Below are positions 1 to 64,000 of a DNA stretch of 64,000 nucleotides, in pieces. This DNA is from a virus: positions 62,001 through 126,000 of the IMG/VR virus record IMGVR_UViG_3300034105_004893, one strand, 5' to 3'. A model generated the notes under the pieces. The model had not been told where the DNA came from. It ran no database searches and saw only the letters and a list, made by a program, of their open reading frames with translations. How positions within the stretch are numbered: the first letter of the stretch is position 1; every line of letters begins with the position of its first letter. Both the position numbers and the translations under genes were made by a program.

Positions 1-72
1 AAAAGTAAACTACTAAAATATATAACCTTTTAAAGCCTATTTTGATTTTAAAAGTGTGTCTTTTGGTGAGAA

Positions 73-921
73 TTAGTTTTCGACCAACTTACCTTCAAAA
101 GCCAATTTAGAGAACAAATAAGGGAATGCACTGCTTGTTGAGTGAAGTATAGCTAGGTCTTGACTGTATTCAAATACAGAAACATCTTCAGTATCAAAAA
201 ATGAATTTTTTATTTTATTTTCAAGAACAAAAAGATTACATGCAACTTCTTCTCTATTTCTTCCATCTTCTCGTAACGCATACATCATATCTGACATTGG
301 GTGTTTTTTGTACAGTAGATTATTACAATACTGCAAAACCTGCTTTCCGTATTCTTTTAGTAAATTACCCTTCCAAAAAACTACGCCAGAATTAAATGGC
401 ATTAATGTTTGTTTCTCTAAATTGTCACCATTAAAATAGATAAATCGCATTTTTTGCTTAGAAATAGTTCCATTGTTAATCCCAACTAAAGGACAAGCTA
501 CAAATTCATAATTAGAATATTTTTCGAAAATGAAATCAATTGATCTGAAACAGAATGTGTCTACATCTAAAAGAATTGCGTCATCAAAATCATAATTCTC
601 AAATATGCACCTTTGTATGGAAACATAATTTTGTGATTTGTATGGAAGATCATTAATTTCTATAAGATTTATGTCCAAACTTTTAACAAGGCTGAAAATG
701 TCTTCTTGGCGAAATAACATAAACCTTTTCGTATATTCTGGAGATATATCTTTAAATAACTTATTTGTTTGTTCCCAAGAATCTTTATTTAGGTCATTTA
801 CATAAAATAAAGTAATTGGGATTTTTGGATTGTGCTTTCTAAATGTTCTAACAGAAACACTAAACATAGCATTGTAAATTGGATTTTCATTTAAAACATA
901 AACACAACACTTGTTGTTCAT
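73..921 (-). CDS. GT-A type glycosyltransferase (GT8-like)
   Basis: The 282-residue protein has the layout of a small GT-A sugar transferase: an N-terminal strand-rich nucleotide-sugar half, then a DVD metal-binding motif at residues 119-121 inside ILLDVDTFC, then an acceptor half with NSGVVFWKG. Family knowledge: such enzymes transfer a sugar from a nucleotide sugar using a divalent metal held by DxD. Donor and acceptor cannot be read from the sequence. It is cytosolic (no signal peptide). The start codon overlaps the stop of the upstream gene by ATGA, so translation is probably coupled. It is one of many glycosyltransferases in the window. Confidence 0.7.
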   Translation of the reverse strand: MNNKCCVYVLNENPIYNAMFSVSVRTFRKHNPKIPITLFYVNDLNKDSWEQTNKLFKDISPEYTKRFMLFRQEDIFSLVKSLDINLIEINDLPYKSQNYVSIQRCIFENYDFDDAILLDVDTFCFRSIDFIFEKYSNYEFVACPLVGINNGTISKQKMRFIYFNGDNLEKQTLMPFNSGVVFWKGNLLKEYGKQVLQYCNNLLYKKHPMSDMMYALREDGRNREEVACNLFVLENKIKNSFFDTEDVSVFEYSQDLAILHSTSSAFPYLFSKLAFEGKLVEN

Positions 922-1310
922 TGGTCAAACCTACTGCCATTTTTTATGAAAACAAATTTAGTCACATAACAATCATTGATCTGCCAATAGCAGCCATCTT
1001 GATTGAATTTTGAATTTACGACTTTATAATTTGCTCTCAAATAATATTCTTCGTCAATTTTTTTAATCAAATAAACCTTGGAATAAACCCAACCATCTTT
1101 ATCAATCGAGCTAACCATGCCAAGGCCAACATACTCATCCTTCCAATATACTGGTATAAATCCTTTTGATTTGATCAATTTGTCGATACAGTTATAATTA
1201 ATCAAGACATGATTTGAACTGATCGCATCTGCTTTCAAAAATGGAAGATCAATTGCTTTATCTTTATCAGCATAAAATACTATAAAGCAAAACAAAAGAT
1301 TAATCATCAT
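918..1310 (-). CDS. Small secreted or anchored protein, unknown function
   Basis: A 130-residue protein with a short hydrophobic N-terminus (LLFCFIVFYA) that could be a signal peptide, then a mixed-charge, aromatic-rich domain. A phrase of the form PVYWKDEYVGLG resembles PIYWNEKSKCW in the 74-residue protein at 5085-5309, so the two may share a small fold. The start overlaps the stop of the zinc-ribbon gene upstream, and two adjacent ATGs make the exact start uncertain by one codon. I do not recognise the family. Confidence 0.55.
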   Translation of the reverse strand: MMINLLFCFIVFYADKDKAIDLPFLKADAISSNHVLINYNCIDKLIKSKGFIPVYWKDEYVGLGMVSSIDKDGWVYSKVYLIKKIDEEYYLRANYKVVNSKFNQDGCYWQINDCYVTKFVFIKNGSRFDQ

Positions 1311-1494
1311 GATAAGAATCCAATGCTACTGATTTAGAATTAGTGCCATTTTTTTTAACTTCACTTTCTTTTCTCTCAGAACACTTTGAGCAAAATCTAA
1401 TCGTAAACTTATCAGGGCTACGAAATTGTTTATTGCACCAACCCAAACAGTTTACGATACCGCTTCTATCCATGATGTTTAATTTGCTTTTCAT
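1300..1494 (-). CDS. Small zinc-ribbon protein
   Basis: A 64-residue protein with C-x3-C (CLGWC), a spacer reading F-x-SPDK-x-x-IRF, and a second pair C-x2-C (CSKC). This is a typical one-zinc ribbon, seen in many small phage proteins of unknown role. It is basic overall and could bind nucleic acid or a protein partner. It sits between a phosphoesterase and a small secreted protein and overlaps the latter's start. Confidence 0.6.
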   Translation of the reverse strand: MKSKLNIMDRSGIVNCLGWCNKQFRSPDKFTIRFCSKCSERKESEVKKNGTNSKSVALDSYHDD

Positions 1495-1503
1495 TGTTAT
1501 CTC

Positions 1504-2298
1504 CTATTTTTGAATAGTACCAAAGTTTTTAAAATTCTTCAACAGGTTTTGCAAATTATTATTTCTATCTGTTTTAGCTTTCATGACATTTGATATTTCA
1601 TCCATGCTCCAAGGTGTTCCAAATGAAATATTTGGCCTTAAATTATCAACACCAACATCCATGGTTAGATTGTTGCCTTTAGATAAAGAAATGACATCAA
1701 TCAAACGATTTACAGTATCATCATTTTGAGAAACATTTAAGATAGATGCAAAACTATCTCTATATAATTTAGCATCACATTCAAGTACCATTCCATCATC
1801 TTCTGGAGAGAGAAAGCCATGTGTATGACCATAAAGCATCCAAGAGCCATAAGATTTTTTATCCCATGATCTACAAGGATAATGAAAGGTAAAAACAACT
1901 TGTCCATCAATTTTAAATGTATATTGATCATAGCAAGTGAAATATTTACTCATGTATTTACGATCATCATGATTTCCAAGTATTAAATACACATTAAAAC
2001 AATTGATTCTATCTCTTAATTTCTTAATATCTAAATCTCTATCTTTATTCTTTGTGTGACAAAAATCTCCAATAATAACTAAATTATCTTTTCTTGAAAC
2101 AACAGAATTTATCGAATCGATAATCGAATCAGTCATTAAATCAGTAGATTCTTTGCTTATTACAACATCGGAAATTGGAATTACTTTTTTGTTTACTAAA
2201 TCAAGCATATCTTGTTCGATTTTTGAACAAAATGGCCTATTGCAATACTTGATGATGTTACTATGATTCAAATGCAAGTCGGCAGTAAAAAACCACAT
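1504..2298 (-). CDS. Calcineurin-like metallophosphoesterase
   Basis: All core motifs of the dimetal phosphoesterase fold are visible: D-x-H at residues 7-9 (ADLHLNH), GD at 77-78 (IIGDFCH), GNHD at 108-111, a single His near 139 (FHYP) and GHTH at 157-160. The family hydrolyses phosphomonoesters or diesters of nucleotides, nucleic acids or proteins; substrate is not evident. At 264 residues it is longer than the minimal phage version. The C-terminal extension after residue 190 carries SFGTPWSMDEI and is not part of the catalytic core. The start codon lies 205 bases inside the neighbouring spacer limit and has no rival ATG. Confidence 0.85.
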   Translation of the reverse strand: MWFFTADLHLNHSNIIKYCNRPFCSKIEQDMLDLVNKKVIPISDVVISKESTDLMTDSIIDSINSVVSRKDNLVIIGDFCHTKNKDRDLDIKKLRDRINCFNVYLILGNHDDRKYMSKYFTCYDQYTFKIDGQVVFTFHYPCRSWDKKSYGSWMLYGHTHGFLSPEDDGMVLECDAKLYRDSFASILNVSQNDDTVNRLIDVISLSKGNNLTMDVGVDNLRPNISFGTPWSMDEISNVMKAKTDRNNNLQNLLKNFKNFGTIQK

Positions 2299-2362
2299 TT
2301 ATTATCCTCGTAAATCAAGTAATTACGAATGATAACAAAAAGATAAATTTTCAACAATTAAA

Positions 2363-2779
2363 TTATTTTTCTTTTTTCCAAGAAATTGGTTTACTAGTTT
2401 TCTTTCTTTTAACGCCAGTTTTTGTACATGCTGATAATGTTGGTCTGCAAGCTGGATATTTTCTTTCAGTACCTTTGCCAGCTTTTTTACGGCCACAAGG
2501 AACAAGGTTCCCTTTTTTACTGGCTTTACAATCAATCCAACCTTTACCTTTATTTCTGCTAAACCATCCATGAAGACCTTTTTCTTTTTCTGCTTTAAAA
2601 GTGTCTTCATTCATATTTGATTTTTTTTTGGAATTGCCCCAATTAGAAGCACCAACTTTACGACATTTGACTAGCGCACCACTAGCATAAGCACTGGGAA
2701 AAACATCATATCTGCTTTTTACCTTGTGGTAACAAGCATCTTTTTCTTCACGCAATTCTAGCCATTCACTAAATTTCAT
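2363..2779 (-). CDS. Basic small protein (DUF5872-like) with phage head-type N-terminus
   Basis: This 138-residue, strongly basic protein contains YHKVKSRYDVFPSAYASG, GALVKCRKVGASNWG and four further cysteines (CKA, CGR, CRP, CTK). I recall this pattern from a conserved phage and giant-virus family annotated DUF5872; that name is from memory. It starts MKFSEWLELREE, matching the M-x-x-F-x-x-F/W-L pattern shared by several other small proteins here. The charge suggests nucleic-acid binding, possibly inside the virion. An ORF in another frame at 2323-2610 is a shadow. Confidence 0.6.
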   Translation of the reverse strand: MKFSEWLELREEKDACYHKVKSRYDVFPSAYASGALVKCRKVGASNWGNSKKKSNMNEDTFKAEKEKGLHGWFSRNKGKGWIDCKASKKGNLVPCGRKKAGKGTERKYPACRPTLSACTKTGVKRKKTSKPISWKKEK

Positions 2780-2843
2780 ATTATCCTATTAATCTTTAAG
2801 TTTAATCTATTTATCTTTATGGTTTTAAAAATTAATTAATTTT

Positions 2844-3101
2844 TTATTTTTTAGATAAACCGACTATCCTTCTTTGTTCTATTCCATTGATTATAAAAAT
2901 GGTTGTAGGATAAAAGAAAACATTGAATTGTTGTGCAATGTCGATGTTTTCTTCAACATTACAAAAAATAAGATTATAATTTGATTTTTCTTTTTTGCTA
3001 ATAGTCAACTGTTGAAAAGATGGATTTCCCCAAGGAACCCAAAAAACAATTCTCCATTTTCCATGACTCAAAATGGCAAAGTTACTTGATGTTAATTCCA
3101 T
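2844..3101 (-). CDS. Thioredoxin-fold protein lacking catalytic cysteines
   Basis: The 85 residues follow the thioredoxin layout: a strand (WRIVFWVPW), the position of the WCGPC active site occupied by WGNPS (24-28), a second strand and helix (LIFCNVEENIDIAQQF) and the cis-proline strand YPTTIFI (Pro65). Both redox cysteines are absent, so it should not be an oxidoreductase. A role as a structural, chaperone or processivity-type partner is possible, as with T7's use of thioredoxin, but this is speculation. The start of the downstream gene overlaps its end by ten bases. Confidence 0.55.
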   Translation of the reverse strand: MELTSSNFAILSHGKWRIVFWVPWGNPSFQQLTISKKEKSNYNLIFCNVEENIDIAQQFNVFFYPTTIFIINGIEQRRIVGLSKK

Positions 3102-3748
3102 AGAAAATCAAATCCAAAATAATTATCACTTAATGATTGAGAAGGCGAAATCAATTTATTTTTTATTTCATGATAATTAACAAAATTAAATTCAGAGTGC
3201 CATCCATGTCTTATAAGTGTAGAATTAGAATTTGTTAAATTTTCTGGGAGCTTTCCAGTATATTTTGTAAACCCATACATGAATCTAATGAGTGCGATTT
3301 TTGTTTCTTTTATAAGTTTGTTTTCTTGGAATTCTCCAAAAAAACAATTTTCAAAATTATCAATTTTCATATCATAATTTATAGATGCTCTAAGCATTAA
3401 GGTAAAAAGAGATTTTTTCAACATGCAATCAAACCAAAAACTTGAAGGAGATATCCACAAAATATTATCCTTATCAGTCTTATTGAAATTAGAAAAAATA
3501 AAATTTTCATGTGAAACTGCCAAAATATTTTCGAATTTAATAACAAAACTTGCAACATCTTCGCTTTTTTCATGATAATGAGAAAAATAAAAACCTTTTA
3601 TTTCAGATGTCATTTTTCCTAAAAATTGCTCTCTGCAATGATCCCAAACTATAGGCTTAAATGCTTCTGGCTCTAATGCAAATTGACCAACTGGAGGTGG
3701 TTGATATACAAAATTAATATTTTTAATTTCTCCAAATTTAGCTTTCAT
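3092..3748 (-). CDS. Unknown protein, paralogue of the 28834-29409 gene
   Basis: A 218-residue protein of unknown function. Its central part (ISPSSFWFDCMLKKSLFTLM, then R-x-S, a conserved NF and YTGK) aligns clearly with the product of 28834-29409 (KPSKWWLRYAMRRSLFTILM, RSS, NF, YTGK), so the two are divergent paralogues. A run of aromatic residues and a conserved R-x-S suggest a globular enzyme-like core, but no known motif is seen. It overlaps the thioredoxin-like gene downstream by ten bases. Confidence 0.6.
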   Translation of the reverse strand: MKAKFGEIKNINFVYQPPPVGQFALEPEAFKPIVWDHCREQFLGKMTSEIKGFYFSHYHEKSEDVASFVIKFENILAVSHENFIFSNFNKTDKDNILWISPSSFWFDCMLKKSLFTLMLRASINYDMKIDNFENCFFGEFQENKLIKETKIALIRFMYGFTKYTGKLPENLTNSNSTLIRHGWHSEFNFVNYHEIKNKLISPSQSLSDNYFGFDFLWN

Positions 3749-3761
3749 TAAGCCTCAAAGG

Positions 3762-4421
3762 TTAAATATGAATCATTTTTTTCAAATTAAGATTATGAAA
3801 TAATTTGTCAATCCAATTAGCATAGTTGTTTGCCATATCAAGCATATCTGCATTCCACACGCAATAAAGGGAATAGAATTTATTATATAATATCTTTAAA
3901 ATTTTATCTATATTTTTAATTCTATTATCTGCAATATTATTCACATCAAGACTTTCCCATAAAATTTCTTTCACTTCGGAATTCTCATATATAAAATACG
4001 AATCAAACAGATACACAAACGATTCCCACATCATAAAATAAGCATCTTGCTGATTTGATGGCGTAATATAACTTGAATAATTCAACGAAAGTGAATCGAA
4101 ATAATTAAAAATAAAATTTTCATAATCATCATATTCAACAATATGACTTGATAAGGTTTTATAAATTAAATTTCTATCTATGTAATTTTTATTTTTTAAA
4201 AATTCGTACCAATCAGTGTTGAATTTTTTAAATGATTTAAATTGAATTATATAATTGCCTGGGCCTTTTTGCTTATCGTTCCATTTTATATCAATCAAAA
4301 TATAATTATTTGATTCTGTCATAAAAACTGATTTTAATATAAAAAAAGCATTATCGCAATGTTGAACAATAGGTATATCATTCAAATTATTTCGATTTAA
4401 AAACTCTTCAATTATTTTCAC
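3762..4421 (-). CDS. Hypothetical protein, GTG start
   Basis: A 219-residue acidic, aromatic-rich protein with no recognisable domain, signal peptide or membrane segment. The start is GTG (next in-frame ATG is residue 34), which places it 14 bases inside the upstream coiled-coil gene. Overlap of this sort is usual in this genome, supporting the GTG. Confidence 0.5.
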   Translation of the reverse strand: MKIIEEFLNRNNLNDIPIVQHCDNAFFILKSVFMTESNNYILIDIKWNDKQKGPGNYIIQFKSFKKFNTDWYEFLKNKNYIDRNLIYKTLSSHIVEYDDYENFIFNYFDSLSLNYSSYITPSNQQDAYFMMWESFVYLFDSYFIYENSEVKEILWESLDVNNIADNRIKNIDKILKILYNKFYSLYCVWNADMLDMANNYANWIDKLFHNLNLKKMIHI

Positions 4422-5088
4422 TAGGAACTAATTCCTTATCAATTATTGGCAAGCTTGGATTTAAAATGTCTTCTTTTTTCTGAAAATTTAAATTAATTTT
4501 ATCTTGAATACTTTTAAGTTCAATTTTGATGTTAGATATCATCGATTTGATTTCTTTATATTCTTCTTTTGTTTGTGATTTTTCTATACATTGCATCAGA
4601 ACTTCATTTTTTTTGTTAATGTCTAATAACATGGCTTTAAGTTCCTCTATATTTTTTGAAAAATCTTTTATTGCATCGTTGCTTTCGATATGTTTATTTA
4701 GTGTTTTTAACTTGTTAATTTCATTTTGAATTAAAGAAAATCTTTCCAAAAAGCTTTCTTCATTATTTTTAGTTTGTATCTTATTTTCAATTATTTTATT
4801 TTTTGAAAATAAAATAAACTTCTGATTTGTGTGCAACAAACAATCTTTGTCGTTATAATCACAAACTAATTTTTTGCTATTTTCATTTAATGAATGAATA
4901 TAAATCACTGGTATTAGATTATTTAGTACTGGTACCTTTACGAGATCGGCATTTGGAAGTATTGCATCAATATAATCATGCTTTACAACATCTTTATTGA
5001 GTAAAATCTCCAAGACATAATTATCTTTGTTGATTTGTTGCGGATTCGAAAAAAGCAAAACAAAAAAAATAAAAACTACATTGTTCAT
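4408..5088 (-). CDS. Secreted coiled-coil protein
   Basis: The 226-residue product starts with a short hydrophobic segment (VVFIFFVLLFS) that looks like a signal peptide or anchor, followed by a small beta-rich domain (residues 25-95) and then a long heptad-patterned region (about 110-205) rich in Leu, Ile, Lys and Glu, predicted coiled coil. It could be a periplasm-spanning or virion component. Family unknown. Start overlaps the gene upstream by ATGA. Confidence 0.55.
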   Translation of the reverse strand: MNNVVFIFFVLLFSNPQQINKDNYVLEILLNKDVVKHDYIDAILPNADLVKVPVLNNLIPVIYIHSLNENSKKLVCDYNDKDCLLHTNQKFILFSKNKIIENKIQTKNNEESFLERFSLIQNEINKLKTLNKHIESNDAIKDFSKNIEELKAMLLDINKKNEVLMQCIEKSQTKEEYKEIKSMISNIKIELKSIQDKINLNFQKKEDILNPSLPIIDKELVPSENN

Positions 5089-5309
5089 TTTATTCCCTCA
5101 AAAAATTCTTTTTGAAATGTAAAGTCATCAGTATGCATCCAACATTTAGACTTTTCATTCCAATAAATAGGATAATATTTTGGCATAGTATCTAAAATAT
5201 CAAAAAGATTTCCAGCAGATGATGCATGCTCAATAGATCTTTGAAAAATCAAAGGATGCACTTCTGAATATCTTTTTTTTAAAGATGCGATGATTTCATC
5301 ATCAATCAT
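5085..5309 (-). CDS. Hypothetical 74-residue protein
   Basis: A short acidic-aromatic protein beginning MIDDEIIASLKKRYSEVHP. Its PIYWNEKSKCW segment resembles part of the protein encoded at 918-1310. It is coupled at both ends: start inside the end of the YeaQ-like gene, stop overlapping the next start by ATGA. No known domain. Confidence 0.45.
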   Translation of the reverse strand: MIDDEIIASLKKRYSEVHPLIFQRSIEHASSAGNLFDILDTMPKYYPIYWNEKSKCWMHTDDFTFQKEFFEGIK

Positions 5310-5604
5310 TGATCTTTTTCCCAGTAAAGAAATCTCTTGGGCCAGATGGAGATTTCTTTAATACATAAAATCTAAATGCAACACAACATACGACACCACC
5401 CAATATAGACATAATAAAACCAGAAGGTTCATATGGAGCATTGCCAAAATCCAAAAGCCAATTGATCATTCCGCCAATAAACGATCCAGCCACGCCAATA
5501 AGAATTGTCGGCAAACAACCCAAAGGATCATCACCAGGGTGAATAGCTTTGGCAATACATCCAGTAACTAATCCAAAAAATGACCAAATAATTAAACTAA
5601 ACAT
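5302..5604 (-). CDS. GlsB/YeaQ/YmgE-family membrane protein
   Basis: A 100-residue protein with three hydrophobic segments and the family glycine pattern: IIWSFFGLVTGCIAKAI-HPGDDP, then ILIGVAGSFIGGMINWLL, then IMSILGGVVCCVAFRFYVL. This matches the transglycosylase-associated (GlsB/YeaQ) family of inner-membrane stress proteins, usually 80-85 residues; the C-terminal tail is slightly longer. Function in bacteria is poorly defined. It is uncommon in phages and sits in a run of small membrane or secreted proteins that may act on the host envelope. Confidence 0.75.
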   Translation of the reverse strand: MFSLIIWSFFGLVTGCIAKAIHPGDDPLGCLPTILIGVAGSFIGGMINWLLDFGNAPYEPSGFIMSILGGVVCCVAFRFYVLKKSPSGPRDFFTGKKIND

Positions 5605-5606
5605 TT

Positions 5607-6446
5607 TTACCTCTCAGTTTTTTTAATTTGCAAATAGGAATCAGGAGTTACTTTGTTTGTTATATCTTTAGACAGACCATTAATATAACGAACATAGGTT
5701 TTTTCAAAATCAGAATAATCTTTAAAACCAAGAACTTTCTTTACAGATTCATTAGAGCCACTTTGAAATGATGTTTTTAAAAAGCTATGGAGTTTCAATT
5801 CTCCAAATTCTTTCCTCAAAAGAAGACACAATGCCACAGACTGATTAATGAATAATTTCTGCTTGTCTTGGCCCAATTTAACAAATTGCTGTTCATTCAT
5901 ATTTAAAATTGTTTGAATGTCATAAATCTTGACATTACTTAAATTTGACAAATCCAATTTAATATCATCAATCATTCCATTTAAGCTACTCATTCCTTTT
6001 TTAGACCATAAGGGTAACTTAACTAGATTTGATGATTCAAATTCAGCAAGAATAATTTCAGTTAAATAAATAGGCAAAACTTTTGATGGCTTATCGTCTA
6101 ATACCAACCACATTGCCGTTATTTCTATTTCATCATTTTTTTTTCTAATTTCAATTTTTGACGAATCAAGATTAAACAATTTTTTAAGCAGGTTTTTATC
6201 TGGAACGCAAAATATCCTACATTCTTTGGAAAATTTGATGTCTGAAAATCCCCATCTTGTTAAACACCATATTTTAATATCTTCTAAATTATTTTTCATC
6301 CAATAACCTTGATCATTGTCAATGCTCAAAATCGTAAAATTGGTTGTAATATATCTATTCCAAACCAAATTTTTGATTAATGGATCTTCAATGGGAGGTG
6401 GATCAAAACCTAAAAGTAACGCAAAAACAAACAACAAATTACACAT
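5607..6446 (-). CDS. Secreted protein, possibly a degenerate MA-like peptidase
   Basis: This 279-residue protein has an N-terminal hydrophobic segment (LLFVFALLLG) and a C-terminal helical domain. The segment YLTEIILAEF followed by LPLWSKKGMSSL resembles the active-site region of peptidase-MA-like gluzincins (HExxH followed by LPxWLxEG), but the histidines and the second glutamate are missing. If related, it is catalytically dead. The resemblance is weak and the alternative is an unrelated secreted protein. It overlaps the amidoligase gene upstream by eight bases. Confidence 0.45.
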   Translation of the reverse strand: MCNLLFVFALLLGFDPPPIEDPLIKNLVWNRYITTNFTILSIDNDQGYWMKNNLEDIKIWCLTRWGFSDIKFSKECRIFCVPDKNLLKKLFNLDSSKIEIRKKNDEIEITAMWLVLDDKPSKVLPIYLTEIILAEFESSNLVKLPLWSKKGMSSLNGMIDDIKLDLSNLSNVKIYDIQTILNMNEQQFVKLGQDKQKLFINQSVALCLLLRKEFGELKLHSFLKTSFQSGSNESVKKVLGFKDYSDFEKTYVRYINGLSKDITNKVTPDSYLQIKKTER

Positions 6447-7455
6447 TGTTATACCTCTGATTTATTGATATCTTATCTAATATAGTTTGAGCTTGATTTT
6501 TAATTGATTTTTGCAAATCACTAAGATGAAAAAATTCCAAAATTCTAGGACATCCACATATACTTTCGCTATTTGCAAATCTATTCAATAACCATATTTT
6601 TGTTTTATAAATATTTGAATCAAAAATTGAAAAATTATTGTCGTGACCAAATCCAATTATATCAAACAAATCATTTAAGGATATAATGTTGTTTTTATCT
6701 AAATTTTTTATATATGAAAAATCTTTTTTTTTCACATTATCTATGAAGCTTACAAACATAAGAACCCAATTTTTTATATCTTCGCAATCTAAAGAGCCTT
6801 CTGGCCATCGTAACTCTAAAGTCTTTCTTAAATTCGTTTTTAATCGCAAAGCATTATAAAAATTAACTAAATTTAAATTTTTTCTTCTTGCCATATGATC
6901 ATCTATCTGTGGCCTGTATATATTAAAAACTCCCCTATAACCATAATTTTTATACTGGTAAGGAATTAAATTGAAATCGAATTTTGGTTTTAAATTTTGA
7001 CAATATTTGTTATCCCATCTTCTTATTGGGAGGGCAAACATAAGTATTGGCTCTATTGTAAGCCAATACATTAAGATTCTTCCAACAGATTCTTCATCCA
7101 AATCTATAGCATCCGCATGAATATGAAGACCACAATTGTCATTAACTATTCCGCCATGATCTTTTATTTTTTTAACTATTTTCAAAATATGATGCAGATC
7201 TTTTAACGAAGAGCAAACAAAGGTTGCTATTTCTACTCCATTTGGGCCATCAGAACCTCTAGGGCCACAACTTCCATCGGTTTTTACATGCCAATTTTTA
7301 TTGTCGTAAGATACGGCATATCTAGAAACTTTAACACCACGATTAGAATTTTCATTTATAATTTCTTTTATTTTTTTCTTAGATAAATTATTTGACAATT
7401 CGATTTCAATTCCGAATCTTCTGGATGACGAAAAATCTTTAAAATTTATTATCAT
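6439..7455 (-). CDS. Amidoligase-like (COOH-NH2 ligase) enzyme
   Basis: The 338-residue protein opens with FGIEIEL (about residues 14-20), the signature of the glutamine-synthetase-fold amidoligase family, followed by HVKTDGSCG, a GVEIAT segment and GLHIHADA. These contribute the acidic and histidine metal/ATP ligands in the family. Family knowledge: such enzymes form amide bonds between a carboxylate and an amine and are often found in clusters that modify peptides, glycans or cell walls. Substrate unknown. Start and upstream stop share one base (TAATG). Confidence 0.7.
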   Translation of the reverse strand: MIINFKDFSSSRRFGIEIELSNNLSKKKIKEIINENSNRGVKVSRYAVSYDNKNWHVKTDGSCGPRGSDGPNGVEIATFVCSSLKDLHHILKIVKKIKDHGGIVNDNCGLHIHADAIDLDEESVGRILMYWLTIEPILMFALPIRRWDNKYCQNLKPKFDFNLIPYQYKNYGYRGVFNIYRPQIDDHMARRKNLNLVNFYNALRLKTNLRKTLELRWPEGSLDCEDIKNWVLMFVSFIDNVKKKDFSYIKNLDKNNIISLNDLFDIIGFGHDNNFSIFDSNIYKTKIWLLNRFANSESICGCPRILEFFHLSDLQKSIKNQAQTILDKISINQRYNNV

Positions 7456-7733
7456 TATTGATCCAGATCCACCAACCCATTTTGTTGCCTACTTCTTCTT
7501 AAAACCTCATTAAGTTCTTCTTCATATTTTTGATCCCAATTTTTCGTCAGAGGAACATCTGCTTCTGCGTTTTGTAAAGAATTTTCTGTTTGCCCTAATA
7601 CATTTAAAACATCAATAAAAAAACCCTTTTGCTCTTCTCTCAATCTGACCAAAAAGCTACTAAGATAAAATAAAATTATCGTATTTAAAATAAGAAAAAA
7701 CAAAACGATTATATCAAAAATTAAATTTTGCAT
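7455..7733 (-). CDS. Small membrane-anchored protein
   Basis: I place the start at the ATG giving MQNLIFDII, which follows directly on the stop of the fibre-like gene; the open frame continues upstream but only inside that gene. The 92-residue product has one strong membrane segment near the N-terminus (IIVLFFLILNTIILFYLSSF) followed by a charged, mostly helical tail rich in Glu, Arg and Gln. A lysis or envelope role is conceivable but unsupported. Confidence 0.5.
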   Translation of the reverse strand: MQNLIFDIIVLFFLILNTIILFYLSSFLVRLREEQKGFFIDVLNVLGQTENSLQNAEADVPLTKNWDQKYEEELNEVLRRSRQQNGLVDLDQ

Positions 7734-7738
7734 TTTTT

Positions 7739-9871
7739 TTACAAATAAAACTGTGTTGGTGCCTGTGGTCTGATTGAAGTAATATCGATTACCGAAACAT
7801 CTAACAATGTAAGTTTCTCTAAAATTCTGCAATTAAGAGTGTTGGCATCCCAGTATGTTCCATTAAACAAACCTATACTATCATATATTGTAAAATTATC
7901 AACAACAACATTAAAATTATTTATTACGAAATTATCTCTAAAATGAACATTAATAGTAAAATCAAGACCATACGAACTTGCACTAACACATATATCCTCT
8001 GATGGAAAATAGGCTAAAATTCTACTATCGACATCGTCACCAGTTACAAGATTTGTCTTGTTTACATACAATGAAAATTTCCAAAGATTAGAACTTAGTT
8101 CATTTTCTCCAAAATAATTAACACAAGACCACTCAATGTTAATCTGCCATTTTTCGGCAACATTTGTACTTCCTATGCCTGTAAAAGAAAATGATCTCTG
8201 CCAAGATTCTGTTCTTGCACTGTAAAACATTTCAATGTTTTCACTTAATGAAAATCCATTGTTATCTAAAAATTTCTTTAGTACCGTGGCCTTGTCAAAA
8301 TTATGCTTTAAATAAAGTAATTTTGGAATTGCATCACACAAACCACACGCTGTATTAATTGTTTCGGATATCGGAATCATTACTTGATCCACAGATTCTG
8401 AAAAACTTACTTCAAAATTACTAATTTCTACAGCCATACCCATACCAATATTATCTGCAAAGAATAATGATGATGCAATAGTTCCAGAAAGATCAATTAT
8501 TCCGCTTCCTTTATATTTATAGCCTGACAAAAATGACAAAGAAGATTCCTCTAGCAATATTGGAGATAATATTGTTGTGTACCAGAAATCTCCCAAAGAA
8601 GAATCTCTAGCCTCGCCTGTTCCATCAATCAAAATGAAACCAGAATCTGCTTCATAGGCATACGAAGCGACCTTTACAAATATGGAACCACCTACTGTAA
8701 TTGCTCCATCAGATTCATAATAAAAATATGGCGACACAATTGAAGCGGTGCCAAAAATAAAAGCATTGCCTTCTGCATAGTTCCAAATATATGGCGTACC
8801 TGAAATGGATATCCCACTAACTAAAACTACACCATTAGCATTTTGCAATATGGGATATTCTGCTTCCCCATAAATAATTATCCCAGCATAAGTCGGATAT
8901 GTATCGCTTTTTCCAGTAGAAACAAAACTTAATTTGAATCGCACCAAAGCATCATTAGAAACAACGATACTTCCCGATCCATTATATCTCCAACTAGGAC
9001 TTATAATTTCTGGATTGCCTCCTACAATTATATTTCCACTTCCTTCAAATGTTCGATACGAATACACAAGTTCAGATTCCCCATAAATTAAAGAATCTCC
9101 AGATCCAATGTAGCCGAAGTAATTATTTGAAAATTCTGCCGAACCAGACAATAAAATTATTCCAGACCCAACATACGAAGATGTTAATTTGACACTTCCG
9201 CCAATTACAATACCTCCAGTGGCAGCAAAAACATTCATTTTAAGTACACTTGTAGAAACTCCCATTTTCACTGTTGGTGTTGGTAAAACGGTAAATTGTA
9301 AACATTGTGGTATTTGAGAAAATGGAACAGGTTCAAAGCATTGAGATGTTGGAACAAATTCGCCATTTGTTGCTATGCCAGTAGATCCAATTGCAAAAAA
9401 AGATTCAATTGGATGAACAGATCTTTCTATGGTTTCAATTGGCCAAGTCCAATTAACATCGCTTAGAAATTGACAAACTTCTTGCAAATTTCTTGCAATT
9501 AGTTCTTGAAACATTCTATTTAAACCATTTGGTATTCCACAAAATGGTATATAATCAGAATTATAATATTGACGACCAGTAACTCTGAATGTTCTTAATG
9601 GCAATTCGCCAACATTATAAGAAAAATCATAAGATGCTTCAAACGATTGATTAATATCGTATGAGAAACTATATAAAAAATCTATATTAAAATTATATAA
9701 TGAAGATGTAGTATTTGTAGCATTTATAAATCCATCCGATACATATTTTGGACGACAAACACAAATTGATGATCCATAAATAGTTAAATATCCTGAACCT
9801 TTATATGCATTAGATTCATCACCATCTCCATATATCGCAATGCCACCAGTAGCTTCGTAGTTATAGATCAT
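7739..9871 (-). CDS. Beta-repeat fibre or adhesin-like virion protein
   Basis: A 710-residue protein dominated by a short beta-strand repeat of roughly 22-28 residues, built on the pattern Y-x-G/A-(S/T)-G-x-I-x-(V/I)-x-G-x-(A/S). At least a dozen copies are recognisable, in two blocks (residues 1-35 and about 210-460). The C-terminal 240 residues are non-repetitive and may hold a receptor-binding or oligomerisation domain. The architecture suits a tail fibre, whisker or capsid decoration. There is no signal peptide, arguing for assembly in the cytoplasm. The start overlaps the PhoH stop by ATGA. Confidence 0.6.
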   Translation of the reverse strand: MIYNYEATGGIAIYGDGDESNAYKGSGYLTIYGSSICVCRPKYVSDGFINATNTTSSLYNFNIDFLYSFSYDINQSFEASYDFSYNVGELPLRTFRVTGRQYYNSDYIPFCGIPNGLNRMFQELIARNLQEVCQFLSDVNWTWPIETIERSVHPIESFFAIGSTGIATNGEFVPTSQCFEPVPFSQIPQCLQFTVLPTPTVKMGVSTSVLKMNVFAATGGIVIGGSVKLTSSYVGSGIILLSGSAEFSNNYFGYIGSGDSLIYGESELVYSYRTFEGSGNIIVGGNPEIISPSWRYNGSGSIVVSNDALVRFKLSFVSTGKSDTYPTYAGIIIYGEAEYPILQNANGVVLVSGISISGTPYIWNYAEGNAFIFGTASIVSPYFYYESDGAITVGGSIFVKVASYAYEADSGFILIDGTGEARDSSLGDFWYTTILSPILLEESSLSFLSGYKYKGSGIIDLSGTIASSLFFADNIGMGMAVEISNFEVSFSESVDQVMIPISETINTACGLCDAIPKLLYLKHNFDKATVLKKFLDNNGFSLSENIEMFYSARTESWQRSFSFTGIGSTNVAEKWQINIEWSCVNYFGENELSSNLWKFSLYVNKTNLVTGDDVDSRILAYFPSEDICVSASSYGLDFTINVHFRDNFVINNFNVVVDNFTIYDSIGLFNGTYWDANTLNCRILEKLTLLDVSVIDITSIRPQAPTQFYL

Positions 9872-10587
9872 TTCCTTACATTCATTTCTTCAAACTTATC
9901 TAATATTCCAGCAATCAAGGGATGTCTTACGATTGAGCAAGCCTTGAACCTTATGACAGCAACTCCCTTTAGTTCTTCCATTTTATTGGCTATTTCTAAT
10001 AACGATGAATTGCCTCCATTTATATCACTTTGATCTGGGTCTCCCGTGATAATCATTTTGCTATTATGTCCAAATCTAGTCATAAATAGTTTAATTTGTG
10101 TTTTAGTTGCATTTTGAGCTTCATCAAATATGCAAACAGAATCTTTAAAGGTTCTGCCACGGCAAAAAGCTATAGGTGCAATTTCCATTGATTTATTTAT
10201 TATTTCTCTTTGTGGTCCGTCTTTGCCAAGACAAGTCTCCATACAGTCATACATTGGCATCATATAAGGATTTAACTTCTCTTCTATGCCTCCAGGCAAA
10301 AAACCAAGGCTTTCTCCAGCTTCAACAACTGGTCTGGTTAGAATTATTTTCTTTCTTTTTAATGCTAAGATTTCACTTATAGCAAAAGCACAAGATAATT
10401 GCGTCTTGCCACATCCAGCAGGGCCAAGTAAAAATAAAACATCATGTTGATCAAAAGCACCCCAAGCCAATCTTTGAGCTTGATTCATGAATTCAAAATG
10501 AAAATTTTGACTTGTAGAAGCGTGGTTTGGTTTTGGTATTTCTTGTTTTTTGTTTTTATAGACAACTTTTCTTTTTGATCTAGACAT
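9868..10587 (-). CDS. phoH: PhoH-like P-loop ATPase
   Basis: The 239-residue protein has a Walker A GPAGCGKT at residues 55-62, the family segment LTRPVVEAGESLGFLPG (83-99), Walker B VCIFDEAQN (151-159) and the sensor-like ITGDPDQ. These identify the PhoH ATPase domain of the helicase superfamily 1 type that is widespread in phages. The exact phage role is unsettled (RNA metabolism or phosphate stress have been proposed). An N-terminal basic tail of 25 residues precedes the domain. Confidence 0.9.
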   Translation of the reverse strand: MSRSKRKVVYKNKKQEIPKPNHASTSQNFHFEFMNQAQRLAWGAFDQHDVLFLLGPAGCGKTQLSCAFAISEILALKRKKIILTRPVVEAGESLGFLPGGIEEKLNPYMMPMYDCMETCLGKDGPQREIINKSMEIAPIAFCRGRTFKDSVCIFDEAQNATKTQIKLFMTRFGHNSKMIITGDPDQSDINGGNSSLLEIANKMEELKGVAVIRFKACSIVRHPLIAGILDKFEEMNVRK

Positions 10588-10665
10588 TATTTGTTTCCTG
10601 ATAAATAGTTAGTTTCTAACATATATATCAATTGAAATGACAAATAATCAGCATAAGGCAAATAT
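10588..10665. promoter_or_regulatory. Divergent intergenic region between phoH and a metalloprotease gene
   Basis: This 78-base AT-rich spacer separates genes that point away from each other, so it should hold promoters for both. A short perfect inverted repeat, GTTAGTTTCTAAC (10608-10620), and an ATATATAT stretch just after it are candidate operator and -10 material. No convincing -35/-10 pair can be named. Confidence 0.35.
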
Positions 10666-11136
10666 ATGTTAACCAATAATTTTAAATTATTTTTTGAAGA
10701 AAAAGAAATGGAAGATGTAAAGAAGCTTTTAAATAAGTTGCCTACAAGTCATAAAAAATTGATCCATGGATTCAAATTCAAATATACTGGTAATAATACT
10801 TTAAATGGCGATAAAAAACATGTTGGTGTAATTTATGGAAAAAAAATTGAGGTCGCTGCCCCTTGGAATTACAGCAGAGAATTTACCACATTGCACGAAA
10901 TAGCACATTTGATTTGGTCTCATAAATTAACGCCTAAATTAAAAAAAGAATGGGCAAAACTTTTAAAATCAACAAAAAAAGAAATGAATAAAAAAGAAAT
11001 TTCAAAATCTTCTTTAAATCAAGGTGCTGAAGAGATTTTTGCGATGAGTTATGCAAATTATTATTCAAAACATAAAATTTTGACATATAATCATCCAAAG
11101 TGGATGGATTTTATAAAAGAAAAAGTACCAGACTAA
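10666..11136 (+). CDS. HExxH zinc metalloprotease-like protein
   Basis: A 156-residue protein with the zinc-protease motif HEIAH (H77, E78, H81) in TTLHEIAHLIWSH, and a downstream GAEEIFAMSYANYY segment (120-133) whose glutamate could be the third zinc ligand, as in gluzincins. Family knowledge: such minimal domains act as toxins, effectors or processing proteases. There is no signal peptide, so it acts in the cell or travels in the virion. It is a lone plus-strand gene between minus-strand operons and ends four bases inside the convergent GT2 gene. An AAGG sequence precedes the ATG. Confidence 0.7.
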   Translation: MLTNNFKLFFEEKEMEDVKKLLNKLPTSHKKLIHGFKFKYTGNNTLNGDKKHVGVIYGKKIEVAAPWNYSREFTTLHEIAHLIWSHKLTPKLKKEWAKLLKSTKKEMNKKEISKSSLNQGAEEIFAMSYANYYSKHKILTYNHPKWMDFIKEKVPD

Positions 11137-11855
11137 ATTGGTTTAGATTGAACTTGGCTTACCAGTTTTGGCAATATCGTAACAGCTTCTTCTTGAAGCT
11201 TTTCATATTCGTTGATTCCCAAGCTAAATATTTTATAATGATGAACTACTGGGGTTTTCATTATTTGTGGCTTAAAACCTCTGCTTTGAGATTTCATAGT
11301 CATAATAAAGCTTGTTCCAATTTGTGGTAACTCTTCTGGCCAAGGTCCAATATCATCCCAGCAATCTCTAGTCATCAAAATAAGATGATCAGTAATGAAA
11401 CCAACATCTTGATTGCCAACTGTATATGTTTGACTATCCAATCCAATAAATCCAGAAGATGTAGATTCGCTTACATTAAGAAGTAAATCTAACCAACTAG
11501 GATTGGTGATTACGACATCGCAATGCATAAAAATAAGATATTTTGAATTTTTGTCAGCAGCCTTTGCACCCTTGTTACATGCAGCAGACCAATATAGATT
11601 TTTTTCATTTCTGACAACCTTAACGGTGCCTTCTATATCATCCAAAAAATCTTGGGATTCTTTATCACTACCATTGTCAACAACTATGATTTCGTAGTTA
11701 CTATTAAAAGATGTGACACAAATACTTTGTAGCGTAAGATTCAAATATTCGGGTCTATCTTTATGAACTATAATGATTGATATTTGCTCATCACTATAAT
11801 TTTTTAAAGATACTGTTAATTCTGATTTTTTATTTTCTAAAGTATTGTCGCTCAT
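11133..11855 (-). CDS. Family 2 glycosyltransferase
   Basis: A 240-residue GT-A enzyme: ISIIIVHKDRPEYLNLTLQS near residues 25-45, IIVVDNGSDKES (nucleotide-binding strand and loop), WSAACNKGAKAA, and FMHCDVVI as the DxD-equivalent metal site. It lacks membrane segments. Family knowledge: inverting transfer from a nucleotide sugar; acceptor unknown. It ends by overlapping the convergent protease gene by four bases. Confidence 0.8.
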   Translation of the reverse strand: MSDNTLENKKSELTVSLKNYSDEQISIIIVHKDRPEYLNLTLQSICVTSFNSNYEIIVVDNGSDKESQDFLDDIEGTVKVVRNEKNLYWSAACNKGAKAADKNSKYLIFMHCDVVITNPSWLDLLLNVSESTSSGFIGLDSQTYTVGNQDVGFITDHLILMTRDCWDDIGPWPEELPQIGTSFIMTMKSQSRGFKPQIMKTPVVHHYKIFSLGINEYEKLQEEAVTILPKLVSQVQSKPI

Positions 11856-11857
11856 CT

Positions 11858-12070
11858 TTATTCCTCAATTTCTAATTCAAAAACGCCTCTAGTACACAGA
11901 CACTGAATTGGTCCTGTTGGAGTTTGAATTGATTCTGTATAATTTTTTGCAAGTTTATTTGCGTATTGTTCCGCCTTATTAGATTCACGAAAAGCCTTTT
12001 CTGGCTTTAGTACAATGTATTCGCCTTCGACCTGCCTAGCAACGCTTATTACTGCAAATATTTTTTCCAT
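11858..12070 (-). CDS. Hypothetical 70-residue protein
   Basis: A small protein with predicted beta-alpha-beta character: FAVISVARQVEGEYIVL, a helix rich in Ala, Glu and Lys (AEQYANKLAKNY), then a C-terminal strand. It is packed two bases before the GT2 gene. The composition resembles the many small accessory proteins of T4-like phages. Function unknown. Confidence 0.5.
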   Translation of the reverse strand: MEKIFAVISVARQVEGEYIVLKPEKAFRESNKAEQYANKLAKNYTESIQTPTGPIQCLCTRGVFELEIEE

Positions 12071-12097
12071 GAAATAATCTAGTTACTTATTTTAAAT

Positions 12098-12589
12098 TTA
12101 AATTTCTTTTAATCCATTTGGAACGATCAAAGGTTTTTGATCTTCACTTTTAATATCTATTCCATTATCAAAATCTTCCGTTTGCATGTCAATATAATCA
12201 TTAATTTTGGGTTCTTTTCTCAAAGTATCTGTTACTACAGAAGATTTTTTAATTTCTGGTGCTTTGAAATCATCATTTAAAGAATCTAATTTTTTATAGT
12301 TATCATCCCCCAATTCGCCAACAAATAAAGGCCTATCCTTTTTCGTTATCATTTGAGCCTTACTCAAATGTTGACGAAAATTTTTACCAAATGAACTGTA
12401 TGCATTGCTTGGGTATTTGCTAACCATTTTTTTGAGTTCATTTTTTATAGATTCATCATATTCTTTTTTGTCAATCCAAGCAAAAACCTTATCTAAGGTC
12501 AACATTCTAAAGTCTCTTTGCTCTTCTCGATCTGGATTGTTTAAATTTACAACTTTAAAATTTATTGATTCTGCACTGTGATGGCTCAT
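12098..12589 (-). CDS. Hypothetical protein
   Basis: A 163-residue mostly charged protein. Residues 25-85 look helical (LDKVFAWIDKKEYDESIKNE, KKMVSKYPSNAYSSFGKNF), the rest is likely disordered and acidic. It overlaps the preceding gene's stop by ATGA, so the two are co-translated. No known family recognised. Confidence 0.5.
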   Translation of the reverse strand: MSHHSAESINFKVVNLNNPDREEQRDFRMLTLDKVFAWIDKKEYDESIKNELKKMVSKYPSNAYSSFGKNFRQHLSKAQMITKKDRPLFVGELGDDNYKKLDSLNDDFKAPEIKKSSVVTDTLRKEPKINDYIDMQTEDFDNGIDIKSEDQKPLIVPNGLKEI

Positions 12590-12912
12590 ATTTTATCCTT
12601 TGTTTCATTCATGTTTTGATATTCTTTTATTTCTTTAGTAATCCCAAAAAACTCCATATTTCCCATTTGAGCGTTTTTTATGTTCTCCTTTATGTATTCT
12701 GGAATTTCAAAAGAAATTGTCTTTATTGGTGTTTCATAATATCCACCAATATATTCTCCAATTTTATTTTTTATTTCTGCGTCAATTTGACCTATTGGCA
12801 TAACTTTTTTCTGCTCATTGTCATAAAAAACAATGACCGATTTTTGATTTCCATCATCATCAATCATGTTTATTTCAAATGTAGTCAATAAATTGGCAGA
12901 TAATATTTGCAT
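12586..12912 (-). CDS. Hypothetical protein
   Basis: A 108-residue acidic protein (FEINMIDDDGNQKSVIVFYD) with alternating beta strands and a helical C-terminus. It is first in its minus-strand run and diverges from the gene at 12933 with only 20 bases between the two start codons. Function unknown. Confidence 0.5.
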   Translation of the reverse strand: MQILSANLLTTFEINMIDDDGNQKSVIVFYDNEQKKVMPIGQIDAEIKNKIGEYIGGYYETPIKTISFEIPEYIKENIKNAQMGNMEFFGITKEIKEYQNMNETKDKI

Positions 12913-12932
12913 AATTTTTGTATATCTAATAT

Positions 12933-13286
12933 ATGGAAAATAAATTTAAAAATTTCGTTATTTTAAAAGAGTTATCGGAACACAATAATCTCTACATACC
13001 AGAAGGATTTGATTGGGTGAAAGACTATATTCATAAAATTCCCAAATATGATATAGATCTTCCGACAATCACTAAAAAGTCTAAAATTCATTTTATAAAC
13101 AAAAACAAGAATCCTATCTCTATTCATTTTATGGATGGATCTAAAATATTTTGCTCATATGATCAATTTCTTAGACTTCCAAAAAATTTATGCCAAGGAA
13201 ACGAACTTGAATTTAAATTTCTCGGTCATTCTAGCCAAAAAGACCAACCAATGCTATTGAAGTCAATAAAATTAATTAGCGTTTAA
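12933..13286 (+). CDS. Hypothetical protein, possibly leaderless
   Basis: A 117-residue protein with helical N-terminus and a beta-rich C-terminal half (SKIHFINKNKNPISIHFM, FCSYDQFLRLP, LEFKFLGHS). Its ATG lies 20 bases from the divergent ATG at 12912 and there is no Shine-Dalgarno sequence; a TATATCTA stretch lies immediately upstream. The transcript may therefore be leaderless or start inside the neighbouring gene. It overlaps the convergent gene at 13276 by 11 bases. Function unknown. Confidence 0.55.
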   Translation: MENKFKNFVILKELSEHNNLYIPEGFDWVKDYIHKIPKYDIDLPTITKKSKIHFINKNKNPISIHFMDGSKIFCSYDQFLRLPKNLCQGNELEFKFLGHSSQKDQPMLLKSIKLISV

Positions 13287-13479
13287 TTTTATTGATATCG
13301 ATCTTATCAGGATCAAATCCTGGTGAAAATGGAGATGGAGAATATTCTTTTTGCAACTTATGAATTACTCTATCGGCCACTTTATCAATAATTACTTTAT
13401 GACCAAATGCCAAACCTAAAAACAAAATCGCCAATGCAACAACTGGCAAAAATAATTTATTTTCTGTAATATTACTCAT
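13276..13479 (-). CDS. Small single-pass membrane protein
   Basis: A 67-residue protein with a central hydrophobic stretch (LFLPVVALAILFLGLAFGH, about residues 9-27) and a basic, proline-containing tail. It sits just downstream of dnaJ. It could be a holin-like or envelope protein, but no specific motif supports this. Confidence 0.5.
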   Translation of the reverse strand: MSNITENKLFLPVVALAILFLGLAFGHKVIIDKVADRVIHKLQKEYSPSPFSPGFDPDKIDINKIKR

Positions 13480-13500
13480 TTTAAACCTTCCTTTTGAATA

Positions 13501-14556
13501 TTATAGTTTACTAACTTTCCTATCCCATTCTTTTTTTCTTACACTTGGATTTTTTTTCTCAATTTCATTTATTTTTTCAAGCAAATCAAGATATTCCTGT
13601 GGCATATTTTTAGGCATATCTAACTTTGGAATTGCAAACATGTCACCAATACCATCTATTCCACCAGGCAAGCCCTGTCTTTGAATTCTAATTTGTGAAT
13701 TTGGCATAGTGTTTTTTGGTATCTTTACTTTTACTTTTTGTTTGTAAATATTTGAAATTTCTAATTCAAATCCATTTACAAGTTGGTAAAAAGTACAAGG
13801 AACATCTATCACAATGTGATTATCGTGTCGTTGGAAAAATTCATGCTGTAATACTTGAATGAATATAATCAAATCGCCATTAATTCCATTATTGTGCCTA
13901 CAAGGATCACCTTGTTCTGGCATGCGTATTTGACCACTTGATACCCCTGCTGGAATGGGCAAATCAATTACCACTTCTTCACTTTGCATTCCTTGATATC
14001 CAGCACCATTACAGTCATTGCAATTTTCTATAATTATCTTTCCAGAACCATTACATGCTTGGCATGCGGTTTGAAAATTAATATTTGCATTTCCTTGCAA
14101 CAAAACATTATGAATGCCTGTTCCATTACAATGCTTGCAGCTTTCAAACTTTTTAGATCCATTTCCATTGCAGGATGCACATATTTTGCTTTTTTTTACT
14201 TTTACTTGTTTAGAACAACCTGTAGCAGCTTCTTCTAAAGTAATTTCAACTTTGACTTGTATATTTTTTCCTTTGTGAATAGATTTTCCAAAGATGTCGT
14301 GCATAGTATGCATGAAACCAGAAGACCATTCATTAGGATTAACACCAAAGCCAAATTGATCAAATTGGTTTTTCTTTTTTGAATTATTTAAAATATCATA
14401 AGATTCTTGAACTTCTCTAAATTTCTCCTCTGCTGTAGGATCTCCAATATTCCTATCAGGATGAAACTGTTTAGCTTTTTTCCTGTAGGCATTTTGAATT
14501 TCTTCAGCAGAGGCAGTTCTAGAAATTTCTAATACTAAATATGGATCTTTATTCAT
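13501..14556 (-). CDS. dnaJ: DnaJ (Hsp40) co-chaperone
   Basis: Complete type I DnaJ architecture in 351 residues: a J domain (1-68) with HPD at 32-34, four C-x-x-C-x-G-x-G zinc motifs (C126/C129, C140/C143, C165/C168, C179/C182) and the C-terminal beta-sandwich domains. The usual Gly/Phe-rich linker is nearly absent (residues 69-95). It stimulates DnaK's ATPase and would redirect the host Hsp70. It follows the GroES-like gene by five bases, making a chaperone pair. The E. coli protein is 376 residues, so this one is only slightly short. Confidence 0.92.
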   Translation of the reverse strand: MNKDPYLVLEISRTASAEEIQNAYRKKAKQFHPDRNIGDPTAEEKFREVQESYDILNNSKKKNQFDQFGFGVNPNEWSSGFMHTMHDIFGKSIHKGKNIQVKVEITLEEAATGCSKQVKVKKSKICASCNGNGSKKFESCKHCNGTGIHNVLLQGNANINFQTACQACNGSGKIIIENCNDCNGAGYQGMQSEEVVIDLPIPAGVSSGQIRMPEQGDPCRHNNGINGDLIIFIQVLQHEFFQRHDNHIVIDVPCTFYQLVNGFELEISNIYKQKVKVKIPKNTMPNSQIRIQRQGLPGGIDGIGDMFAIPKLDMPKNMPQEYLDLLEKINEIEKKNPSVRKKEWDRKVSKL

Positions 14557-14561
14557 TTTTT

Positions 14562-14900
14562 CTATTCGACAATAACAGCCTTAATAGCATTAGGTTCCAT
14601 CAAGAAAGAGTCTCGATGAATAGAATTGTAATTTGGAGAAATTACACCGCTTCCGCTAATTAAAACTCGATCACCAACCTTATAACCCCATTCTGAACTA
14701 AAAGTTGGGCCAACAGCCCTTATGTAGCCCTGTAAAGGCACCTTAAGATCTGTTTTTTCAGAAATAGTGATATTGGTGTTCATAAGCTCTTGTGGTGTCA
14801 AAATCTCAACTAAAACTTGACTACCACAAGGAGTGACACCTTTAACAGTACGAACCGAAGAAAGGCACTCGCCATCTGCACCGACAATTTTCTTAGACAT
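14562..14900 (-). CDS. GroES-like co-chaperonin
   Basis: A 112-residue protein with the co-chaperonin fold: GSQVLVEILTPQEL resembles the V-L-V-x-x-P strand of GroES, followed by a mobile-loop-like segment, GYIRAVGPTF, and YKVGDRVLIS in place of the vKvGDxVlf strand. T4 gp31 is a precedent for a phage co-chaperonin that fits host GroEL to phage capsid protein folding. It lies directly upstream of dnaJ. Confidence 0.75.
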   Translation of the reverse strand: MSKKIVGADGECLSSVRTVKGVTPCGSQVLVEILTPQELMNTNITISEKTDLKVPLQGYIRAVGPTFSSEWGYKVGDRVLISGSGVISPNYNSIHRDSFLMEPNAIKAVIVE

Positions 14901-14909
14901 TTGAAACTC

Positions 14910-15242
14910 CTAAAAAATATCATTTGTATTAGTTGTTATAGTAATATTCTTTGCATAAATTTCATTAGTAGAAAAATTGTTATGGTCAAATTGATTAGAA
15001 ACAAATAATTGTGGATTAATTTGCCTATTTGTCATTTCTGAATCATAGATTTTAAAATCTATATTTTTTTTATCATCCGATACAACCAAAGGCACATCTG
15101 ATAATTTTTCAAATATTTTTTCAGCTTCCTTTTCGCAATAACCATCCATTAAATCTAAATGGCCCAAACAAGCATCATAATAAATTGATTTAGCAAAGCT
15201 CAATAGTTGTTCAATTGTAATTTTTTTAGAAATCATTGGCAC
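14910..15242 (-). CDS. Hypothetical protein
   Basis: A 110-residue acidic protein. Residues 5-50 are helical (IEQLLSFAKSIYYDACLGHL), followed by a likely flexible tail with many Asn and Thr. It lies ten bases upstream of the GroES-like gene. No known domain is seen. Confidence 0.45.
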   Translation of the reverse strand: MPMISKKITIEQLLSFAKSIYYDACLGHLDLMDGYCEKEAEKIFEKLSDVPLVVSDDKKNIDFKIYDSEMTNRQINPQLFVSNQFDHNNFSTNEIYAKNITITTNTNDIF

Positions 15243-15248
15243 CTCTTG

Positions 15249-16457
15249 TTAAATCCAGTATGTTATAAAGTAACATTTGTGATCTTTCTCAGCAACTATA
15301 ATTGGAGTAAAATATTTATTTTGAATCATATTTTTATCAAATTCATATTTTGATTCCAAACAATCTTGATAAACTCTCAATTTCCCATTGCAGTCTATAA
15401 ATGAATAATTTTTATCTTTAGACAAAACAGGAAAATCAAAAGAAGGTACTATTAAACCATAAAAATCAAATATCGATTTGTTGTCTGCCTCTGGAAATTT
15501 TTCCAATTTGCTTATAACATCTTTTACTTTATCGGTCATAATATCATTGAAATAATTCAATGGGTATATTTTAGGCTCATATTCATAACCATTTATTTCT
15601 TCATTTTCATCAAAAAAGTATTTTCCAAAAAGTCCTTGGGTGGCAAATATTTTAAATATATCTGATTGATCTGAAAAAATAGTTGGTGTGATTGAACTCG
15701 TATAGTTAAAATTTCTCGACAGAATCAAACTGGCAGCGGACATGGTAATTCTATTGAACCCAAAATAAGATTGTCGTATATACTCATGATAAGATTGCAA
15801 GTTGCTTGTTATTTCGTTTGCCAAAAAAGAACAACCCAAATCCTCATATCTTTTGGCTTTGCGTTCCATATTTTTAACTTCATTTTCTAAAGATTTATCA
15901 AATCTTAAAAAATTATAAAAATTATTTGGATGAGAATTAAAATTATAAATTCCTTTTTTATAAGCACTATTAAGATCAATTATTTGCATCTTTTTTTGAC
16001 ATCTGATTTTTTCTTTTTTTTCATTGTCATTTAAAAAACGCAAATTGCATCTGTTGTTTTCTGGAACATCGATTTTAGACAATATTTTAAAATTATCTAA
16101 AACATATTTACTCATAAAACTTTGAAGAAGTTCACTCAGCTTGGTGAATTTATTCGCTTTTCCAAAATTATAATAAGAGCATAATTCATCGAATACTTGG
16201 TTGAATTCACCATTATCTTGAAAAATCCCATCATAACAATCTTCAATATTTGGATGGCTTATGTCAACACTTTTTAAAAAAGCGACAATTTTATCTCCGA
16301 TGTCACCAAACGCAGTACGCAATATTTCGTGATCCGAATTAAGTAATTTGGAAATGAATAAATTATCTTTTTTTTTATAAAAACTAGAATTAGAATTAAG
16401 TCTTTTATAGAATTCTTCAAAAAAACTAATTATATTTGTGTCTTTAATAGGATTCAT
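15249..16457 (-). CDS. Hypothetical 402-residue protein
   Basis: I place the start at MNPIKDTN, eight bases after the IF-3 stop; the frame stays open further up but only inside infC. The protein is rich in Phe, Tyr, Asn and Lys, with a helical N-terminal half and a C-terminal half containing SFDFPVLSKDKNYSF and YFTPIIVAEKDHK. No signal peptide or known motif. It may be a structural or injected protein; this is a guess from size and position only. Confidence 0.5.
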   Translation of the reverse strand: MNPIKDTNIISFFEEFYKRLNSNSSFYKKKDNLFISKLLNSDHEILRTAFGDIGDKIVAFLKSVDISHPNIEDCYDGIFQDNGEFNQVFDELCSYYNFGKANKFTKLSELLQSFMSKYVLDNFKILSKIDVPENNRCNLRFLNDNEKKEKIRCQKKMQIIDLNSAYKKGIYNFNSHPNNFYNFLRFDKSLENEVKNMERKAKRYEDLGCSFLANEITSNLQSYHEYIRQSYFGFNRITMSAASLILSRNFNYTSSITPTIFSDQSDIFKIFATQGLFGKYFFDENEEINGYEYEPKIYPLNYFNDIMTDKVKDVISKLEKFPEADNKSIFDFYGLIVPSFDFPVLSKDKNYSFIDCNGKLRVYQDCLESKYEFDKNMIQNKYFTPIIVAEKDHKCYFITYWI

Positions 16458-16464
16458 GTTTTTC

Positions 16465-17022
16465 TCAAACTTTAGAAGCCAAACAACAAAATATTTTATT
16501 ACCTTCAAATTTAGGAGCAACTTCCACTGTTGAATATTCAGACAAACTATCAATCAATTTTTTAACAAGATTAAAACCATTGTCAATATGATTTAATTCC
16601 CTTCCGCCTTTAAATTGAACGATGCAGTGAATCTTACAACCTTCTTGCAAAAACCTTTTCGCATGATTAACTTTTGTCATAAGGTCATTTTCTGCAATAG
16701 ATGGTCTAAATCTCAATTCTTTAAATTGTATTTGAGATTCCCTTTTCTTTTTGGCACTCTCTTTATCTTTTACTTTTTTTTCATATTTGTACTTAGCATA
16801 ATCCATAATTTTACAAAGTGGAGGATTAGCATTTGGGATAACTTCTACTAAATCAAAATTAGATTCTTCTGCAATTCTTCTTGCATTATCTGTTGACATG
16901 ATGCCAAGCTGCTCTTCGTTTCTTACGACTCTTACAGTGAGTACTCTAATTTGATAATTTATTCTAAGTTCGCTAGGTTTGTTTGGATCTTTATCATAAT
17001 TGCGATAGTTCTGATGATGCAT
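16465..17022 (-). CDS. infC: Translation initiation factor IF-3
   Basis: A full-length two-domain IF-3 of 185 residues (E. coli 180). N-domain: INYQIRVLTVRVV, GIMSTDNARRIAEES, DLVEVIPNANPPLCKIMDY. A lysine-rich linker follows, with KYKYEKKVKDKESAKKK. C-domain: KELRFRPSIAENDL, HAKRFLQEGCKIHCIVQFKG. Family knowledge: it binds the 30S subunit, prevents subunit joining and proofreads start-codon/initiator-tRNA pairing. It starts with ordinary ATG, unlike bacterial infC (often AUU), so it escapes IF-3 autoregulation. Its ATG shares one base with the upstream stop (TAATG). Confidence 0.95.
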   Translation of the reverse strand: MHHQNYRNYDKDPNKPSELRINYQIRVLTVRVVRNEEQLGIMSTDNARRIAEESNFDLVEVIPNANPPLCKIMDYAKYKYEKKVKDKESAKKKRESQIQFKELRFRPSIAENDLMTKVNHAKRFLQEGCKIHCIVQFKGGRELNHIDNGFNLVKKLIDSLSEYSTVEVAPKFEGNKIFCCLASKV

Positions 17023-18569
17023 TAAGTGCTTTCCTTGGTAAATGTCACATTTATAAGACTAATTTCTTTAGATTTCAAAGATGTAGATATAACGCTGTCT
17101 AATTCATCTTTGTTAGATACAATAAAACCATTACCGAAATTAAAAAATTGTTTAAACTTTTCAATATTATAAAATTTATTCATGTTATTACTTAGTATAA
17201 AAATTATAGGATTAAGTTTATTTTGAAACAAAGTATGCAATTCGATCATGGAAATATCAAATGAATTTTCACTCAACAATACAATTGGTCTAAGTTCTGG
17301 CTTTGATAGTTGTAAACCTAAAGAGCCAGGAATTGCAAATCCTGTAGAATAATGAAATGCAGGGCTAAAAAATCTATTTTCATAAACCCTTAATTTAGAA
17401 GCACTTGTAAGAAAATCGCCAGCATCGGCTATTATTGCCAAATTATTATCTTTGCATATAAGATTATTGATTTTATTGAAAAAATATTTTTCAGAAATAT
17501 ATTCATTATTTTTAGAATCTTCAAAATATTCATTATTTTTATAATTTTCAATTATTGCCTTAGAAGGAAAATTTATTTCAAATAAATAATTACAAAAATC
17601 AGAAAATGTCACATTATTATAAACATGATTCTTTATATAAAGACCTTCAGTAGAGCAAAAAACAACATGTCTTTTAGTAAATCTTGGAGATTGAAATCCA
17701 AGAGTTACATCCGATAAACATTCTCCAAAAACCAACAGACAGTCAGACTGATCTATAATTGCATTCACATTTTCATCAGATGTCTTAGAGCCACAATAAA
17801 CCCCACGAAACAAATGATTGTTCTCATCAACAGAACTTTTTCCAAGCAATGTTGTCATAAATGGAATATTGTGTTTTTCTGCAAATCTAACAATCTTTTT
17901 GCTTAGTCCGTATCTTATAACTTGAACACCTATTAATATCACAGGATTTTTACTTTCGGCAATCCAATCTGAAGTTTCTTTTATTGCATCCTGTAATGTT
18001 TCTTTGTCGCTTGTTTTACTATTTGGAGTTCCGTCACGATAGACATCATATCTAATTGGTGAATTGGCTACATCTATAGGAAGCTCTAAGTAAATAGGCT
18101 GCTTGTTTTTCAGAAGTGCCTCCAACCCTTCATCGATAGCCAGACCTGCTTTTGTAGCATCATTTAAAATAGTCGAATAACAAGTAATGTTTTTAAATAT
18201 TTTTTGCTGGTTATCAAAACTTCTCACGACATGATGTAATAAAAAATCTTCATTTCTTGATTTTATAGGAGGAGACATGGATATCACAATGACTGGTGAT
18301 TTCTCCGAGTATGCACCAGCAATTGAATTGCAAAGCTTTAAGGCTCCCGCATTGTAATTTGCACAAACGCAACCAGTGCCTTGAATCCTAGCGTAAATGT
18401 CAGCAGCAAATCCAGAACTGTTTTCATCTTTATTGGCAATAAATTTTATTTTAGAATTATTATTTATATTTTCTATAAAACTATTATTGTGACCACCAAC
18501 AACTCCAAAAATGTGTTTAACACCAATGTTTTCAAGCCTTTCAATCAAAAAATTTGAAACTAATGACAT
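17022..18569 (-). CDS. ThDP-dependent alpha-keto acid decarboxylase-like protein, altered cofactor motif
   Basis: A 515-residue protein with three-domain ThDP-enzyme layout: PYR domain with the catalytic glutamate (E49 in KDENSSGFAADIYAR) and a double His (H112-H113), as in pyruvate and indolepyruvate decarboxylases; a central domain (about 195-340); and a PP domain. In the PP domain, the normally invariant GDGS that binds Mg and diphosphate reads SENS (433-436), while the downstream NN (461-462) is kept. Glutamate might replace the Asp ligand, or the enzyme may be inactive. It is co-translated with infC. A link to sugar biosynthesis is possible but not shown. Confidence 0.75.
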   Translation of the reverse strand: MSLVSNFLIERLENIGVKHIFGVVGGHNNSFIENINNNSKIKFIANKDENSSGFAADIYARIQGTGCVCANYNAGALKLCNSIAGAYSEKSPVIVISMSPPIKSRNEDFLLHHVVRSFDNQQKIFKNITCYSTILNDATKAGLAIDEGLEALLKNKQPIYLELPIDVANSPIRYDVYRDGTPNSKTSDKETLQDAIKETSDWIAESKNPVILIGVQVIRYGLSKKIVRFAEKHNIPFMTTLLGKSSVDENNHLFRGVYCGSKTSDENVNAIIDQSDCLLVFGECLSDVTLGFQSPRFTKRHVVFCSTEGLYIKNHVYNNVTFSDFCNYLFEINFPSKAIIENYKNNEYFEDSKNNEYISEKYFFNKINNLICKDNNLAIIADAGDFLTSASKLRVYENRFFSPAFHYSTGFAIPGSLGLQLSKPELRPIVLLSENSFDISMIELHTLFQNKLNPIIFILSNNMNKFYNIEKFKQFFNFGNGFIVSNKDELDSVISTSLKSKEISLINVTFTKEST

Positions 18570-18576
18570 AATTTTC

Positions 18577-19344
18577 TCATATCTCTGATGTTGGACTATC
18601 TGAAATTTTTAAAATATAGCCTTCAGTATCTACTGGGAATCTTCTGATCCATTCAATATTGGGAGGTATGTTGCAATGATAATCAATATTACTAGGATCT
18701 ATAAAACTTGGAATTACCGATAATGATTCCAAGTTTAGCGTTACAGCCATTTTCATGAGTTTAAATTCTAAAAAGTAACAACCTGGAAAACATGTATCTC
18801 CATTTTTCCATTGATATACGAAATAACTTTCTTGTAAAACATCTTTGGTCGTCATTCCATCAACGCCAATCACATCTTGATATACCATTTCTGTTTGAGC
18901 AGCAGAATTCATAAACTTTATAATTTTTACAGGTTGCCCTTTTTTCCAATTTTGAGCAATTGTTCCATGATAACCTCTTTGTACTTGAATGTAATAATTA
19001 GATTCATCAAAGGCTGTAACCAACAAATGCTCCGTCTGTCTTGGTCTGTCAACTATTATAACATCACCAATCATAATCTGATTAAATCCGATATTATCAG
19101 CAAGAGAAAAATATGTATCTGTGCTGCTGACTGCGAATTTAAATTTCCCATTTGACCACATCGAAGCCTCTAACACGAGATCAGTAAGATCTAAAGGGCC
19201 ATCACAATCTTCGATCTTTACTTTAAAATCAGGCTTTGTATCATTTCTTCTTAGAGTAAAGTCGGGGCAAACACCGCTTTTACAACCATATTGGTCAATG
19301 CATCCGCTACTCTGACCCGTGTATTTATTTGAATTGCAACTCAT
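18577..19344 (-). CDS. Virion-like protein (baseplate or fibre accessory)
   Basis: I favour the ATG giving MSCNSNKYTG; an upstream TTG in frame lacks a ribosome site. The 255-residue product has DFTLRRNDTKPDFKVKIEDC, then DLTDLVLEASMW, a pattern seen in phage BppU-type N-terminal domains and similar virion proteins, and then a beta-rich body with DRPRQTEHLLV and YYIQVQRGYHGT. Eight cysteines, four of them within the first 30 residues, are unusual. Assignment rests on pattern only. Confidence 0.5.
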   Translation of the reverse strand: MSCNSNKYTGQSSGCIDQYGCKSGVCPDFTLRRNDTKPDFKVKIEDCDGPLDLTDLVLEASMWSNGKFKFAVSSTDTYFSLADNIGFNQIMIGDVIIVDRPRQTEHLLVTAFDESNYYIQVQRGYHGTIAQNWKKGQPVKIIKFMNSAAQTEMVYQDVIGVDGMTTKDVLQESYFVYQWKNGDTCFPGCYFLEFKLMKMAVTLNLESLSVIPSFIDPSNIDYHCNIPPNIEWIRRFPVDTEGYILKISDSPTSEI

Positions 19345-19363
19345 ATAATATTTATCCAATCCC

Positions 19364-19801
19364 TTAAAATATCTCAGCTTGTTGTATTAAAAATATGTAA
19401 TCCTTTATCCAATGAAGGTTTCCATCGTATTTTTGCAAATCTATATTTGCACTTAAACACAACTGCTCAACTTCGTTATTTATCACTTCTGTTTCAATAT
19501 AAACAATTTTTTTTACCAAAGAATTAGCTAAAATTATCAAAGATTCAAATAATGGAGTGTAAGTCAAATAAAGAATACCAGAAACATCAAAAATTTTAAG
19601 ATTAGTAAACAAATATATTTCTGGCTCTAAAACAAATATACCTTGCTCAGAACTAATACCTTTAGGCTTATTTTCAGAACTAATATAAATTATATTATTT
19701 GTGTCGCAAAATAATGCTATTTTTCTTTGTTTGGATTTAACTGATGATAAAAGAGCAATTCCAATATGATAATCATCATTTTTTAATCTCTGAATTTCCA
19801 T
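19364..19801 (-). CDS. Catalytically dead dCMP/cytidine deaminase-like protein
   Basis: The 145 residues keep the deaminase scaffold: KSKQRKIALFCDTNNIIYIS corresponds to the strand pair before the active site, SENKPKG to the N-x-x-P-x-G loop, and GILYLTYTPLFESLIILANS followed by VKKIVYIE to the LYVTxxPCxxCAKxIxxAGIKRVVY segment. The zinc ligands are gone: HAE is absent and PCxxC reads PLFES. It may be a structural or regulatory pseudoenzyme. It lies one base from the gene upstream. Confidence 0.6.
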   Translation of the reverse strand: MEIQRLKNDDYHIGIALLSSVKSKQRKIALFCDTNNIIYISSENKPKGISSEQGIFVLEPEIYLFTNLKIFDVSGILYLTYTPLFESLIILANSLVKKIVYIETEVINNEVEQLCLSANIDLQKYDGNLHWIKDYIFLIQQAEIF

Positions 19802-20212
19802 TTAATCACCAACCATTTGAAGAAATTCTACGGACAAATTGTCATAATCATTAATCTTTATAAAATCTTTCAACAATTTCTTTTGTTTTCTATCCATAAG
19901 TTTCATACAAATTTTTGAAGATAATGGAATTTTTATTTCCCATGAATTATGAATATGTAAACAAGCCACTCCTTGTATGCTTCCCAATCTATAATAATCA
20001 ACACATTCTTTTACATAAAAATCAGACGCACAATCATATGAATAACCACTAATGGCTATTCCTTTTTCACATGGTATATTTAACAATTTGTTTTTGCATG
20101 GGTTTATATTATCAATAAAAACCGCAACAAGATATGTTCTTTGACTTGCATCCAAAGAAATATTTAATTCTTTTTTTTGTAATTTGCACAATGAATTTAA
20201 ATTCGTAGCCAT
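19802..20212 (-). CDS. Hypothetical protein next to the deaminase-like gene
   Basis: A 136-residue protein with YLVAVFIDNINPC followed by GIAISGYSYDC, which weakly recalls the first strands of a deaminase, and CVDYYRLGSIQGVACLHIH further on. Cys and His residues are present but not in the deaminase arrangement. It may be a diverged sibling or partner of the 19364-19801 product, given the tight coupling. Confidence in the relation is low. Confidence 0.45.
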   Translation of the reverse strand: MATNLNSLCKLQKKELNISLDASQRTYLVAVFIDNINPCKNKLLNIPCEKGIAISGYSYDCASDFYVKECVDYYRLGSIQGVACLHIHNSWEIKIPLSSKICMKLMDRKQKKLLKDFIKINDYDNLSVEFLQMVGD

Positions 20213-20260
20213 AACCTATTTTAATGCTGCTTTAAATCTATTTCAATTGTAAATTGGCTC

Positions 20261-20800
20261 TTATTTTTTAATTACCTTTTTATCGTCTTTCTTAATTACC
20301 TTTTTATCGTCTTTCTTAATTACTTTTTTATCGTCTTTCTTAATTACTTTTTTATCGTCTTTCTTTTCATTCTTTTTATCATCTTTTTTGACTATCTTCT
20401 TATCATCTTTTTCAACCACTTCATTATCATCATCTACACTAACACCATGTTTTTTCATGATTTTTTTCATTTTTTCTTGTGTTTCTTTTTTATTTTTCAA
20501 GAGCTTTAATTCCCAAATATCTTTAGCCAAAAGCTCAATCGAAGACATAAATTTATCAAAATTCAAATCTCTTGGCATAGGCTTTTTAGCCTCTCCAATC
20601 ATATGACTTTTCTTTTTACGGCTTTTCTTTTTGTGACTTTTCTTTAATGCTTTTTTCAATCTTGTGACTTGCCAAGGAGGAGGTGTTCCACGGCTAAATA
20701 TATCTGCAACAGGAGGTGCCAAGCCTAATGCAGCCTGTGTTTTAATCCTTGTTGCCGAACTTGATTCTTTTACTTTCAAAAAATTAGAGAATGTTATCAT
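20261..20800 (-). CDS. Lysine-rich repeat protein with head-type N-terminus
   Basis: A 179-residue, very basic protein. It begins MITFSNFLKVKE, matching the F-x-x-F-L pattern of several small proteins here. Residues 60-75 are Lys/Ser rich (KKSHKKKSRKKKSH) and the C-terminus (about 128-179) is made of DDKK-x-x-KK units. It resembles basic DNA-associated or internal head proteins. The tail repeats are encoded by near-identical 24-base tandem units and may vary in number between relatives. Confidence 0.6.
   Translation of the reverse strand: MITFSNFLKVKESSSATRIKTQAALGLAPPVADIFSRGTPPPWQVTRLKKALKKSHKKKSRKKKSHMIGEAKKPMPRDLNFDKFMSSIELLAKDIWELKLLKNKKETQEKMKKIMKKHGVSVDDDNEVVEKDDKKIVKKDDKKNEKKDDKKVIKKDDKKVIKKDDKKVIKKDDKKVIKK
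20269..20364. repeat. Four tandem 24-base units in the lysine-rich gene
   Basis: Four consecutive 24-base copies occupy 20269-20292, 20293-20316, 20317-20340 and 20341-20364, differing by only one base. They encode the eight-residue unit DDKKVIKK, and degenerate copies continue to about 20410. There are no spacers and the frame is kept, so this is a coding microsatellite produced by slippage or unequal recombination. Confidence 0.9.
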
Positions 20801-20807
20801 GCCATAT

Positions 20808-21125
20808 TTATGCTTCGGGAAACGAGTTTAATGAAAATTTTCCACTTTCTATTTCAGAAAGAAATTCTAAATTCATTTCCTTTTTTGCCTTATGATGTGA
20901 TTCTTCTATCAATTTAAATCTAGCATACATAAATTGCATATATCTTTTTTTGCAAAAAATACCAGTATGATCTACAAAGTTATCATAATTTCCAAATACC
21001 AAAAGATATGAAATAAAATTTTCTTGTATTCCCGTAGAAAAGTACTTCATAAGATACTTCTTATCTTTTGGTATCTTGTAATCAAAAAATTCGCCTGAGA
21101 TAAACAAAGCATCATTATTAGACAT
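20808..21125 (-). CDS. Hypothetical protein
   Basis: A 105-residue protein with mixed alpha/beta character (ALFISGEFFDYKIPKDKKYL, FISYLLVFGNYDNFV) and a helical C-terminus ending FLSEIESGKFSLNSFPEA. It overlaps the upstream gene by eight bases. No family recognised. Confidence 0.5.
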   Translation of the reverse strand: MSNNDALFISGEFFDYKIPKDKKYLMKYFSTGIQENFISYLLVFGNYDNFVDHTGIFCKKRYMQFMYARFKLIEESHHKAKKEMNLEFLSEIESGKFSLNSFPEA

Positions 21126-21522
21126 TAATCTTTATACCTTTAACATATTTCAAATATATAAGCATCATTCCACCAGCAAATTTTTGAGGTATCCCACTTT
21201 TACATAATAAATTTAATGTTTCATTGACCATTTTAATATCTTCCGTTATGTCTCCTGTATTTTTTGCTTCAACAAAATTTGAATCTTTCATAGAGTCATA
21301 AACAATCTTTACGCCATCAATCAAAGTGGTTGAAGATACCATTGAGATTTTTTTGGGGTCTGTTAAGATATATTTTGGAACTTTTCCGCCACAATGCATA
21401 ATTTTATCGGCAAAAAATCTATCAATACAAGACTTTAAAAAGTCTTTTGAATTCTCCGAAATCAAATTTACACTATCATTTAGATCACTTTCGAACTCAT
21501 CATCAAATTCTTCATTTTGCAC
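21118..21522 (-). CDS. Hypothetical acidic-to-helical protein
   Basis: A 134-residue protein with an acidic N-terminus (NEEFDDEFESDLND) and a helical body; KIMHCGGKVPKYILTDPKK and GIPQKFAGGMMLIYLKYVKG are distinctive. The C-terminal stretch is hydrophobic but broken by charges, so probably buried rather than membrane-spanning. Function unknown. Confidence 0.5.
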   Translation of the reverse strand: MQNEEFDDEFESDLNDSVNLISENSKDFLKSCIDRFFADKIMHCGGKVPKYILTDPKKISMVSSTTLIDGVKIVYDSMKDSNFVEAKNTGDITEDIKMVNETLNLLCKSGIPQKFAGGMMLIYLKYVKGIKINV

Positions 21523-21589
21523 AGTAAACTCCTTTTCAACTTAAACAAAATTACAAAGATTAATCTACATACTTAAAACAGGAGGTCAA

Positions 21590-22102
21590 ATGAAAAAAAC
21601 ATTTTTCATCATTATTTTTATAATTTTTATTTCTGGTTGTGGTAATTTCAGTCCTCGTCTTCAAAATAGGATAGCTAACGAGAATGGTAAAATTGAAGAC
21701 ATTAAGAATAATCAAAATGGATTTATGCTTGAATTAGGAAAACTTCGTAATGAAGCACAAATACAAAATTCACAACTGAAAGAAGTACAACAAGGAATGT
21801 TAAACATGAACAATGCCTTATCTCGCAATGAAAACAGTGGGATACAAATACTTCAAGGAGATGGATCGCTTATACTTATATTCGCCTTGGCATCAATTGG
21901 TATGTTACTTTTTCACTATAGAAACAAAGCAAATAATAATGAAAAAATTGCCAATATGCTCGCTGTAGAAGTGGCTAGATTCAATGACCCAAATTTAAAT
22001 GATAACATTTTAAGAACTTCCATGTTTACCTCGGTTGAATCAAAAGTGTTCAAACTATTGAACACACATGCAAAGAAGATATCACCAAAATCTCAAAAGT
22101 AA
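21590..22102 (+). CDS. Lipoprotein with coiled coil and internal membrane segment
   Basis: The start follows a perfect AGGAGG ribosome site. Residues 1-17 form a lipoprotein signal ending in the lipobox FISGC (Cys17). A heptad-rich coiled coil follows (about 25-80), then a membrane segment (SLILIFALASIGMLLFHY, about 92-109) and a 60-residue helical tail. Outer-membrane lipid anchor plus an inner-membrane span joined by a coiled coil is the plan of a unimolecular spanin, the phage outer-membrane disruption protein, although the long C-terminal tail is atypical. It is a lone plus-strand gene. Confidence 0.6.
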   Translation: MKKTFFIIIFIIFISGCGNFSPRLQNRIANENGKIEDIKNNQNGFMLELGKLRNEAQIQNSQLKEVQQGMLNMNNALSRNENSGIQILQGDGSLILIFALASIGMLLFHYRNKANNNEKIANMLAVEVARFNDPNLNDNILRTSMFTSVESKVFKLLNTHAKKISPKSQK

Positions 22103-22105
22103 AGA

Positions 22106-22387
22106 CTAAAGGATATCATATCCTTGAGCGATGTTTTTAAGCTTAATGTATCCTGAGCAATTGTCGCCCAAAGGAACTTTTTGTGAATGTGGATTTTTAC
22201 CTTTATTTTTTGAATCTTTTAAAAATTCCGCAACTCGCTTGTCGATAATTGCTTTTTTTTCTGCAATTAATTTGAGACAATAATGCTTAGATGGGTCAAG
22301 ATCATCCTTTTCTAAGTACTTGCAAATGCCACTAGGACTTGAGATAGGACCAGAACAAACATTTTTTATTTGCTTTAAACTTAACAC
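22106..22387 (-). CDS. Hypothetical protein, probable GTG start
   Basis: The best start is GTG at 22387: AGGA lies six bases upstream and the deformylase gene ends at 22389. An ATG further up would lie inside that gene. The product (about 93 residues) is basic with CSGPISSPSGICKYL and helix KLIAEKKAIIDKRVAEFL, and ends GYIKLKNIAQGYDIL. Four cysteines could bind metal. Function unknown. Confidence 0.5.
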   Translation of the reverse strand: MLSLKQIKNVCSGPISSPSGICKYLEKDDLDPSKHYCLKLIAEKKAIIDKRVAEFLKDSKNKGKNPHSQKVPLGDNCSGYIKLKNIAQGYDIL

Positions 22388-22388
22388 A

Positions 22389-22889
22389 TTAATTCCTATG
22401 AATATAAATTGGCTTGCCAATTTGTGAAATTAAAATTCCATTTTGATGATCTATTTCATGTTGATAGATGATAGCATTGAAATTATCAACATCTTCCTCA
22501 AATTCACTAATTACAAGCATCGGATCATTGTCAGAAACCAATAACTTTTTGCCTTTTATCTTGATTTTTTCAAATCTTTCAACTTCGTATCTTTGAAGAT
22601 TTCCATTAGAATCCTTTAAAGATAGACATCCCTCAATGGACTTGAGCTTTTCTCCAAAGCCTTCATAACTACAATGAAAAAAATATTCATTTTTTTTAAA
22701 ATTAATGATGACAAAAAAATCATATGGAATTCCAACTTGAACCGCTGATAATCCTACCCCATTATTGTCGAGGCAAATTTGCTCCATATGCATCCCAAGT
22801 TTGTATAAATCCAAAAGATTATCAATTGGAGTTACACATGCCAGAGGAATATCTTTGGTGTCTACTAATCGCAAAAACTTAAAGTCCAT
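22389..22889 (-). CDS. def: Peptide deformylase
   Basis: A 166-residue enzyme with all three deformylase motifs: GVGLSAVQ (44-51), EGCLS (86-90, Cys88 a metal ligand) and QHEIDHQNG (143-151; H144 and H148 bind metal, E145 is catalytic). It removes the formyl group from nascent chains on the ribosome. Phage deformylases are known, usually smaller; this one has near-bacterial length. It lies one base downstream of the RHH-like gene and close to bS21, forming part of a translation-related group. Confidence 0.92.
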   Translation of the reverse strand: MDFKFLRLVDTKDIPLACVTPIDNLLDLYKLGMHMEQICLDNNGVGLSAVQVGIPYDFFVIINFKKNEYFFHCSYEGFGEKLKSIEGCLSLKDSNGNLQRYEVERFEKIKIKGKKLLVSDNDPMLVISEFEEDVDNFNAIIYQHEIDHQNGILISQIGKPIYIHRN

Positions 22890-22890
22890 A

Positions 22891-23154
22891 TCAGTCCTTT
22901 AAAGATGATAAAGTTTTTATAATTAGCTCTACTCTTTGGTCGATCCAACTCTTTAACATGTCTTTTTCTTTGCGAAGATCTTTTGGAATCTTCAAAACAA
23001 CCATGTCAACATTATCCTCTTCATTTAAGAATTTGTCTGCTAAATCACGAATCAATTTAGAAACAGACACATCCCTTTTTTTTGCCACAATCTTTAGCCT
23101 GTCTTGGATATCTAAGTCCATAGACAAGCTCATGATATTAACTTTCTTAGCCAT
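22891..23154 (-). CDS. Ribbon-helix-helix-type small protein
   Basis: An 87-residue protein whose N-terminal half fits RHH/CopG DNA-binding proteins: a strand (VNIMSLSMDLD), helix 1 (IQDRLKIVAKKRD), turn (VSVS) and helix 2 (KLIRDLADKFLNE). The C-terminal half is an amphipathic helix. It could be a transcriptional regulator. It lies between bS21 and deformylase in one run. Confidence 0.55.
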   Translation of the reverse strand: MAKKVNIMSLSMDLDIQDRLKIVAKKRDVSVSKLIRDLADKFLNEEDNVDMVVLKIPKDLRKEKDMLKSWIDQRVELIIKTLSSLKD

Positions 23155-23162
23155 AAAATCTC

Positions 23163-23453
23163 CTATACTTTTTTGTTTCTACGAAAAGGCTTATTATCTT
23201 TCTTTTCAGTTTTTCGATTAGGAAAATTTTCTCGCAACTTCATTTTAAGTCTTTGAAGTTCTGCATCTCTTTTCTTTTTTCTCTTTTTCCTAGACTCACT
23301 TTCATAAAACTCATGCTCTTTATAATCATGCAGAACCCCAGCATCTGTTACTGCTTTTTTAAAAGTTGCAAACATTCTTCTAAATGCAATTTCTCTTTCA
23401 TCTCTAGAGCAATTTGGATGCATATCCCTTAGTTCCACTCTTACATTTCTCAT
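23163..23453 (-). CDS. rpsU: Phage-encoded ribosomal protein bS21
   Basis: The 96 residues contain the bS21 core at about 20-68: EREIAFRRMFATFKKAVTDA, GVLHDYKEHEFYESESRKKR, KKKRDAEL. The FKKAV-x-x-AG-V, R/H-x-x-EFYE-x-P/S and polybasic tail match the family. A 20-residue N-terminal extension and a 25-residue basic C-terminal tail make it longer than the usual 70. bS21 sits near the anti-Shine-Dalgarno end of 16S RNA and is one of the few ribosomal proteins known from phage genomes, where it is thought to exchange into host ribosomes. The stop is TAG, showing that TAG is a normal stop here. Confidence 0.85.
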   Translation of the reverse strand: MRNVRVELRDMHPNCSRDEREIAFRRMFATFKKAVTDAGVLHDYKEHEFYESESRKKRKKKRDAELQRLKMKLRENFPNRKTEKKDNKPFRRNKKV

Positions 23454-23462
23454 AAAAACACC

Positions 23463-24599
23463 TTAATCCCTATTTATTTTAAATAATTTTTTACCCAACT
23501 TTATGGTTTCTATAGTTCTAACGCTTTCTTTATAGGAAACCTTTTTCCAACTTTCAGAAGTTGTTGGCCATAATTCACGATCTAATTCTGGTAGGAATTT
23601 ATTTAATCGATTAACTATGTTCTGCAAAATATCACCATTCCAACTTTGAATATTTCCATCTTTTATAATAGTAGAAAATGTAAAAATATATTGCTTTGGT
23701 AATTCTGAAGCGCACATATCATCACATTCGTATTCTTTAAGATTGTTAAATCTCGATCTTTCATCAATACATAAAAATGGAGTTCTAGCCATTATTGCAA
23801 ATCGTGATATGCCATTAAAAATATCCAGAACACATCCACTTAATCTCATCGCAGAAAGAATCTTACTTATATCTTTATCATTTATAAAAAGACAAGAATC
23901 TAAAAGTTCTGAAGATATGTCATATGTAAAATTATTTTGCCATATTATTGGAACAAAATTTTCACTTATTAGTTTTTTAGCAAGCTGTATATAAAAATCT
24001 TTAGTTGCTTTAAAGTTTCTAGATTTGCCATTATGCCACTGTTTGCAATAAATAGTTGGAGAAAACAAAACTTTAAATCCCGCCATCAAATTTGCTTGTT
24101 TTGTAAATTCTTTTCCCAATATAGAAGACGAAGGAACAAAAGGTAGAAATGTTTCTATTGGATTGCTAGAAAATTCTTTTTTAAACCCTTTATTACAAGG
24201 CAAAAAAACATCTTTAATATCAATTACACTTCTAAAAAACTCATTCAAATTTCTTGTGTAAATACTTGCAATGTCTGATGTGTTTTGAAACCCATCAGAT
24301 TTCTCATACATTCTTGATAATTGAGATTCATCCGAAAATCCCCAATACTCATCAACATAAGGAAACAAACTTGCATTGCCTGGCCAAGAACATAAAATGA
24401 AATATCTACTAGATTTAAATTGTTTCTTGTAATTGTGCAAAAGAAAAGAAGATAACAAAAATGTATTTCTATAATCACCAAAAAAAGGAAGAACACAAAT
24501 GTCATTAAATTCTGTAGGAATATTATTTTCATGGTATCTTTCTCTTTCATAGCCGTTTCTATGGGAGGCTCTTTTTAAGAAATCTGATACTGAGTTCAA
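23463..24599 (-). CDS. GT-B/heptosyltransferase-like protein, TTG start
   Basis: A 378-residue protein with Rossmann-like halves: ICVLPFFGDYRNTFLLSSFL near residue 33 and a C-terminal nucleotide-sugar half with FKVLFSPTIYCKQWH, KLISENFVPIIWQ and LSGCVLDIFNGISRFAIMAR resembling the G/S-x-x-S-R-x-A-x-x-x-x-P of its upstream neighbour. It appears distantly related to the protein at 24596-25819. The TTG start overlaps the upstream stop (TTGA), and no ATG lies nearby in frame. Donor and acceptor unknown. Confidence 0.55.
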   Translation of the reverse strand: MNSVSDFLKRASHRNGYERERYHENNIPTEFNDICVLPFFGDYRNTFLLSSFLLHNYKKQFKSSRYFILCSWPGNASLFPYVDEYWGFSDESQLSRMYEKSDGFQNTSDIASIYTRNLNEFFRSVIDIKDVFLPCNKGFKKEFSSNPIETFLPFVPSSSILGKEFTKQANLMAGFKVLFSPTIYCKQWHNGKSRNFKATKDFYIQLAKKLISENFVPIIWQNNFTYDISSELLDSCLFINDKDISKILSAMRLSGCVLDIFNGISRFAIMARTPFLCIDERSRFNNLKEYECDDMCASELPKQYIFTFSTIIKDGNIQSWNGDILQNIVNRLNKFLPELDRELWPTTSESWKKVSYKESVRTIETIKLGKKLFKINRD

Positions 24600-25819
24600 T
24601 TTTTACCCCACCAATAATTTAACTTCTTCATATTTCCCTCTACAACAGGTTTGTTGTCTACCATACCTACTATAGTTTCAAAATTTTTATTTATAATTTC
24701 ATTTATAGATTGTTCACAATATAAAATGCCAGTTTCTTCGTTTTCTGCTAAATTTTGGAAGTTGGCAATTACTATTTTCTTTTTGTCATAATCAGTCGTT
24801 AGAACAATTCTCATTCCTTCTTGGCCATTTCCAACAAGCTGATCAGCACTCTCAAATAATATCCATGGAGTTTTCACCATAGATGCCAAACGAGTGGAAG
24901 CTGTATAAAACTGTATTGTAAAAATACACTGCGAAATAATAGCAAGCGTTAATTCTAAATCTCTTGATTCATCACGAGTAGTAAAATCAAGAATTGTTGG
25001 ATCTGGACACTTGTGAACGCTTTGTTTTTCTCCCATCCAAATTGGGTTATATCCCATTCTTCTTAATAGATTTATAAGCTTTACATAAAAATTAATCGAT
25101 AAATTTCTGCCGTATCTAGTTCTATTTCTTGCAAATATGGCAACTGTATTTTCCTTCAATAGTGACTTGGCATAATTTTTCTTTTCTTGTGTAGGATCTG
25201 GAATTTTCCATAATCTCTTCTTACTTGCTTCTAAATCGCCAAAAAGTGGCCTCACAAGATTACTACTTTTGCACTTATCGCAAACTGCATTTATATGTTC
25301 CTTTGTGTAAAAAAAACTATTACATGCAACACAATAATATTCAACGCACAACTTAGACATCATTCCAGCACAAACGACTTTTCCTTGTTGTCCAAGCTTT
25401 ATTTCTAAATTTGATAGGTTTCTACTCTCGGTTCTAAAAGCATCCGCATATTCTCTCAACCATTGATATTCTTCTTTTAATTCCCAATATTCATCAGCAA
25501 TTTTACTGTATAAAAAAGATCTTCCGTACCAACCAACAACTATCACATAACAATCAGGATTGCGATGTATTATTTGAGGAATACAATATGTTATTCCTAT
25601 AGTCTCTACGCCAAATTCATAAAATGCTGGTATGAATATTATTTTTCTGTTGTCGTTTGGTTTTTTTCTATTGTTAAACTTATGAACATGAAATGTGAGT
25701 TCATCTATTTTTTTCTCTGGAAGCATTTTACTTCTGCTTCCAGTCGCATAAGCATAAGGCTTAACTAAGATAAGTTTCTTATTGGCATTTGTTTTGCAGT
25801 GTAACCGCATTTTGGACAT
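24596..25819 (-). CDS. GT-B-like glycosyltransferase with zinc-ribbon insert
   Basis: The most plausible start is the ATG at 25819, seven bases after AGGA and inside the zinc-ribbon gene; an ATG at 25726 is the alternative. The body (about 400 residues) resembles GT9/GT-B enzymes: KIIFIPAFYEFGVETIGITY, then a second Rossmann half with NTVAIFARNRTRYGRN (phosphate-binding loop), NPIWMGEKQS and FYTASTRLASMVKTPWIL. A C-x2-C...C-x2-C zinc ribbon (YYCVAC...CDKC) is inserted between the halves, which is unusual for glycosyltransferases. Confidence 0.6.
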   Translation of the reverse strand: MSKMRLHCKTNANKKLILVKPYAYATGSRSKMLPEKKIDELTFHVHKFNNRKKPNDNRKIIFIPAFYEFGVETIGITYCIPQIIHRNPDCYVIVVGWYGRSFLYSKIADEYWELKEEYQWLREYADAFRTESRNLSNLEIKLGQQGKVVCAGMMSKLCVEYYCVACNSFFYTKEHINAVCDKCKSSNLVRPLFGDLEASKKRLWKIPDPTQEKKNYAKSLLKENTVAIFARNRTRYGRNLSINFYVKLINLLRRMGYNPIWMGEKQSVHKCPDPTILDFTTRDESRDLELTLAIISQCIFTIQFYTASTRLASMVKTPWILFESADQLVGNGQEGMRIVLTTDYDKKKIVIANFQNLAENEETGILYCEQSINEIINKNFETIVGMVDNKPVVEGNMKKLNYWWGKN

Positions 25820-25947
25820 CTGAATTTCCTGAATTGTTTGCATTTAGCACACGATTTATATTCAAATAAATCCTTAGTGTCGTCAGGATTAATTACAACT
25901 CTTGACCAACTGCACTTGACACATTTTATTATATTATTATTAGCCAT
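25765..25947 (-). CDS. Small double zinc-ribbon protein
   Basis: A 60-residue protein with three CxxC pairs (CVKC, CAKC, CPKC), consistent with one or two zinc sites. It overlaps the upstream nuclease-like gene by eight bases and its end overlaps the GT-B gene start. It could be a nucleic-acid-binding or assembly factor. No closer family is recognised. Confidence 0.55.
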   Translation of the reverse strand: MANNNIIKCVKCSWSRVVINPDDTKDLFEYKSCAKCKQFRKFRCPKCGYTAKQMPIRNLS

Positions 25948-26341
25948 AGACCAACTTATTATACTTTAGCCATTCTGAAAATTTAATGTCTTTTCCGTTT
26001 TGTTTAAAAATAATTTCAATCGTATAATCAAAATCATTCTTATCAACTATCAACAACATAGGACATTCTATGCTATTTAATAGATTTATAATTTTGTTTT
26101 TTGAATCTGATTTTATTTTGCAATTTAAATGTCCATCTATACAAACAAATTCATCTTTTGACAAAAATGTAACTTCGTATCTGTCGGTAGTAATTATTTT
26201 AATTTTTTTTATAATATGCATCGTTTTAGGATGCATATTATTTTTGTCTTGATGAGAAAATTGATTTCTAATAAATAAAAATGAAAAAATAAATAAAATA
26301 AAGAAAAAAATAAAACAAAGTATTATGTTTTTTTTAGTCAT
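25940..26341 (-). CDS. Membrane-anchored protein, possibly a diverged SNase-like domain
   Basis: I take the ATG giving MTKKNIILC, whose ATGACTAA overlaps the upstream stop. A strong membrane anchor follows (IILCFIFFFILFIFSFLFI). The outer domain has VTFLSKDEFVCIDGHLNCKI and ends NGKDIKFSEWLKYNKLVYG, recalling the DG-x-x-C-x-I and NG-x-x-x-x-x-WL segments of staphylococcal-nuclease-like proteins, but the catalytic Arg and Glu set is not evident. It is probably not an active nuclease. Confidence 0.4.
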   Translation of the reverse strand: MTKKNIILCFIFFFILFIFSFLFIRNQFSHQDKNNMHPKTMHIIKKIKIITTDRYEVTFLSKDEFVCIDGHLNCKIKSDSKNKIINLLNSIECPMLLIVDKNDFDYTIEIIFKQNGKDIKFSEWLKYNKLVYG

Positions 26342-26912
26342 TTTTTTTGAATTTTTTTCCATCACTCAATTTATTTCCATTCAAAATATCACTTAATTTA
26401 TCAATTTCATTTGTGATATTTTCAATTGATTTTTCAATTTTACTTACATTTTTTCCAAAAACCTCATCTCCCAACATCTTGTCTTGAAGATCATGAAGTT
26501 GTTTTTTCAATTTATCCAAAGAATCAAGTTCTTTTCCAGAACTGAAGTTGTTAACTGGCTTCAATTCGGTATCTTTACCAATTGAATCAGGATAAACTGG
26601 GTTTTGAGCATTAGCTGATTTTTTTACATTATCTTTTATTTTTTTTTTAGAGGGATTCTTTTCTTCGTTTAGAATACTTTGATTTCTAGGATCAAAATGA
26701 TCATTCATGGTTCTCATGACATCATTCCATTGCCCCATATCATCTTGATTAATCTCAGTGTCAAAAACATTTGGCATTTGGCCAAAGAAATTAACTTGTT
26801 TGCTATCTCTTTCAGAAGCAGCTTGAGCATCAGATTTTCCAAAAATATTTTGAGCTTGAGCTTTATCCCATATTTTGGTTAACCTAGCTAGATCGTCACG
26901 CATATCAGACAT
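26334..26912 (-). CDS. Hypothetical charged coiled-coil protein
   Basis: The start is the ATG at 26912 (MSDMRDDLARLTKIWD), preceded by GGAG and overlapping the stop of the small membrane gene; an in-frame upstream ATG lies inside that gene. The 192-residue product has a helical N-terminus, a disordered Asn/Lys/Asp-rich middle and a C-terminal coiled coil (LDKLKKQLHDLQDKML, VSKIEKSIENITNEIDKL). Such proteins often serve as scaffold or neck components, but this is a guess. Confidence 0.5.
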   Translation of the reverse strand: MSDMRDDLARLTKIWDKAQAQNIFGKSDAQAASERDSKQVNFFGQMPNVFDTEINQDDMGQWNDVMRTMNDHFDPRNQSILNEEKNPSKKKIKDNVKKSANAQNPVYPDSIGKDTELKPVNNFSSGKELDSLDKLKKQLHDLQDKMLGDEVFGKNVSKIEKSIENITNEIDKLSDILNGNKLSDGKKFKKND

Positions 26913-27036
26913 TTTTATTTTCTCCATTAGTTTGACCAAATAATTTCTGTACTAAATTTTTTACCCATATTGGTTGTGGTAAAAAGTTCCAACCTATAAT
27001 TAGGCCAGCAACAAAAAATAAAGCATATATTAACAT
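26905..27036 (-). CDS. 43-residue single-pass membrane protein
   Basis: A short gene below usual length cut-offs. It encodes an N-terminal membrane helix (LIYALFFVAGLIIGWNFL) followed by PQPIWVKNLVQKLFGQ and a polar tail. Its stop overlaps the next start (ATGTCTGA), and AGGAAGG lies about eight bases before its ATG, both supporting a real gene. Function unknown. Confidence 0.6.
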   Translation of the reverse strand: MLIYALFFVAGLIIGWNFLPQPIWVKNLVQKLFGQTNGENKNV

Positions 27037-27119
27037 TAAAAATACCTTCCTTTTATTTCACTTATATATCTAGTTTTTTTCAAGTAATTCTGATAAAATA
27101 AAGAAATAAGGAGAAAAAT

Positions 27120-28067
27120 ATGCCTCATCCATACATGGCCTTTAGTATTGAAGAGTGTGAAAGATTAAGTTTACTTCCCCAAAAAAACACTTTAATCATG
27201 GCAACATCACAAAGTTCCATGGATATATTTATGCTTTCTGTTTTTAGCATACTCCTAAGAAGCAACCCAGAAAAACTCGAACATCTAATGGTATGCATAA
27301 ACGGAGCAGATAAAAGATGTGGCGATCCAAAACTTCAAGATATAAAACAAAATTTCTTAGAAGAATTAAGAAATATGAAATGGAACGGCAGAGATATGCC
27401 ACTTACTGTAATTCGTGCATGGAGTCGCATTGGACATTCTCATTCTTTAGAAATGGCAATTCCTTGGGTTCATACTGAGTTTTATACAATTATTCACGAT
27501 GATGTCATTATCTTGCGTAAAGAATGGTGCGAAGAAGCAATTGAAAGTTTAAATGAACCAAAAGCAGCAATCTGCTATTTTCCACCTTTACTAAATGCTG
27601 GAGTTCTAAAGAAAATTTATAAAAACAAATGGATCTTAGAATTACCACATATAAATAGTGCTTTTTTAGTTTGTAAAAAATCTTCTTTAGTTGAAAGCGG
27701 AGCAAAATGGATTGGATATCATTTTGAACATGAATTTAATCTTTATGATCGTGTAGATATCAAAAAATTCTTAGATCATCATTATGAATTAAATAATATT
27801 CAAAGTTTTCCAGTAATCGAAAAGCCATATTCTGGTGTTAGTATGGATATTGGATCTTGGGTTTACAATAATCTATTGGAGAACAAATGTGAATTTATTC
27901 CAATGGAAAAAAATACAGCAGTGCATCTTACATGTATGAGTTGGCAAAGTGATGAATTTAAAAATGAAAGAATTTCAATTTATAAAGATGAAATAAAATC
28001 AATTCACGAAGAAATAAAGAAAAACGAAAATTTCTTCTTACTTTTTGAGAAATATAAAAATGCCTAA
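27120..28067 (+). CDS. GT-A-like glycosyltransferase
   Basis: A 315-residue protein read from an ATG after AAGGAG. It has TLIMATSQSSMDIFMLSVFS (nucleotide-binding strand), VIRAWSRIGHSHSLEMAIPW and FYTIIHDDVIILRKEWC, in which HDDV is the DxD-equivalent, and a C-terminal acceptor half with a long helix. It lies head to tail with another glycosyltransferase, overlapping it by eight bases. Donor unknown. Confidence 0.65.
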   Translation: MPHPYMAFSIEECERLSLLPQKNTLIMATSQSSMDIFMLSVFSILLRSNPEKLEHLMVCINGADKRCGDPKLQDIKQNFLEELRNMKWNGRDMPLTVIRAWSRIGHSHSLEMAIPWVHTEFYTIIHDDVIILRKEWCEEAIESLNEPKAAICYFPPLLNAGVLKKIYKNKWILELPHINSAFLVCKKSSLVESGAKWIGYHFEHEFNLYDRVDIKKFLDHHYELNNIQSFPVIEKPYSGVSMDIGSWVYNNLLENKCEFIPMEKNTAVHLTCMSWQSDEFKNERISIYKDEIKSIHEEIKKNENFFLLFEKYKNA

Positions 28068-28827
28068 TCCAATACTTAACATAATTACCGCTGTAAGCCG
28101 TGAATTAAATCTTTATTATATTGAATATGAACTAAAAAAAATAAAAAATCTAGATATAAGATGGTATCTTATATTTGATGGAATTTTAATGACATCACTT
28201 AAAATACCAAAAGATATAAAATATTATTACGCAGAAATCTATAATGAAAAAAAAAGAGATTCTAGTGGTGCTGTACAAAAAAATATAGCATTATCTAAAA
28301 TAACAGAAGGTTGGATTTATACATTAGATGATGACAATTCTATACATCCAAATTTCGAAAAAGAATTTTTAAATGCTACGAAAAAATATCCCAATAAAAA
28401 AGCCTTTGTTTTTTCACAAGTGAATTATAAAAACGAAATTATGATCAGTAGCAGGACAGTAAAACAAACAACAACAAAAATGCCATTTAAAAATTGGTTG
28501 GTTGATGCTGGTGGTTATGTGGTTCATTATGACCTTGTAAAAAAAACAAATGCAAGATATCTTGAATTTACACATGAATCAGATAGACACTTTTGGAAAT
28601 ATATAGTAAAAAATTGCCTTGATGAAATAGAATTTATTGATAAAGAATTATTTTTATATAACGCTCTAAGATACAAAAGGCATAACGAAGCACACATGAG
28701 TCACAATCCATACACCAAAGGAGAACAAAGGTATTTCCTTCATAAAATAAATAGTAAAAAACCTAATTATGAATTCCCAATATTTAAAGAAAAAATTAAA
28801 AGTAACAAAAAATATATATCAATTTAA
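28060..28827 (+). CDS. GT-A-like glycosyltransferase
   Basis: The start is the ATG at 28060 (MPNPILNIITAVSREL), overlapping the upstream stop as ATGCCTAA; an ATG 15 bases earlier is less likely. The 255-residue product has LNIITAVSRELNLYY, RDSSGAVQKNIALSKI and a clear metal motif in WIYTLDDDNSIHPNFE. The C-terminal part is basic and Lys/Tyr-rich. It probably modifies the same glycan as the upstream enzyme. Confidence 0.7.
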   Translation: MPNPILNIITAVSRELNLYYIEYELKKIKNLDIRWYLIFDGILMTSLKIPKDIKYYYAEIYNEKKRDSSGAVQKNIALSKITEGWIYTLDDDNSIHPNFEKEFLNATKKYPNKKAFVFSQVNYKNEIMISSRTVKQTTTKMPFKNWLVDAGGYVVHYDLVKKTNARYLEFTHESDRHFWKYIVKNCLDEIEFIDKELFLYNALRYKRHNEAHMSHNPYTKGEQRYFLHKINSKKPNYEFPIFKEKIKSNKKYISI

Positions 28828-28833
28828 AAAATA

Positions 28834-29409
28834 TCAAGTTTTTTGTGTGCTTTTCATCTCTGGTACAAGTAATTGACTCAGAATAAGATCATTAATTTCT
28901 TTATCACCAAATTGTTTGTACCAACCTCTTTTCTTACCAGTATAAACAGTATTTCCGTTTAAAAAATACTCAATAGCCGTTTTGCTTTTAAGGGCATAAG
29001 AATCACTAAATAAAGCTTCTTTAAAATTGTTTAGGCCAATGTCGAAAGAGCATGATGATCTCATTAAAATCGTAAATAACGACCTTCTCATGGCGTAACG
29101 CAACCACCACTTAGAAGGCTTAACATATAAAATAGATTTTTTTTGCGTTGGCCCAAATATCGTTCTTCTGTCAAGATTAAGTTTCTCTTCGATTTTATCA
29201 AAAAAAACTGAGATTGATTTATTTCTTGCTACAGGATGAGAATAAAAAAATATTTTGGCATTGTGCATCTGATTATGCCATATCTCACGACAATTATACC
29301 AAGTTGACACAACATATCTTCCATCGTTATACGATCTTGGCTTGCCAAAAGAGCCAATAGCTGGACGATATATGGAATCTACATAAATCATATCACCAAA
29401 ATTATTCAT
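28834..29409 (-). CDS. Unknown protein, paralogue of the 3092-3748 gene
   Basis: The ATG at 29409 (MNNFGDMIYVDSIYRP) overlaps the upstream stop by ATGA and is preferred. The 191-residue product shares KPSKWWLRYAMRRSLFTILM, RSS, a conserved NF, and YTGK with the product of 3092-3748. Tryptophan and arginine content is high. Two copies some 25 kb apart suggest ancient duplication with separate roles. Function unknown. Confidence 0.6.
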   Translation of the reverse strand: MNNFGDMIYVDSIYRPAIGSFGKPRSYNDGRYVVSTWYNCREIWHNQMHNAKIFFYSHPVARNKSISVFFDKIEEKLNLDRRTIFGPTQKKSILYVKPSKWWLRYAMRRSLFTILMRSSCSFDIGLNNFKEALFSDSYALKSKTAIEYFLNGNTVYTGKKRGWYKQFGDKEINDLILSQLLVPEMKSTQKT

Positions 29410-29878
29410 TTTGCTTTTTCTCATCAAGACTATCTACAACCTTTGTGGTCATTTTACATCTGTTTTTATCAGCATCTAAAAATTCGTCTAAATTTTTAAC
29501 ACTTATAAGCGACCAATGAGGATCATCCAATGGAACATATTCTTTTTTTGTGTAATAAAATGATTCCATTGTATACCTATAAACTTTATTCTCAACCTCT
29601 TCATCGGTCATACCACCAATTAAATCTTCACAAACTTCTTTACAAATTTTAATCGCATCTTGGTCTGTTGCACATCCTAACTTTCTCATAACTTGAACGG
29701 CAGCAAGTGCTTTATCTTTTTGCAAAAGATCTATAATGTTTTTTTTCATCATACCATCAATGAAATCTGCCCTTGCCATAAAACGAGCCATAATCTGACC
29801 TCGCTTTGGAGCAAATCTCCTCACATCAAAAAAATACTGCTCAAAGTTTTTTTCGTCAATAATCAATTCTTCAGACAT
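29402..29878 (-). CDS. Conserved-looking hypothetical protein downstream of dnaE
   Basis: Read from MSEELIIDEKNF (29878), which overlaps the dnaE stop as ATGTCTGA. The 158-residue protein has FFDVRRFAPKRGQIMARFMA and two helix pairs (KALAAVQVMRKLG, DAIKICKEVCEDLIGGM), then an acidic C-terminus. The coupling to the polymerase gene hints at a replication role. No known family identified. Confidence 0.5.
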   Translation of the reverse strand: MSEELIIDEKNFEQYFFDVRRFAPKRGQIMARFMARADFIDGMMKKNIIDLLQKDKALAAVQVMRKLGCATDQDAIKICKEVCEDLIGGMTDEEVENKVYRYTMESFYYTKKEYVPLDDPHWSLISVKNLDEFLDADKNRCKMTTKVVDSLDEKKQNE

Positions 29879-32612
29879 TTTTTTCCTCTTTTGCATAATT
29901 TGAAAACTGTTCTAAAATTTCTTCTTCAGATAAATATTTATCTTCTTCAACTTCAGCAGGTTTCATCAAATATACCCTATAATCAGTTTCCTTCGTTGGA
30001 AACTTATAGACCCATCTTTGATTAGGCAATTTTTTATTTTGCTCTAATGTGTATGTTGGAAACCCTTTATCTGGTGGCTGTAATCTTAATCTAACTAAGT
30101 TACCTTGTTCTAATTCTGAACCCCATCTTTTAAGATCGTCTTCCCAAATGTTTATTTTATTTTTTTCTCCCAAAGCATCTTCTACCTCCAATTGACAATA
30201 AGTTGTTCCTTTTTTACTTTTACACATTTTTTTAACAACTATTTCTACTTCAACTGGACAAATAACACCAATGTTTTCTTTGAATGCTTCGAATGTGTAA
30301 CCTTTAAAATCCTTGCTCTTTTCCAAATTATGAGTCCAAGCAAATCCATAATACTTCATTTCACAAGCTACAATGCTTTTAAGTTCCTTTTCAAAATTTG
30401 GATCAATTTCATAATCATTAGGATTAAATGCTTCGATAGTAGGTAACAATAATTTTTTAGACTCTTCAAGTCTTTCGATGCTTTTTAAATTTCTAACCCA
30501 AAGCTTTTTTAATTCCTTTAACCTATTGAACACTTTATTAGTCTTTGTGATTTTATAATATCTTGTTTTTTGAACTTCAATAAAATCTTCAGTTCCTTCA
30601 ATTGGAACATAAGTAATTTCCAATTTAGGTTCACCCTGACCCTTTTCACATTCGAATTTTCTTTCTGATTCTACCATTTCATTTACATCGTATTTTTCCC
30701 ACTCGTCACCATCAAATGGATTAGCTCCATGAAAACTATTCAACAATCTTGTCTCGTCAGGAAAAAGCTCTTTAAATTCTTCTTCGTATTGCGACATACT
30801 AACAGCGAATCTTTTCTTTTTATCTTCTATCTTTCTCGCACATTCTTTGTAGTGTTCGTAAAATTTCCACAATGTGATTGGATCAGATTCATTAAAACAC
30901 CTCAATCCAATCAAGCATTTTATAACACTAGCATCTGTGCCAAACTTAAAAAGAAAATCTCCAAATCCATTATATGGTTGACCAGAAACAATTTTTTCCG
31001 CTGGTGCTTCTCCAACACCCTTTATATTTGACAAGCCATAATAAATAACATCATCTATAAGCTCAAAATTTTTCTTAGACTTATTGATGTCAATCTTGTG
31101 CATCTCTATGTTGTGTCTTTTTGCTTCCATTTTATAGTCTTTAATCTTTTCGCTTAATGTTTCACAACTTAAAACGGCAGCATAAAACTCATGAGGATAA
31201 TGAGCCTTTAAATATAATAGACGAGAAGATACATAAGTGTATGCTACGGAATGACTTAGGTTGAATCCGTATTCTGCGAATGATTTTATCTGATCGAATA
31301 AATTGATTGCTTCTTCTTCAGATATGTTAAGATTTTTTTGACCTTTCTCTATGAACATAATTTCATATTTTTTAAAAGCCTCCGCTTTCTTTTTTGAAAT
31401 AGCCTTTCTAACAATTTCACAATCTCTGAATGGTATTTCTCCAACAACATTCAAAATTTTCATAATTTGCTCTTGGAAAACCATAACTCCATAAGTTTTT
31501 CCAAGAATAGGTTCAACAAGAGGATGCAAACTATATTCTTCGTTGCCCTTCTTCCTCTCAATATATCTTTCGTGCATTTTCATGTTCAAAGGGCCAGGCC
31601 TATAAAGAGCAGTGTATGCAACCAAATCCTCAAATGAATCAACCCCACCAGACCTAACTAATTTTCTAATGCCTTCCGAATCAAATTGAAAAATACATTT
31701 TAAATCGCCTTCATTTGCCATCTCTAGAGCTTTAGAATCATTACGCCATTTGATGATATCTGTCCAATCAGATTGGTTTGGCATGGCACAAATACTATCA
31801 ATTGACTTTCTTCTTTTTACCAATTCACAACATTTACTGATTTGCATCAAATTAGAAATTACAAGTAAATCAAACTTAACCAATCCTACTGGTTGTAAAT
31901 CTTGACCATTAAGACCTTCAACCCATGCAGATGCTTGTGGATTGTCTTTTCTCTTAACCAATGGAACAAGATCGTGTAGTGGAATAGAACTTATAATCAA
32001 ACCACCAGCATGTTGGCCCATACCTCTATTTCTATTTATAAGTCTTTTGGCTGCGTTTGATACATCTGGATACTTTTCACAATACTCTTTCAATTTTGGA
32101 TATTGTGATAGTGCCACATCCCAAGTCAATGGTTTTCCCTCATCATCTTTTGCTTCAAGCTCTTTTGTAAGTTCAAGTATTTCTCCTCTTGCCTCTCCAT
32201 GGACTCTAGCCATATCAATCAAAGCACTCTTCATGCCAAATGTTGTGTAATTGCCAATATTGCAAACATATTCTTCGCCAAATGTTTCAGAAGCCCACTT
32301 GTTTTTCAAATAATCTCTAACTTCAGAAAGATAATCGACATCAATATCTGGCATATCTCCTTGAACAAACTTAGGATCTTTATTGATATCAAAATCATCA
32401 ACTATGCCCAAAATGTATGGAACTAAGATATTATTTTCATTCTTGGGGAATTTTTTCTTTTCTTTAAATAAATTCAAAAAATATTCTGACTTTCCTTGAA
32501 TGTCAATTTCTTTAATTTCCCACTCAAGTCTTTTTTTATGCTTTTCACATAATTGTCTTCTTTTAAAGATGTGCCATAAAAGCTGTTCGATTTTTTGAAC
32601 TGTCGTTAACAT
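29871..32612 (-). CDS. dnaE: DNA polymerase III alpha subunit, C-terminal part of a split DnaE
   Basis: A 913-residue polypeptide that begins where bacterial DnaE palm begins. After a novel 85-residue N-terminal region, the catalytic strand MPDIDVDY (87-94) supplies D89 and D91, equivalent to E. coli D401 and D403; VKFDLL (245-250) supplies the third Asp (D248). Further on are the fingers (YRPGPLNMKMHERYIERKKG), FNLSHSVAYTYVSS, the helix-hairpin-helix (SNIKGVGEAPAEKIVSG) and an OB fold near 770-880. The PHP domain and the start of the palm are missing and lie in the gene at 41923-43285, upstream in transcription. The two chains must associate to form an enzyme. Confidence 0.9.
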   Translation of the reverse strand: MLTTVQKIEQLLWHIFKRRQLCEKHKKRLEWEIKEIDIQGKSEYFLNLFKEKKKFPKNENNILVPYILGIVDDFDINKDPKFVQGDMPDIDVDYLSEVRDYLKNKWASETFGEEYVCNIGNYTTFGMKSALIDMARVHGEARGEILELTKELEAKDDEGKPLTWDVALSQYPKLKEYCEKYPDVSNAAKRLINRNRGMGQHAGGLIISSIPLHDLVPLVKRKDNPQASAWVEGLNGQDLQPVGLVKFDLLVISNLMQISKCCELVKRRKSIDSICAMPNQSDWTDIIKWRNDSKALEMANEGDLKCIFQFDSEGIRKLVRSGGVDSFEDLVAYTALYRPGPLNMKMHERYIERKKGNEEYSLHPLVEPILGKTYGVMVFQEQIMKILNVVGEIPFRDCEIVRKAISKKKAEAFKKYEIMFIEKGQKNLNISEEEAINLFDQIKSFAEYGFNLSHSVAYTYVSSRLLYLKAHYPHEFYAAVLSCETLSEKIKDYKMEAKRHNIEMHKIDINKSKKNFELIDDVIYYGLSNIKGVGEAPAEKIVSGQPYNGFGDFLFKFGTDASVIKCLIGLRCFNESDPITLWKFYEHYKECARKIEDKKKRFAVSMSQYEEEFKELFPDETRLLNSFHGANPFDGDEWEKYDVNEMVESERKFECEKGQGEPKLEITYVPIEGTEDFIEVQKTRYYKITKTNKVFNRLKELKKLWVRNLKSIERLEESKKLLLPTIEAFNPNDYEIDPNFEKELKSIVACEMKYYGFAWTHNLEKSKDFKGYTFEAFKENIGVICPVEVEIVVKKMCKSKKGTTYCQLEVEDALGEKNKINIWEDDLKRWGSELEQGNLVRLRLQPPDKGFPTYTLEQNKKLPNQRWVYKFPTKETDYRVYLMKPAEVEEDKYLSEEEILEQFSNYAKEEKNV

Positions 32613-32681
32613 GTTTTCGCCTTAAAATGAAAATTATTATATCACAATATACTACATATAGCACAACGCAAAAGGGGAAAA

Positions 32682-33053
32682 ATGAACAACGAAATTGAAG
32701 AAATATTAAAATTATCTGGTGTATTTGTCGAACAAAAAACTGAAATTACTTTAGATGAGTTTGCTAAAAAAAGGCACGATGGTGCAGAAAAAATAGCCAA
32801 TAATGCCAAGGAAAAAGGTGGTATAGCACTTCTTACATATAGTCACTTTATTGTAAAACTTCCATACTACAAGGAAGCTTCAAAAGGAAAATTTGATTTT
32901 AAAAAAGTAAAAAAAGAATATGAAAGCTTATGTTCTGAATTACATTCTTATATGAATAAAATTGAAAATATTGATCCAACAAAATTTCAAAAGCTTGTCG
33001 GGAAAATTGAAGTCTTAGGCGAATTGCTAATTAGATACAAAGACACAAAATGA
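32682..33053 (+). CDS. Hypothetical helical protein
   Basis: A 123-residue, probably all-helical protein (DEFAKKRHDGAEKIANNAKE, YESLCSELHSYMNKIENI) with a good GGGG ribosome site. It resembles small phage accessory proteins; no motif is identifiable. It diverges from dnaE with a 69-base spacer that must carry both promoters. Confidence 0.55.
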   Translation: MNNEIEEILKLSGVFVEQKTEITLDEFAKKRHDGAEKIANNAKEKGGIALLTYSHFIVKLPYYKEASKGKFDFKKVKKEYESLCSELHSYMNKIENIDPTKFQKLVGKIEVLGELLIRYKDTK

Positions 33054-33056
33054 AAA

Positions 33057-33086
33057 ATGGAATATCAAATTTAATTGATATTCCAT
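33057..33086. terminator. Inverted repeat between convergent genes
   Basis: A perfect 12-bp inverted repeat (arms starting ATGGAATATCAA) with a six-base AT loop lies between convergent stop codons. It is AT-rich and lacks a clear U tract on either side, so a terminator role is likely from position but the strength is doubtful. Confidence 0.5.
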
Positions 33087-33115
33087 ATTATCTGCTTGAT
33101 ATTTAATCTAAATGC

Positions 33116-33619
33116 TTATTTAGAAGTTGGCTTAGAAGGCTTTTCTTCAGTTGGCTTAGAAGGCTTTTCTTCAGTTGGCTTAGTTGGATTAACACTTGGA
33201 ATTTTATCCAACATTAATTTCTTGTTTGCATTTGTGCCTGAACTAGCAGGACAAGAAATATCTTCACATGCACGATGGTATCCGTCTTCGTAAGAAGCCA
33301 ATCTTACATACTCAACTTGATCCATACCACGATAATAACCGCTATGCCAAATCGCAGAAATATCATTGCTTTCTGGCTTAATATTATTCACTACACTAAT
33401 GATACCTTCGATCTTTCCTTGATTTTTAGCAAGCTCCATATTTTCATTTTTCACACTGTTGACATGACCATAAAGAATTTCATTAAATCCACTTTGTGTT
33501 AACAAATCTTTTTGCATCAACAAATCTTGAACGCTTTTCATGTTATCAATTCTGTATATTTGATAACCATTTGTAAGAACAGAACATGCTAAAATAGCAT
33601 AAACAACATAATTGCTCAT
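33116..33619 (-). CDS. Anchored protein with proline-rich repeat tail
   Basis: A 167-residue protein with an N-terminal hydrophobic segment (VVYAILACSVLTNGY), a helical middle (residues 25-85), a small domain with YYRGMDQVEYVRLASYEDGY and two cysteines, and a tail made of PTEEKPSK units. The tail looks like a flexible linker or wall-spanning segment. Function unknown. Confidence 0.5.
   Translation of the reverse strand: MSNYVVYAILACSVLTNGYQIYRIDNMKSVQDLLMQKDLLTQSGFNEILYGHVNSVKNENMELAKNQGKIEGIISVVNNIKPESNDISAIWHSGYYRGMDQVEYVRLASYEDGYHRACEDISCPASSGTNANKKLMLDKIPSVNPTKPTEEKPSKPTEEKPSKPTSK
33118..33185. repeat. 24-base tandem repeat encoding PTEEKPSK
   Basis: Near-identical 24-base units (GGCTTAGAAGGCTTTTCTTC core on the plus strand) encode the repeated octapeptide at the C-terminus of the 33116-33619 product, with two full copies and flanking partial ones. 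Frame is kept, so it is a coding repeat. Confidence 0.8.
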
Positions 33620-33776
33620 AATAACTCCTTAACCATATTTGAACCCTAAACAACAAGATATTAGACTAACAAATATCTTTGAAAAAATCAATAAGTAAAA
33701 TTGAAATAATTTCAACTCATTTAAGCCTATATACAAACAGTCGTATTTTGCAAAAATTTATATTATGGAGATGATT
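33620..33776. promoter_or_regulatory. Divergent intergenic region
   Basis: A 157-base AT-rich spacer between genes transcribed apart. It should carry promoters for both. The sequence TATATACAAAC near 33730 and TTTATATTATGG just before the plus-strand start are the only notable elements. No tRNA-like or riboswitch-like fold is evident. Confidence 0.3.
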
Positions 33777-34760
33777 ATGTCATTCAAGAGCTTTCAAGAA
33801 TATTTAAACGATACTGGTAAAATGATCGAAAAACCAGCAGTCAAAATAGTTGCTGGATATGAAGGAGAAACCCCAACTTCCCCAGAAAAAACAAAAAAAG
33901 ATCCAAATGCTGGTGGGGCTAAAGATTCTAAATCTACCAACAAGCCATATAAAGCTGGTACTGATGCTAAAAATCCCAATAAAGCAGAAAAGGGATTTGC
34001 ACATGAAGGAGATTCAGATCTTAAGTATGAGCCAACCACAAATGTAAAAAAGAGCAACTATGGTGGCGATGAAGTTAAATCTTGGCTTGATTCTTCAAGC
34101 GTAACAGAATGGCTCAATAAAACTCGCAATCTTTCTGGTGCAAAATTTGTAAGTCAGATGCGAAATGAAACAATTGGAACTTCAATCGGGCAAATCAAAG
34201 AAACAGTAACTTTGTGCGAAAATAATTCCAAAAATATTCAACAACTTATTTTTGAATTAAAACGCCACAAATTATTAGGAAAATTTATTACAGAAGCTTG
34301 CAAACATGGAACTGGTATCAAGGCGATCATAGCAGAAATCAAGAAAAATACTCTTTTTCAAAAAGCAATTAATGAAATGAGCTATATGTCTTCAGACAAT
34401 GAAGATGATATGTCGAATGATGAATACGAACCAGATATGTCAGATATGTCAAATGATGATAGTGACGAAGAAGAAAATGATATGTCAGATGAAGATGATA
34501 TGTCAGATGAAGATGATATGTCAGATGAAGATGATATGTCAGATGAAGATGAAGATATGTCAGATGAAGATGAAGATATGTCAGATGAAGATGAAGATAT
34601 GTCAGACGAAGATGAAGATATGTCAGATGAAGATGAAGATATGTCAGATGATTCTCACAAAGATGATGATTCTGCATTATCCGATCCTTTTGGCAAAGGC
34701 CATGCTTCTCACGCCCTTAGAAAAATGGGGCCACGACCAGAACCATCTGATGAATTTTAA
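33777..34760 (+). CDS. Acidic-repeat protein with head-type N-terminus
   Basis: The ATG at 33777 is preferred: GGAG lies seven bases upstream, and two in-frame ATGs before it lack one. The 327-residue product begins MSFKSFQEYLNDTG, matching the capsid-targeting-like pattern of other small proteins here. A Lys/Pro-rich linker (30-105), a helical middle (105-205) and a C-terminal tract of DMSDED repeats (about 230-290) follow. Strongly acidic tails of this type occur in scaffold or prohead-core proteins; DNA mimicry is another option. Confidence 0.6.
   Translation: MSFKSFQEYLNDTGKMIEKPAVKIVAGYEGETPTSPEKTKKDPNAGGAKDSKSTNKPYKAGTDAKNPNKAEKGFAHEGDSDLKYEPTTNVKKSNYGGDEVKSWLDSSSVTEWLNKTRNLSGAKFVSQMRNETIGTSIGQIKETVTLCENNSKNIQQLIFELKRHKLLGKFITEACKHGTGIKAIIAEIKKNTLFQKAINEMSYMSSDNEDDMSNDEYEPDMSDMSNDDSDEEENDMSDEDDMSDEDDMSDEDDMSDEDEDMSDEDEDMSDEDEDMSDEDEDMSDEDEDMSDDSHKDDDSALSDPFGKGHASHALRKMGPRPEPSDEF
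34479..34650. repeat. Tandem repeat encoding DMSDED units
   Basis: Eight to nine head-to-tail units of 18 bases (encoding DDMSDE) and 21 bases (encoding DEDMSDE) with near-identical sequence based on GATATGTCAGATGAA. Two unit lengths, both multiples of three, point to in-frame slippage expansions. Confidence 0.9.
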
Positions 34761-34765
34761 CCAAC

Positions 34766-34791
34766 AAAAACCTTCTACTAAGAAGGTTTTT
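34766..34791 (+). terminator. Rho-independent terminator
   Basis: An 11-bp stem (AAAAACCTTCT, loop ACTA, AGAAGGTTTTT) directly after the stop of the acidic-repeat gene, ending in five T. The A-rich left arm would let it work on either strand, but only plus-strand genes adjoin it. Confidence 0.85.
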
Positions 34792-34841
34792 GTATGTGAG
34801 GTCATCTGAGAAAATGCGAAAAAGATAAAATCTTAATATGC

Positions 34842-35495
34842 ATGCCAACATACCACTCCCCAATAGAATGGCTAGAAAGATCTACCATTTCTATAAAATC
34901 ACAAACTTATACAAATTTTGATTGTTATGTTGTGAAAGATGGATGTTGTGAATCTTGCACAATAGACACAACAAATAAAACATGTATTGAATGTGAAAAC
35001 TGTAAATTAACAAAAAAGTTTTTTAAAAAAATTGCAAAAAATGACAAAAGATTTAAATTCCATATTTTGCCAATTCATCTAAGTGGTGCTGGTTGGGGTC
35101 CTAGAAATTTTGCAATCATGAACACACATCATAATTATATAGCATATCTTGATGATGATAATTGGTACGAAAAAGATCATATAGAATCACTTTATAAAAC
35201 AATTACTTCTGGTGATTATAACTTAGCCTACACTGGTACTAGATTACATGATTCTAATAAAAATATTATAGGAGAAAGAATTCACAATTCTATTCCAAAA
35301 GCTGGATATATAGATACTTCTGAGATCATGCATACTAGATATCTAATAGATAAACATGGCGGATGGCGTTATGTGAAAAAATGCAATGATTGGGATTTAA
35401 TATCAAGATGGATTCCCGATGTGAAATGGAGTCACACCAACAAGGTAACACTTAATTTCTTTATAAGGGATGGATGCGGAATACACAGGAAATAA
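34842..35495 (+). CDS. Family 2 glycosyltransferase
   Basis: A 217-residue GT-A enzyme: MPTYHSPIEWLERSTISIKS, DCYVVKDG (nucleotide strand), GAGWGPRNFAIM and the metal motif IAYLDDDNWYEKDH. The annotated ATG gives a shorter first strand than usual: in-frame codons upstream read KILIC, so translation might begin earlier at a non-standard codon; there is no ribosome site before the ATG. A cysteine cluster (CCESC...CIECENC, about 30-52) is inserted in the first loop and may bind zinc. It overlaps the ligase gene by 22 bases. Confidence 0.75.
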   Translation: MPTYHSPIEWLERSTISIKSQTYTNFDCYVVKDGCCESCTIDTTNKTCIECENCKLTKKFFKKIAKNDKRFKFHILPIHLSGAGWGPRNFAIMNTHHNYIAYLDDDNWYEKDHIESLYKTITSGDYNLAYTGTRLHDSNKNIIGERIHNSIPKAGYIDTSEIMHTRYLIDKHGGWRYVKKCNDWDLISRWIPDVKWSHTNKVTLNFFIRDGCGIHRK

Positions 35496-36754
35496 AACAG
35501 TTCGTCCAGAAGTGGAAAAACTTCACCGATTCCTCCACGCAAATTCCCTACGAATACAAGCCAATATGCAAAGATTTACTTTTGCACGATGAAGAAATCG
35601 TTGTCGAAACAATAGACATACTGAAAAGAAACATATCATCTTGGGCAGAAAAAAATTCCGAAGCTTACGCAAACAAAAAAGACCTTACTTTTTTAGGTAA
35701 AAATGATCTCACAGACAAAGACAAGTGGTATGTAAAATCCTTAGAAAATGAATCCATGCCAATGAAAAGTAGCGGAAGCACCACTGGTGAGGGATTCGAA
35801 TACTTGCGATGGGAACCTTTCCTTTATTTCATCGAAGGAGAAAACCACTATGATCTGATTCTGGATGAATATGAAATACCACAGAATCCAGACATCATGT
35901 ACTTCTTTAATTCTTCGTTCGGAAGTGGCTCAAGACACATAAACAATACATCGAAAAGCAAAAACTTTATGGAACATCACGGAACAAAAAGAACCGCAAT
36001 GGTTCATTATGCAAACACGAAACTACAAAAAGAAAAAGAAGAAGTGTTTCGGAAATACCTATTCAGATATTTAAATTTAAAAAAAATGGATGTAATTTTT
36101 GCCCCAGGCCCACAAATAAAAAAAATATGCTCTTATATAAAAAAGGAAAACTATAAAGGTAAACTGTGCAACTTGTTGAGCAATAGCAATGAAAAAATTC
36201 TGGATGAAGATGCTAAATTCCTTCTCGAAAAAAATTATGTGTCACATATATGCGACCACATGAGGTGTTGGGATGGAGGAGCTTCCTTCTTCACATGTAG
36301 AGATAAGAACTATCACTTAATGGATAACCTTTCTTGGTGTGTCGAAAATGAGGAAAGGCTCATATCAACCGATTACTTCTCCTTGGCTTGTCCTTTTGTC
36401 AAATTCTGGAATGGCGACAGGTGCAAGATAGGCGATAAATATCAGAGATGTTCGTGCGGAAGGTTGTACAGAGATTTTAAATTCTTGGAGAATCGACCAT
36501 TTGCCATAAAAGGGCATTCGATCAACGAGTACAAAAAGAAGCTCACGGAAACTGGTCTTACAGAGATAAAACAAGTGAATTGCGGAATCGACTTCATAGA
36601 AATCGTGTCGAACAAAGAAATAGATCCTATCAAAAAAAATGAAGTTGCCGAAATATTTAAGTCTCACAAATTGAAATTCAAAGTTGTTCCAGACCAATTG
36701 GCATCGCAAAAAATTCATAACAGAACTCCATCTGAAAAGGTGGAAACAAAATGA
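35474..36754 (+). CDS. Adenylate-forming ligase-like protein (PaaK/CapK type)
   Basis: A 426-residue protein with the nucleotide-binding loop SSGSTTGE (99-106), matching the S-S-G-(S/T)-T-G of acyl-adenylate enzymes, and the CSCGR motif (about 328-332) typical of the PaaK/CapK group, followed by a C-terminal domain ending SEKV-x-x-K. Family knowledge: such enzymes activate a carboxylate with ATP and pass it to CoA, an amine or a sugar. It overlaps the cysteine-repeat gene by ATGA. Its G+C is visibly higher than its surroundings, pointing to a separate origin. Confidence 0.6.
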   Translation: MRNTQEIKQFVQKWKNFTDSSTQIPYEYKPICKDLLLHDEEIVVETIDILKRNISSWAEKNSEAYANKKDLTFLGKNDLTDKDKWYVKSLENESMPMKSSGSTTGEGFEYLRWEPFLYFIEGENHYDLILDEYEIPQNPDIMYFFNSSFGSGSRHINNTSKSKNFMEHHGTKRTAMVHYANTKLQKEKEEVFRKYLFRYLNLKKMDVIFAPGPQIKKICSYIKKENYKGKLCNLLSNSNEKILDEDAKFLLEKNYVSHICDHMRCWDGGASFFTCRDKNYHLMDNLSWCVENEERLISTDYFSLACPFVKFWNGDRCKIGDKYQRCSCGRLYRDFKFLENRPFAIKGHSINEYKKKLTETGLTEIKQVNCGIDFIEIVSNKEIDPIKKNEVAEIFKSHKLKFKVVPDQLASQKIHNRTPSEKVETK

Positions 36755-39700
36755 TAGATCCAAAACTGGTGAAAAAATGGGATATAGTTTTCGCTCTACA
36801 AGAAAAGGGATGTGGGTATTTCGCAACATATGAAGCAGTAGTCATTGTGCCACGACCTTGTACCGGAGGGTCAAGTGCTTATTGGACTCTTGCTTCTCCT
36901 TGCCCAGATGGTTGCACATCTTCTCCTCCTCCTCAATTGCCAACAAATCCTCCATGCGATCCTAATTACCCTGACAATGGAACGGAAAATGACATAATCG
37001 GGTGCTGCGAAGGTATAGTTTCAGTCGAATGCTCCGGCACTTGCTGTAAATGCGGTGGTGTAGAGTGTTTGACAACGGAGACATGCTGTGACGATGTTTG
37101 TGTGAACTTACAAACAGATCGTGACCACTGTAATTCTTGTACCACCCCTTGCAATCCAGATCAAGACTGCTGTGATGGCGAATGCAAAAACATATACGAA
37201 GACAGCAATAATTGTAATGGTTGCGGAAATGTTTGCCCTGAAGCTACACCAACTTGCTGCAATGGTGATTGCTGCACGACAGCGAATTGTTGTTTCGTTG
37301 ATGACATCCTTACTTGTATTGATGTAACAAACAATCATGATCATTGCGGAAGATGCGACAATCCTTGTGCAGCCGAAGAAACATGCTGTTCTGGTGAATG
37401 CGTCAACACACAGACAGATAATGAGCATTGCGGATCATGTCCGAATGCTTGTCCTGTCGCATTCACATGCTGTTCTGGTGTATGCAAAGAATTATTTGGG
37501 GATGATCGTTTAAATTGTGGCGATTGTGGCAAAACTTGCGTTGTAGGAGAAATATGCAAAAACGGTGTTTGCAAAGACGCTTGTGCTGCGAACGACTGCG
37601 AGTTTACTTGGGTTGATCCTCCGGGTTGTTGTAGCCGTTATGTCTGTTCGACTGAAAATGAGTATGCGTTTTCTTCTTCATACACTTCAATTACAGATTG
37701 CTCTGTCGATAGCCCTCCAAATATACCTTGCGATGGAAGCCCAGAATCTACAGGTTATTTTTACCTTACATGGAGTCCAGAGCCGTGTTGTACTGGATCT
37801 TGTCAATCTTTTTGTCTAGAACCAACTTGCACTTGGTCAGGTCCAGAAAACTCTACTTGTGGAGAGGGTTGTGCTTGCCAATCATTTGAAGGTCAACCTT
37901 GTGCATGTGGAACACTCAGAGACGATCCATGTATAAGAACAGTAGTACCTCCCGGACAATGGAATGCAACTGCGACATGTCCACAAGGATGCAACTGCCC
38001 CGGGAACGCCCCAATACAAAATGGAACAAATGGTCAAGTAGTCAGTTACGAATGCGTCAATTGCCTTGCTCCATGTGAAGCAGGAGAAAAATGCTGTTTC
38101 GGCACATGTAAAAACATACTGACAGATCCTCTTAATTGCGGAGATTGTGGAAACAATTGTGGCGATCAGATTTTGGGAAACAAATGCTGTAATGGGAAAT
38201 GCGTAAACATACTTACAGGGGATTTAAACTGCGGAGATTGCACAACTGTATGTCCATTTCCAGAAGTATGCTGCAATGGCGTATGCAAAAATCGTAACAC
38301 TGACAATTACAACTGCGGATCTTGCGGTTACGAGTGCCAGACTGGAATTGGGGAAACCTGCTGCAATGGGATTTGCGTAAACGAAAATACCGACAGAAAC
38401 AACTGTGGCTCCTGCGGATTTACATGTCCCAACGCAGATCAGTGCATTGATGGAAACTGCGTTCCATGCGTTCCTCCATGTCTAGAAGCTGGTACGGCTT
38501 GCTGCAACAATCAGTGCATCGACATATTGTCTGACGAGAGCAACTGCGGTGGTTGCAATATACCTTGTGCTGGCAAGTGCTGCGGTGGCATTTGCGTATT
38601 AGATTTGAACACCATGTTTAACTGTGGTGATTGCGGAATAGAGTGTCCGCAATTGATCAACCAAATCAATCTGTGGCAGTGCTGTAACGGTCAATGCAAG
38701 AACCTAAAAACTGATCCAGAAAACTGCGGATTTTGCGGAAATGTATGTCAAGAACCTCCGGGTGACACATTTACAGTTCCAAAATGTTTCTTGGGAAACT
38801 GTGCGGAACCAGAATGCGATTGTCAAGGATATGAAGCTGGAATGCCACCACAACCTGGGCCAGACGATGTGGCTTTCGTGGCTTCATGCGTTGGAAACAC
38901 GGTAAGTTGTGATGGATCTTGTTATTTCAATGCTGTAGGCGGAGGATGGGTTCTGTATGAAGAGCCGGGCGGAACTGGATTTTCTGGTACCTGCGGAAAA
39001 GAACCAGATTACACATATTGCGTTGATGACAAATATGCATGTGTGGATGACAAATATGTTTGTGTCGGAGATATATATTATTGTGTAAAAAACATAGAAG
39101 GACAAGATATGCCAACTTATTGTATACCTGCTGCATCGTTTAACGCTGAAACACAAGCACTAATCGGATCTTACATCGGAGCAGAAAACTGTGCCGCTGG
39201 TTGTAGCGGTGATGGAAGCGAGTGCGATCCTGCTTGTGGCAATGGATTAACCTGTTGTGATACACAATGCGTAGACACGCAAACTGACAGTGCCAATTGC
39301 GGTGGTTGTGGTGGCGGTCCTTGTGCTGCTGGCGAGGCTTGCAAAGATGGAGTTTGCACAGGATGTACGCCTCCATGTGCCGATGGTGAATCGTGCTGCG
39401 AAGGTGGAACGACATGCTGCGAAACTTGCTGTGCTGACGCATGTTGTCCAACTGGTCAATCATGTGTTGATGGAGTGTGTGCCACATGCGAACCACCTTG
39501 TACTGCTGGACAAACCTGCTGTGGAGGATCATGTTGTGATGCTGGAATAATATGCTGTGACCAAACATGTTGTGCTGAAGGTGAGTTCTGCGAAAACGGA
39601 AGTTGTGCAACATGCAACCCAGTGTGCTATCCAGACGAGACATGCTGCGATGCAACATGCGTTAGGTGGCAATGTGGAGAATGCCCAAATGCATGTGCTT

Positions 39701-41115
39701 CTGCTGAAATAGTTTGTTGCGGTTTGCCGGGTCAAGAAGTATGTTGTCCTGAAGGTCAAACTTGTGTTGAGAATGCGTGTTACGGATGTACACCTCCTTG
39801 TTCCGAAAGTCAGGATTGTTGCGATGAGGTATGCACAGAAGTTGGAACAGACACAAATTGTTCGGGTTGTGGTGACGCTTGTGGAGAAGGAACAAAATGC
39901 TGCGATAAAGTGTGTACTGCTACTGGAACTGACACAAACTGTTCGGATTGTGGCGATGCTTGTGCCGAAGGTCAGAGTTGTTGTGATGATGTATGCACAG
40001 AAATTGGAACCGACACAAATTGTTCGGGTTGTGGTGATGCTTGCACAGACGGAAAATGTTGTGAGGGAGTGTGCAAAGAAACACAAACCGACAATGAAAA
40101 TTGTGGCGATTGCGAAAATGTATGTAATACAGCAGAAGGTGAAAAATGTGTTGCTGGAGTATGTGTTACTTGTGATCCACCTTGTACTGGACTTGATGTA
40201 TGTTGTGATTTAACATGCTGCAAAGTTTGTTGCGGTCCAGAAGGTAGTAAGACATGCTGTGCTGAAGGAAAAATCTGTTTAAATGGTCAGTGTAGCGGTT
40301 GTGAACCAGAATGTACAGAACCTGGACAAACTTGTTGCACCAATCCTAATCAGCCTAATCCTACAGAGGAGGAACCAAGTCCACCAATAGGACAATGTTG
40401 CCCTGCTGGAGTTCTTTGTTGTGCTGGTGGATGCTGCCCTAATGAAAATTTTTACTGTTGTGATAACAAAGTATGTTGCTTCAATGATCGTGCTTGTTGC
40501 AATGGAGTTTGCTGTGCTGAAGGTAAATTCTGCAATAATGGCGTGTGTGCTGATTGTAATCCAACATGCTACTCTGATGAAAAATGTTGTCCTGGAACTA
40601 CTGGTAGCGGGGAATGTATTAGGTGGCAATGTGGCGATTGCCCAAATGCATGTACACGATTCCAAACATGCACCAATAATGTTTGTTGCGATGCAGTAAC
40701 GGAGGGTCCACTATCAGGGCAAACTGGTGTAGGTTGCGGAACTGTTTGTTGCGACCCCGGTATCACATGTTGCCGAGACATTTGTTGTTTAGACCCTGAC
40801 GAAGAATGTTGCGATGGCTTTTGCGTAAATACCAATTCTATCGACAATAATAATTGCGGAGGTTGTGGCCAGCCATGTGTCGCTCCAGCAACTTGTTGTA
40901 ATGGTTCGTGTAGAACAGTTTTTGCAGACACTTCTAGTTGCGGAAGTTGCGGGAATACATGTTCACTTGGAATGCTTTGCTGCCCTGATAACGGTGGCTG
41001 CGTTTACCCATCGTATTTAAATTGTGGTAGTTGCGGAAATGAATGTGAAGTAGGACAATCATGTTGCCCAGATGAACAAGGCGGTCACACATGCTTGGCT
41101 CAAGGTTCATGTTAA
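36751..41115 (+). CDS. Giant cysteine-rich repeat protein (Stig1-like repeats)
   Basis: A 1454-residue protein in which nearly one residue in six is Cys. From about residue 90 to the end it is built from repeats of 35-50 residues of the form CC-x-G-x-C-x-N-x-x-T-D-x-x-N-C-G-x-C-G-x-x-C, as in Stig1-type domains known from plants and from secreted or surface proteins of myxobacteria and planctomycetes. Two blocks near residues 345-420 and 690-820 break the pattern. No signal peptide or membrane segment is present, so disulfides would have to form after release, or the cysteines bind metal. A fibre-like virion decoration is plausible. Codon use is more G+C-rich than the surrounding genes. Confidence 0.7.
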   Translation: MIDPKLVKKWDIVFALQEKGCGYFATYEAVVIVPRPCTGGSSAYWTLASPCPDGCTSSPPPQLPTNPPCDPNYPDNGTENDIIGCCEGIVSVECSGTCCKCGGVECLTTETCCDDVCVNLQTDRDHCNSCTTPCNPDQDCCDGECKNIYEDSNNCNGCGNVCPEATPTCCNGDCCTTANCCFVDDILTCIDVTNNHDHCGRCDNPCAAEETCCSGECVNTQTDNEHCGSCPNACPVAFTCCSGVCKELFGDDRLNCGDCGKTCVVGEICKNGVCKDACAANDCEFTWVDPPGCCSRYVCSTENEYAFSSSYTSITDCSVDSPPNIPCDGSPESTGYFYLTWSPEPCCTGSCQSFCLEPTCTWSGPENSTCGEGCACQSFEGQPCACGTLRDDPCIRTVVPPGQWNATATCPQGCNCPGNAPIQNGTNGQVVSYECVNCLAPCEAGEKCCFGTCKNILTDPLNCGDCGNNCGDQILGNKCCNGKCVNILTGDLNCGDCTTVCPFPEVCCNGVCKNRNTDNYNCGSCGYECQTGIGETCCNGICVNENTDRNNCGSCGFTCPNADQCIDGNCVPCVPPCLEAGTACCNNQCIDILSDESNCGGCNIPCAGKCCGGICVLDLNTMFNCGDCGIECPQLINQINLWQCCNGQCKNLKTDPENCGFCGNVCQEPPGDTFTVPKCFLGNCAEPECDCQGYEAGMPPQPGPDDVAFVASCVGNTVSCDGSCYFNAVGGGWVLYEEPGGTGFSGTCGKEPDYTYCVDDKYACVDDKYVCVGDIYYCVKNIEGQDMPTYCIPAASFNAETQALIGSYIGAENCAAGCSGDGSECDPACGNGLTCCDTQCVDTQTDSANCGGCGGGPCAAGEACKDGVCTGCTPPCADGESCCEGGTTCCETCCADACCPTGQSCVDGVCATCEPPCTAGQTCCGGSCCDAGIICCDQTCCAEGEFCENGSCATCNPVCYPDETCCDATCVRWQCGECPNACASAEIVCCGLPGQEVCCPEGQTCVENACYGCTPPCSESQDCCDEVCTEVGTDTNCSGCGDACGEGTKCCDKVCTATGTDTNCSDCGDACAEGQSCCDDVCTEIGTDTNCSGCGDACTDGKCCEGVCKETQTDNENCGDCENVCNTAEGEKCVAGVCVTCDPPCTGLDVCCDLTCCKVCCGPEGSKTCCAEGKICLNGQCSGCEPECTEPGQTCCTNPNQPNPTEEEPSPPIGQCCPAGVLCCAGGCCPNENFYCCDNKVCCFNDRACCNGVCCAEGKFCNNGVCADCNPTCYSDEKCCPGTTGSGECIRWQCGDCPNACTRFQTCTNNVCCDAVTEGPLSGQTGVGCGTVCCDPGITCCRDICCLDPDEECCDGFCVNTNSIDNNNCGGCGQPCVAPATCCNGSCRTVFADTSSCGSCGNTCSLGMLCCPDNGGCVYPSYLNCGSCGNECEVGQSCCPDEQGGHTCLAQGSC

Positions 41116-41148
41116 AAAAACAGGCTTGATTTTCAAGCCTGTTTTTTT
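41114..41148. terminator. Bidirectional Rho-independent terminator
   Basis: A 16-bp perfect stem (arms AAAAAAACAGGCTTGA and its complement) with a three-base loop, flanked by A and T runs on both sides. It lies between the convergent cysteine-repeat gene and the membrane-protein gene and should stop transcription in both directions. Confidence 0.92.
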
Positions 41149-41167
41149 CTTTAATTTAGAATTTTTT

Positions 41168-41455
41168 CTATTCTTTGTAGGCTACCCATCGGTTACGAAC
41201 AAATAAAAGATTTGCAAAAAAACCGCAAAAGGCAGAAATGAGATTTTCCGCAAACGGAACATATAGTTCGCCTACCGGATTAAGCACGAATGAAATTCCC
41301 AATGAAAACCAAAAACTGCTGCATTCATGACAAAGCATTGGAACATTGACATATGGTATCTTGGCTACCAAGTTTCTAAATGGTCTTGCAACATCGGTGT
41401 CGGACCAAGCATAAGCGACACCAAGACATGTGACTAAATAAATCAAAAATATCAT
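41168..41455 (-). CDS. Small membrane protein (DUF1360-like)
   Basis: The ATG at 41455 (MIFLIYLVTCLG) overlaps the upstream stop by ATGA and is preferred over the one five codons earlier. The 95-residue product has two to three membrane segments and the motif LCHECSSFWFSLG, like the C-x2-C-x-SFW of a small phage membrane family (DUF1360, from memory). It may be a holin or envelope component. Confidence 0.6.
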   Translation of the reverse strand: MIFLIYLVTCLGVAYAWSDTDVARPFRNLVAKIPYVNVPMLCHECSSFWFSLGISFVLNPVGELYVPFAENLISAFCGFFANLLFVRNRWVAYKE

Positions 41456-41871
41456 AGGAAATAGACCCACATATAATCAAATTCTCGAACAACGGAGAAA
41501 CTTCTAAATGTTTTTCCAGTAATAGTCTTGTTGAAATTAGCCCAAGCCTCATCACCAAGCTGAACCTTGAAGACTTTGCCTACAATTGAATTATTGACTC
41601 TTTTTAGCTTAATAGCTTCGAGTTCCTTGACTATCGCAGCCTTGTCCTTGTAATACTTTTCCAAGATATTTGGATCAGCAGTTACTTTATCGGAAAAGAA
41701 CTTGCCAACCTTGCCCCTGCATGAACAGTTTGGGTTGGTCTTTAATGTTGTTAGGTCGGCAAGAATATCTGGGAATTCCGCCTTTAATTCAGCGAATAAA
41801 GTTTCATCCTTGATGATCATATAAATAAGATCTGGCATCGTACCTAGATCTACAGTGATTGTAGTTTCCAT
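41452..41871 (-). CDS. Hypothetical protein
   Basis: A 139-residue protein: an N-terminal strand (TITVDLGTMPDLIYMII), helices (DETLFAELKAEFPDILADL) and a C-terminal beta hairpin (GKTFRSFSVVREFDYMWVYF). A C-x-C near residue 49 (NCSCRGKV) is conserved-looking. No family recognised. It follows the DnaE N-terminal gene. Confidence 0.5.
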   Translation of the reverse strand: METTITVDLGTMPDLIYMIIKDETLFAELKAEFPDILADLTTLKTNPNCSCRGKVGKFFSDKVTADPNILEKYYKDKAAIVKELEAIKLKRVNNSIVGKVFKVQLGDEAWANFNKTITGKTFRSFSVVREFDYMWVYFL

Positions 41872-41922
41872 AAAATTAATATAGTTTTATATTTTTATTT
41901 TTTTGATTTTTAAAAATATTTT

Positions 41923-43285
41923 TTATAAATCAAAACAAATAGATCTACCGCCTCTAGCCTCAGACATGAATCGACTAAACAAAAGACCTTCAAATACTGG
42001 ATCAACATCAGTAATTCCAAGACAATAGCAAATCAAAGAACCACAAGCACTTCCCCTGCCTGGCCCCACAGCTTGAGTTCCATCACCACCTATATTCTCT
42101 TTGCACCACTTTCTTGCCTCATCAGTCATCATTTTTTGAATAAGAAAATATGTACTAAATCCTTTTCGAGTAATAAGACTTAATTCTTCAATTATTCTGT
42201 CTTTATATTCTTTGGTCTTAGGCAAGTTTCTCTGCTTGAATCCTTGTATGACTAAATCTTTAAGCTTTTCGTCACAATCAGGCAAAATTGGTAATTTTAA
42301 ACTTCTATCAAGTTCAACTCCTTTTGCCATTCTGCAAATCTCTACTGTATTCTTTTTAGCTTCACAAAAAATTTCATATGGAATAACATCACTATAATCT
42401 TTAGCCCATTTTTCGTTAAGTTCTTCCTCTGACTTCATCCATAAGTTGGCATCTTGCAATTCAAAAAAGTCTTTCATGGCATCTTCTTTCATTGCCTTTT
42501 GAATTTCTTGAATTGTTCTATTTGTCTGTACCATTAACATAAGTCTTTGAAAGTGACTATCTTCCTTTCGACAATAATGACAATCATTTGTAAGAATTAT
42601 TTTTAATTTATACTTTTCATAAGCCTTGATGATAAATGCATCATAAGGCTTTTGTTTGACAAAATCTAAAAGCATAATTTCAAGAAAATAATTATCTCTA
42701 CCAAACATCTCAATGTATCTTTCAATCATTTGAAATGCAGCTTCTTCACCACCAGAATCAAATGCTCTACCAACTTCGCTGTTATAGCAACAACTAGTAA
42801 AAAACAAACCTTCTTTATGTTTCTCAAGTTGTTCGTAATTTACTCTTGGCTTTCTATAAAATCCTTTTGTCCATCCCCAAGATGTAAGTCTTACTAGGTT
42901 TTTATAACCTATTTCACTATGTGCAATCGCAAGAAGATGTGGACTAGCTCTCAATTCCTTTAATTCTATTTCGTTTAAGTTTTTAGAGAAATTTTGCATG
43001 TCTTGCAAAGAATCACTTGATGGCTGTAACCTATTAACATATAGTTCTGCTGCGAATATAGGAGAAAGTTTGTTTTTACCAAACTTATCACAAATTTTCT
43101 CACAAGCTTTTATTTGTCTTGGAACAGCACCCAACATGCCATGATCACTAATAGTTAAAAAGTTTTGATTGATTTGGGTAGCTCTGAGTGAATATTCCTC
43201 ACAAGTACCAAACCCATCTAAAACAGAAAAATCGGAATAACTAATGAAGGTGGAGATGTTCGAAACCGACAATCTCCACCTTCAT
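41923..43285 (-). CDS. dnaE: DNA polymerase III alpha subunit, N-terminal part (PHP domain), frame-broken at its start
   Basis: The frame open to 41923 covers the PHP domain (TISDHGMLGAVPRQIKACE) and the first palm segment (AVGPGRGSACGSLICYCLGITDVDP), ending RFMSEARGGRSICFDL just before the catalytic PDxDxD, which lies in the separate gene at 29871-32612. The true start, ATG at 43285 five bases after AAGGAG, reads MKVEIVGFEHLHLH and then TAG. Removing seven bases (43237-43243) would restore HLHLHSDFSVLDG, the canonical PHP metal motif. The open frame as it stands begins only at a TTG (43272), which replaces the metal ligands by STFIS. Either the gene is broken, an error exists, or the ribosome bypasses the gap. 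Confidence 0.8.
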
Positions 43286-43286
43286 T
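43243..43286 (-). other. Perfect 15-bp hairpin over the dnaE N-part start codon and frame break
   Basis: On the coding strand AATGAAGGTGGAGAT (43286-43272) and its exact complement (43257-43243) flank a 14-base loop. The left arm contains the ATG and the right arm ends in the first base of the in-frame TAG. In RNA it would mask the start codon and sit directly before the stop where the reading frame must change. Length and perfection make chance unlikely in AT-rich DNA. Confidence 0.85.
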
Positions 43287-43325
43287 GGAACTCCTTTCAT
43301 AAATGTCATTGTTCAATCCTTTTGT

Positions 43326-43577
43326 TTACTTCCAGAGTTTATATTTTTCATACACTAGAGCTTCGCAATCCATAATTGCAATTCTTCTAGCGTACTTTCT
43401 TGGGGATAGGTATATTTTTTCGTCATCTTCATTAGATTCATCAGGCTTTACTTCACGCTCCATTGATATTAAATCATCAAGGATTTCAAGTGCTGTATTT
43501 TTTTCTATCTGATTAACTTTGTGAAGATGAAAAGCAAAAAACAATAAAAACAAAAAAGGAAAAATTAATTTTTTCAT
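43326..43577 (-). CDS. Small anchored protein
   Basis: An 83-residue protein with an N-terminal hydrophobic signal or anchor (LIFPFLFLLFFAFHLH), an acidic middle (DESNEDDEKIY) and a basic end. The start overlaps the stop of the membrane gene upstream by ATGA. Function unknown. Confidence 0.5.
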   Translation of the reverse strand: MKKLIFPFLFLLFFAFHLHKVNQIEKNTALEILDDLISMEREVKPDESNEDDEKIYLSPRKYARRIAIMDCEALVYEKYKLWK

Positions 43578-43711
43578 TTTTGTTCTTTTTCAAAAAATGA
43601 ATCATTGAAAGTGGCCATTTTGTAAATCACTCCCATTGCTACGGCTATTGAAACCAAAAGTATGGAAAATGAACCTACAAAAAATCCAATCCAGAAATTA
43701 AGATCAAACAT
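43574..43711 (-). CDS. 45-residue membrane protein
   Basis: A short gene with one membrane segment (FWIGFFVGSFSILLVSIAVAMGVIY) and a polar tail. Its stop overlaps the next ATG (ATGA) and GGAG lies shortly before its own ATG, both supporting expression. It could be a holin-type or membrane accessory protein. Confidence 0.6.
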   Translation of the reverse strand: MFDLNFWIGFFVGSFSILLVSIAVAMGVIYKMATFNDSFFEKEQK

Positions 43712-43784
43712 TAATTGCTACTCCTTGTAGTGTGTCAAATCATCCTGATATAATATACCAAAAAAAATATCAAAGTAAACTAAT

Positions 43785-44006
43785 CTATTTTGCTTTGGTT
43801 AATGACTTTTGATCATCTGTTTGAGTTTTCTTCCATTTTTCAAATTCTTCTTGAAGAACTTGAGCCTGTTGCTCTAATTCTTTAAGTTTTGTTTGAGATT
43901 TATCGTAATAATCTTTTAATTCTTGTTTTAATTTCTTCTTTTCACCATAAATGTCAGACACTTTTTGTGAAAAAGATACAAATTCTTCGCTCAATAGCCA
44001 ATCCAT
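43785..44006 (-). CDS. Small coiled-coil protein downstream of spoVR
   Basis: A 73-residue protein, nearly all one amphipathic helix (VSDIYGEKKKLKQELKDYYD, LKELEQQAQVLQEEFEKW). It is last in the PrkA-YeaH-SpoVR run, eight bases after spoVR, and may be a partner of that system or simply carried with it. Confidence 0.5.
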   Translation of the reverse strand: MDWLLSEEFVSFSQKVSDIYGEKKKLKQELKDYYDKSQTKLKELEQQAQVLQEEFEKWKKTQTDDQKSLTKAK

Positions 44007-44014
44007 AATTCACC

Positions 44015-47000
44015 TTACCTTTTTGCTCGTATTCTTACATTTAAAGGATCATTGTCAAAACACTCAAAAACGATTTCGCTCCCATCATGACCTTTGGTCG
44101 ATAGAAACACATCGTTTTGCCAAATAAACCTTAAAGAACAAAGAACATCACGAACATAAGGCTCGTATAGTGTTCTTCCCTCATAATTATGCTCCAACAT
44201 AAGATAACCTTTGCCACGATAATTTGGCTCAGTCAATCTAATATCTGGCAATCCACCATTAACATGCCTTGCCATAAGGAGTTTTTTTATTTTTTTATAT
44301 TCATGACTTTCCAAGATTGTATCACCACTTGGATATTTTTTATATTCAAAATATTCTTGCTCTCTGCAAAAATCTTCAGTAAAAAATTCATGTATCAAAG
44401 TTAGATCATCGTAATACTTTCTAACTTCAAATATTTTTTCTTTTCCTAATTTTGCATTTGTATCCCAATTTTCTTTTTTGGTTGAATTTGTGCAATCATC
44501 CCATTCAGTTCCAAATTGGCCTTTATCCCATCTTTTTCTTATGTCCGAAAGAAGATTATAGCCTAGCTTATATGGATTAGTGCTATATTTTCCTCCAAGA
44601 ACACCCATCTTATGTGCAGCATATTCTATGATTCCATCATCATGTGTTTTCTGGCCCAATGAAACATAACCCTGTTCTGCCATAATGACATGGTCGGTCA
44701 TACTATTATGATTCATAAATCCACAAGCCGAATATCGATGACTTGTTTCTACTGTAATGTCATACACTGTATCTTTTCCAATTTTTTCGATAGAAATAAT
44801 TTCATCTTCAAGTTTTTGATCAATAAACCATTTATGATTGTCAATATACTTCTTTAACTTTTGCTGTTTTCTAGATAATCCAAAACCTATTTGCTCATAA
44901 TACTTTACCGCTTCCTGTCCGGTTATGCGTACATGCCAACAAGAATCTTTTTGTTTGCGTCTTGTTGATAATATGCAAAAATTCAACAAAACATTTTGTA
45001 TTTGTCTGGAAAGAACTTCGCTTGCGGTGGAAAGAATAACACCAGCATCCCCCGCATAACCATCACAATCAAAATACGATCTTACAAAAGAAGCGATAAC
45101 ACTCTTGGGCGATTTAAGAATAATTTCTGGTATTTGCTTAATCCTAGCACAGACTCCAGTTTTCATTCCCAAATAAACAAGTAGTTCTTCAAGTTCTTTT
45201 GAAGTTACAGAAATTCTATATCGACCATTTTTAGATGTGTCATCCCAACGAGATTTACAATCTATATTAAATAATTTCTTTGTAAGACGAATATAATTAT
45301 CAGCTTGATCTTTATCTCCAGTTGTTAAGCCAAGAGTTCTCTTGCTTTTAGATATATGACCATCTCCAATCATATATCCAACAAATGAAGCAAATTCTTC
45401 ATCCATAGAAAAAGGTAAAGATATACATTTTCTTTTATTTCTCATGCATGTCATAGACTGATCATCATATTGCTTGAGCAATTTGTCTAAATTGTCATTT
45501 TTTTCTTCACCTTTATAATGATATTTTCTATAAACGACTTGAGACATAGTCGCTGATGCTTTTTTACAGATTTGCTTCAATTCTATCCTTTTATTGGGCA
45601 ATTTATAATCGATTTTTTGATATTTTTTCGTCCAAATATTTGAAAACGATATTTTAACTTTTTCTCCTACATTCATTTTATCAAGACGAACCCAATCATT
45701 ATCACCCATAACTCTATGATTATTTGAACCCTCAAAAACATATCCTCTTCTAGTTTCAATCCTATAAACATCACGATTTTCAAAAGTGAACCAATTTGTC
45801 ACATTTCTAGATTTTTCACCATCATAAACCATAACAGGCAACTTTTTATCAACAATTTCACCTAATGTCAAAATGCCCATATTTGTAGATACAAGAGAAT
45901 CTCTTCGTCCGCAAGCCCACCCCTCGTTTAATACCTTGGTTTGTCTCTGTGGGAAAAAATAAATTGATTCCTCATAGATCATAGACATAATATCTTGCTG
46001 CCATGGCTTCAATGGAGCATTATCACGCAAGAATCCAAAAACATCTTTAACTGGTTCAATAAAAAATCCAAGCTCTTCTGCCAAATCTTTATCTTTAACC
46101 TTTTCGTTTTCTTTATCTTTAAAATCTTTGGTGTTGATATAAGAATCCATATAAAGTCTATCATTGCCAACTTTTAGTCGCCTTGGAAAACGATAATTTT
46201 TTTTATCAATAATGTTTTTATCTTTAATTACTTTTTGATGCCAAGCTGATGCACCATCAATTAAATTGTCGATGCGAAGCAAATAATCAAGAAATTCAGT
46301 AACCTTTTCTTTACCCCATCTAGCCATATATTTTCTTATACGACTCGCATGATTCGCCATGTTATTCAACATATTTGTGTCAGTGGCAGAAAAATGAATA
46401 TTATTTTTAAAGAAATCATTATGACCAGTAGCGTGAGCGATAACTGTCAAATGATCCAATAGAGTATTGCTATCTAAGCAATAGATGTAGCAAGGTGATG
46501 TATTATGGGTAATCAATCCATATGCAATAAAATCATGAGAATCATGATCCAATGCAATATCAACAGTTTCGATCTCATCTCCATCAACAACATGCTCAAC
46601 AACAAATAAAGGATTTGAAATAATATCTTTAATTTCATTTGGAACACTTAATCCTTGATTTTCTGCTCTTTGTACAAATGAAGAAAAAGAATTAATCCCA
46701 ACTTTTTGTTTCTCGAACATTTTAATTGAATAACCAAGACTATGGTTGTTATATGTTGTGATTCCTACACTTTTTGCCCACATAATCAATTGTCGTTGAA
46801 TGTAAGGCAACTCCATTCCAGAACTACGACAAAATTTTCTATCAAGTAATTTTTTAAGTAATTCTTGCTTATAGTTAAGCACAAAACCTATTCTATTGTA
46901 AAATTTATTTTCAGCCCAAATTCCCTTAATTTTAACAACATTAATATATTTTTGATCACCTTTTTTACCCTTGCCATTTTTCAATGTTTTTAAATTAGAA

Positions 47001-48124
47001 AGAATTCCCATTTCCGAAAGCATAATCTGAACATCATCTGCCAATTTCTTATTATAACAACTAAAACCAACATGGTCAGCTACATAGCCATCAGTATCGA
47101 ACAAACCACGAATAAAAGCACATCTATAGGCAGGAGGAGACTTCCAAATAATATCTGGAATTATTTTTTCCTTAAATGTTTTACCTTTCTTTAAACCAAT
47201 CGAATTAACAAAATCAACTGCGTTTTTTGAGCATAATGTTACATTGAAACAATTTGGTTTTTCGTAAATCTCTGCAACAACTCCAAATACCTTTTTAAAT
47301 AAATCTACAACATGTTCTGCATATGTCCTGTGTTTTTTACCAACAGCAACGGTTAACATATTTTCAGCAGACTTTACTCCTATCGACCCATCTCCAACCA
47401 AAATTCCAAGAAGTTCCGCCAATTCTATCGTAATATGATTCGGTGGATAAATTTCTTTAATACAATGCCTAATGTTGGGCCTTGTTGATTCAAAAACTTG
47501 TTCGGATGACCAATCAATTCTTGGTGCATCCCAATTACTTTCATATGAATCAGTTCCTACAAAAATATCACCAGATACAACATCCGATGCTTTTTTCCAG
47601 ATTAAACCATTATTAGAAAGAACACGCCATTTGTGATTTGGCGTACATACTAATGTTTGGCCATCTTTCAAACAAATTTTCTTAGTTTTAGAAGCGTTTT
47701 GTCTCTTTGTCGCAACAACATTCCTAGTTTCATTACCAACAATAACTTGATCGCCTACCTTCACATCTCCAGCTATAATTGTACCACGCTTAGTCAAAAC
47801 TGGAGCATTAAGTTCACAGCAATTGATTACCATTTCATATATCTTATGCATTTGATTTTCATATCCACGCTGCAATTCTTCATATTGCATGCCAAACGAC
47901 CAATGTGGATATCGTACTGGAAAACCACCATAAGCTGCTACTTCAGAGATTTCATCGTAGGTAAGAAGTTGCACTACAGTTGGATAAAAGTCTAAACCCC
48001 AATCTCTACAAACATTCAAAATTATTTGAGCATGTTCTTTTAATTGTTTTGGAAGTTGAACACCAGGAATAGTGTTATCGCCAATAAGAAGAGAAGAGCC
48101 ATGCATAAACTTGTTAGAAGACAT
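44015..48124 (-). CDS. spoVR: SpoVR-family protein interrupted by two inteins
   Basis: The 1369-residue translation is three SpoVR pieces around two inteins. Extein 1 (1-101) ends YEMVIN; extein 2 (542-737) begins TSPCY, restoring the VIN-x-x-PCY motif, and contains HATGHNDFFKNN; it ends NEGWA; extein 3 (1141-1369) begins SMTDHVIMAEQG. Joined, they give 526 residues, close to E. coli YcgB (510). Family knowledge: SpoVR/YcgB acts with the kinase PrkA/YeaG and YeaH in sporulation, stationary-phase and stress responses; its biochemical activity is uncertain. It overlaps yeaH by 11 bases. Confidence 0.9.
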   Translation of the reverse strand: MSSNKFMHGSSLLIGDNTIPGVQLPKQLKEHAQIILNVCRDWGLDFYPTVVQLLTYDEISEVAAYGGFPVRYPHWSFGMQYEELQRGYENQMHKIYEMVINCCELNAPVLTKRGTIIAGDVKVGDQVIVGNETRNVVATKRQNASKTKKICLKDGQTLVCTPNHKWRVLSNNGLIWKKASDVVSGDIFVGTDSYESNWDAPRIDWSSEQVFESTRPNIRHCIKEIYPPNHITIELAELLGILVGDGSIGVKSAENMLTVAVGKKHRTYAEHVVDLFKKVFGVVAEIYEKPNCFNVTLCSKNAVDFVNSIGLKKGKTFKEKIIPDIIWKSPPAYRCAFIRGLFDTDGYVADHVGFSCYNKKLADDVQIMLSEMGILSNLKTLKNGKGKKGDQKYINVVKIKGIWAENKFYNRIGFVLNYKQELLKKLLDRKFCRSSGMELPYIQRQLIMWAKSVGITTYNNHSLGYSIKMFEKQKVGINSFSSFVQRAENQGLSVPNEIKDIISNPLFVVEHVVDGDEIETVDIALDHDSHDFIAYGLITHNTSPCYIYCLDSNTLLDHLTVIAHATGHNDFFKNNIHFSATDTNMLNNMANHASRIRKYMARWGKEKVTEFLDYLLRIDNLIDGASAWHQKVIKDKNIIDKKNYRFPRRLKVGNDRLYMDSYINTKDFKDKENEKVKDKDLAEELGFFIEPVKDVFGFLRDNAPLKPWQQDIMSMIYEESIYFFPQRQTKVLNEGWACGRRDSLVSTNMGILTLGEIVDKKLPVMVYDGEKSRNVTNWFTFENRDVYRIETRRGYVFEGSNNHRVMGDNDWVRLDKMNVGEKVKISFSNIWTKKYQKIDYKLPNKRIELKQICKKASATMSQVVYRKYHYKGEEKNDNLDKLLKQYDDQSMTCMRNKRKCISLPFSMDEEFASFVGYMIGDGHISKSKRTLGLTTGDKDQADNYIRLTKKLFNIDCKSRWDDTSKNGRYRISVTSKELEELLVYLGMKTGVCARIKQIPEIILKSPKSVIASFVRSYFDCDGYAGDAGVILSTASEVLSRQIQNVLLNFCILSTRRKQKDSCWHVRITGQEAVKYYEQIGFGLSRKQQKLKKYIDNHKWFIDQKLEDEIISIEKIGKDTVYDITVETSHRYSACGFMNHNSMTDHVIMAEQGYVSLGQKTHDDGIIEYAAHKMGVLGGKYSTNPYKLGYNLLSDIRKRWDKGQFGTEWDDCTNSTKKENWDTNAKLGKEKIFEVRKYYDDLTLIHEFFTEDFCREQEYFEYKKYPSGDTILESHEYKKIKKLLMARHVNGGLPDIRLTEPNYRGKGYLMLEHNYEGRTLYEPYVRDVLCSLRFIWQNDVFLSTKGHDGSEIVFECFDNDPLNVRIRAKR
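44705..45913 (-). mobile_element. Intein 2 in SpoVR, with LAGLIDADG endonuclease
   Basis: Residues 738-1140 (403 residues). It starts Cys738 in CGRRDSLVSTNMG (block A), has block B SNNH (800-803), LAGLIDADG motifs VGYMIGDG (915-922) and FVRSYFDCDG (1013-1022), and ends GFMNHN with Ser1141 as +1. The insertion point follows the highly conserved NEGWA motif. It has about the same layout as intein 1 but little sequence identity, so the two were probably acquired independently. Confidence 0.92.
46502..47821 (-). mobile_element. Intein 1 in SpoVR, with LAGLIDADG endonuclease
   Basis: Residues 102-541 (440 residues). It starts Cys102 in CCELNAPVL (block A), has the block B T-x-x-H at 161-164 (TPNH), LAGLIDADG motifs LLGILVGDG (238-246) and FIRGLFDTDG (337-346), and ends GLITHN with Thr542 as +1 residue. 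All residues for self-splicing (Cys1, His-Asn end, Thr+1) are present. The site lies in the conserved VIN-x-x-PCY segment. Confidence 0.92.
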
Positions 48125-49334
48125 TATCGGACTCCGTATTCAATTTAGCTTTTGATTTATCTGAACCCATTAATTTTTGAATAGCTTCTAATATTTGTTG
48201 ATTTCTTTTTTCTTCTGTTAAAACAGCACCACCTTCTGCATTTATTTCAGTGGTCTTAATATTTTCTCTATTAAGATCTCCCTTTTCCAAAGCTTGATCA
48301 ACTACATTTTTTATTGAGTTTGCGTAATTCCAAGGAAGTATTTGTGTTATTCCAACAAGATTTACGATTCTTTCTCCAAATGATTCTTTTAATGTGTTTA
48401 TAAAAACTTGATTATCTTCTTCCCAATTGTCGCCATCGGTAAAATAAAATACATATATATTCCATTTTTCTGGGGGATATCGATTTTCAAATTGCTTAGA
48501 AATGAATTTCAAAGCAGAGCTACAAGTAGTGCCACCGCCAAATCTATAATTATAAAATTTTTCTTCATCTACTTCCATAGCAGAAGAATCATGCCAAACA
48601 AAAAGTCTATCTACTCTTTTGTAAAATCTTCTAATCCAAACATCAATCCACCAAGCCATATCAGAAACTATTTCGCACTTTTGCTGATCCATACTTCCAG
48701 ATCCATCTCTAGCATATATGATCAAAGCATTACTTGAAGGAACTTTAATTTCCTTGTATTGCCTATATCTTTTATCTCTTTTTATTGGCTTGATTGCCTT
48801 AATTGGATCTTTGCATCCTGGTACTATTTCCAAATCATTTATAGTTCCATCTGCTGCTTGTCTTTTTAGAGCTTCTAAAAATGTTCTTCTGTTATGCCTT
48901 AGTGATTCTGGGCCTACTAAAGATATGTTGTTATATTTTATTTTTACTTCATCAAATGTGTCGCTTACTTTTGGCTTTAGATTTGGAAGTTCTAATTCTC
49001 CCTGCATGAATTTTAAAACTTCTTCAAGGTCAAGACTTATGGTAATTCCTTCACTTTCATCTTGACCAGCACCATTGCCATTACCCTTGCCCTTTTTGCC
49101 CTTGTCGATCACATCGCCATCTTTGCCTTTTCCTCTTCCTGTTCCATTTCCATTATCGCCATAAAGGATTTGCGGAATATCGATTTTTGGAATGGATATC
49201 GATATTTTACCACGCTTACCTCTAGACTTAACAATTTGGCCACTTTTGATAAATTTCTTTAGAGCTTTGCGTAGCTTGCCAGAAACAACATCAATAAAAT
49301 CTTTGTGGTCTTCTTCAATTCTTCTAGGACACAT
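48114..49334 (-). CDS. yeaH: YeaH/YhbH-family VWA protein (DUF444)
   Basis: A 406-residue protein (E. coli YeaH is 427). It has the DUF444 N-terminus with a glycine/lysine-rich linker (GNGTGRGKGKDGDVIDKGKK), the KRDKRYRQYKEIKVPSSNAL block and a VWA-type domain with MIDAS D-x-S-x-S in ARDGSGSMDQQK, then FGGGTTCSSAL and YFTDGDNWEED. In bacteria it is encoded next to the PrkA kinase and probably interacts with it. Order and overlaps here match the bacterial operon. Confidence 0.9.
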   Translation of the reverse strand: MCPRRIEEDHKDFIDVVSGKLRKALKKFIKSGQIVKSRGKRGKISISIPKIDIPQILYGDNGNGTGRGKGKDGDVIDKGKKGKGNGNGAGQDESEGITISLDLEEVLKFMQGELELPNLKPKVSDTFDEVKIKYNNISLVGPESLRHNRRTFLEALKRQAADGTINDLEIVPGCKDPIKAIKPIKRDKRYRQYKEIKVPSSNALIIYARDGSGSMDQQKCEIVSDMAWWIDVWIRRFYKRVDRLFVWHDSSAMEVDEEKFYNYRFGGGTTCSSALKFISKQFENRYPPEKWNIYVFYFTDGDNWEEDNQVFINTLKESFGERIVNLVGITQILPWNYANSIKNVVDQALEKGDLNRENIKTTEINAEGGAVLTEEKRNQQILEAIQKLMGSDKSKAKLNTESDNVF

Positions 49335-49370
49335 ATTTTAACAACCTCTTTACAAAAATTATTTGACATA

Positions 49371-51443
49371 TTATTCTTCTGCCAAATCGCCTCTAGCAAA
49401 TATGCTTCCTACAAAATCAAGAACATCTGTTGCCGATCTTTCATTGTACCCGTATTGTTTTATCAAACGAGTCTTTATTGCATCGATCTTTTCTTGTATA
49501 TCTTTATCAACTACTGTGGCACCAGAAACATTTAAAGCAGAAAGCTTAATAGTGTCTTTAACATCTTCAAACAATTTAGCTTCCAATGCTTTTTTCAATT
49601 TAGAATTAGAATCCCATCGGAATGTCTTATGCTTAATTGCAAGATCTCCAATGAATGCAGCGATTTGTCTTCGGAAATCATCAGCACCTTGCTCTGGGAT
49701 ATCTATTTTCGATTCAACAGCCCTCATAAGCCTTTCGTCTGGCTTTCTATCTTGTCCAGTAATTGGATCTTTGATTTTAGACTTATTGATATAGGCCATG
49801 ATATTATCGATATAGTTGGTGCATAAACGAATTACTGCATCTTCATCGCCAACCAAGGCCTTTTGAACTTCTGCCTTCAAAATTTCAGTCAATTTCTTCA
49901 CCACCAAATCAACACAAGTAATATATCGACCAACATCATCTTTATTATTTAGCAAAGAACTACCTTCTAGGCCATCTCTTAGTTCATTCAAAACCATGAA
50001 CATATTTACATAATCATGATTGTTCGCAAGGCAATTGGAAAGTTTGTCTTGAATATATCGAACAGAAACACCTCTAGTCATGCCTTCGTCTGGATATCTG
50101 TCTTTTAGCTCTTTGACCTGTTCGTCTGTCCAACCTGGTAAGAGCTTACCATCATACAATTCTGCTTTTTCAACCAAAGATATCTTTCCATCTTTGTCGT
50201 CATTTAGTCTTGTCAAAATTGCCCATAATGCAGCAACTTCCAAGGTATGTGGAGCAATATGTTGCTTTACTTTTGTTGGCCCATAATCTTTTTCTAGAAT
50301 CTTTAGCTCTTCTTCCCAACGCAAAGTATAAGGAACATCAATCTTTACAGTTCTATCTCTAAGTGCTTCCATATATTGATTGCTTCTAAGTTTTTCATAT
50401 TCTGGATTATTGGTGTGTGTAAATATAGCCTCATCGATACCAACTTGACTAAATTTCTTTGGCTTGATACTTTGTTCTTGTGATGCTCCTAAGAGATCGT
50501 ACAAGAATGCTTGATCTAGCTTCAAAGCCTCTATAAATTCAATCATTCCCCGATTTCCCACACAAAATTCCCCGTCAAAATTAAAAGCTCTAGGATCAGA
50601 ATCGGCACCGAATGTTCCAATTCTGCCAAAGTTTATATCGCCAGTAAGTTCAGTACTATCTTGATTTTTTTCGTCTTTAGGTTGAAATGTTGCAATACCA
50701 CAACGATCAGACTCACTAAATGTCTTACGAATAACACGGATATGTTTTTCAAGAATCTTTTCCAAATCACCATCATATTTTTTCAACAATGCATTCATGA
50801 AAAATCTACATCTTGGATCTAGTTCTCCTTCGCATCGCAATTCATAAATTTCAGATCTTTCACTTTCTGGAACTGATTCTAACAAAGCACGATTAATTTC
50901 TTCCATGATTGGCTTTCGCACTTCTGGTGGCAGTAGCTTTAATGGCTGCTCATGCATTGGGCATTCATCTTCATCTTTTAAGTAAATCCCATCGACACCT
51001 GTTGGAAGATTAATCCATTTAAAACTATACCAAGCTCCAGCATCGGTGGTGGAATAACGCTCCATTTCTCTTTTGAACAATCTGCAAAGAGTTGATTTTG
51101 AGCTTCCTACAGGACCATGAAGAAGCAAAATTCGTTTTTCTGTTCCGAAATGACCAGCAGCACCCTTGATGAATTTAACAAGAGAATCTTTAGTTGGTGT
51201 CAAGCCAATAATGGGATATTCTGGGTTGTCGAAAAAATTATAATGTTTATATGTTTTGCGATATTCTTCTACTGGGTAGAATCCTTTTTCTATCACCATA
51301 TCAAAAATAATTTGCCAAGAATTCCTAAGTAACTTTGGATTGGTGTAACACAAATCTACATATTCAGAAAACGACATTTCGTTATTGAGAATTTTAAATT
51401 TACTTTGATCAAATTTACCTATAAACTTATTTAAAGCGTTCAT
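49371..51443 (-). CDS. prkA: PrkA/YeaG-type AAA+ serine kinase
   Basis: The 690-residue protein matches PrkA over its length (E. coli YeaG 644). N-terminal AAA+ domain: Walker A GPVGSSKS (110-117), PMHEQPLKLLP and the arginine-rich sensor region; FGADSDPRAFNFDGEFCVGNRG (family-specific segment), and GIDEAIFTHTNNPEYEKLR; a C-terminal kinase-like helical domain with YIQDKLSNCLA. Family knowledge: a stress-activated serine kinase (or protease) linked to sporulation and nitrogen/stationary responses. First gene of the three-gene cassette. Confidence 0.92.
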   Translation of the reverse strand: MNALNKFIGKFDQSKFKILNNEMSFSEYVDLCYTNPKLLRNSWQIIFDMVIEKGFYPVEEYRKTYKHYNFFDNPEYPIIGLTPTKDSLVKFIKGAAGHFGTEKRILLLHGPVGSSKSTLCRLFKREMERYSTTDAGAWYSFKWINLPTGVDGIYLKDEDECPMHEQPLKLLPPEVRKPIMEEINRALLESVPESERSEIYELRCEGELDPRCRFFMNALLKKYDGDLEKILEKHIRVIRKTFSESDRCGIATFQPKDEKNQDSTELTGDINFGRIGTFGADSDPRAFNFDGEFCVGNRGMIEFIEALKLDQAFLYDLLGASQEQSIKPKKFSQVGIDEAIFTHTNNPEYEKLRSNQYMEALRDRTVKIDVPYTLRWEEELKILEKDYGPTKVKQHIAPHTLEVAALWAILTRLNDDKDGKISLVEKAELYDGKLLPGWTDEQVKELKDRYPDEGMTRGVSVRYIQDKLSNCLANNHDYVNMFMVLNELRDGLEGSSLLNNKDDVGRYITCVDLVVKKLTEILKAEVQKALVGDEDAVIRLCTNYIDNIMAYINKSKIKDPITGQDRKPDERLMRAVESKIDIPEQGADDFRRQIAAFIGDLAIKHKTFRWDSNSKLKKALEAKLFEDVKDTIKLSALNVSGATVVDKDIQEKIDAIKTRLIKQYGYNERSATDVLDFVGSIFARGDLAEE

Positions 51444-51531
51444 CTGCTATCTCCGTTATATTTTCTGTAATGGCACAACTAATTCATTATAAGGTGAATC
51501 TTTTATTTTGTAAATAACTTTCTAAATTATT

Positions 51532-51897
51532 TCACTTTACTTCGCCCCATGCACTATCATTTTCAATATCATTTAATGGGTTAGATCTTTCAGCTTCGCC
51601 ATATGGATTAGATCCCATATGAGAATTTTCTTGTGCGTTAGACCTTTGATCTGTGACACCGCCAGGTCGTTCCATATTCCATTTATGTCTATAGTCATGA
51701 CCTGAAGAATCACTGTTCCAAACATCTGTGCCAATTGGATTGGTGAATTTAACCCTACAAGCGGTAAGGAGTTTTGTTTTTGATTTGGATTTACATTTTG
51801 GACAGGAAACATTTTTATATTTTCCTGTCTTATCGAAGTCGGCAATCTCTTCCCAAGATTTTTTACATTTATTACATTCAAAAGCATAATTCGGCAT
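51532..51897 (-). CDS. FmdB-type zinc-ribbon protein
   Basis: A 121-residue protein with an N-terminal CxxC...CxxC ribbon (MPNYAFECNKCKKSWEE, then VSCPKCKSKSKTKLL) of the FmdB/regulatory zinc-ribbon family, followed by a low-complexity tail rich in Asn, Ser and Gly. The ribbon family is often small regulators; the tail seems phage-specific. Confidence 0.7.
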   Translation of the reverse strand: MPNYAFECNKCKKSWEEIADFDKTGKYKNVSCPKCKSKSKTKLLTACRVKFTNPIGTDVWNSDSSGHDYRHKWNMERPGGVTDQRSNAQENSHMGSNPYGEAERSNPLNDIENDSAWGEVK

Positions 51898-51906
51898 TTT
51901 ATAATC

Positions 51907-52191
51907 CTATAAATTTTGTAAATCTCTAAACTTTTTATAAACTGTAGAGATTTTATCTAATTTAGTATCAAGTTTATAAAAGTTCCACCAAAAAGATTTA
52001 CTACAAAATTTAATAGCCTTATCAATAAGCTTTTGATTTAATGCCATATAAGTAAGTTCTACATTTTCTTGTTGTAGTGCTTGCTCTTCTGCCAATAGCT
52101 CTTTGTATTCTTCGGGAGAAATAGGCCTGTTCATTTCTTCTTCAAATTCTTCATCTTCTTCGTCATTATCTTCAAATTCAAATCGTTTCAT
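51907..52191 (-). CDS. Acidic hypothetical protein
   Basis: Read from MKRFEFEDNDEEDEE (52191), which directly follows the upstream stop; an ATG further up lies inside that gene. The 94-residue product has an acidic N-terminus and a helical C-terminus (IDKAIKFCSKSFWWNFYKLD). Function unknown. Confidence 0.5.
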   Translation of the reverse strand: MKRFEFEDNDEEDEEFEEEMNRPISPEEYKELLAEEQALQQENVELTYMALNQKLIDKAIKFCSKSFWWNFYKLDTKLDKISTVYKKFRDLQNL

Positions 52192-52192
52192 T

Positions 52193-52813
52193 TTAACCTC
52201 TGAATATGCATTCAAATATGTTTGTAGCCGACATCCATATATCATCCAATCTTCTTTCGTTTAGGCCTAACAAAGTACGATTGTATTTGGCCAAAGGATG
52301 AAATGGATACTCATCTTTATTTATCCATGAAGACAAATTAAAGTTACCCCAACCATTAGAATATGTCACAAAATTCACAATTTTATCTTCTTTTACATCA
52401 CAATATAAATCAGATTTCTCTTCAAAATTAGAATTTAAGTCATTTACTAAATAAAAATCATTTTTTTTATAATTTTTTTTAGAATGCAAAAAACTATTTT
52501 GCTCTAGCTCACGAACACAAATTATATCAGAACTAACAATCAAAGCTGGTAAACTTAGCTTGTCTTTTTCAATAAAATAACGCAAATAAGACAAACTATC
52601 GCTTGTTTTTAAAATTTCAAAATTAAAATTGAGCTTTTTTGCCCACATAAACAAATTTCGTTTTATGTCTTTTCTTTGACATGCTATTGCTATTTTTGCT
52701 TCTGGTAAGTATTTAGAAAATGAATAGGCACTAAGAAAAGCCATCCAATCACTTGAAATGCTATGATCGCAACAAATTAAAACACTTAAATTTTCGCCAG
52801 TACTTGTAATCAT
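52193..52813 (-). CDS. Possible GT-A-like protein
   Basis: A 206-residue protein with a Rossmann-like start (LSVLICCDHSISSDWMAFLS), IAIACQRKDIKRNL and LIVSSDIICVREL, which sits where a DxD strand would be in GT8-like enzymes (SSD replaces DxD), then FVTYSNGWGNFNLSSWIN. The resemblance to glycosyltransferases is moderate only; hypothetical is the alternative. Confidence 0.45.
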   Translation of the reverse strand: MITSTGENLSVLICCDHSISSDWMAFLSAYSFSKYLPEAKIAIACQRKDIKRNLFMWAKKLNFNFEILKTSDSLSYLRYFIEKDKLSLPALIVSSDIICVRELEQNSFLHSKKNYKKNDFYLVNDLNSNFEEKSDLYCDVKEDKIVNFVTYSNGWGNFNLSSWINKDEYPFHPLAKYNRTLLGLNERRLDDIWMSATNIFECIFRG

Positions 52814-52839
52814 GCATTAATTGAGAATGGAAGATCAAA

Positions 52840-53001
52840 TTAAATATGATCTTCTTTTTTTGATTTGTATACAGAAGTGAATTTTAGGTTTGTTGGCTTT
52901 GCTGGACTAACTTTTTTTGCCATAAGCATATTTGGAGAATTGGCACCTTTTGACTTAAAACCATAAAATTTTTCGTTCAAAAATTGTTGAAATGTTATCA
53001 T
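52840..53001 (-). CDS. 53-residue protein with head-type N-terminus
   Basis: A short gene whose ATG overlaps the upstream stop (ATGA). It begins MITFQQFLNEKFYGFKSKG, the clearest instance of the M-x-x-F-x-x-F-L-x-E pattern, then a basic tail (NLKFTSVYKSKKEDHI). Pattern and basicity suit an internal head protein. Confidence 0.6.
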   Translation of the reverse strand: MITFQQFLNEKFYGFKSKGANSPNMLMAKKVSPAKPTNLKFTSVYKSKKEDHI

Positions 53002-53297
53002 TTTGCAGTTCCTATTGTGCCAACTGCTGGGGCTGTTGTTTTTTTATTTTGTTGCTGTTTAATCATATTTTGAATTGCAATAGGATCAGGCTGTAAAGGA
53101 ATGCCTGATTTTTTCATATTAGCCAATGAAGCTTTGTATTTAGGATCTTCTTGAGTCATTTTCCAAGTTTGAGCAGGTGTCAAAGGTTTGTTAGTTTTAG
53201 GGTCTGTACCATATATTTGTGGTAAATTTTTCAATAGATCGCTAAATGTTCCAACTTGTTTTTCATCCGACTCTAGCCAATTTTTAAAATTAATCAT
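52998..53297 (-). CDS. Small virion-like protein with head-type N-terminus
   Basis: A 99-residue protein beginning MINFKNWLESDEKQVG. It continues with a Pro/Lys/Thr-rich, weakly structured body (LTPAQTWKMTQEDPKYKASL). It is coupled to the 53-residue gene with the same N-terminal pattern, so the two probably work together. Confidence 0.55.
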   Translation of the reverse strand: MINFKNWLESDEKQVGTFSDLLKNLPQIYGTDPKTNKPLTPAQTWKMTQEDPKYKASLANMKKSGIPLQPDPIAIQNMIKQQQNKKTTAPAVGTIGTAK

Positions 53298-53352
53298 TTA
53301 TACCCCTTTTCAATCTATATATATTTGTCACAAATCTTTAATTAGGTGAAAA

Positions 53353-53556
53353 ATGAAATTTTGTTGCTTTTACAATATGTTTTTTAGTGCTATTTTTGGA
53401 TTTTTTCTTTGTTTTTTTATTATTGGAACACAACTTATAAAAGAAAACGAAAAAGAAAAACATGATCACAAAACCTGTCAAAAATGCGTGTGCGAAAAAA
53501 AATGTAATTGTCCACATGAAAAAGAACCATGCGAAACTAAATGTTTATGCGATTAA
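53353..53556 (+). CDS. Membrane protein with cysteine-rich tail
   Basis: A 67-residue protein with one membrane segment (FFSAIFGFFLCFFIIGTQL) and a C-terminal Cys-rich tail (CQKCVCEKKCNC, CETKCLC) that could bind zinc or form disulfides outside the cell. It is a plus-strand gene ending 20 bases inside the convergent heptose gene; AGGTGAAAAATG gives a fair ribosome site. Confidence 0.55.
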   Translation: MKFCCFYNMFFSAIFGFFLCFFIIGTQLIKENEKEKHDHKTCQKCVCEKKCNCPHEKEPCETKCLCD

Positions 53557-54913
53557 TTATCTTGGTCGTTGAAATATTCTCTACCATGGGAGCAAAAATT
53601 GTATTCTTGGCAAATTCACGACCAATTACATTAGAATTTTGATACTCCATACCTTTAACCAAAAAATCAGGTTTTATTTTCTTTATAATTTCGTATGGAG
53701 TGTCTTCATCGAAATGTAAAACATAATCAACACATTGCAAATTGGCCAGCAATAACATTCTATCTTCTAGTTTATTGATTGGTCTGTTTGGCTTCAATTT
53801 AGAAACAGATTCGTCTGCATTTACAGCAACCAATAACTTATCTCCAAAACTTTTAGCATAATTCAAGTTACTTATGTGGCCTGAGTGAAGAATATCAAAA
53901 CATCCATTTGTCATACACAATTTAAAATTTCTATTTTCAAAAAATTCTGGTGTGACATACTTCGATTCAACTTTATTTAAAATTGAATTTATTTTATTGA
54001 AATCCAATGGCTTATTATGTTTTTCCTTTACATAAATAGAACCCATTTTAAAGGAAAATTTTGAAGCGTCTTTTAATGATATTCCATTTCCCAAACACAA
54101 TCCGCAAAATGCTATAAAACAATCACCAGCACCAATAACACTATTTGGAGCATCCAAAATTTCTTCACACTTGTAATCAAAATAATCACCATCATATCCA
54201 TACAATCCATCACCACCATTTGTTATGATTACATTTTTAGCATTGGTTATATTTATAATTTTTTCAATTTGCTTGTTGCGATCTGATTGCCCTGTAATAT
54301 TCTTTGCTTCTATTGAATTGGGCTTTATAAGACTACAACCAAGCCATTTATAAATATCTGTTTTTGGATCAACAATTTTAATTTGACATTTATGATTTTT
54401 AGCTAAATTTGAAACTATGTTGTTATAAAAAACACCCTTATCATAATCGGAAAATATAATAACATCAAATTCTTGTTCCATAATACGATCAAACAAATCA
54501 CAACAATATTTAGTTATTTCGCTCTCAGACAAACCACAATTAGACTTTTCCACATCCCATCTATATGTTGGAAATTCATTGCTATAAAATCTTTTTTTTC
54601 TTGAAATATTATTTGGAATATCAATAGAAAGAGAGGTGTCCAACCCATGTTTGCTTAAAATTGATTTTGCATTTGCATCAAGAAAAGAACAAAGAAATGT
54701 ATTCTTATTGAAGTTTTTTAACTGGAATGCGACATTTGCTGCTCCGCCTGGGAAAACATTTGTCGGATCTTCATTATCAGAATGCATTACTGGTATGGGG
54801 AATTCTGGCGATATTTTTCTAACACTAACATCAAAGTATTCATCCAACATAGAATCACCTATGACAGCGATTCGTATGTTACTATTTTTTATTTTCTCTA
54901 AAATATCTTTCAT
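53537..54913 (-). CDS. hldE: Bifunctional heptose-7-phosphate kinase / heptose-1-phosphate adenylyltransferase (HldE-like)
   Basis: A 458-residue fusion (E. coli HldE 477). The N-terminal PfkB-type kinase has GGAANVAF (56-63) and the catalytic GAGD (261-264); the C-terminal adenylyltransferase has TNGCFDILHSGH (335-346) and STTKIINRI near the end. Family knowledge: HldE phosphorylates D-glycero-D-manno-heptose-7-phosphate at C1 and adenylylates the resulting 1-phosphate, feeding LPS core synthesis. In a phage it would supply ADP-heptose for the GT9 enzymes at 58553 and 60074, or alter host surface sugars. Confidence 0.85.
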   Translation of the reverse strand: MKDILEKIKNSNIRIAVIGDSMLDEYFDVSVRKISPEFPIPVMHSDNEDPTNVFPGGAANVAFQLKNFNKNTFLCSFLDANAKSILSKHGLDTSLSIDIPNNISRKKRFYSNEFPTYRWDVEKSNCGLSESEITKYCCDLFDRIMEQEFDVIIFSDYDKGVFYNNIVSNLAKNHKCQIKIVDPKTDIYKWLGCSLIKPNSIEAKNITGQSDRNKQIEKIINITNAKNVIITNGGDGLYGYDGDYFDYKCEEILDAPNSVIGAGDCFIAFCGLCLGNGISLKDASKFSFKMGSIYVKEKHNKPLDFNKINSILNKVESKYVTPEFFENRNFKLCMTNGCFDILHSGHISNLNYAKSFGDKLLVAVNADESVSKLKPNRPINKLEDRMLLLANLQCVDYVLHFDEDTPYEIIKKIKPDFLVKGMEYQNSNVIGREFAKNTIFAPMVENISTTKIINRINI

Positions 54914-54963
54914 TTTTTGAACCCAAATAATTGTTTATGTAATTATTTGAGTTTACAAACAAA

Positions 54964-55836
54964 TTATTCAATACTTAATCCAAGACTTTGCATCTTTTGC
55001 ACCCATTCTTCCTGTTCTCTTTTATTTTCAGAATCAATTTTTAAAACCTTAGTTCCTTGCAAAGATTTTGACAAAGCTTCAACTTCCAACCTTGTAAGCC
55101 TCATAGCTCCACGATGTTCATGATAGTCCTCCCATGCTTCAATAGCCCAAGGAACAATAGGCTTTATAAGTTCTAACATGGCATCTGCGAATACTCTAAT
55201 CTCCCATTGAGCATGAGGATCGCAACGCAAGGCCAAAAAGTGCAAAAGATTATGCAAATCTACTTTCCAATACCACTCTGTATAAAAATTAACTGGTAGA
55301 AGCATCCTTGCTTGTTCTCTAGCCACACCTTTTTGAATTGCTTTTTCATATTCATCGTATGATTGATTGCAGATAGAATCTATCTTTTCAATAAAGTTAG
55401 AAGCATCAACTTCATTTATTGATTCGCCACTTCCTTGTTTATTTACTGATGATTGTTGCCTCACATTTTCAATTTCTGGCTTATAAAATTCATCCTTCAT
55501 CATTGAATATCTTCCACTGTATTCGTTAATTTTAGCGGTCCTATGCCTCACCATTTGTCTGGCTACGAATATGGGCATTTGCATATTGAATTTTATTTCA
55601 ATCATCTCGAATGGGGTTGTGTGCTTGTGACGAAGCAGATAACGAATCAATCCTCTATCTTCATTAATGGTTTTAGTTCCATCTCCATAAGAAACTCTAG
55701 CAGCTTGAACTATTGCGTAATCTGCGGTCTTCCTATCATCTGGAACAAGTCTTGGCATAACATCAACAATCGTCACATGACCCTTGTCCAAGCATTTGAT
55801 TGTTTTTTCAGAAACATTTGTCAAAACATCATGCAT
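54964..55836 (-). CDS. thyX: Flavin-dependent thymidylate synthase ThyX
   Basis: A 290-residue enzyme with the ThyX signature RHR-x7-S (R97, R99, S107 in RQMVRHRTAKINEYSGRYS), TPFEMIEIKFNMQMPIFVAR, and a C-terminal PIVPWAIEAWEDY. It methylates dUMP using tetrahydrofolate and FAD. An insertion near residues 115-150 is larger than in the shortest homologues. ThyX is a common large-phage gene that secures dTTP. Confidence 0.92.
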   Translation of the reverse strand: MHDVLTNVSEKTIKCLDKGHVTIVDVMPRLVPDDRKTADYAIVQAARVSYGDGTKTINEDRGLIRYLLRHKHTTPFEMIEIKFNMQMPIFVARQMVRHRTAKINEYSGRYSMMKDEFYKPEIENVRQQSSVNKQGSGESINEVDASNFIEKIDSICNQSYDEYEKAIQKGVAREQARMLLPVNFYTEWYWKVDLHNLLHFLALRCDPHAQWEIRVFADAMLELIKPIVPWAIEAWEDYHEHRGAMRLTRLEVEALSKSLQGTKVLKIDSENKREQEEWVQKMQSLGLSIE

Positions 55837-55949
55837 GATATTTTCCTTTTAAAAATCAATAATTAACATTTCAAATTATAGCAAAAATCAATCCAATTAA
55901 ACAATAGATATAATCGACAACAAACAAAGTAAATAATAACAAGGCAATT
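55837..55949. promoter_or_regulatory. Divergent promoter region between thyX and the NDP kinase-like gene
   Basis: This 113-base AT-rich spacer contains TATAAT at 55909-55914 in the plus direction, 36 bases before the NDP kinase ATG. No convincing -35 TTGACA was found at the usual distance. The minus-strand promoter is not evident. Confidence 0.4.
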
Positions 55950-56429
55950 ATGTACAAAATATTAGTAATGCAAAAACCAGCAGCAAGAGACAGAATTGGA
56001 ATAATCAGAAAATGGCTTGAAGAAAATACAAACGGAATAATTGCAGAAAAAGATGTTTTAATAGATGATCGAATCATAAGAGAACATTATAAAGAACATG
56101 CAGATAAAGACTTTTATCCGACAATGATACAATATTATGTCGGAAAAACAGTAAAAGTGTGGATAGTAGAAGTGGAAAATATAGCAGATTTAAAAGCAGC
56201 AATTGGACATCCAAAAGCAAAAGATGGATTTCGCAAAGAATTAATGGGAGATAGAATAAAAGAAGTAATAGAAAAATTTGGAGTAATGGACAATGGAATT
56301 CATGCTTCTGATTCTGAAGAAAGTGGGAAAAGGGAAATTAGCTTGTGGTTTGGAAATTCTTATTTGTCTCCATCGTCTTCAAATGAACTTCCACATTTTA
56401 AAGAATGGCTTAAAAATAGATGTTCCTAA
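55950..56429 (+). CDS. Nucleoside diphosphate kinase-like protein
   Basis: A 159-residue protein with the NDK fold: LVMQKPAARDRIGIIRKWL (ATP lysine region), EHYKEHADKDFYPTMIQY, and the active-site NGIHASDSEESGKREISLWF with His118. Differences from canonical NDKs include ADLKAAIGHPKAKDGFRKEL replacing the GATxPxxAxPGTIR segment. It equilibrates NTP pools by phosphohistidine transfer. Nucleotide role fits with ThyX next door. Confidence 0.82.
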   Translation: MYKILVMQKPAARDRIGIIRKWLEENTNGIIAEKDVLIDDRIIREHYKEHADKDFYPTMIQYYVGKTVKVWIVEVENIADLKAAIGHPKAKDGFRKELMGDRIKEVIEKFGVMDNGIHASDSEESGKREISLWFGNSYLSPSSSNELPHFKEWLKNRCS

Positions 56430-56484
56430 TATTAAAAGTAACCAATATCTCCCATCACAACATCTGGCAAATTAGGAAACATTT

Positions 56485-56691
56485 TTAAAATTTTATTTTT
56501 TTTTTATTCTTCTTTTTTTCAAGATCATCTACAGTCAATAGGGTTGGAGGTGTTCTAGTTACCATTCCCATGCCTAAAGGTCTTGCAAATTTCGCAACAT
56601 CAGCAGTAGATGTCATGCCACCAGAACCACCTGCTGGAGCAGCAGCAGTTGCTACCTCATTTTGAAACCAATTTTTAAAGTTTAATTTCAT
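56485..56691 (-). CDS. Small virion-like protein with head-type N-terminus
   Basis: A 68-residue protein beginning MKLNFKNWFQNEV, then an Ala/Gly/Pro-rich stretch (TAAAPAGGSGG) and a basic end (KKKNKKKIKF). It is coupled to the next gene upstream by ATGA. The alanine-glycine stretch and basic tail suit a packaged, flexible protein. Confidence 0.5.
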   Translation of the reverse strand: MKLNFKNWFQNEVATAAAPAGGSGGMTSTADVAKFARPLGMGMVTRTPPTLLTVDDLEKKKNKKKIKF

Positions 56692-57173
56692 GCCATTCCA
56701 CCCATTCCACCCATTGCACTCATATCATCGCCACCTGCTGGTGCCGCTGGTGGAGTCCATCCGGTTGTTAAAAATTTGATTAAATCGTTTTTTGATAAGT
56801 AATACATATTTTGATCTGGTGAATCTTTTTTGAGTATTCCATCCTTCAAATAACTTCTATTTCCGCCCTTTGTTGGCTTAATTCTTATAGCTGCACCTTT
56901 TTCGGTAATTGAATCTGGTACTATTTCCCAAGCAGACATTTTATAAGCAACTTCTTTATTTGGGCTTCCTAAAACAAAATGTGATGATATCCAAGGTTCA
57001 CTAGAAAATATACTTTTTAAAGATTTCCAATCAATTCCAAATTCATCTTCGAGCGTATCAAAGTAATTACTACCCGCTGGGTCTTCTGATGCAATATCAG
57101 TCTCAGACCTCTTTTCTAAAGTTTGATCTATTTCTTCGAAAAATCTTTTAAAGTTATTGAATAAATAATTCAT
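56688..57173 (-). CDS. Hypothetical protein with Ala/Pro/Gly-rich tail and head-type N-terminus
   Basis: A 161-residue protein: N-terminus MNYLFNNFKRFFEEID resembles the F-x-x-F-x-x-F/L pattern of neighbours; the middle has DSITEKGAAIRIKPTKGGNR; the C-terminus is PPAAPAGGDDMSAMGGMGGMA. The APAGG motif also occurs in the 68-residue partner. Function unknown, virion role suspected. Confidence 0.5.
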   Translation of the reverse strand: MNYLFNNFKRFFEEIDQTLEKRSETDIASEDPAGSNYFDTLEDEFGIDWKSLKSIFSSEPWISSHFVLGSPNKEVAYKMSAWEIVPDSITEKGAAIRIKPTKGGNRSYLKDGILKKDSPDQNMYYLSKNDLIKFLTTGWTPPAAPAGGDDMSAMGGMGGMA

Positions 57174-57193
57174 ACATTATATAGGAAACAAAA

Positions 57194-57565
57194 ATGAAAA
57201 ACTTCTCAGAAACATATAAGGAAATACAATTAGCTTGGGATAAGTACCTTGCTCTAGAAGGCAAAGTTAAAGAATTAATCGATGATCACGATTTAATGCT
57301 TTTCTTTAAGCACAAAGGAGATGTTTACGGAACCAACGAAGATGGAAGGCTATCTTATGCCACCATGCTTGACAAAGAAGAAAGCAAAAAGCTAAAAGAT
57401 GATCTTCGTATCATGGCAATAAATCTCACACAAGCAGCAAACGAAGAACCAAGAGAATATATCTTTTCTAATGAAAATATTAAAAATATTAGAAAAAATA
57501 TAGTCAGTCGTGAAGATGCAGAAAAAGAAATAAAAGAAAAAATGAAAAATAAAAATGAATTTTAA
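57194..57565 (+). CDS. Hypothetical helical protein
   Basis: A 123-residue protein, helical throughout (SETYKEIQLAWDKYLALEGK, EESKKLKDDLRIMAINLTQA) with a Lys/Glu/Asn-rich tail. AGGAAAC lies just before the ATG. Function unknown. It diverges from the 57173 gene with 20 bases between starts. Confidence 0.55.
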   Translation: MKNFSETYKEIQLAWDKYLALEGKVKELIDDHDLMLFFKHKGDVYGTNEDGRLSYATMLDKEESKKLKDDLRIMAINLTQAANEEPREYIFSNENIKNIRKNIVSREDAEKEIKEKMKNKNEF

Positions 57566-57601
57566 ATTTCATAAAAACGAATTTTTTTACTCGCTTGCGT
57601 A

Positions 57602-58480
57602 TTAACTTGCTATATCAGGAATATCAGTAAGATTAGAAAACTTTTCCAATAAGTCTGGATAAATGGCTAGTGCTTGATTCTTAGCTGTATTCACTACTGG
57701 TTCTGGGTGTGTTTTAGAAAAGAAATTGATTACTTGTTTTGGGTTTTTACCAATTTCATAAAACGCAATTAAATAATTATAAATTTTATCTTCCACATAT
57801 AATCTATATGTAACTGGTTTGCTTCTCAAGAATCTATGTACCCAACCAAGTGCTGAATGACAATATACTTTACCGCCATTGTTTCTTACTTTTTCATGGA
57901 TATAACCTTCTTCTCCAGCAAACCCCATAAAGTTGTCACTAAACCTTGGAAAAAATTCTTTTTTCATTAAAAACATAGCCGTTCCATGCATTGGAATTTC
58001 AAAAACTTCAGGTATTGGCGATTCAGTTTGCCATATACCAAAAAAATCACCCCGCCATTTTGGCTCCATATGTGTTGCTATACATGATTTATTTTCATTC
58101 AAAAGAGGGCCACACCACATGTCTTTTTTAATTGAATCTTCGTCTATTCCTTTTAAAATATAATCTATTGCACCATTTTGAAGCATAACATGACTATCCA
58201 ACAACAACACATAATCACCATCTGCGTGTTCAAACACAGAGTTCTTAGCATGTGCTGGTCCTTTGTTTTTTGGACAATGAATATATTTAGAATGAGATAA
58301 ATTAGCTAAATTTTTAAGACCTTCTATTTCCTTGGGAGTATCGTCACATATTAATATTTGAACATCTTTACAGACTTCTTCTCTTCCTAAATGATAAAGC
58401 CTTAACGCAGAAGAAGTCCAAAAACTTCCCTCAAGATCATCGTGACAAGCCCATCCAATGGTCAACTTAATTTTAGACAT
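57602..58480 (-). CDS. Family 2 glycosyltransferase (GalNAc-transferase-like motif)
   Basis: A 292-residue GT-A enzyme: VQILICDDTPKEIEGL, KNKGPAHAKNSVFEHADGDY (nucleotide-binding helix), and the metal motif VLLLDSHVML, where DSH matches that of the mammalian GalNAc-transferase group. EIPMHGTAMFLMKKEFFPRF and GFAGEEGYIHEKVRNNGGKV follow, as in family 27-like enzymes. A C-terminal 60-residue helical part may bind the acceptor. Confidence 0.8.
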   Translation of the reverse strand: MSKIKLTIGWACHDDLEGSFWTSSALRLYHLGREEVCKDVQILICDDTPKEIEGLKNLANLSHSKYIHCPKNKGPAHAKNSVFEHADGDYVLLLDSHVMLQNGAIDYILKGIDEDSIKKDMWCGPLLNENKSCIATHMEPKWRGDFFGIWQTESPIPEVFEIPMHGTAMFLMKKEFFPRFSDNFMGFAGEEGYIHEKVRNNGGKVYCHSALGWVHRFLRSKPVTYRLYVEDKIYNYLIAFYEIGKNPKQVINFFSKTHPEPVVNTAKNQALAIYPDLLEKFSNLTDIPDIAS

Positions 58481-58552
58481 AATTTTATTTATCTGTTAGT
58501 CAAACTTTATTGAAAATATAATAGAATGATATTATTTTTTCTATATTAACTT
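58481..58552. promoter_or_regulatory. Divergent intergenic region before the GT9 gene
   Basis: A 72-base very AT-rich spacer between genes pointing apart. TTTCTATATTAACTT precedes the GTG start and leaves almost no room for a leader, so that gene may be expressed from a leaderless transcript or from further upstream. Confidence 0.3.
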
Positions 58553-59434
58553 GTGGAAAAAATAGCACTAATAAGACCGGGAGCCATCGGTGATATAATG
58601 ATGGCTCTAAATTTTGTTCAAGAATTAAAAAGAAAAAAAGAAGTCACTTTTTTCTGTAGTTCTGGTATTCATTCGATTTTGCATAATTTCATAGCAAACA
58701 ATAAAATCGTAAGTTTTCGATCATTAGAACAATACAAACAAGAAGACTTCGACAAAACCATTCATCTTATTGGATATCCATTAAACGAAGGATATCCATA
58801 TAAAAAAATGAATCGACATTTGCTTGAATACTTTGCAAGCGAAATGGAAACTAACTTTTCATTTGATCAATTTACATTGACCCTGCCAAAGTTTCCAAAA
58901 AAAATAAAGAACAGAAATACTCCTAGATATATAACTTTTCAAAATAAGACTGGTTGGTCTACTTACAAAGAATGGTGGGGATGGCAAGAACTCATAAATC
59001 TTATAAAAGAAAAAAATCCAAATATCGAAATATATCAAATAGGTGGAAAAAATGATCCACAAATAGAAAATACAGATGGTAGCTTTTGTGGAGATTCCTT
59101 CGAAGACAATATAGCAGCACAAGCATGGGCAAATACCCACATTGGATTAGATTCAGTCTTTAATCATACAACCAATATAAATTGGCTCAACAAGGGAAAA
59201 ACAAAAGGCATTATACTTTTTGGTTCCACACAAGCAGATGCAAGTGGATATCCACACAATGACAACATATCATTAGGATTATCTTGCCAACCATGTTTCA
59301 AAGAAGATCCAAAAATCAGCAGAGTTCCATTGGGATTATGTGACAATCCTCCAAATCAAACTTACGAAAATCCACAACATGCTTGCATGAAAGGCATAAC
59401 ACCAGAAATGGTTTTTGAGAAAATTAAATTATGA
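58553..59434 (+). CDS. GT9 heptosyltransferase-like protein, GTG start
   Basis: A 293-residue protein starting with GTG: the N-terminal strand EKIALIRPGAIGDIMMALNF has the G-x-x-G-D of the heptosyltransferase family (usual R-x-x-x-x-G-D). The C-terminal half has QIGGKNDPQIENTDG, HIGLDSVFNHTTN and TKGIILFGSTQADASGYPH. GT9 enzymes transfer heptose from ADP-heptose; here HldE at 53537 could supply that donor. It overlaps the methyltransferase-like gene by ATGA. Confidence 0.75.
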   Translation: MEKIALIRPGAIGDIMMALNFVQELKRKKEVTFFCSSGIHSILHNFIANNKIVSFRSLEQYKQEDFDKTIHLIGYPLNEGYPYKKMNRHLLEYFASEMETNFSFDQFTLTLPKFPKKIKNRNTPRYITFQNKTGWSTYKEWWGWQELINLIKEKNPNIEIYQIGGKNDPQIENTDGSFCGDSFEDNIAAQAWANTHIGLDSVFNHTTNINWLNKGKTKGIILFGSTQADASGYPHNDNISLGLSCQPCFKEDPKISRVPLGLCDNPPNQTYENPQHACMKGITPEMVFEKIKL

Positions 59435-60057
59435 ATAAAACACTCTCGGATATTTATAAAAACTTTGATTACGAAAATAATAAAATAAAATCCATAGAAG
59501 AAATTGAAGTGACAAACTACAAAGGAATTCAATGTGGCCAAGCAAATGGCTTTCATCATTTGTTAAATATACTTTTTTTAAAACAATCATTTAAAAATGT
59601 AATCGAATTGGGAACCCAAAAAGGTGGTACTAGTTTATTTTTAAAAGATTTAATGAGTTTATATGGAGGAAACAACTTTGTAACATTCGATAGAAATAAA
59701 TGTGATTTAGATGTAAACCAAGTGGTAGGAAATATCTTAAAAGATCAAGAAATAATTAATTTGATAAAAACTAATATTCAAAAAGAAGGCAAGACGCTGC
59801 TTTTTTGTGATGGTGGAGATAAAAAATGTGAATTCAACACTTTTTCTCCTTTTTTGAAAGATGGAGATTTTATCATGTTGCATGATTATGCACATGATAA
59901 AGAATTTTTCAATAAAGAAATAAATGGAAAATTTTGGTTTTGGCACGAAGTTGAATTTTCTGATATTAAAGAATCGGTCGAAAAATATAACTTGATATCT
60001 TACAACACGGCACAAATGTCGACCTTTGTTTATGGTTGTTTTTTTAAAAAAGGTTAA
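59431..60057 (+). CDS. Methyltransferase-like protein (CmcI/rhamnosyl O-methyltransferase type)
   Basis: A 208-residue protein with the SAM-binding strand VIELGTQKGGTSLFLKDL (about residues 56-73), NFVTFDRN and the Asp-rich FCDGGDKKCEFNTF, ending DGDFIMLHDYAHDKEF. The set of acidic residues near HDYAHD resembles the metal site of rhamnosyl O-methyltransferases and cephalosporin hydroxylases (CmcI). A sugar-modifying role is likely from its glycosyltransferase neighbours. Confidence 0.65.
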   Translation: MNKTLSDIYKNFDYENNKIKSIEEIEVTNYKGIQCGQANGFHHLLNILFLKQSFKNVIELGTQKGGTSLFLKDLMSLYGGNNFVTFDRNKCDLDVNQVVGNILKDQEIINLIKTNIQKEGKTLLFCDGGDKKCEFNTFSPFLKDGDFIMLHDYAHDKEFFNKEINGKFWFWHEVEFSDIKESVEKYNLISYNTAQMSTFVYGCFFKKG

Positions 60058-60073
60058 AACAAATAAAAATTAA

Positions 60074-63000
60074 ATGAGAATATTACTTACGAGATATGGC
60101 GGAATTGGAGATCTAATATACATAGAACCTGTTATTAGAGCCATTAAAGAAAAATATAATCCGACAGAAATAATTTTCAGAACTCACAAAGATTATAATT
60201 GCGGTGAAGTTACAGTTCAGCCAAAAGAAGTATTAAAAGAAAACCCTTTTATTTCTGCAATTGTTTTTGACGACAAATATTATGGATTAGGCATTGAAAC
60301 ATATGGATTGTGTGTCGAGAATTTAGTTCCAAAAAACTTGGAAAAATGGGGTTCAGTAAATCCTTATTTTGATATGCACATTAATTTTCAAACAGAAATT
60401 GAAAAAAATATAGACAACCCAGATTTACATGCAATTGATGTGTTTGCAAACGCAGCAAATGTAAAAGTTAAAGACAGAATACCAAAAATTTATTATGATC
60501 AAAAAATAGTTCCAAAATACGAACTTGTTGTGCAACTTAAAAGTGCAGAAGAAGATCGTGATTTAAGTAAAAACAATGATCTTATAGAAATGATTTCGAA
60601 AAGCAATTTGACAAAAATTTTTCTAGGAGAGCAAAGTTTAAACTATCATGAATTTGTTAGCATTATTGCTAACTGCGAAATATTCGTAGGAACAGAAAGC
60701 TGTGGTACTTTAATAGCCACCGGACTGAATAAAAAAGTAATTACTATTTTTAAAAATAAAATAAGAATTAAAAATCGTTCTTACGAAAATGCGATGAATA
60801 TAACTCAAGATGAAATTGTTAAGTTCAAATCAGAAATTCTAAATTACATAACAAAGGATGAAAAAATGAATGAAACTTCTAAATGTCTAGAATCAAGAAA
60901 AAAATCAGGTTATTTTGATTTGTACCTTAAAGGAAAAGGAATAGACATTGGCTGTGGTAAAGACAAATTAATTGTCGAACAAGGATCTGTTGACGCTTGG
61001 GATTTAAGCAATGGCGATGCAATGTTAATGGAATGCATTGCAAATGAAACTTATGATTTTGTTTATTCTTCACATTGCTTAGAACATTTAAAAGATGTGG
61101 AAATAAGTCTTTTCAATTGGTCTAGAATACTTAAAAAAGATGGATATCTTTACTTCGTAGTTCCAGAATATGTTCTTTACGAAAGAATGACATTTCCATC
61201 TCTTTTCAATAAAGATCACAAACAAACATTTTCATATTACATTACAAAAGAACAAGTAAAAAGAAACAACCATTACCATTACACAGATATAATTAAAATA
61301 ATCGAAAATCTAAACATGGAAGTGGAAATTTCAAAACTCGAAGACGACAACTACGATTACAGCAAAGGAACTGCTGGCGATCAAACATTTTTAGATAATG
61401 CATTATCGCAGATTTTATTTGTTGCAAAGAAAAAAGAAAAAACTCCTGTAAGCCAAATGGGAGCAGATGATTGGGTTTTAAGTCACTACAAAAAAGGATA
61501 TTTTGTCGATGCTGGATGTTGCGATGGTGAAGATATAAGTAATACTTACAAACTTGAAAAATTAGGATGGAATGGTTTATGCATAGATGTGATTCCAAAA
61601 AACTTTGATAGAAGACCAAAATCTAAAGTCATTGAAGCTGCATTACATGGAATAAAAGATTTGGAACTTGAATTTACGATATCAAAATCACCAGAAATAA
61701 GTGGCATAACTGATTATCTTGGGAAACAAGGAACGGCAGCTTATACTGGATGGAAACCATATGTAGACAAAACCATTAAAGTAAAGACGCAATTACTTCA
61801 TGAAATATTAGATGCCAATAACGCACCTAATTTTATCGAATACTTAAACATAGACATTGAGGGAGTGGAACTAGAGGTCTTAAAAACCTTTCCATTTGAA
61901 AAATATAAATTTGGATGCATTTCTTTAGAACACAATTATGATGAGCCAAAACGAACACACATTAAAAATTTACTAAAAAATAAAGGTTACAATTACATAA
62001 AACAAGAAAAAGCAGACGATTGGTTTGTATTAGACGAAAACAATACAAAAGTAAAAACAATTGGTTTGTGCATGATTGTTAAAAACGAATCAAAAATTAT
62101 AGAAAGATGCTTGGATAGCGTCAAACCAATAATAGACTATGTTTGCATTGTAGATACTGGATCGACAGATGATACAATCGAAACTATCAATTCTTGGCTC
62201 GTTAAAAACAACATATCTGGAGAAGTTATATCAGAACCTTGGAAAAATTTCGCACACAATAGAAGTTTTGCCTTAGCCAAACTTCGTGAAAGAAAAAATA
62301 TTGATTACGCACTGATGATTGATGCCGATGAAGTTTTAAGATACGAAGATGGAATCGATATCGCTAAAGAAAAACAGAATATGAGCCATGATCTTTATCA
62401 TGTAAATTGTAAATTTGGAAACATAGAGTACGCAAGAACATCTATAACAAAAAATAATATGCCCTATTATTACAAAGGTGTAGTTCATGAATTTCTTGAA
62501 TGCCACGATCCAATTAAAACCAGAGATTTTTTAAAAGGAGTTCACAATGTGCCATTACAAGATTCTGCAAGGAATGAAAGTAATCAAAAATTTCAAAATG
62601 ATATCAAACTTCTAGAAGATGAACTTAAAATAGAAGCCGATAAATTTATGATTTCAAGATATACATTTTATCTTGCCCAATCATATAGAGATTGCGAAGA
62701 AAAAGAAAAAGCAATTTATTGGTACAACGAAAGATCAAAACAAGGATTTTGGAATCAAGAAGTTTATATTTCATTGTATCAAGTCGCCAAACTTAAAGAA
62801 CAACTTGAATATCCCGGAGACGACATAGTTCAAAGCTACATGAGAGCATATGAAGTATGTCCAGAAAGAATTGAAGCATTACATGGTGCGATCAACTACT
62901 GTAGAAGAAATGGCAGAAATCACCAAGCATTCATGATGGCTACATACGCAAGATCAATCCCTGTAAATAAAACAGGTCTATTTTCAGAAAACTGGATATG

Positions 63001-63163
63001 GAACTATGGCATTGATGACGAATACAGCATCATATCTTATTGGACTGGTCATATAAAAGAAGGAATTGCTGTAACTGAAAATCTTTTAAATAAAATTCCA
63101 GAGTCTCAAAAACCAAGAGTGTTGAAAAACATGGAATATCTTAAAGGAAAATTGACAAACTAA
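60074..63163 (+). CDS. Four-domain glycan enzyme: GT9-like, methyltransferase, FkbM methyltransferase, GT2
   Basis: A 1029-residue fusion. Residues 1-260: GT9-like (RYGGIGDLIYIEPVIRA; IFVGTESCGTLIATGL). 288-450: class I methyltransferase with DIGCGKDK (291-298) and YSSHCLEHLKD. 475-655: FkbM-type methyltransferase with DAGCCDGED (479-487) and LNIDIEGVELEVL (591-603). 661-840: GT2 with LCMIVKNESKIIERCLDS, VDTGSTDDT and DADE (750-753). 860-1029: helical TPR-like tail (FYLAQSYRDCEEKEKAIYWY). All active-site motifs look intact, so one chain could add and methylate sugars in sequence. No ribosome site is evident. Confidence 0.8.
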   Translation: MRILLTRYGGIGDLIYIEPVIRAIKEKYNPTEIIFRTHKDYNCGEVTVQPKEVLKENPFISAIVFDDKYYGLGIETYGLCVENLVPKNLEKWGSVNPYFDMHINFQTEIEKNIDNPDLHAIDVFANAANVKVKDRIPKIYYDQKIVPKYELVVQLKSAEEDRDLSKNNDLIEMISKSNLTKIFLGEQSLNYHEFVSIIANCEIFVGTESCGTLIATGLNKKVITIFKNKIRIKNRSYENAMNITQDEIVKFKSEILNYITKDEKMNETSKCLESRKKSGYFDLYLKGKGIDIGCGKDKLIVEQGSVDAWDLSNGDAMLMECIANETYDFVYSSHCLEHLKDVEISLFNWSRILKKDGYLYFVVPEYVLYERMTFPSLFNKDHKQTFSYYITKEQVKRNNHYHYTDIIKIIENLNMEVEISKLEDDNYDYSKGTAGDQTFLDNALSQILFVAKKKEKTPVSQMGADDWVLSHYKKGYFVDAGCCDGEDISNTYKLEKLGWNGLCIDVIPKNFDRRPKSKVIEAALHGIKDLELEFTISKSPEISGITDYLGKQGTAAYTGWKPYVDKTIKVKTQLLHEILDANNAPNFIEYLNIDIEGVELEVLKTFPFEKYKFGCISLEHNYDEPKRTHIKNLLKNKGYNYIKQEKADDWFVLDENNTKVKTIGLCMIVKNESKIIERCLDSVKPIIDYVCIVDTGSTDDTIETINSWLVKNNISGEVISEPWKNFAHNRSFALAKLRERKNIDYALMIDADEVLRYEDGIDIAKEKQNMSHDLYHVNCKFGNIEYARTSITKNNMPYYYKGVVHEFLECHDPIKTRDFLKGVHNVPLQDSARNESNQKFQNDIKLLEDELKIEADKFMISRYTFYLAQSYRDCEEKEKAIYWYNERSKQGFWNQEVYISLYQVAKLKEQLEYPGDDIVQSYMRAYEVCPERIEALHGAINYCRRNGRNHQAFMMATYARSIPVNKTGLFSENWIWNYGIDDEYSIISYWTGHIKEGIAVTENLLNKIPESQKPRVLKNMEYLKGKLTN

Positions 63164-63951
63164 ACAATGTTGAAATTGTCATAATGTCTAGACAAGTACT
63201 CTCCCAAAATTTCTTTAGGATCTGTACTTGTCTTTTCTAATTTGCTTCTAATTGCATGAAGATTATCTAAACCCCATGCCTTATCTTTAGTCTCTGCACA
63301 AACATTATCAATTTTATTGAAGTCGTAATTTTTATATTCATCTAAACCAATAAATTCATATATCTTTTTCATTGTTTCGATTGGGCTTTTTACCAAATCA
63401 TCATATTTAACTAAATGCAAACATTCTGGATGATTTTTTATTCCATGAATAGTGCTTTGATATGGATCAGAAATATATTCTTCCCATAATACCTTTGCTC
63501 TGTTTTCTGTGCTAATGTGTAGTCTTTTACTTCTTAATGTGTTATCAACAAAATTATCTTCTTGCTTGTTGTTTATGATCAATTTTATATACGATGTTAT
63601 GACTTCACTAATTGGTCTAACAGTACAAATTATCTTTGGGCTAGAACTTACAAACATTTTTGCTGGGATTATGTTTCTTGGCCAACCTCTGTGCTTATCA
63701 AATACTATGTCCGTTTTAAATTGATTGTAATAGGAATCAATTATAGCTCCATAAACACCATTAGATACGCTTTCTGCATCAAAAGTGTAGTTAGAGTTTA
63801 ATTTAGAAAATGCTTCGTTATTTAAGCATAATAAGTCCAGCAAAGGACTTGTTGGTGTAACTGTTATTTTTGAATTTTGACCTAAAATAGAACCAAGTAG
63901 AGTTGAACCACTTCTTGGTAATCCACTAAGGAAAAATATAGATTTTTTCAT
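63160..63951 (-). CDS. PAPS-dependent sulfotransferase
   Basis: A 263-residue enzyme with the 5'-phosphosulfate loop GLPRSGSTLL (10-19) and the 3'-phosphate motif CTVRPISEVITSYIKLI (about 109-125), with VFDKHRGWPRNI between them. It transfers sulfate from PAPS to a sugar or peptide hydroxyl. Beside the glycosyltransferases it probably sulfates the glycan they build. It ends four bases inside the convergent fusion gene. Confidence 0.8.
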   Translation of the reverse strand: MKKSIFFLSGLPRSGSTLLGSILGQNSKITVTPTSPLLDLLCLNNEAFSKLNSNYTFDAESVSNGVYGAIIDSYYNQFKTDIVFDKHRGWPRNIIPAKMFVSSSPKIICTVRPISEVITSYIKLIINNKQEDNFVDNTLRSKRLHISTENRAKVLWEEYISDPYQSTIHGIKNHPECLHLVKYDDLVKSPIETMKKIYEFIGLDEYKNYDFNKIDNVCAETKDKAWGLDNLHAIRSKLEKTSTDPKEILGEYLSRHYDNFNIV

Positions 63952-64000
63952 GTTTTCACCATGTAAACTGCATTCGAACCATAATAATCAATCGTTTTCT
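63948..64000 (-). CDS. 3' end of a gene running off the window
   Basis: The frame KTIDYYGSNAVYMVKT runs to a TGA that overlaps the sulfotransferase ATG as ATGA, the junction type used throughout this genome. Only 16 residues are inside the window, so nothing can be said of its function. Confidence 0.45.
   Translation of the reverse strand, partial: KTIDYYGSNAVYMVKT

Follow-up and report, generated by a model that had tools for sequence, protein, structure and literature searches.

In the window, the whole 64,000-nucleotide stretch of viral DNA that was analysed, spoVR is the third gene of a PrkA-YeaH-SpoVR operon (Table 1), and this gene order is kept in nearly all the related contigs examined. 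The window belongs to a 165,207-bp IMG/VR record, and the viral assignment is based on this record and on the close relatives, all of which are viral contigs or the huge-phage genome LR756511. Terminase_6N had no match within this fragment, and phrog_2 was dropped as a terminase marker, being uninformative and matching also 13 of 14 control genomes.

Table 1. Features of the spoVR locus, with positions in the window
Feature	Position	Strand	Evidence
SpoVR precursor ORF, 1369 aa (three exteins and two inteins)	44015..48124	-	Pfam and BLASTP
N-extein, SpoVR residues 1-101, last residues YEMVIN	47822..48124	-	
Intein 1, 440 aa, class-1 splicing motifs and LAGLIDADG endonuclease	46502..47821	-	Pfam, motifs, empty alleles
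Middle extein, 196 aa, TSPCY...NEGWA, containing the AHATGH motif; its end falls within the NEGWA motif	45914..46501	-	
Intein 2, 403 aa, class-1 splicing motifs and LAGLIDADG endonuclease	44705..45913	-	Pfam, motifs
C-extein, 229 aa, beginning SMTDH	44018..44704	-	
YeaH/DUF444 gene, upstream of SpoVR with an 11-bp overlap, same operon	48114..49334	-	PF04285, 215 bits
PrkA serine protein kinase gene, first in the PrkA-YeaH-SpoVR module	49371..51443	-	PF08298/PF06798

Judged by its sequence, the open reading frame was confirmed as a SpoVR gene interrupted by two complete inteins of the class-1 type. In the 1369-aa product SpoVR was matched in three stretches, with the Pfam models Intein_splicing and LAGLIDADG_3 between them, all above the cut-offs. 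The window protein scored 319.6 bits against the SpoVR model PF04293 (cut-off 27), and an intein-free relative (L008) covers positions 5-404 of the 407 of this model. The equivalog model NF008737 (cut-off 679 bits) was reached neither by the window protein (150.6 bits) nor by L008 (180.2 bits), and the window SpoVR is therefore a divergent one and not the E. coli-type equivalog. Removal of residues 102-541 and 738-1140 from the precursor leaves joined exteins of 526 residues. This had been predicted to be the normal size, which is borne out by the intein-free homologues, all 525-aa proteins.

Intein 1 (residues 102-541, CCELNAPVLT...ITHN/T) lies at VIN/TSPCY, here called site 1, and intein 2 (residues 738-1140, CGRRDSLVST...MNHN/S) at NEGWA/SMTDH, site 2. 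The first Cys of VIN/CCELNAPVLT was taken as Cys1 because of the block A spacing, and intein 1 therefore has 440 aa. Besides Cys1 and the terminal HN, intein 1 has TPNH in block B, D/H in block F and Thr at +1, and intein 2 has SNNH, VYD/H and Ser at these places. The class-1 residues (Cys1, block B His, block F Asp/His, penultimate His and terminal Asn) are present in both window inteins and in all close alleles, except for a change of the block F His to Asn in intein 2 of L030; Cys1 and the terminal HN are invariant across all alleles. The endonuclease motifs read in the sequence are GDG and FDTDG in intein 1 and GDG and FDCDG in intein 2, and PF14528 matched two stretches in each intein (64.1 bits for intein 1 and 67.5 bits for intein 2, cut-off 22.5). 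With the Intein_splicing model PF14890 (cut-off 35.8) the whole protein scored 69.1 and intein 2 alone 46.8, while intein 1 alone, with 30.4, was below the cut-off. The whole protein also scored 34.1 against TIGR01445 (cut-off 24.5) and 20.3 against TIGR01443 (cut-off 15.6). The lengths and sites of the two inteins agree with the original prediction. The statement made there that they share little sequence has to be corrected, as their LAGLIDADG regions are 29% identical over 259 aa (BLASTP, E=8e-21), and this rules out that the two are unrelated to each other.

The joined exteins were used as query in a scan of viral contigs, and further scans were baited with the inteins. Four relatives (L005, L006, L008 and L010) which are 85-92% identical carry neither intein, and their 525-aa SpoVRs are continuous across both sites. 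L007, which is 99% identical, has intein 1 only, L009 has intein 2 only, and several contigs (L012-L017) have both. Further divergent alleles were found with an intein at site 1 (L030-L033, L044, L091, L107 and L113) and at site 2 (L030, L042-L046 and L107). Among the distinct viral SpoVRs about 32 have no intein, 5 intein 1 only, 2 intein 2 only and 5 both, once duplicate contigs and copies cut short by the end of a locus had been dropped from a mechanical tally of 32/7/4/6; these counts come from related and hence non-independent sequences, and they are no frequencies because the intein-baited scans enrich occupied alleles.

These alleles bear on two other explanations of the gene. That the insertions are ordinary or viral-specific domains of SpoVR, and not inteins, would suit a frame that is open throughout and insertions that are conserved in some relatives, but it is extremely improbable: the empty alleles are exact at 85-99% identity, the intein and LAGLIDADG models match, Cys1 and the terminal HN do not vary, and close relatives with precise empty sites show that the insertions are not normal domains. 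An assembly chimera, in which a SpoVR gene was joined to unrelated inteins, could be thought of since the window comes from a viral contig assembled from a metagenome. Its probability is negligible as well, as the two-intein gene is identical in L012 and nearly so in L013-L017, L030, L044 and L107, from independent metagenomes. Both explanations are ruled out by the empty alleles and the independent assemblies.

From virus to virus the inteins differ much less than the surrounding SpoVR does, and this marks them as mobile homing elements. Between the window and L013 the dS of the three exteins is 0.38, 0.78 and 1.69, against 0.26 for intein 1 and 0.038 for intein 2, and for the window and L007 the extein values are 0.16, 0.20 and 0.09 against 0.004 for intein 1. 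Moreover, L030 shares 91% identity with the window in intein 1 and just 54-71% in the SpoVR parts. These contrasts in dS and identity, with all four states of presence and absence, indicate movement into one site of diverged alleles. In both inteins dN is well below dS, which points to purifying selection.

The serine codon directly after the site-2 intein is AGY in all seven distinct alleles of the virus clade (7/7), and in the closest empty alleles it is TCN. AGY was found in 19 of 47 empty alleles with Ser at this position (Fisher p=0.004 against the occupied ones, in a test that ignores relatedness). As a switch between TCN and AGY takes two changes, the AGY codon is most simply explained as a co-conversion footprint that was imported with the intein, an explanation confounded by shared ancestry; on these grounds L007 looks like an allele that was never invaded at site 2. 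Sliding identity, used to search for co-conversion tracts, gave no sharp peak at the sites.

The origins of the two inteins were addressed with a tree of 66 rows, in which helicase and terminase inteins were the outgroups and the letter composition varies among rows. The site-1 inteins, which are viral, form a single clade (support 100/99); a second clade (99/91), from which the outgroup inteins are excluded, takes in all site-2 inteins. The separate arrivals that had been proposed for the two inteins are upheld by these two different clades. The viral site-2 inteins (100/100) are nested among cellular ones, beside copies from Planctomycetota and Chloroflexota (95/92); this support, like several others on the backbone by which virus intein 2 is put beside particular phyla, is moderate. 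Among the phage helicase, polymerase and terminase inteins which tblastn retrieved as similar LAGLIDADG inteins (from Staphylococcus phage Twillingate, Psychrobacillus phage Perkons and others), those that entered the tree were placed outside both SpoVR intein clades.

The cellular copies were found by a pattern search for NEGWA followed by Cys and intein block A in 84,980 genomes, which gave 81 stretches, of which 80 were examined. Sixty-four of these proved to be SpoVR genes in which site 2 holds a complete intein; it is 264-409 aa long, ends in HN and is followed by Ser or Cys. Their hosts are Chloroflexota (22), Myxococcota (13), Pseudomonadota (9), Planctomycetota (7), Acidobacteriota (6), Armatimonadota (2), Halobacteria (2), Nitrospirota (1), Bipolaricaulota (1) and an unplaced bacterium (1), a spread over haloarchaea and at least eight phyla of bacteria that rules out SpoVR inteins as a phenomenon of phages only. 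The shortest cellular inteins (264-294 aa) have lost recognisable endonuclease motifs and kept the splicing motifs. No SpoVR besides the interrupted one was found in seven of these genomes. Named isolates with an intein-bearing SpoVR include Thermosporothrix hazakensis, Ktedonosporobacter rubrisoli, Allochromatium palmeri and Halospeciosus flavus. Samples of about 100 genomes showed site 2 interrupted in 4 of 31 SpoVR-bearing Chloroflexota and in 4 of 59 SpoVR-bearing Planctomycetota, one in each case being the seed genome, and no interruption of site 1 was seen in the same samples. As far as found, the site-1 lineage of intein 1 is confined to viruses, and intein 2 probably came into these viruses from bacterial SpoVR, the direction being suggested by the nesting of the viral copies in the tree.

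A third site was found in the 316-kb virus contig IMGVR_UViG_3300023199_000204 (L135, L276), whose SpoVR frame of 1296 residues has inteins at site 2 and at AAHCSAH/SDFF, directly after the HxxxH motif (AHxxxH). A search for a second site-3 intein gave none beyond this one contig. Two genes upstream, the PrkA of the same contig has its own intein (PGDSK/CVGG...ISHN/SQSQ). In 54 viral SpoVRs the residues H123, G126, H127, N292, E293, G294 and A296 are invariant, and in 10-residue windows of the protein site 1 lies at the 97th, site 2 at the 93rd and site 3 at the 99.6th percentile of conservation; the chance of three random sites doing equally well is 0.00014. The insertion into conserved and functionally critical segments that had been proposed is supported by the conservation at sites 1 and 2, and inteins are known to prefer conserved segments (PMC2814812), which fits these positions. 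In an AlphaFold2 model of SpoVR of fair quality (pLDDT 83.9, pTM 0.80) strands 96-99 and 104-109 flank a loop with site 1, and helices 289-306 and 114-133 contain sites 2 and 3, respectively. The invariant H123xxxH127 and N292-E293-G294 suggest, as a lead only, a metallopeptidase-like fold. That H123, H127 and E293 form a metal site stays hypothetical because neither Foldseek (best E=2) nor a phmmer sequence search matched SpoVR to the PDB.

The best explanation, with a probability of about 0.93, is that two independent homing inteins have entered this viral spoVR, each at its own site, and that a normal 526-aa SpoVR would result after splicing. The inteins themselves, their intact motifs, the precise empty sites, the polymorphism and the transfer between diverged hosts can all be read from the sequences. 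For both inteins self-excision along the class-1 route is predicted, with an acyl shift at Cys1, transfer to the Thr or Ser at +1 and cyclisation of the Asn, and the product of working splicing would be the normal 526-aa protein. The LAGLIDADG endonuclease of each intein, if it works, would cleave the conserved site in spoVR alleles without an intein, and repair of the cut allele would copy the intein in. The two inteins may represent different stages of spread.

It had also been suggested that splicing is a switch that gates SpoVR activity, the inteins being retained until a signal such as redox state, metal, temperature or infection stage. The unspliced precursor is probably inactive because both sites are in highly conserved segments, and conditional splicing is reported for other inteins, for example that of mycobacterial DnaB (PMC6195587, PMC7360933). 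However, relatives that are 92-99% identical carry one or no intein, which a needed switch would not permit, the inteins pass between diverged hosts, and no feature specific to regulation was found. The switch is therefore unsupported and quite unlikely. A wider proposal is also unlikely: that inteins prefer the PrkA-YeaH-SpoVR module as a host in viruses, bacteria and archaea because their splicing from its conserved core is conditional, and that the module therefore tolerates them or uses them to gate SpoVR in response to stress.

The class-1 LAGLIDADG homing inteins, such as those of the archaeal V-ATPase, RIR1, RFC and Pol, share their splicing blocks and endonuclease with the window inteins, the best PDB sequence matches of both window inteins being the V-ATPase inteins 7qsu/7qss; unlike in these examples, the host here is SpoVR, which is outside the replication and ATPase machinery. 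The NCBIfam matches of the window protein are models of intein-containing RFC, RIR1, GyrA and RtcB, and none among them is a model of an intein-containing SpoVR. The haloarchaeal MCM-a/MCM-d likewise have two independent inteins per gene, with single-intein alleles as intermediates, and each of the inteins homes alone whereas co-homing is inefficient (PMC10643990). The single-intein viral SpoVR alleles match these dynamics (PMC10643990) on comparative evidence only, and the MCM system differs in host gene and domain of life. Phage-borne SpoVR without an intein is known from the huge phage LR756511, from the Thermus phages TMA and phiYS40, where the matches are uninterrupted over 82-89% of the query, and from Ralstonia phage RsoM2USA, in which SpoVR is listed at a normal length of 506 aa with PrkA nearby (ORF28 and ORF30). 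No paper that combines 'intein' with 'SpoVR' or 'stage V sporulation' was found in the literature searched. Inteins, double inteins and phage SpoVR are already known; as far as this literature and the NCBIfam matches show, SpoVR as a recurrent intein host, the three sites and the cross-domain lineage at site 2 are apparently unreported.

Within a stress module that is widespread, SpoVR is the component understood least, and it is a recurrent host of inteins at three sites, all in its most conserved stretches around the invariant motifs HxxxH and NEGWA. That these sites are conserved points to where the functional core lies in a protein without a solved relative. In addition, the presence of the site-2 lineage in bacteria, haloarchaea and viruses provides a natural system in which to follow the passage of inteins from one domain to another and a possible role of large viruses as their carriers, and the intein-bearing SpoVRs of named isolates make these inteins testable.

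An intein of the LAGLIDADG type interrupts the gene encoding the serine protein kinase PrkA in one of the viral contigs (L285), with the borders PGDSK/CVGG...ISHN/SQSQ, and this gene shares its operon with a SpoVR that carries two inteins. In another virus (L106, IMGVR_UViG_3300045125_000119) the SpoVR reading frame has no intein and lies in several pieces, which is possibly a pseudogene or a sequencing error.

In the window, DNA polymerase III alpha is divided between two distinct genes that lie about 9 kb from each other. The break falls inside the NTPase domain (model position 98/100) and recurs in nine of 12 related virus records; in a tenth the N-terminal piece alone was found, while the gene is unbroken in the remaining two, both more distant. 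No split-intein halves were found beside this break. By eye, the first 85 aa of the C-half resemble a degenerate duplicate of the closing segment of the N-half.

The polymerase of two relatives (L283 and L284) has an additional break, in the finger domain, which looks like a split intein. The apparent N-part contains ...SPDHPVLT..., the C-part in L283 reads ...FIANDIVVHN/CGMDKRY, and an endonuclease-like ORF of about 350 aa sits between the halves. The L283 ORF starting at 2749 holds another small polymerase intein (EYGFNK/TLTEDTIINC...GIITSN/SHAVAYTY), which appears to begin with Thr and to finish in SN rather than HN, an atypical arrangement.

A short viral protein in two other contigs (L034 and L035) also bears an intein, of roughly 250 residues, bordered by ...RSKFxKYP/C...GN/SAYANxWAAKWYK and apparently devoid of LAGLIDADG motifs. 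A cysteine-rich protein encoded in the window matches Pfam PF04885, the STIG1 family of plants, which is unusual for a virus.

Positions of the features in the window and in other viral contigs
Feature	Location	Strand	Remark
DNA polymerase III alpha, one of two genes	window 41923-43272	-	
DNA polymerase III alpha, other gene	window 29871-32612	-	
Cysteine-rich protein	window 36751-41115	+	1454 aa; 8 matches to PF04885
Polymerase locus of relative, L283	G004:C1:94500-99500		
Polymerase locus of relative, L284	G006:C1:50500-57500		
PrkA gene with own intein, L285	G218:C1:125500-130000		
Short protein with intein	L034 ORF 3881-5194		
Short protein with intein	L035 ORF 3872-5176
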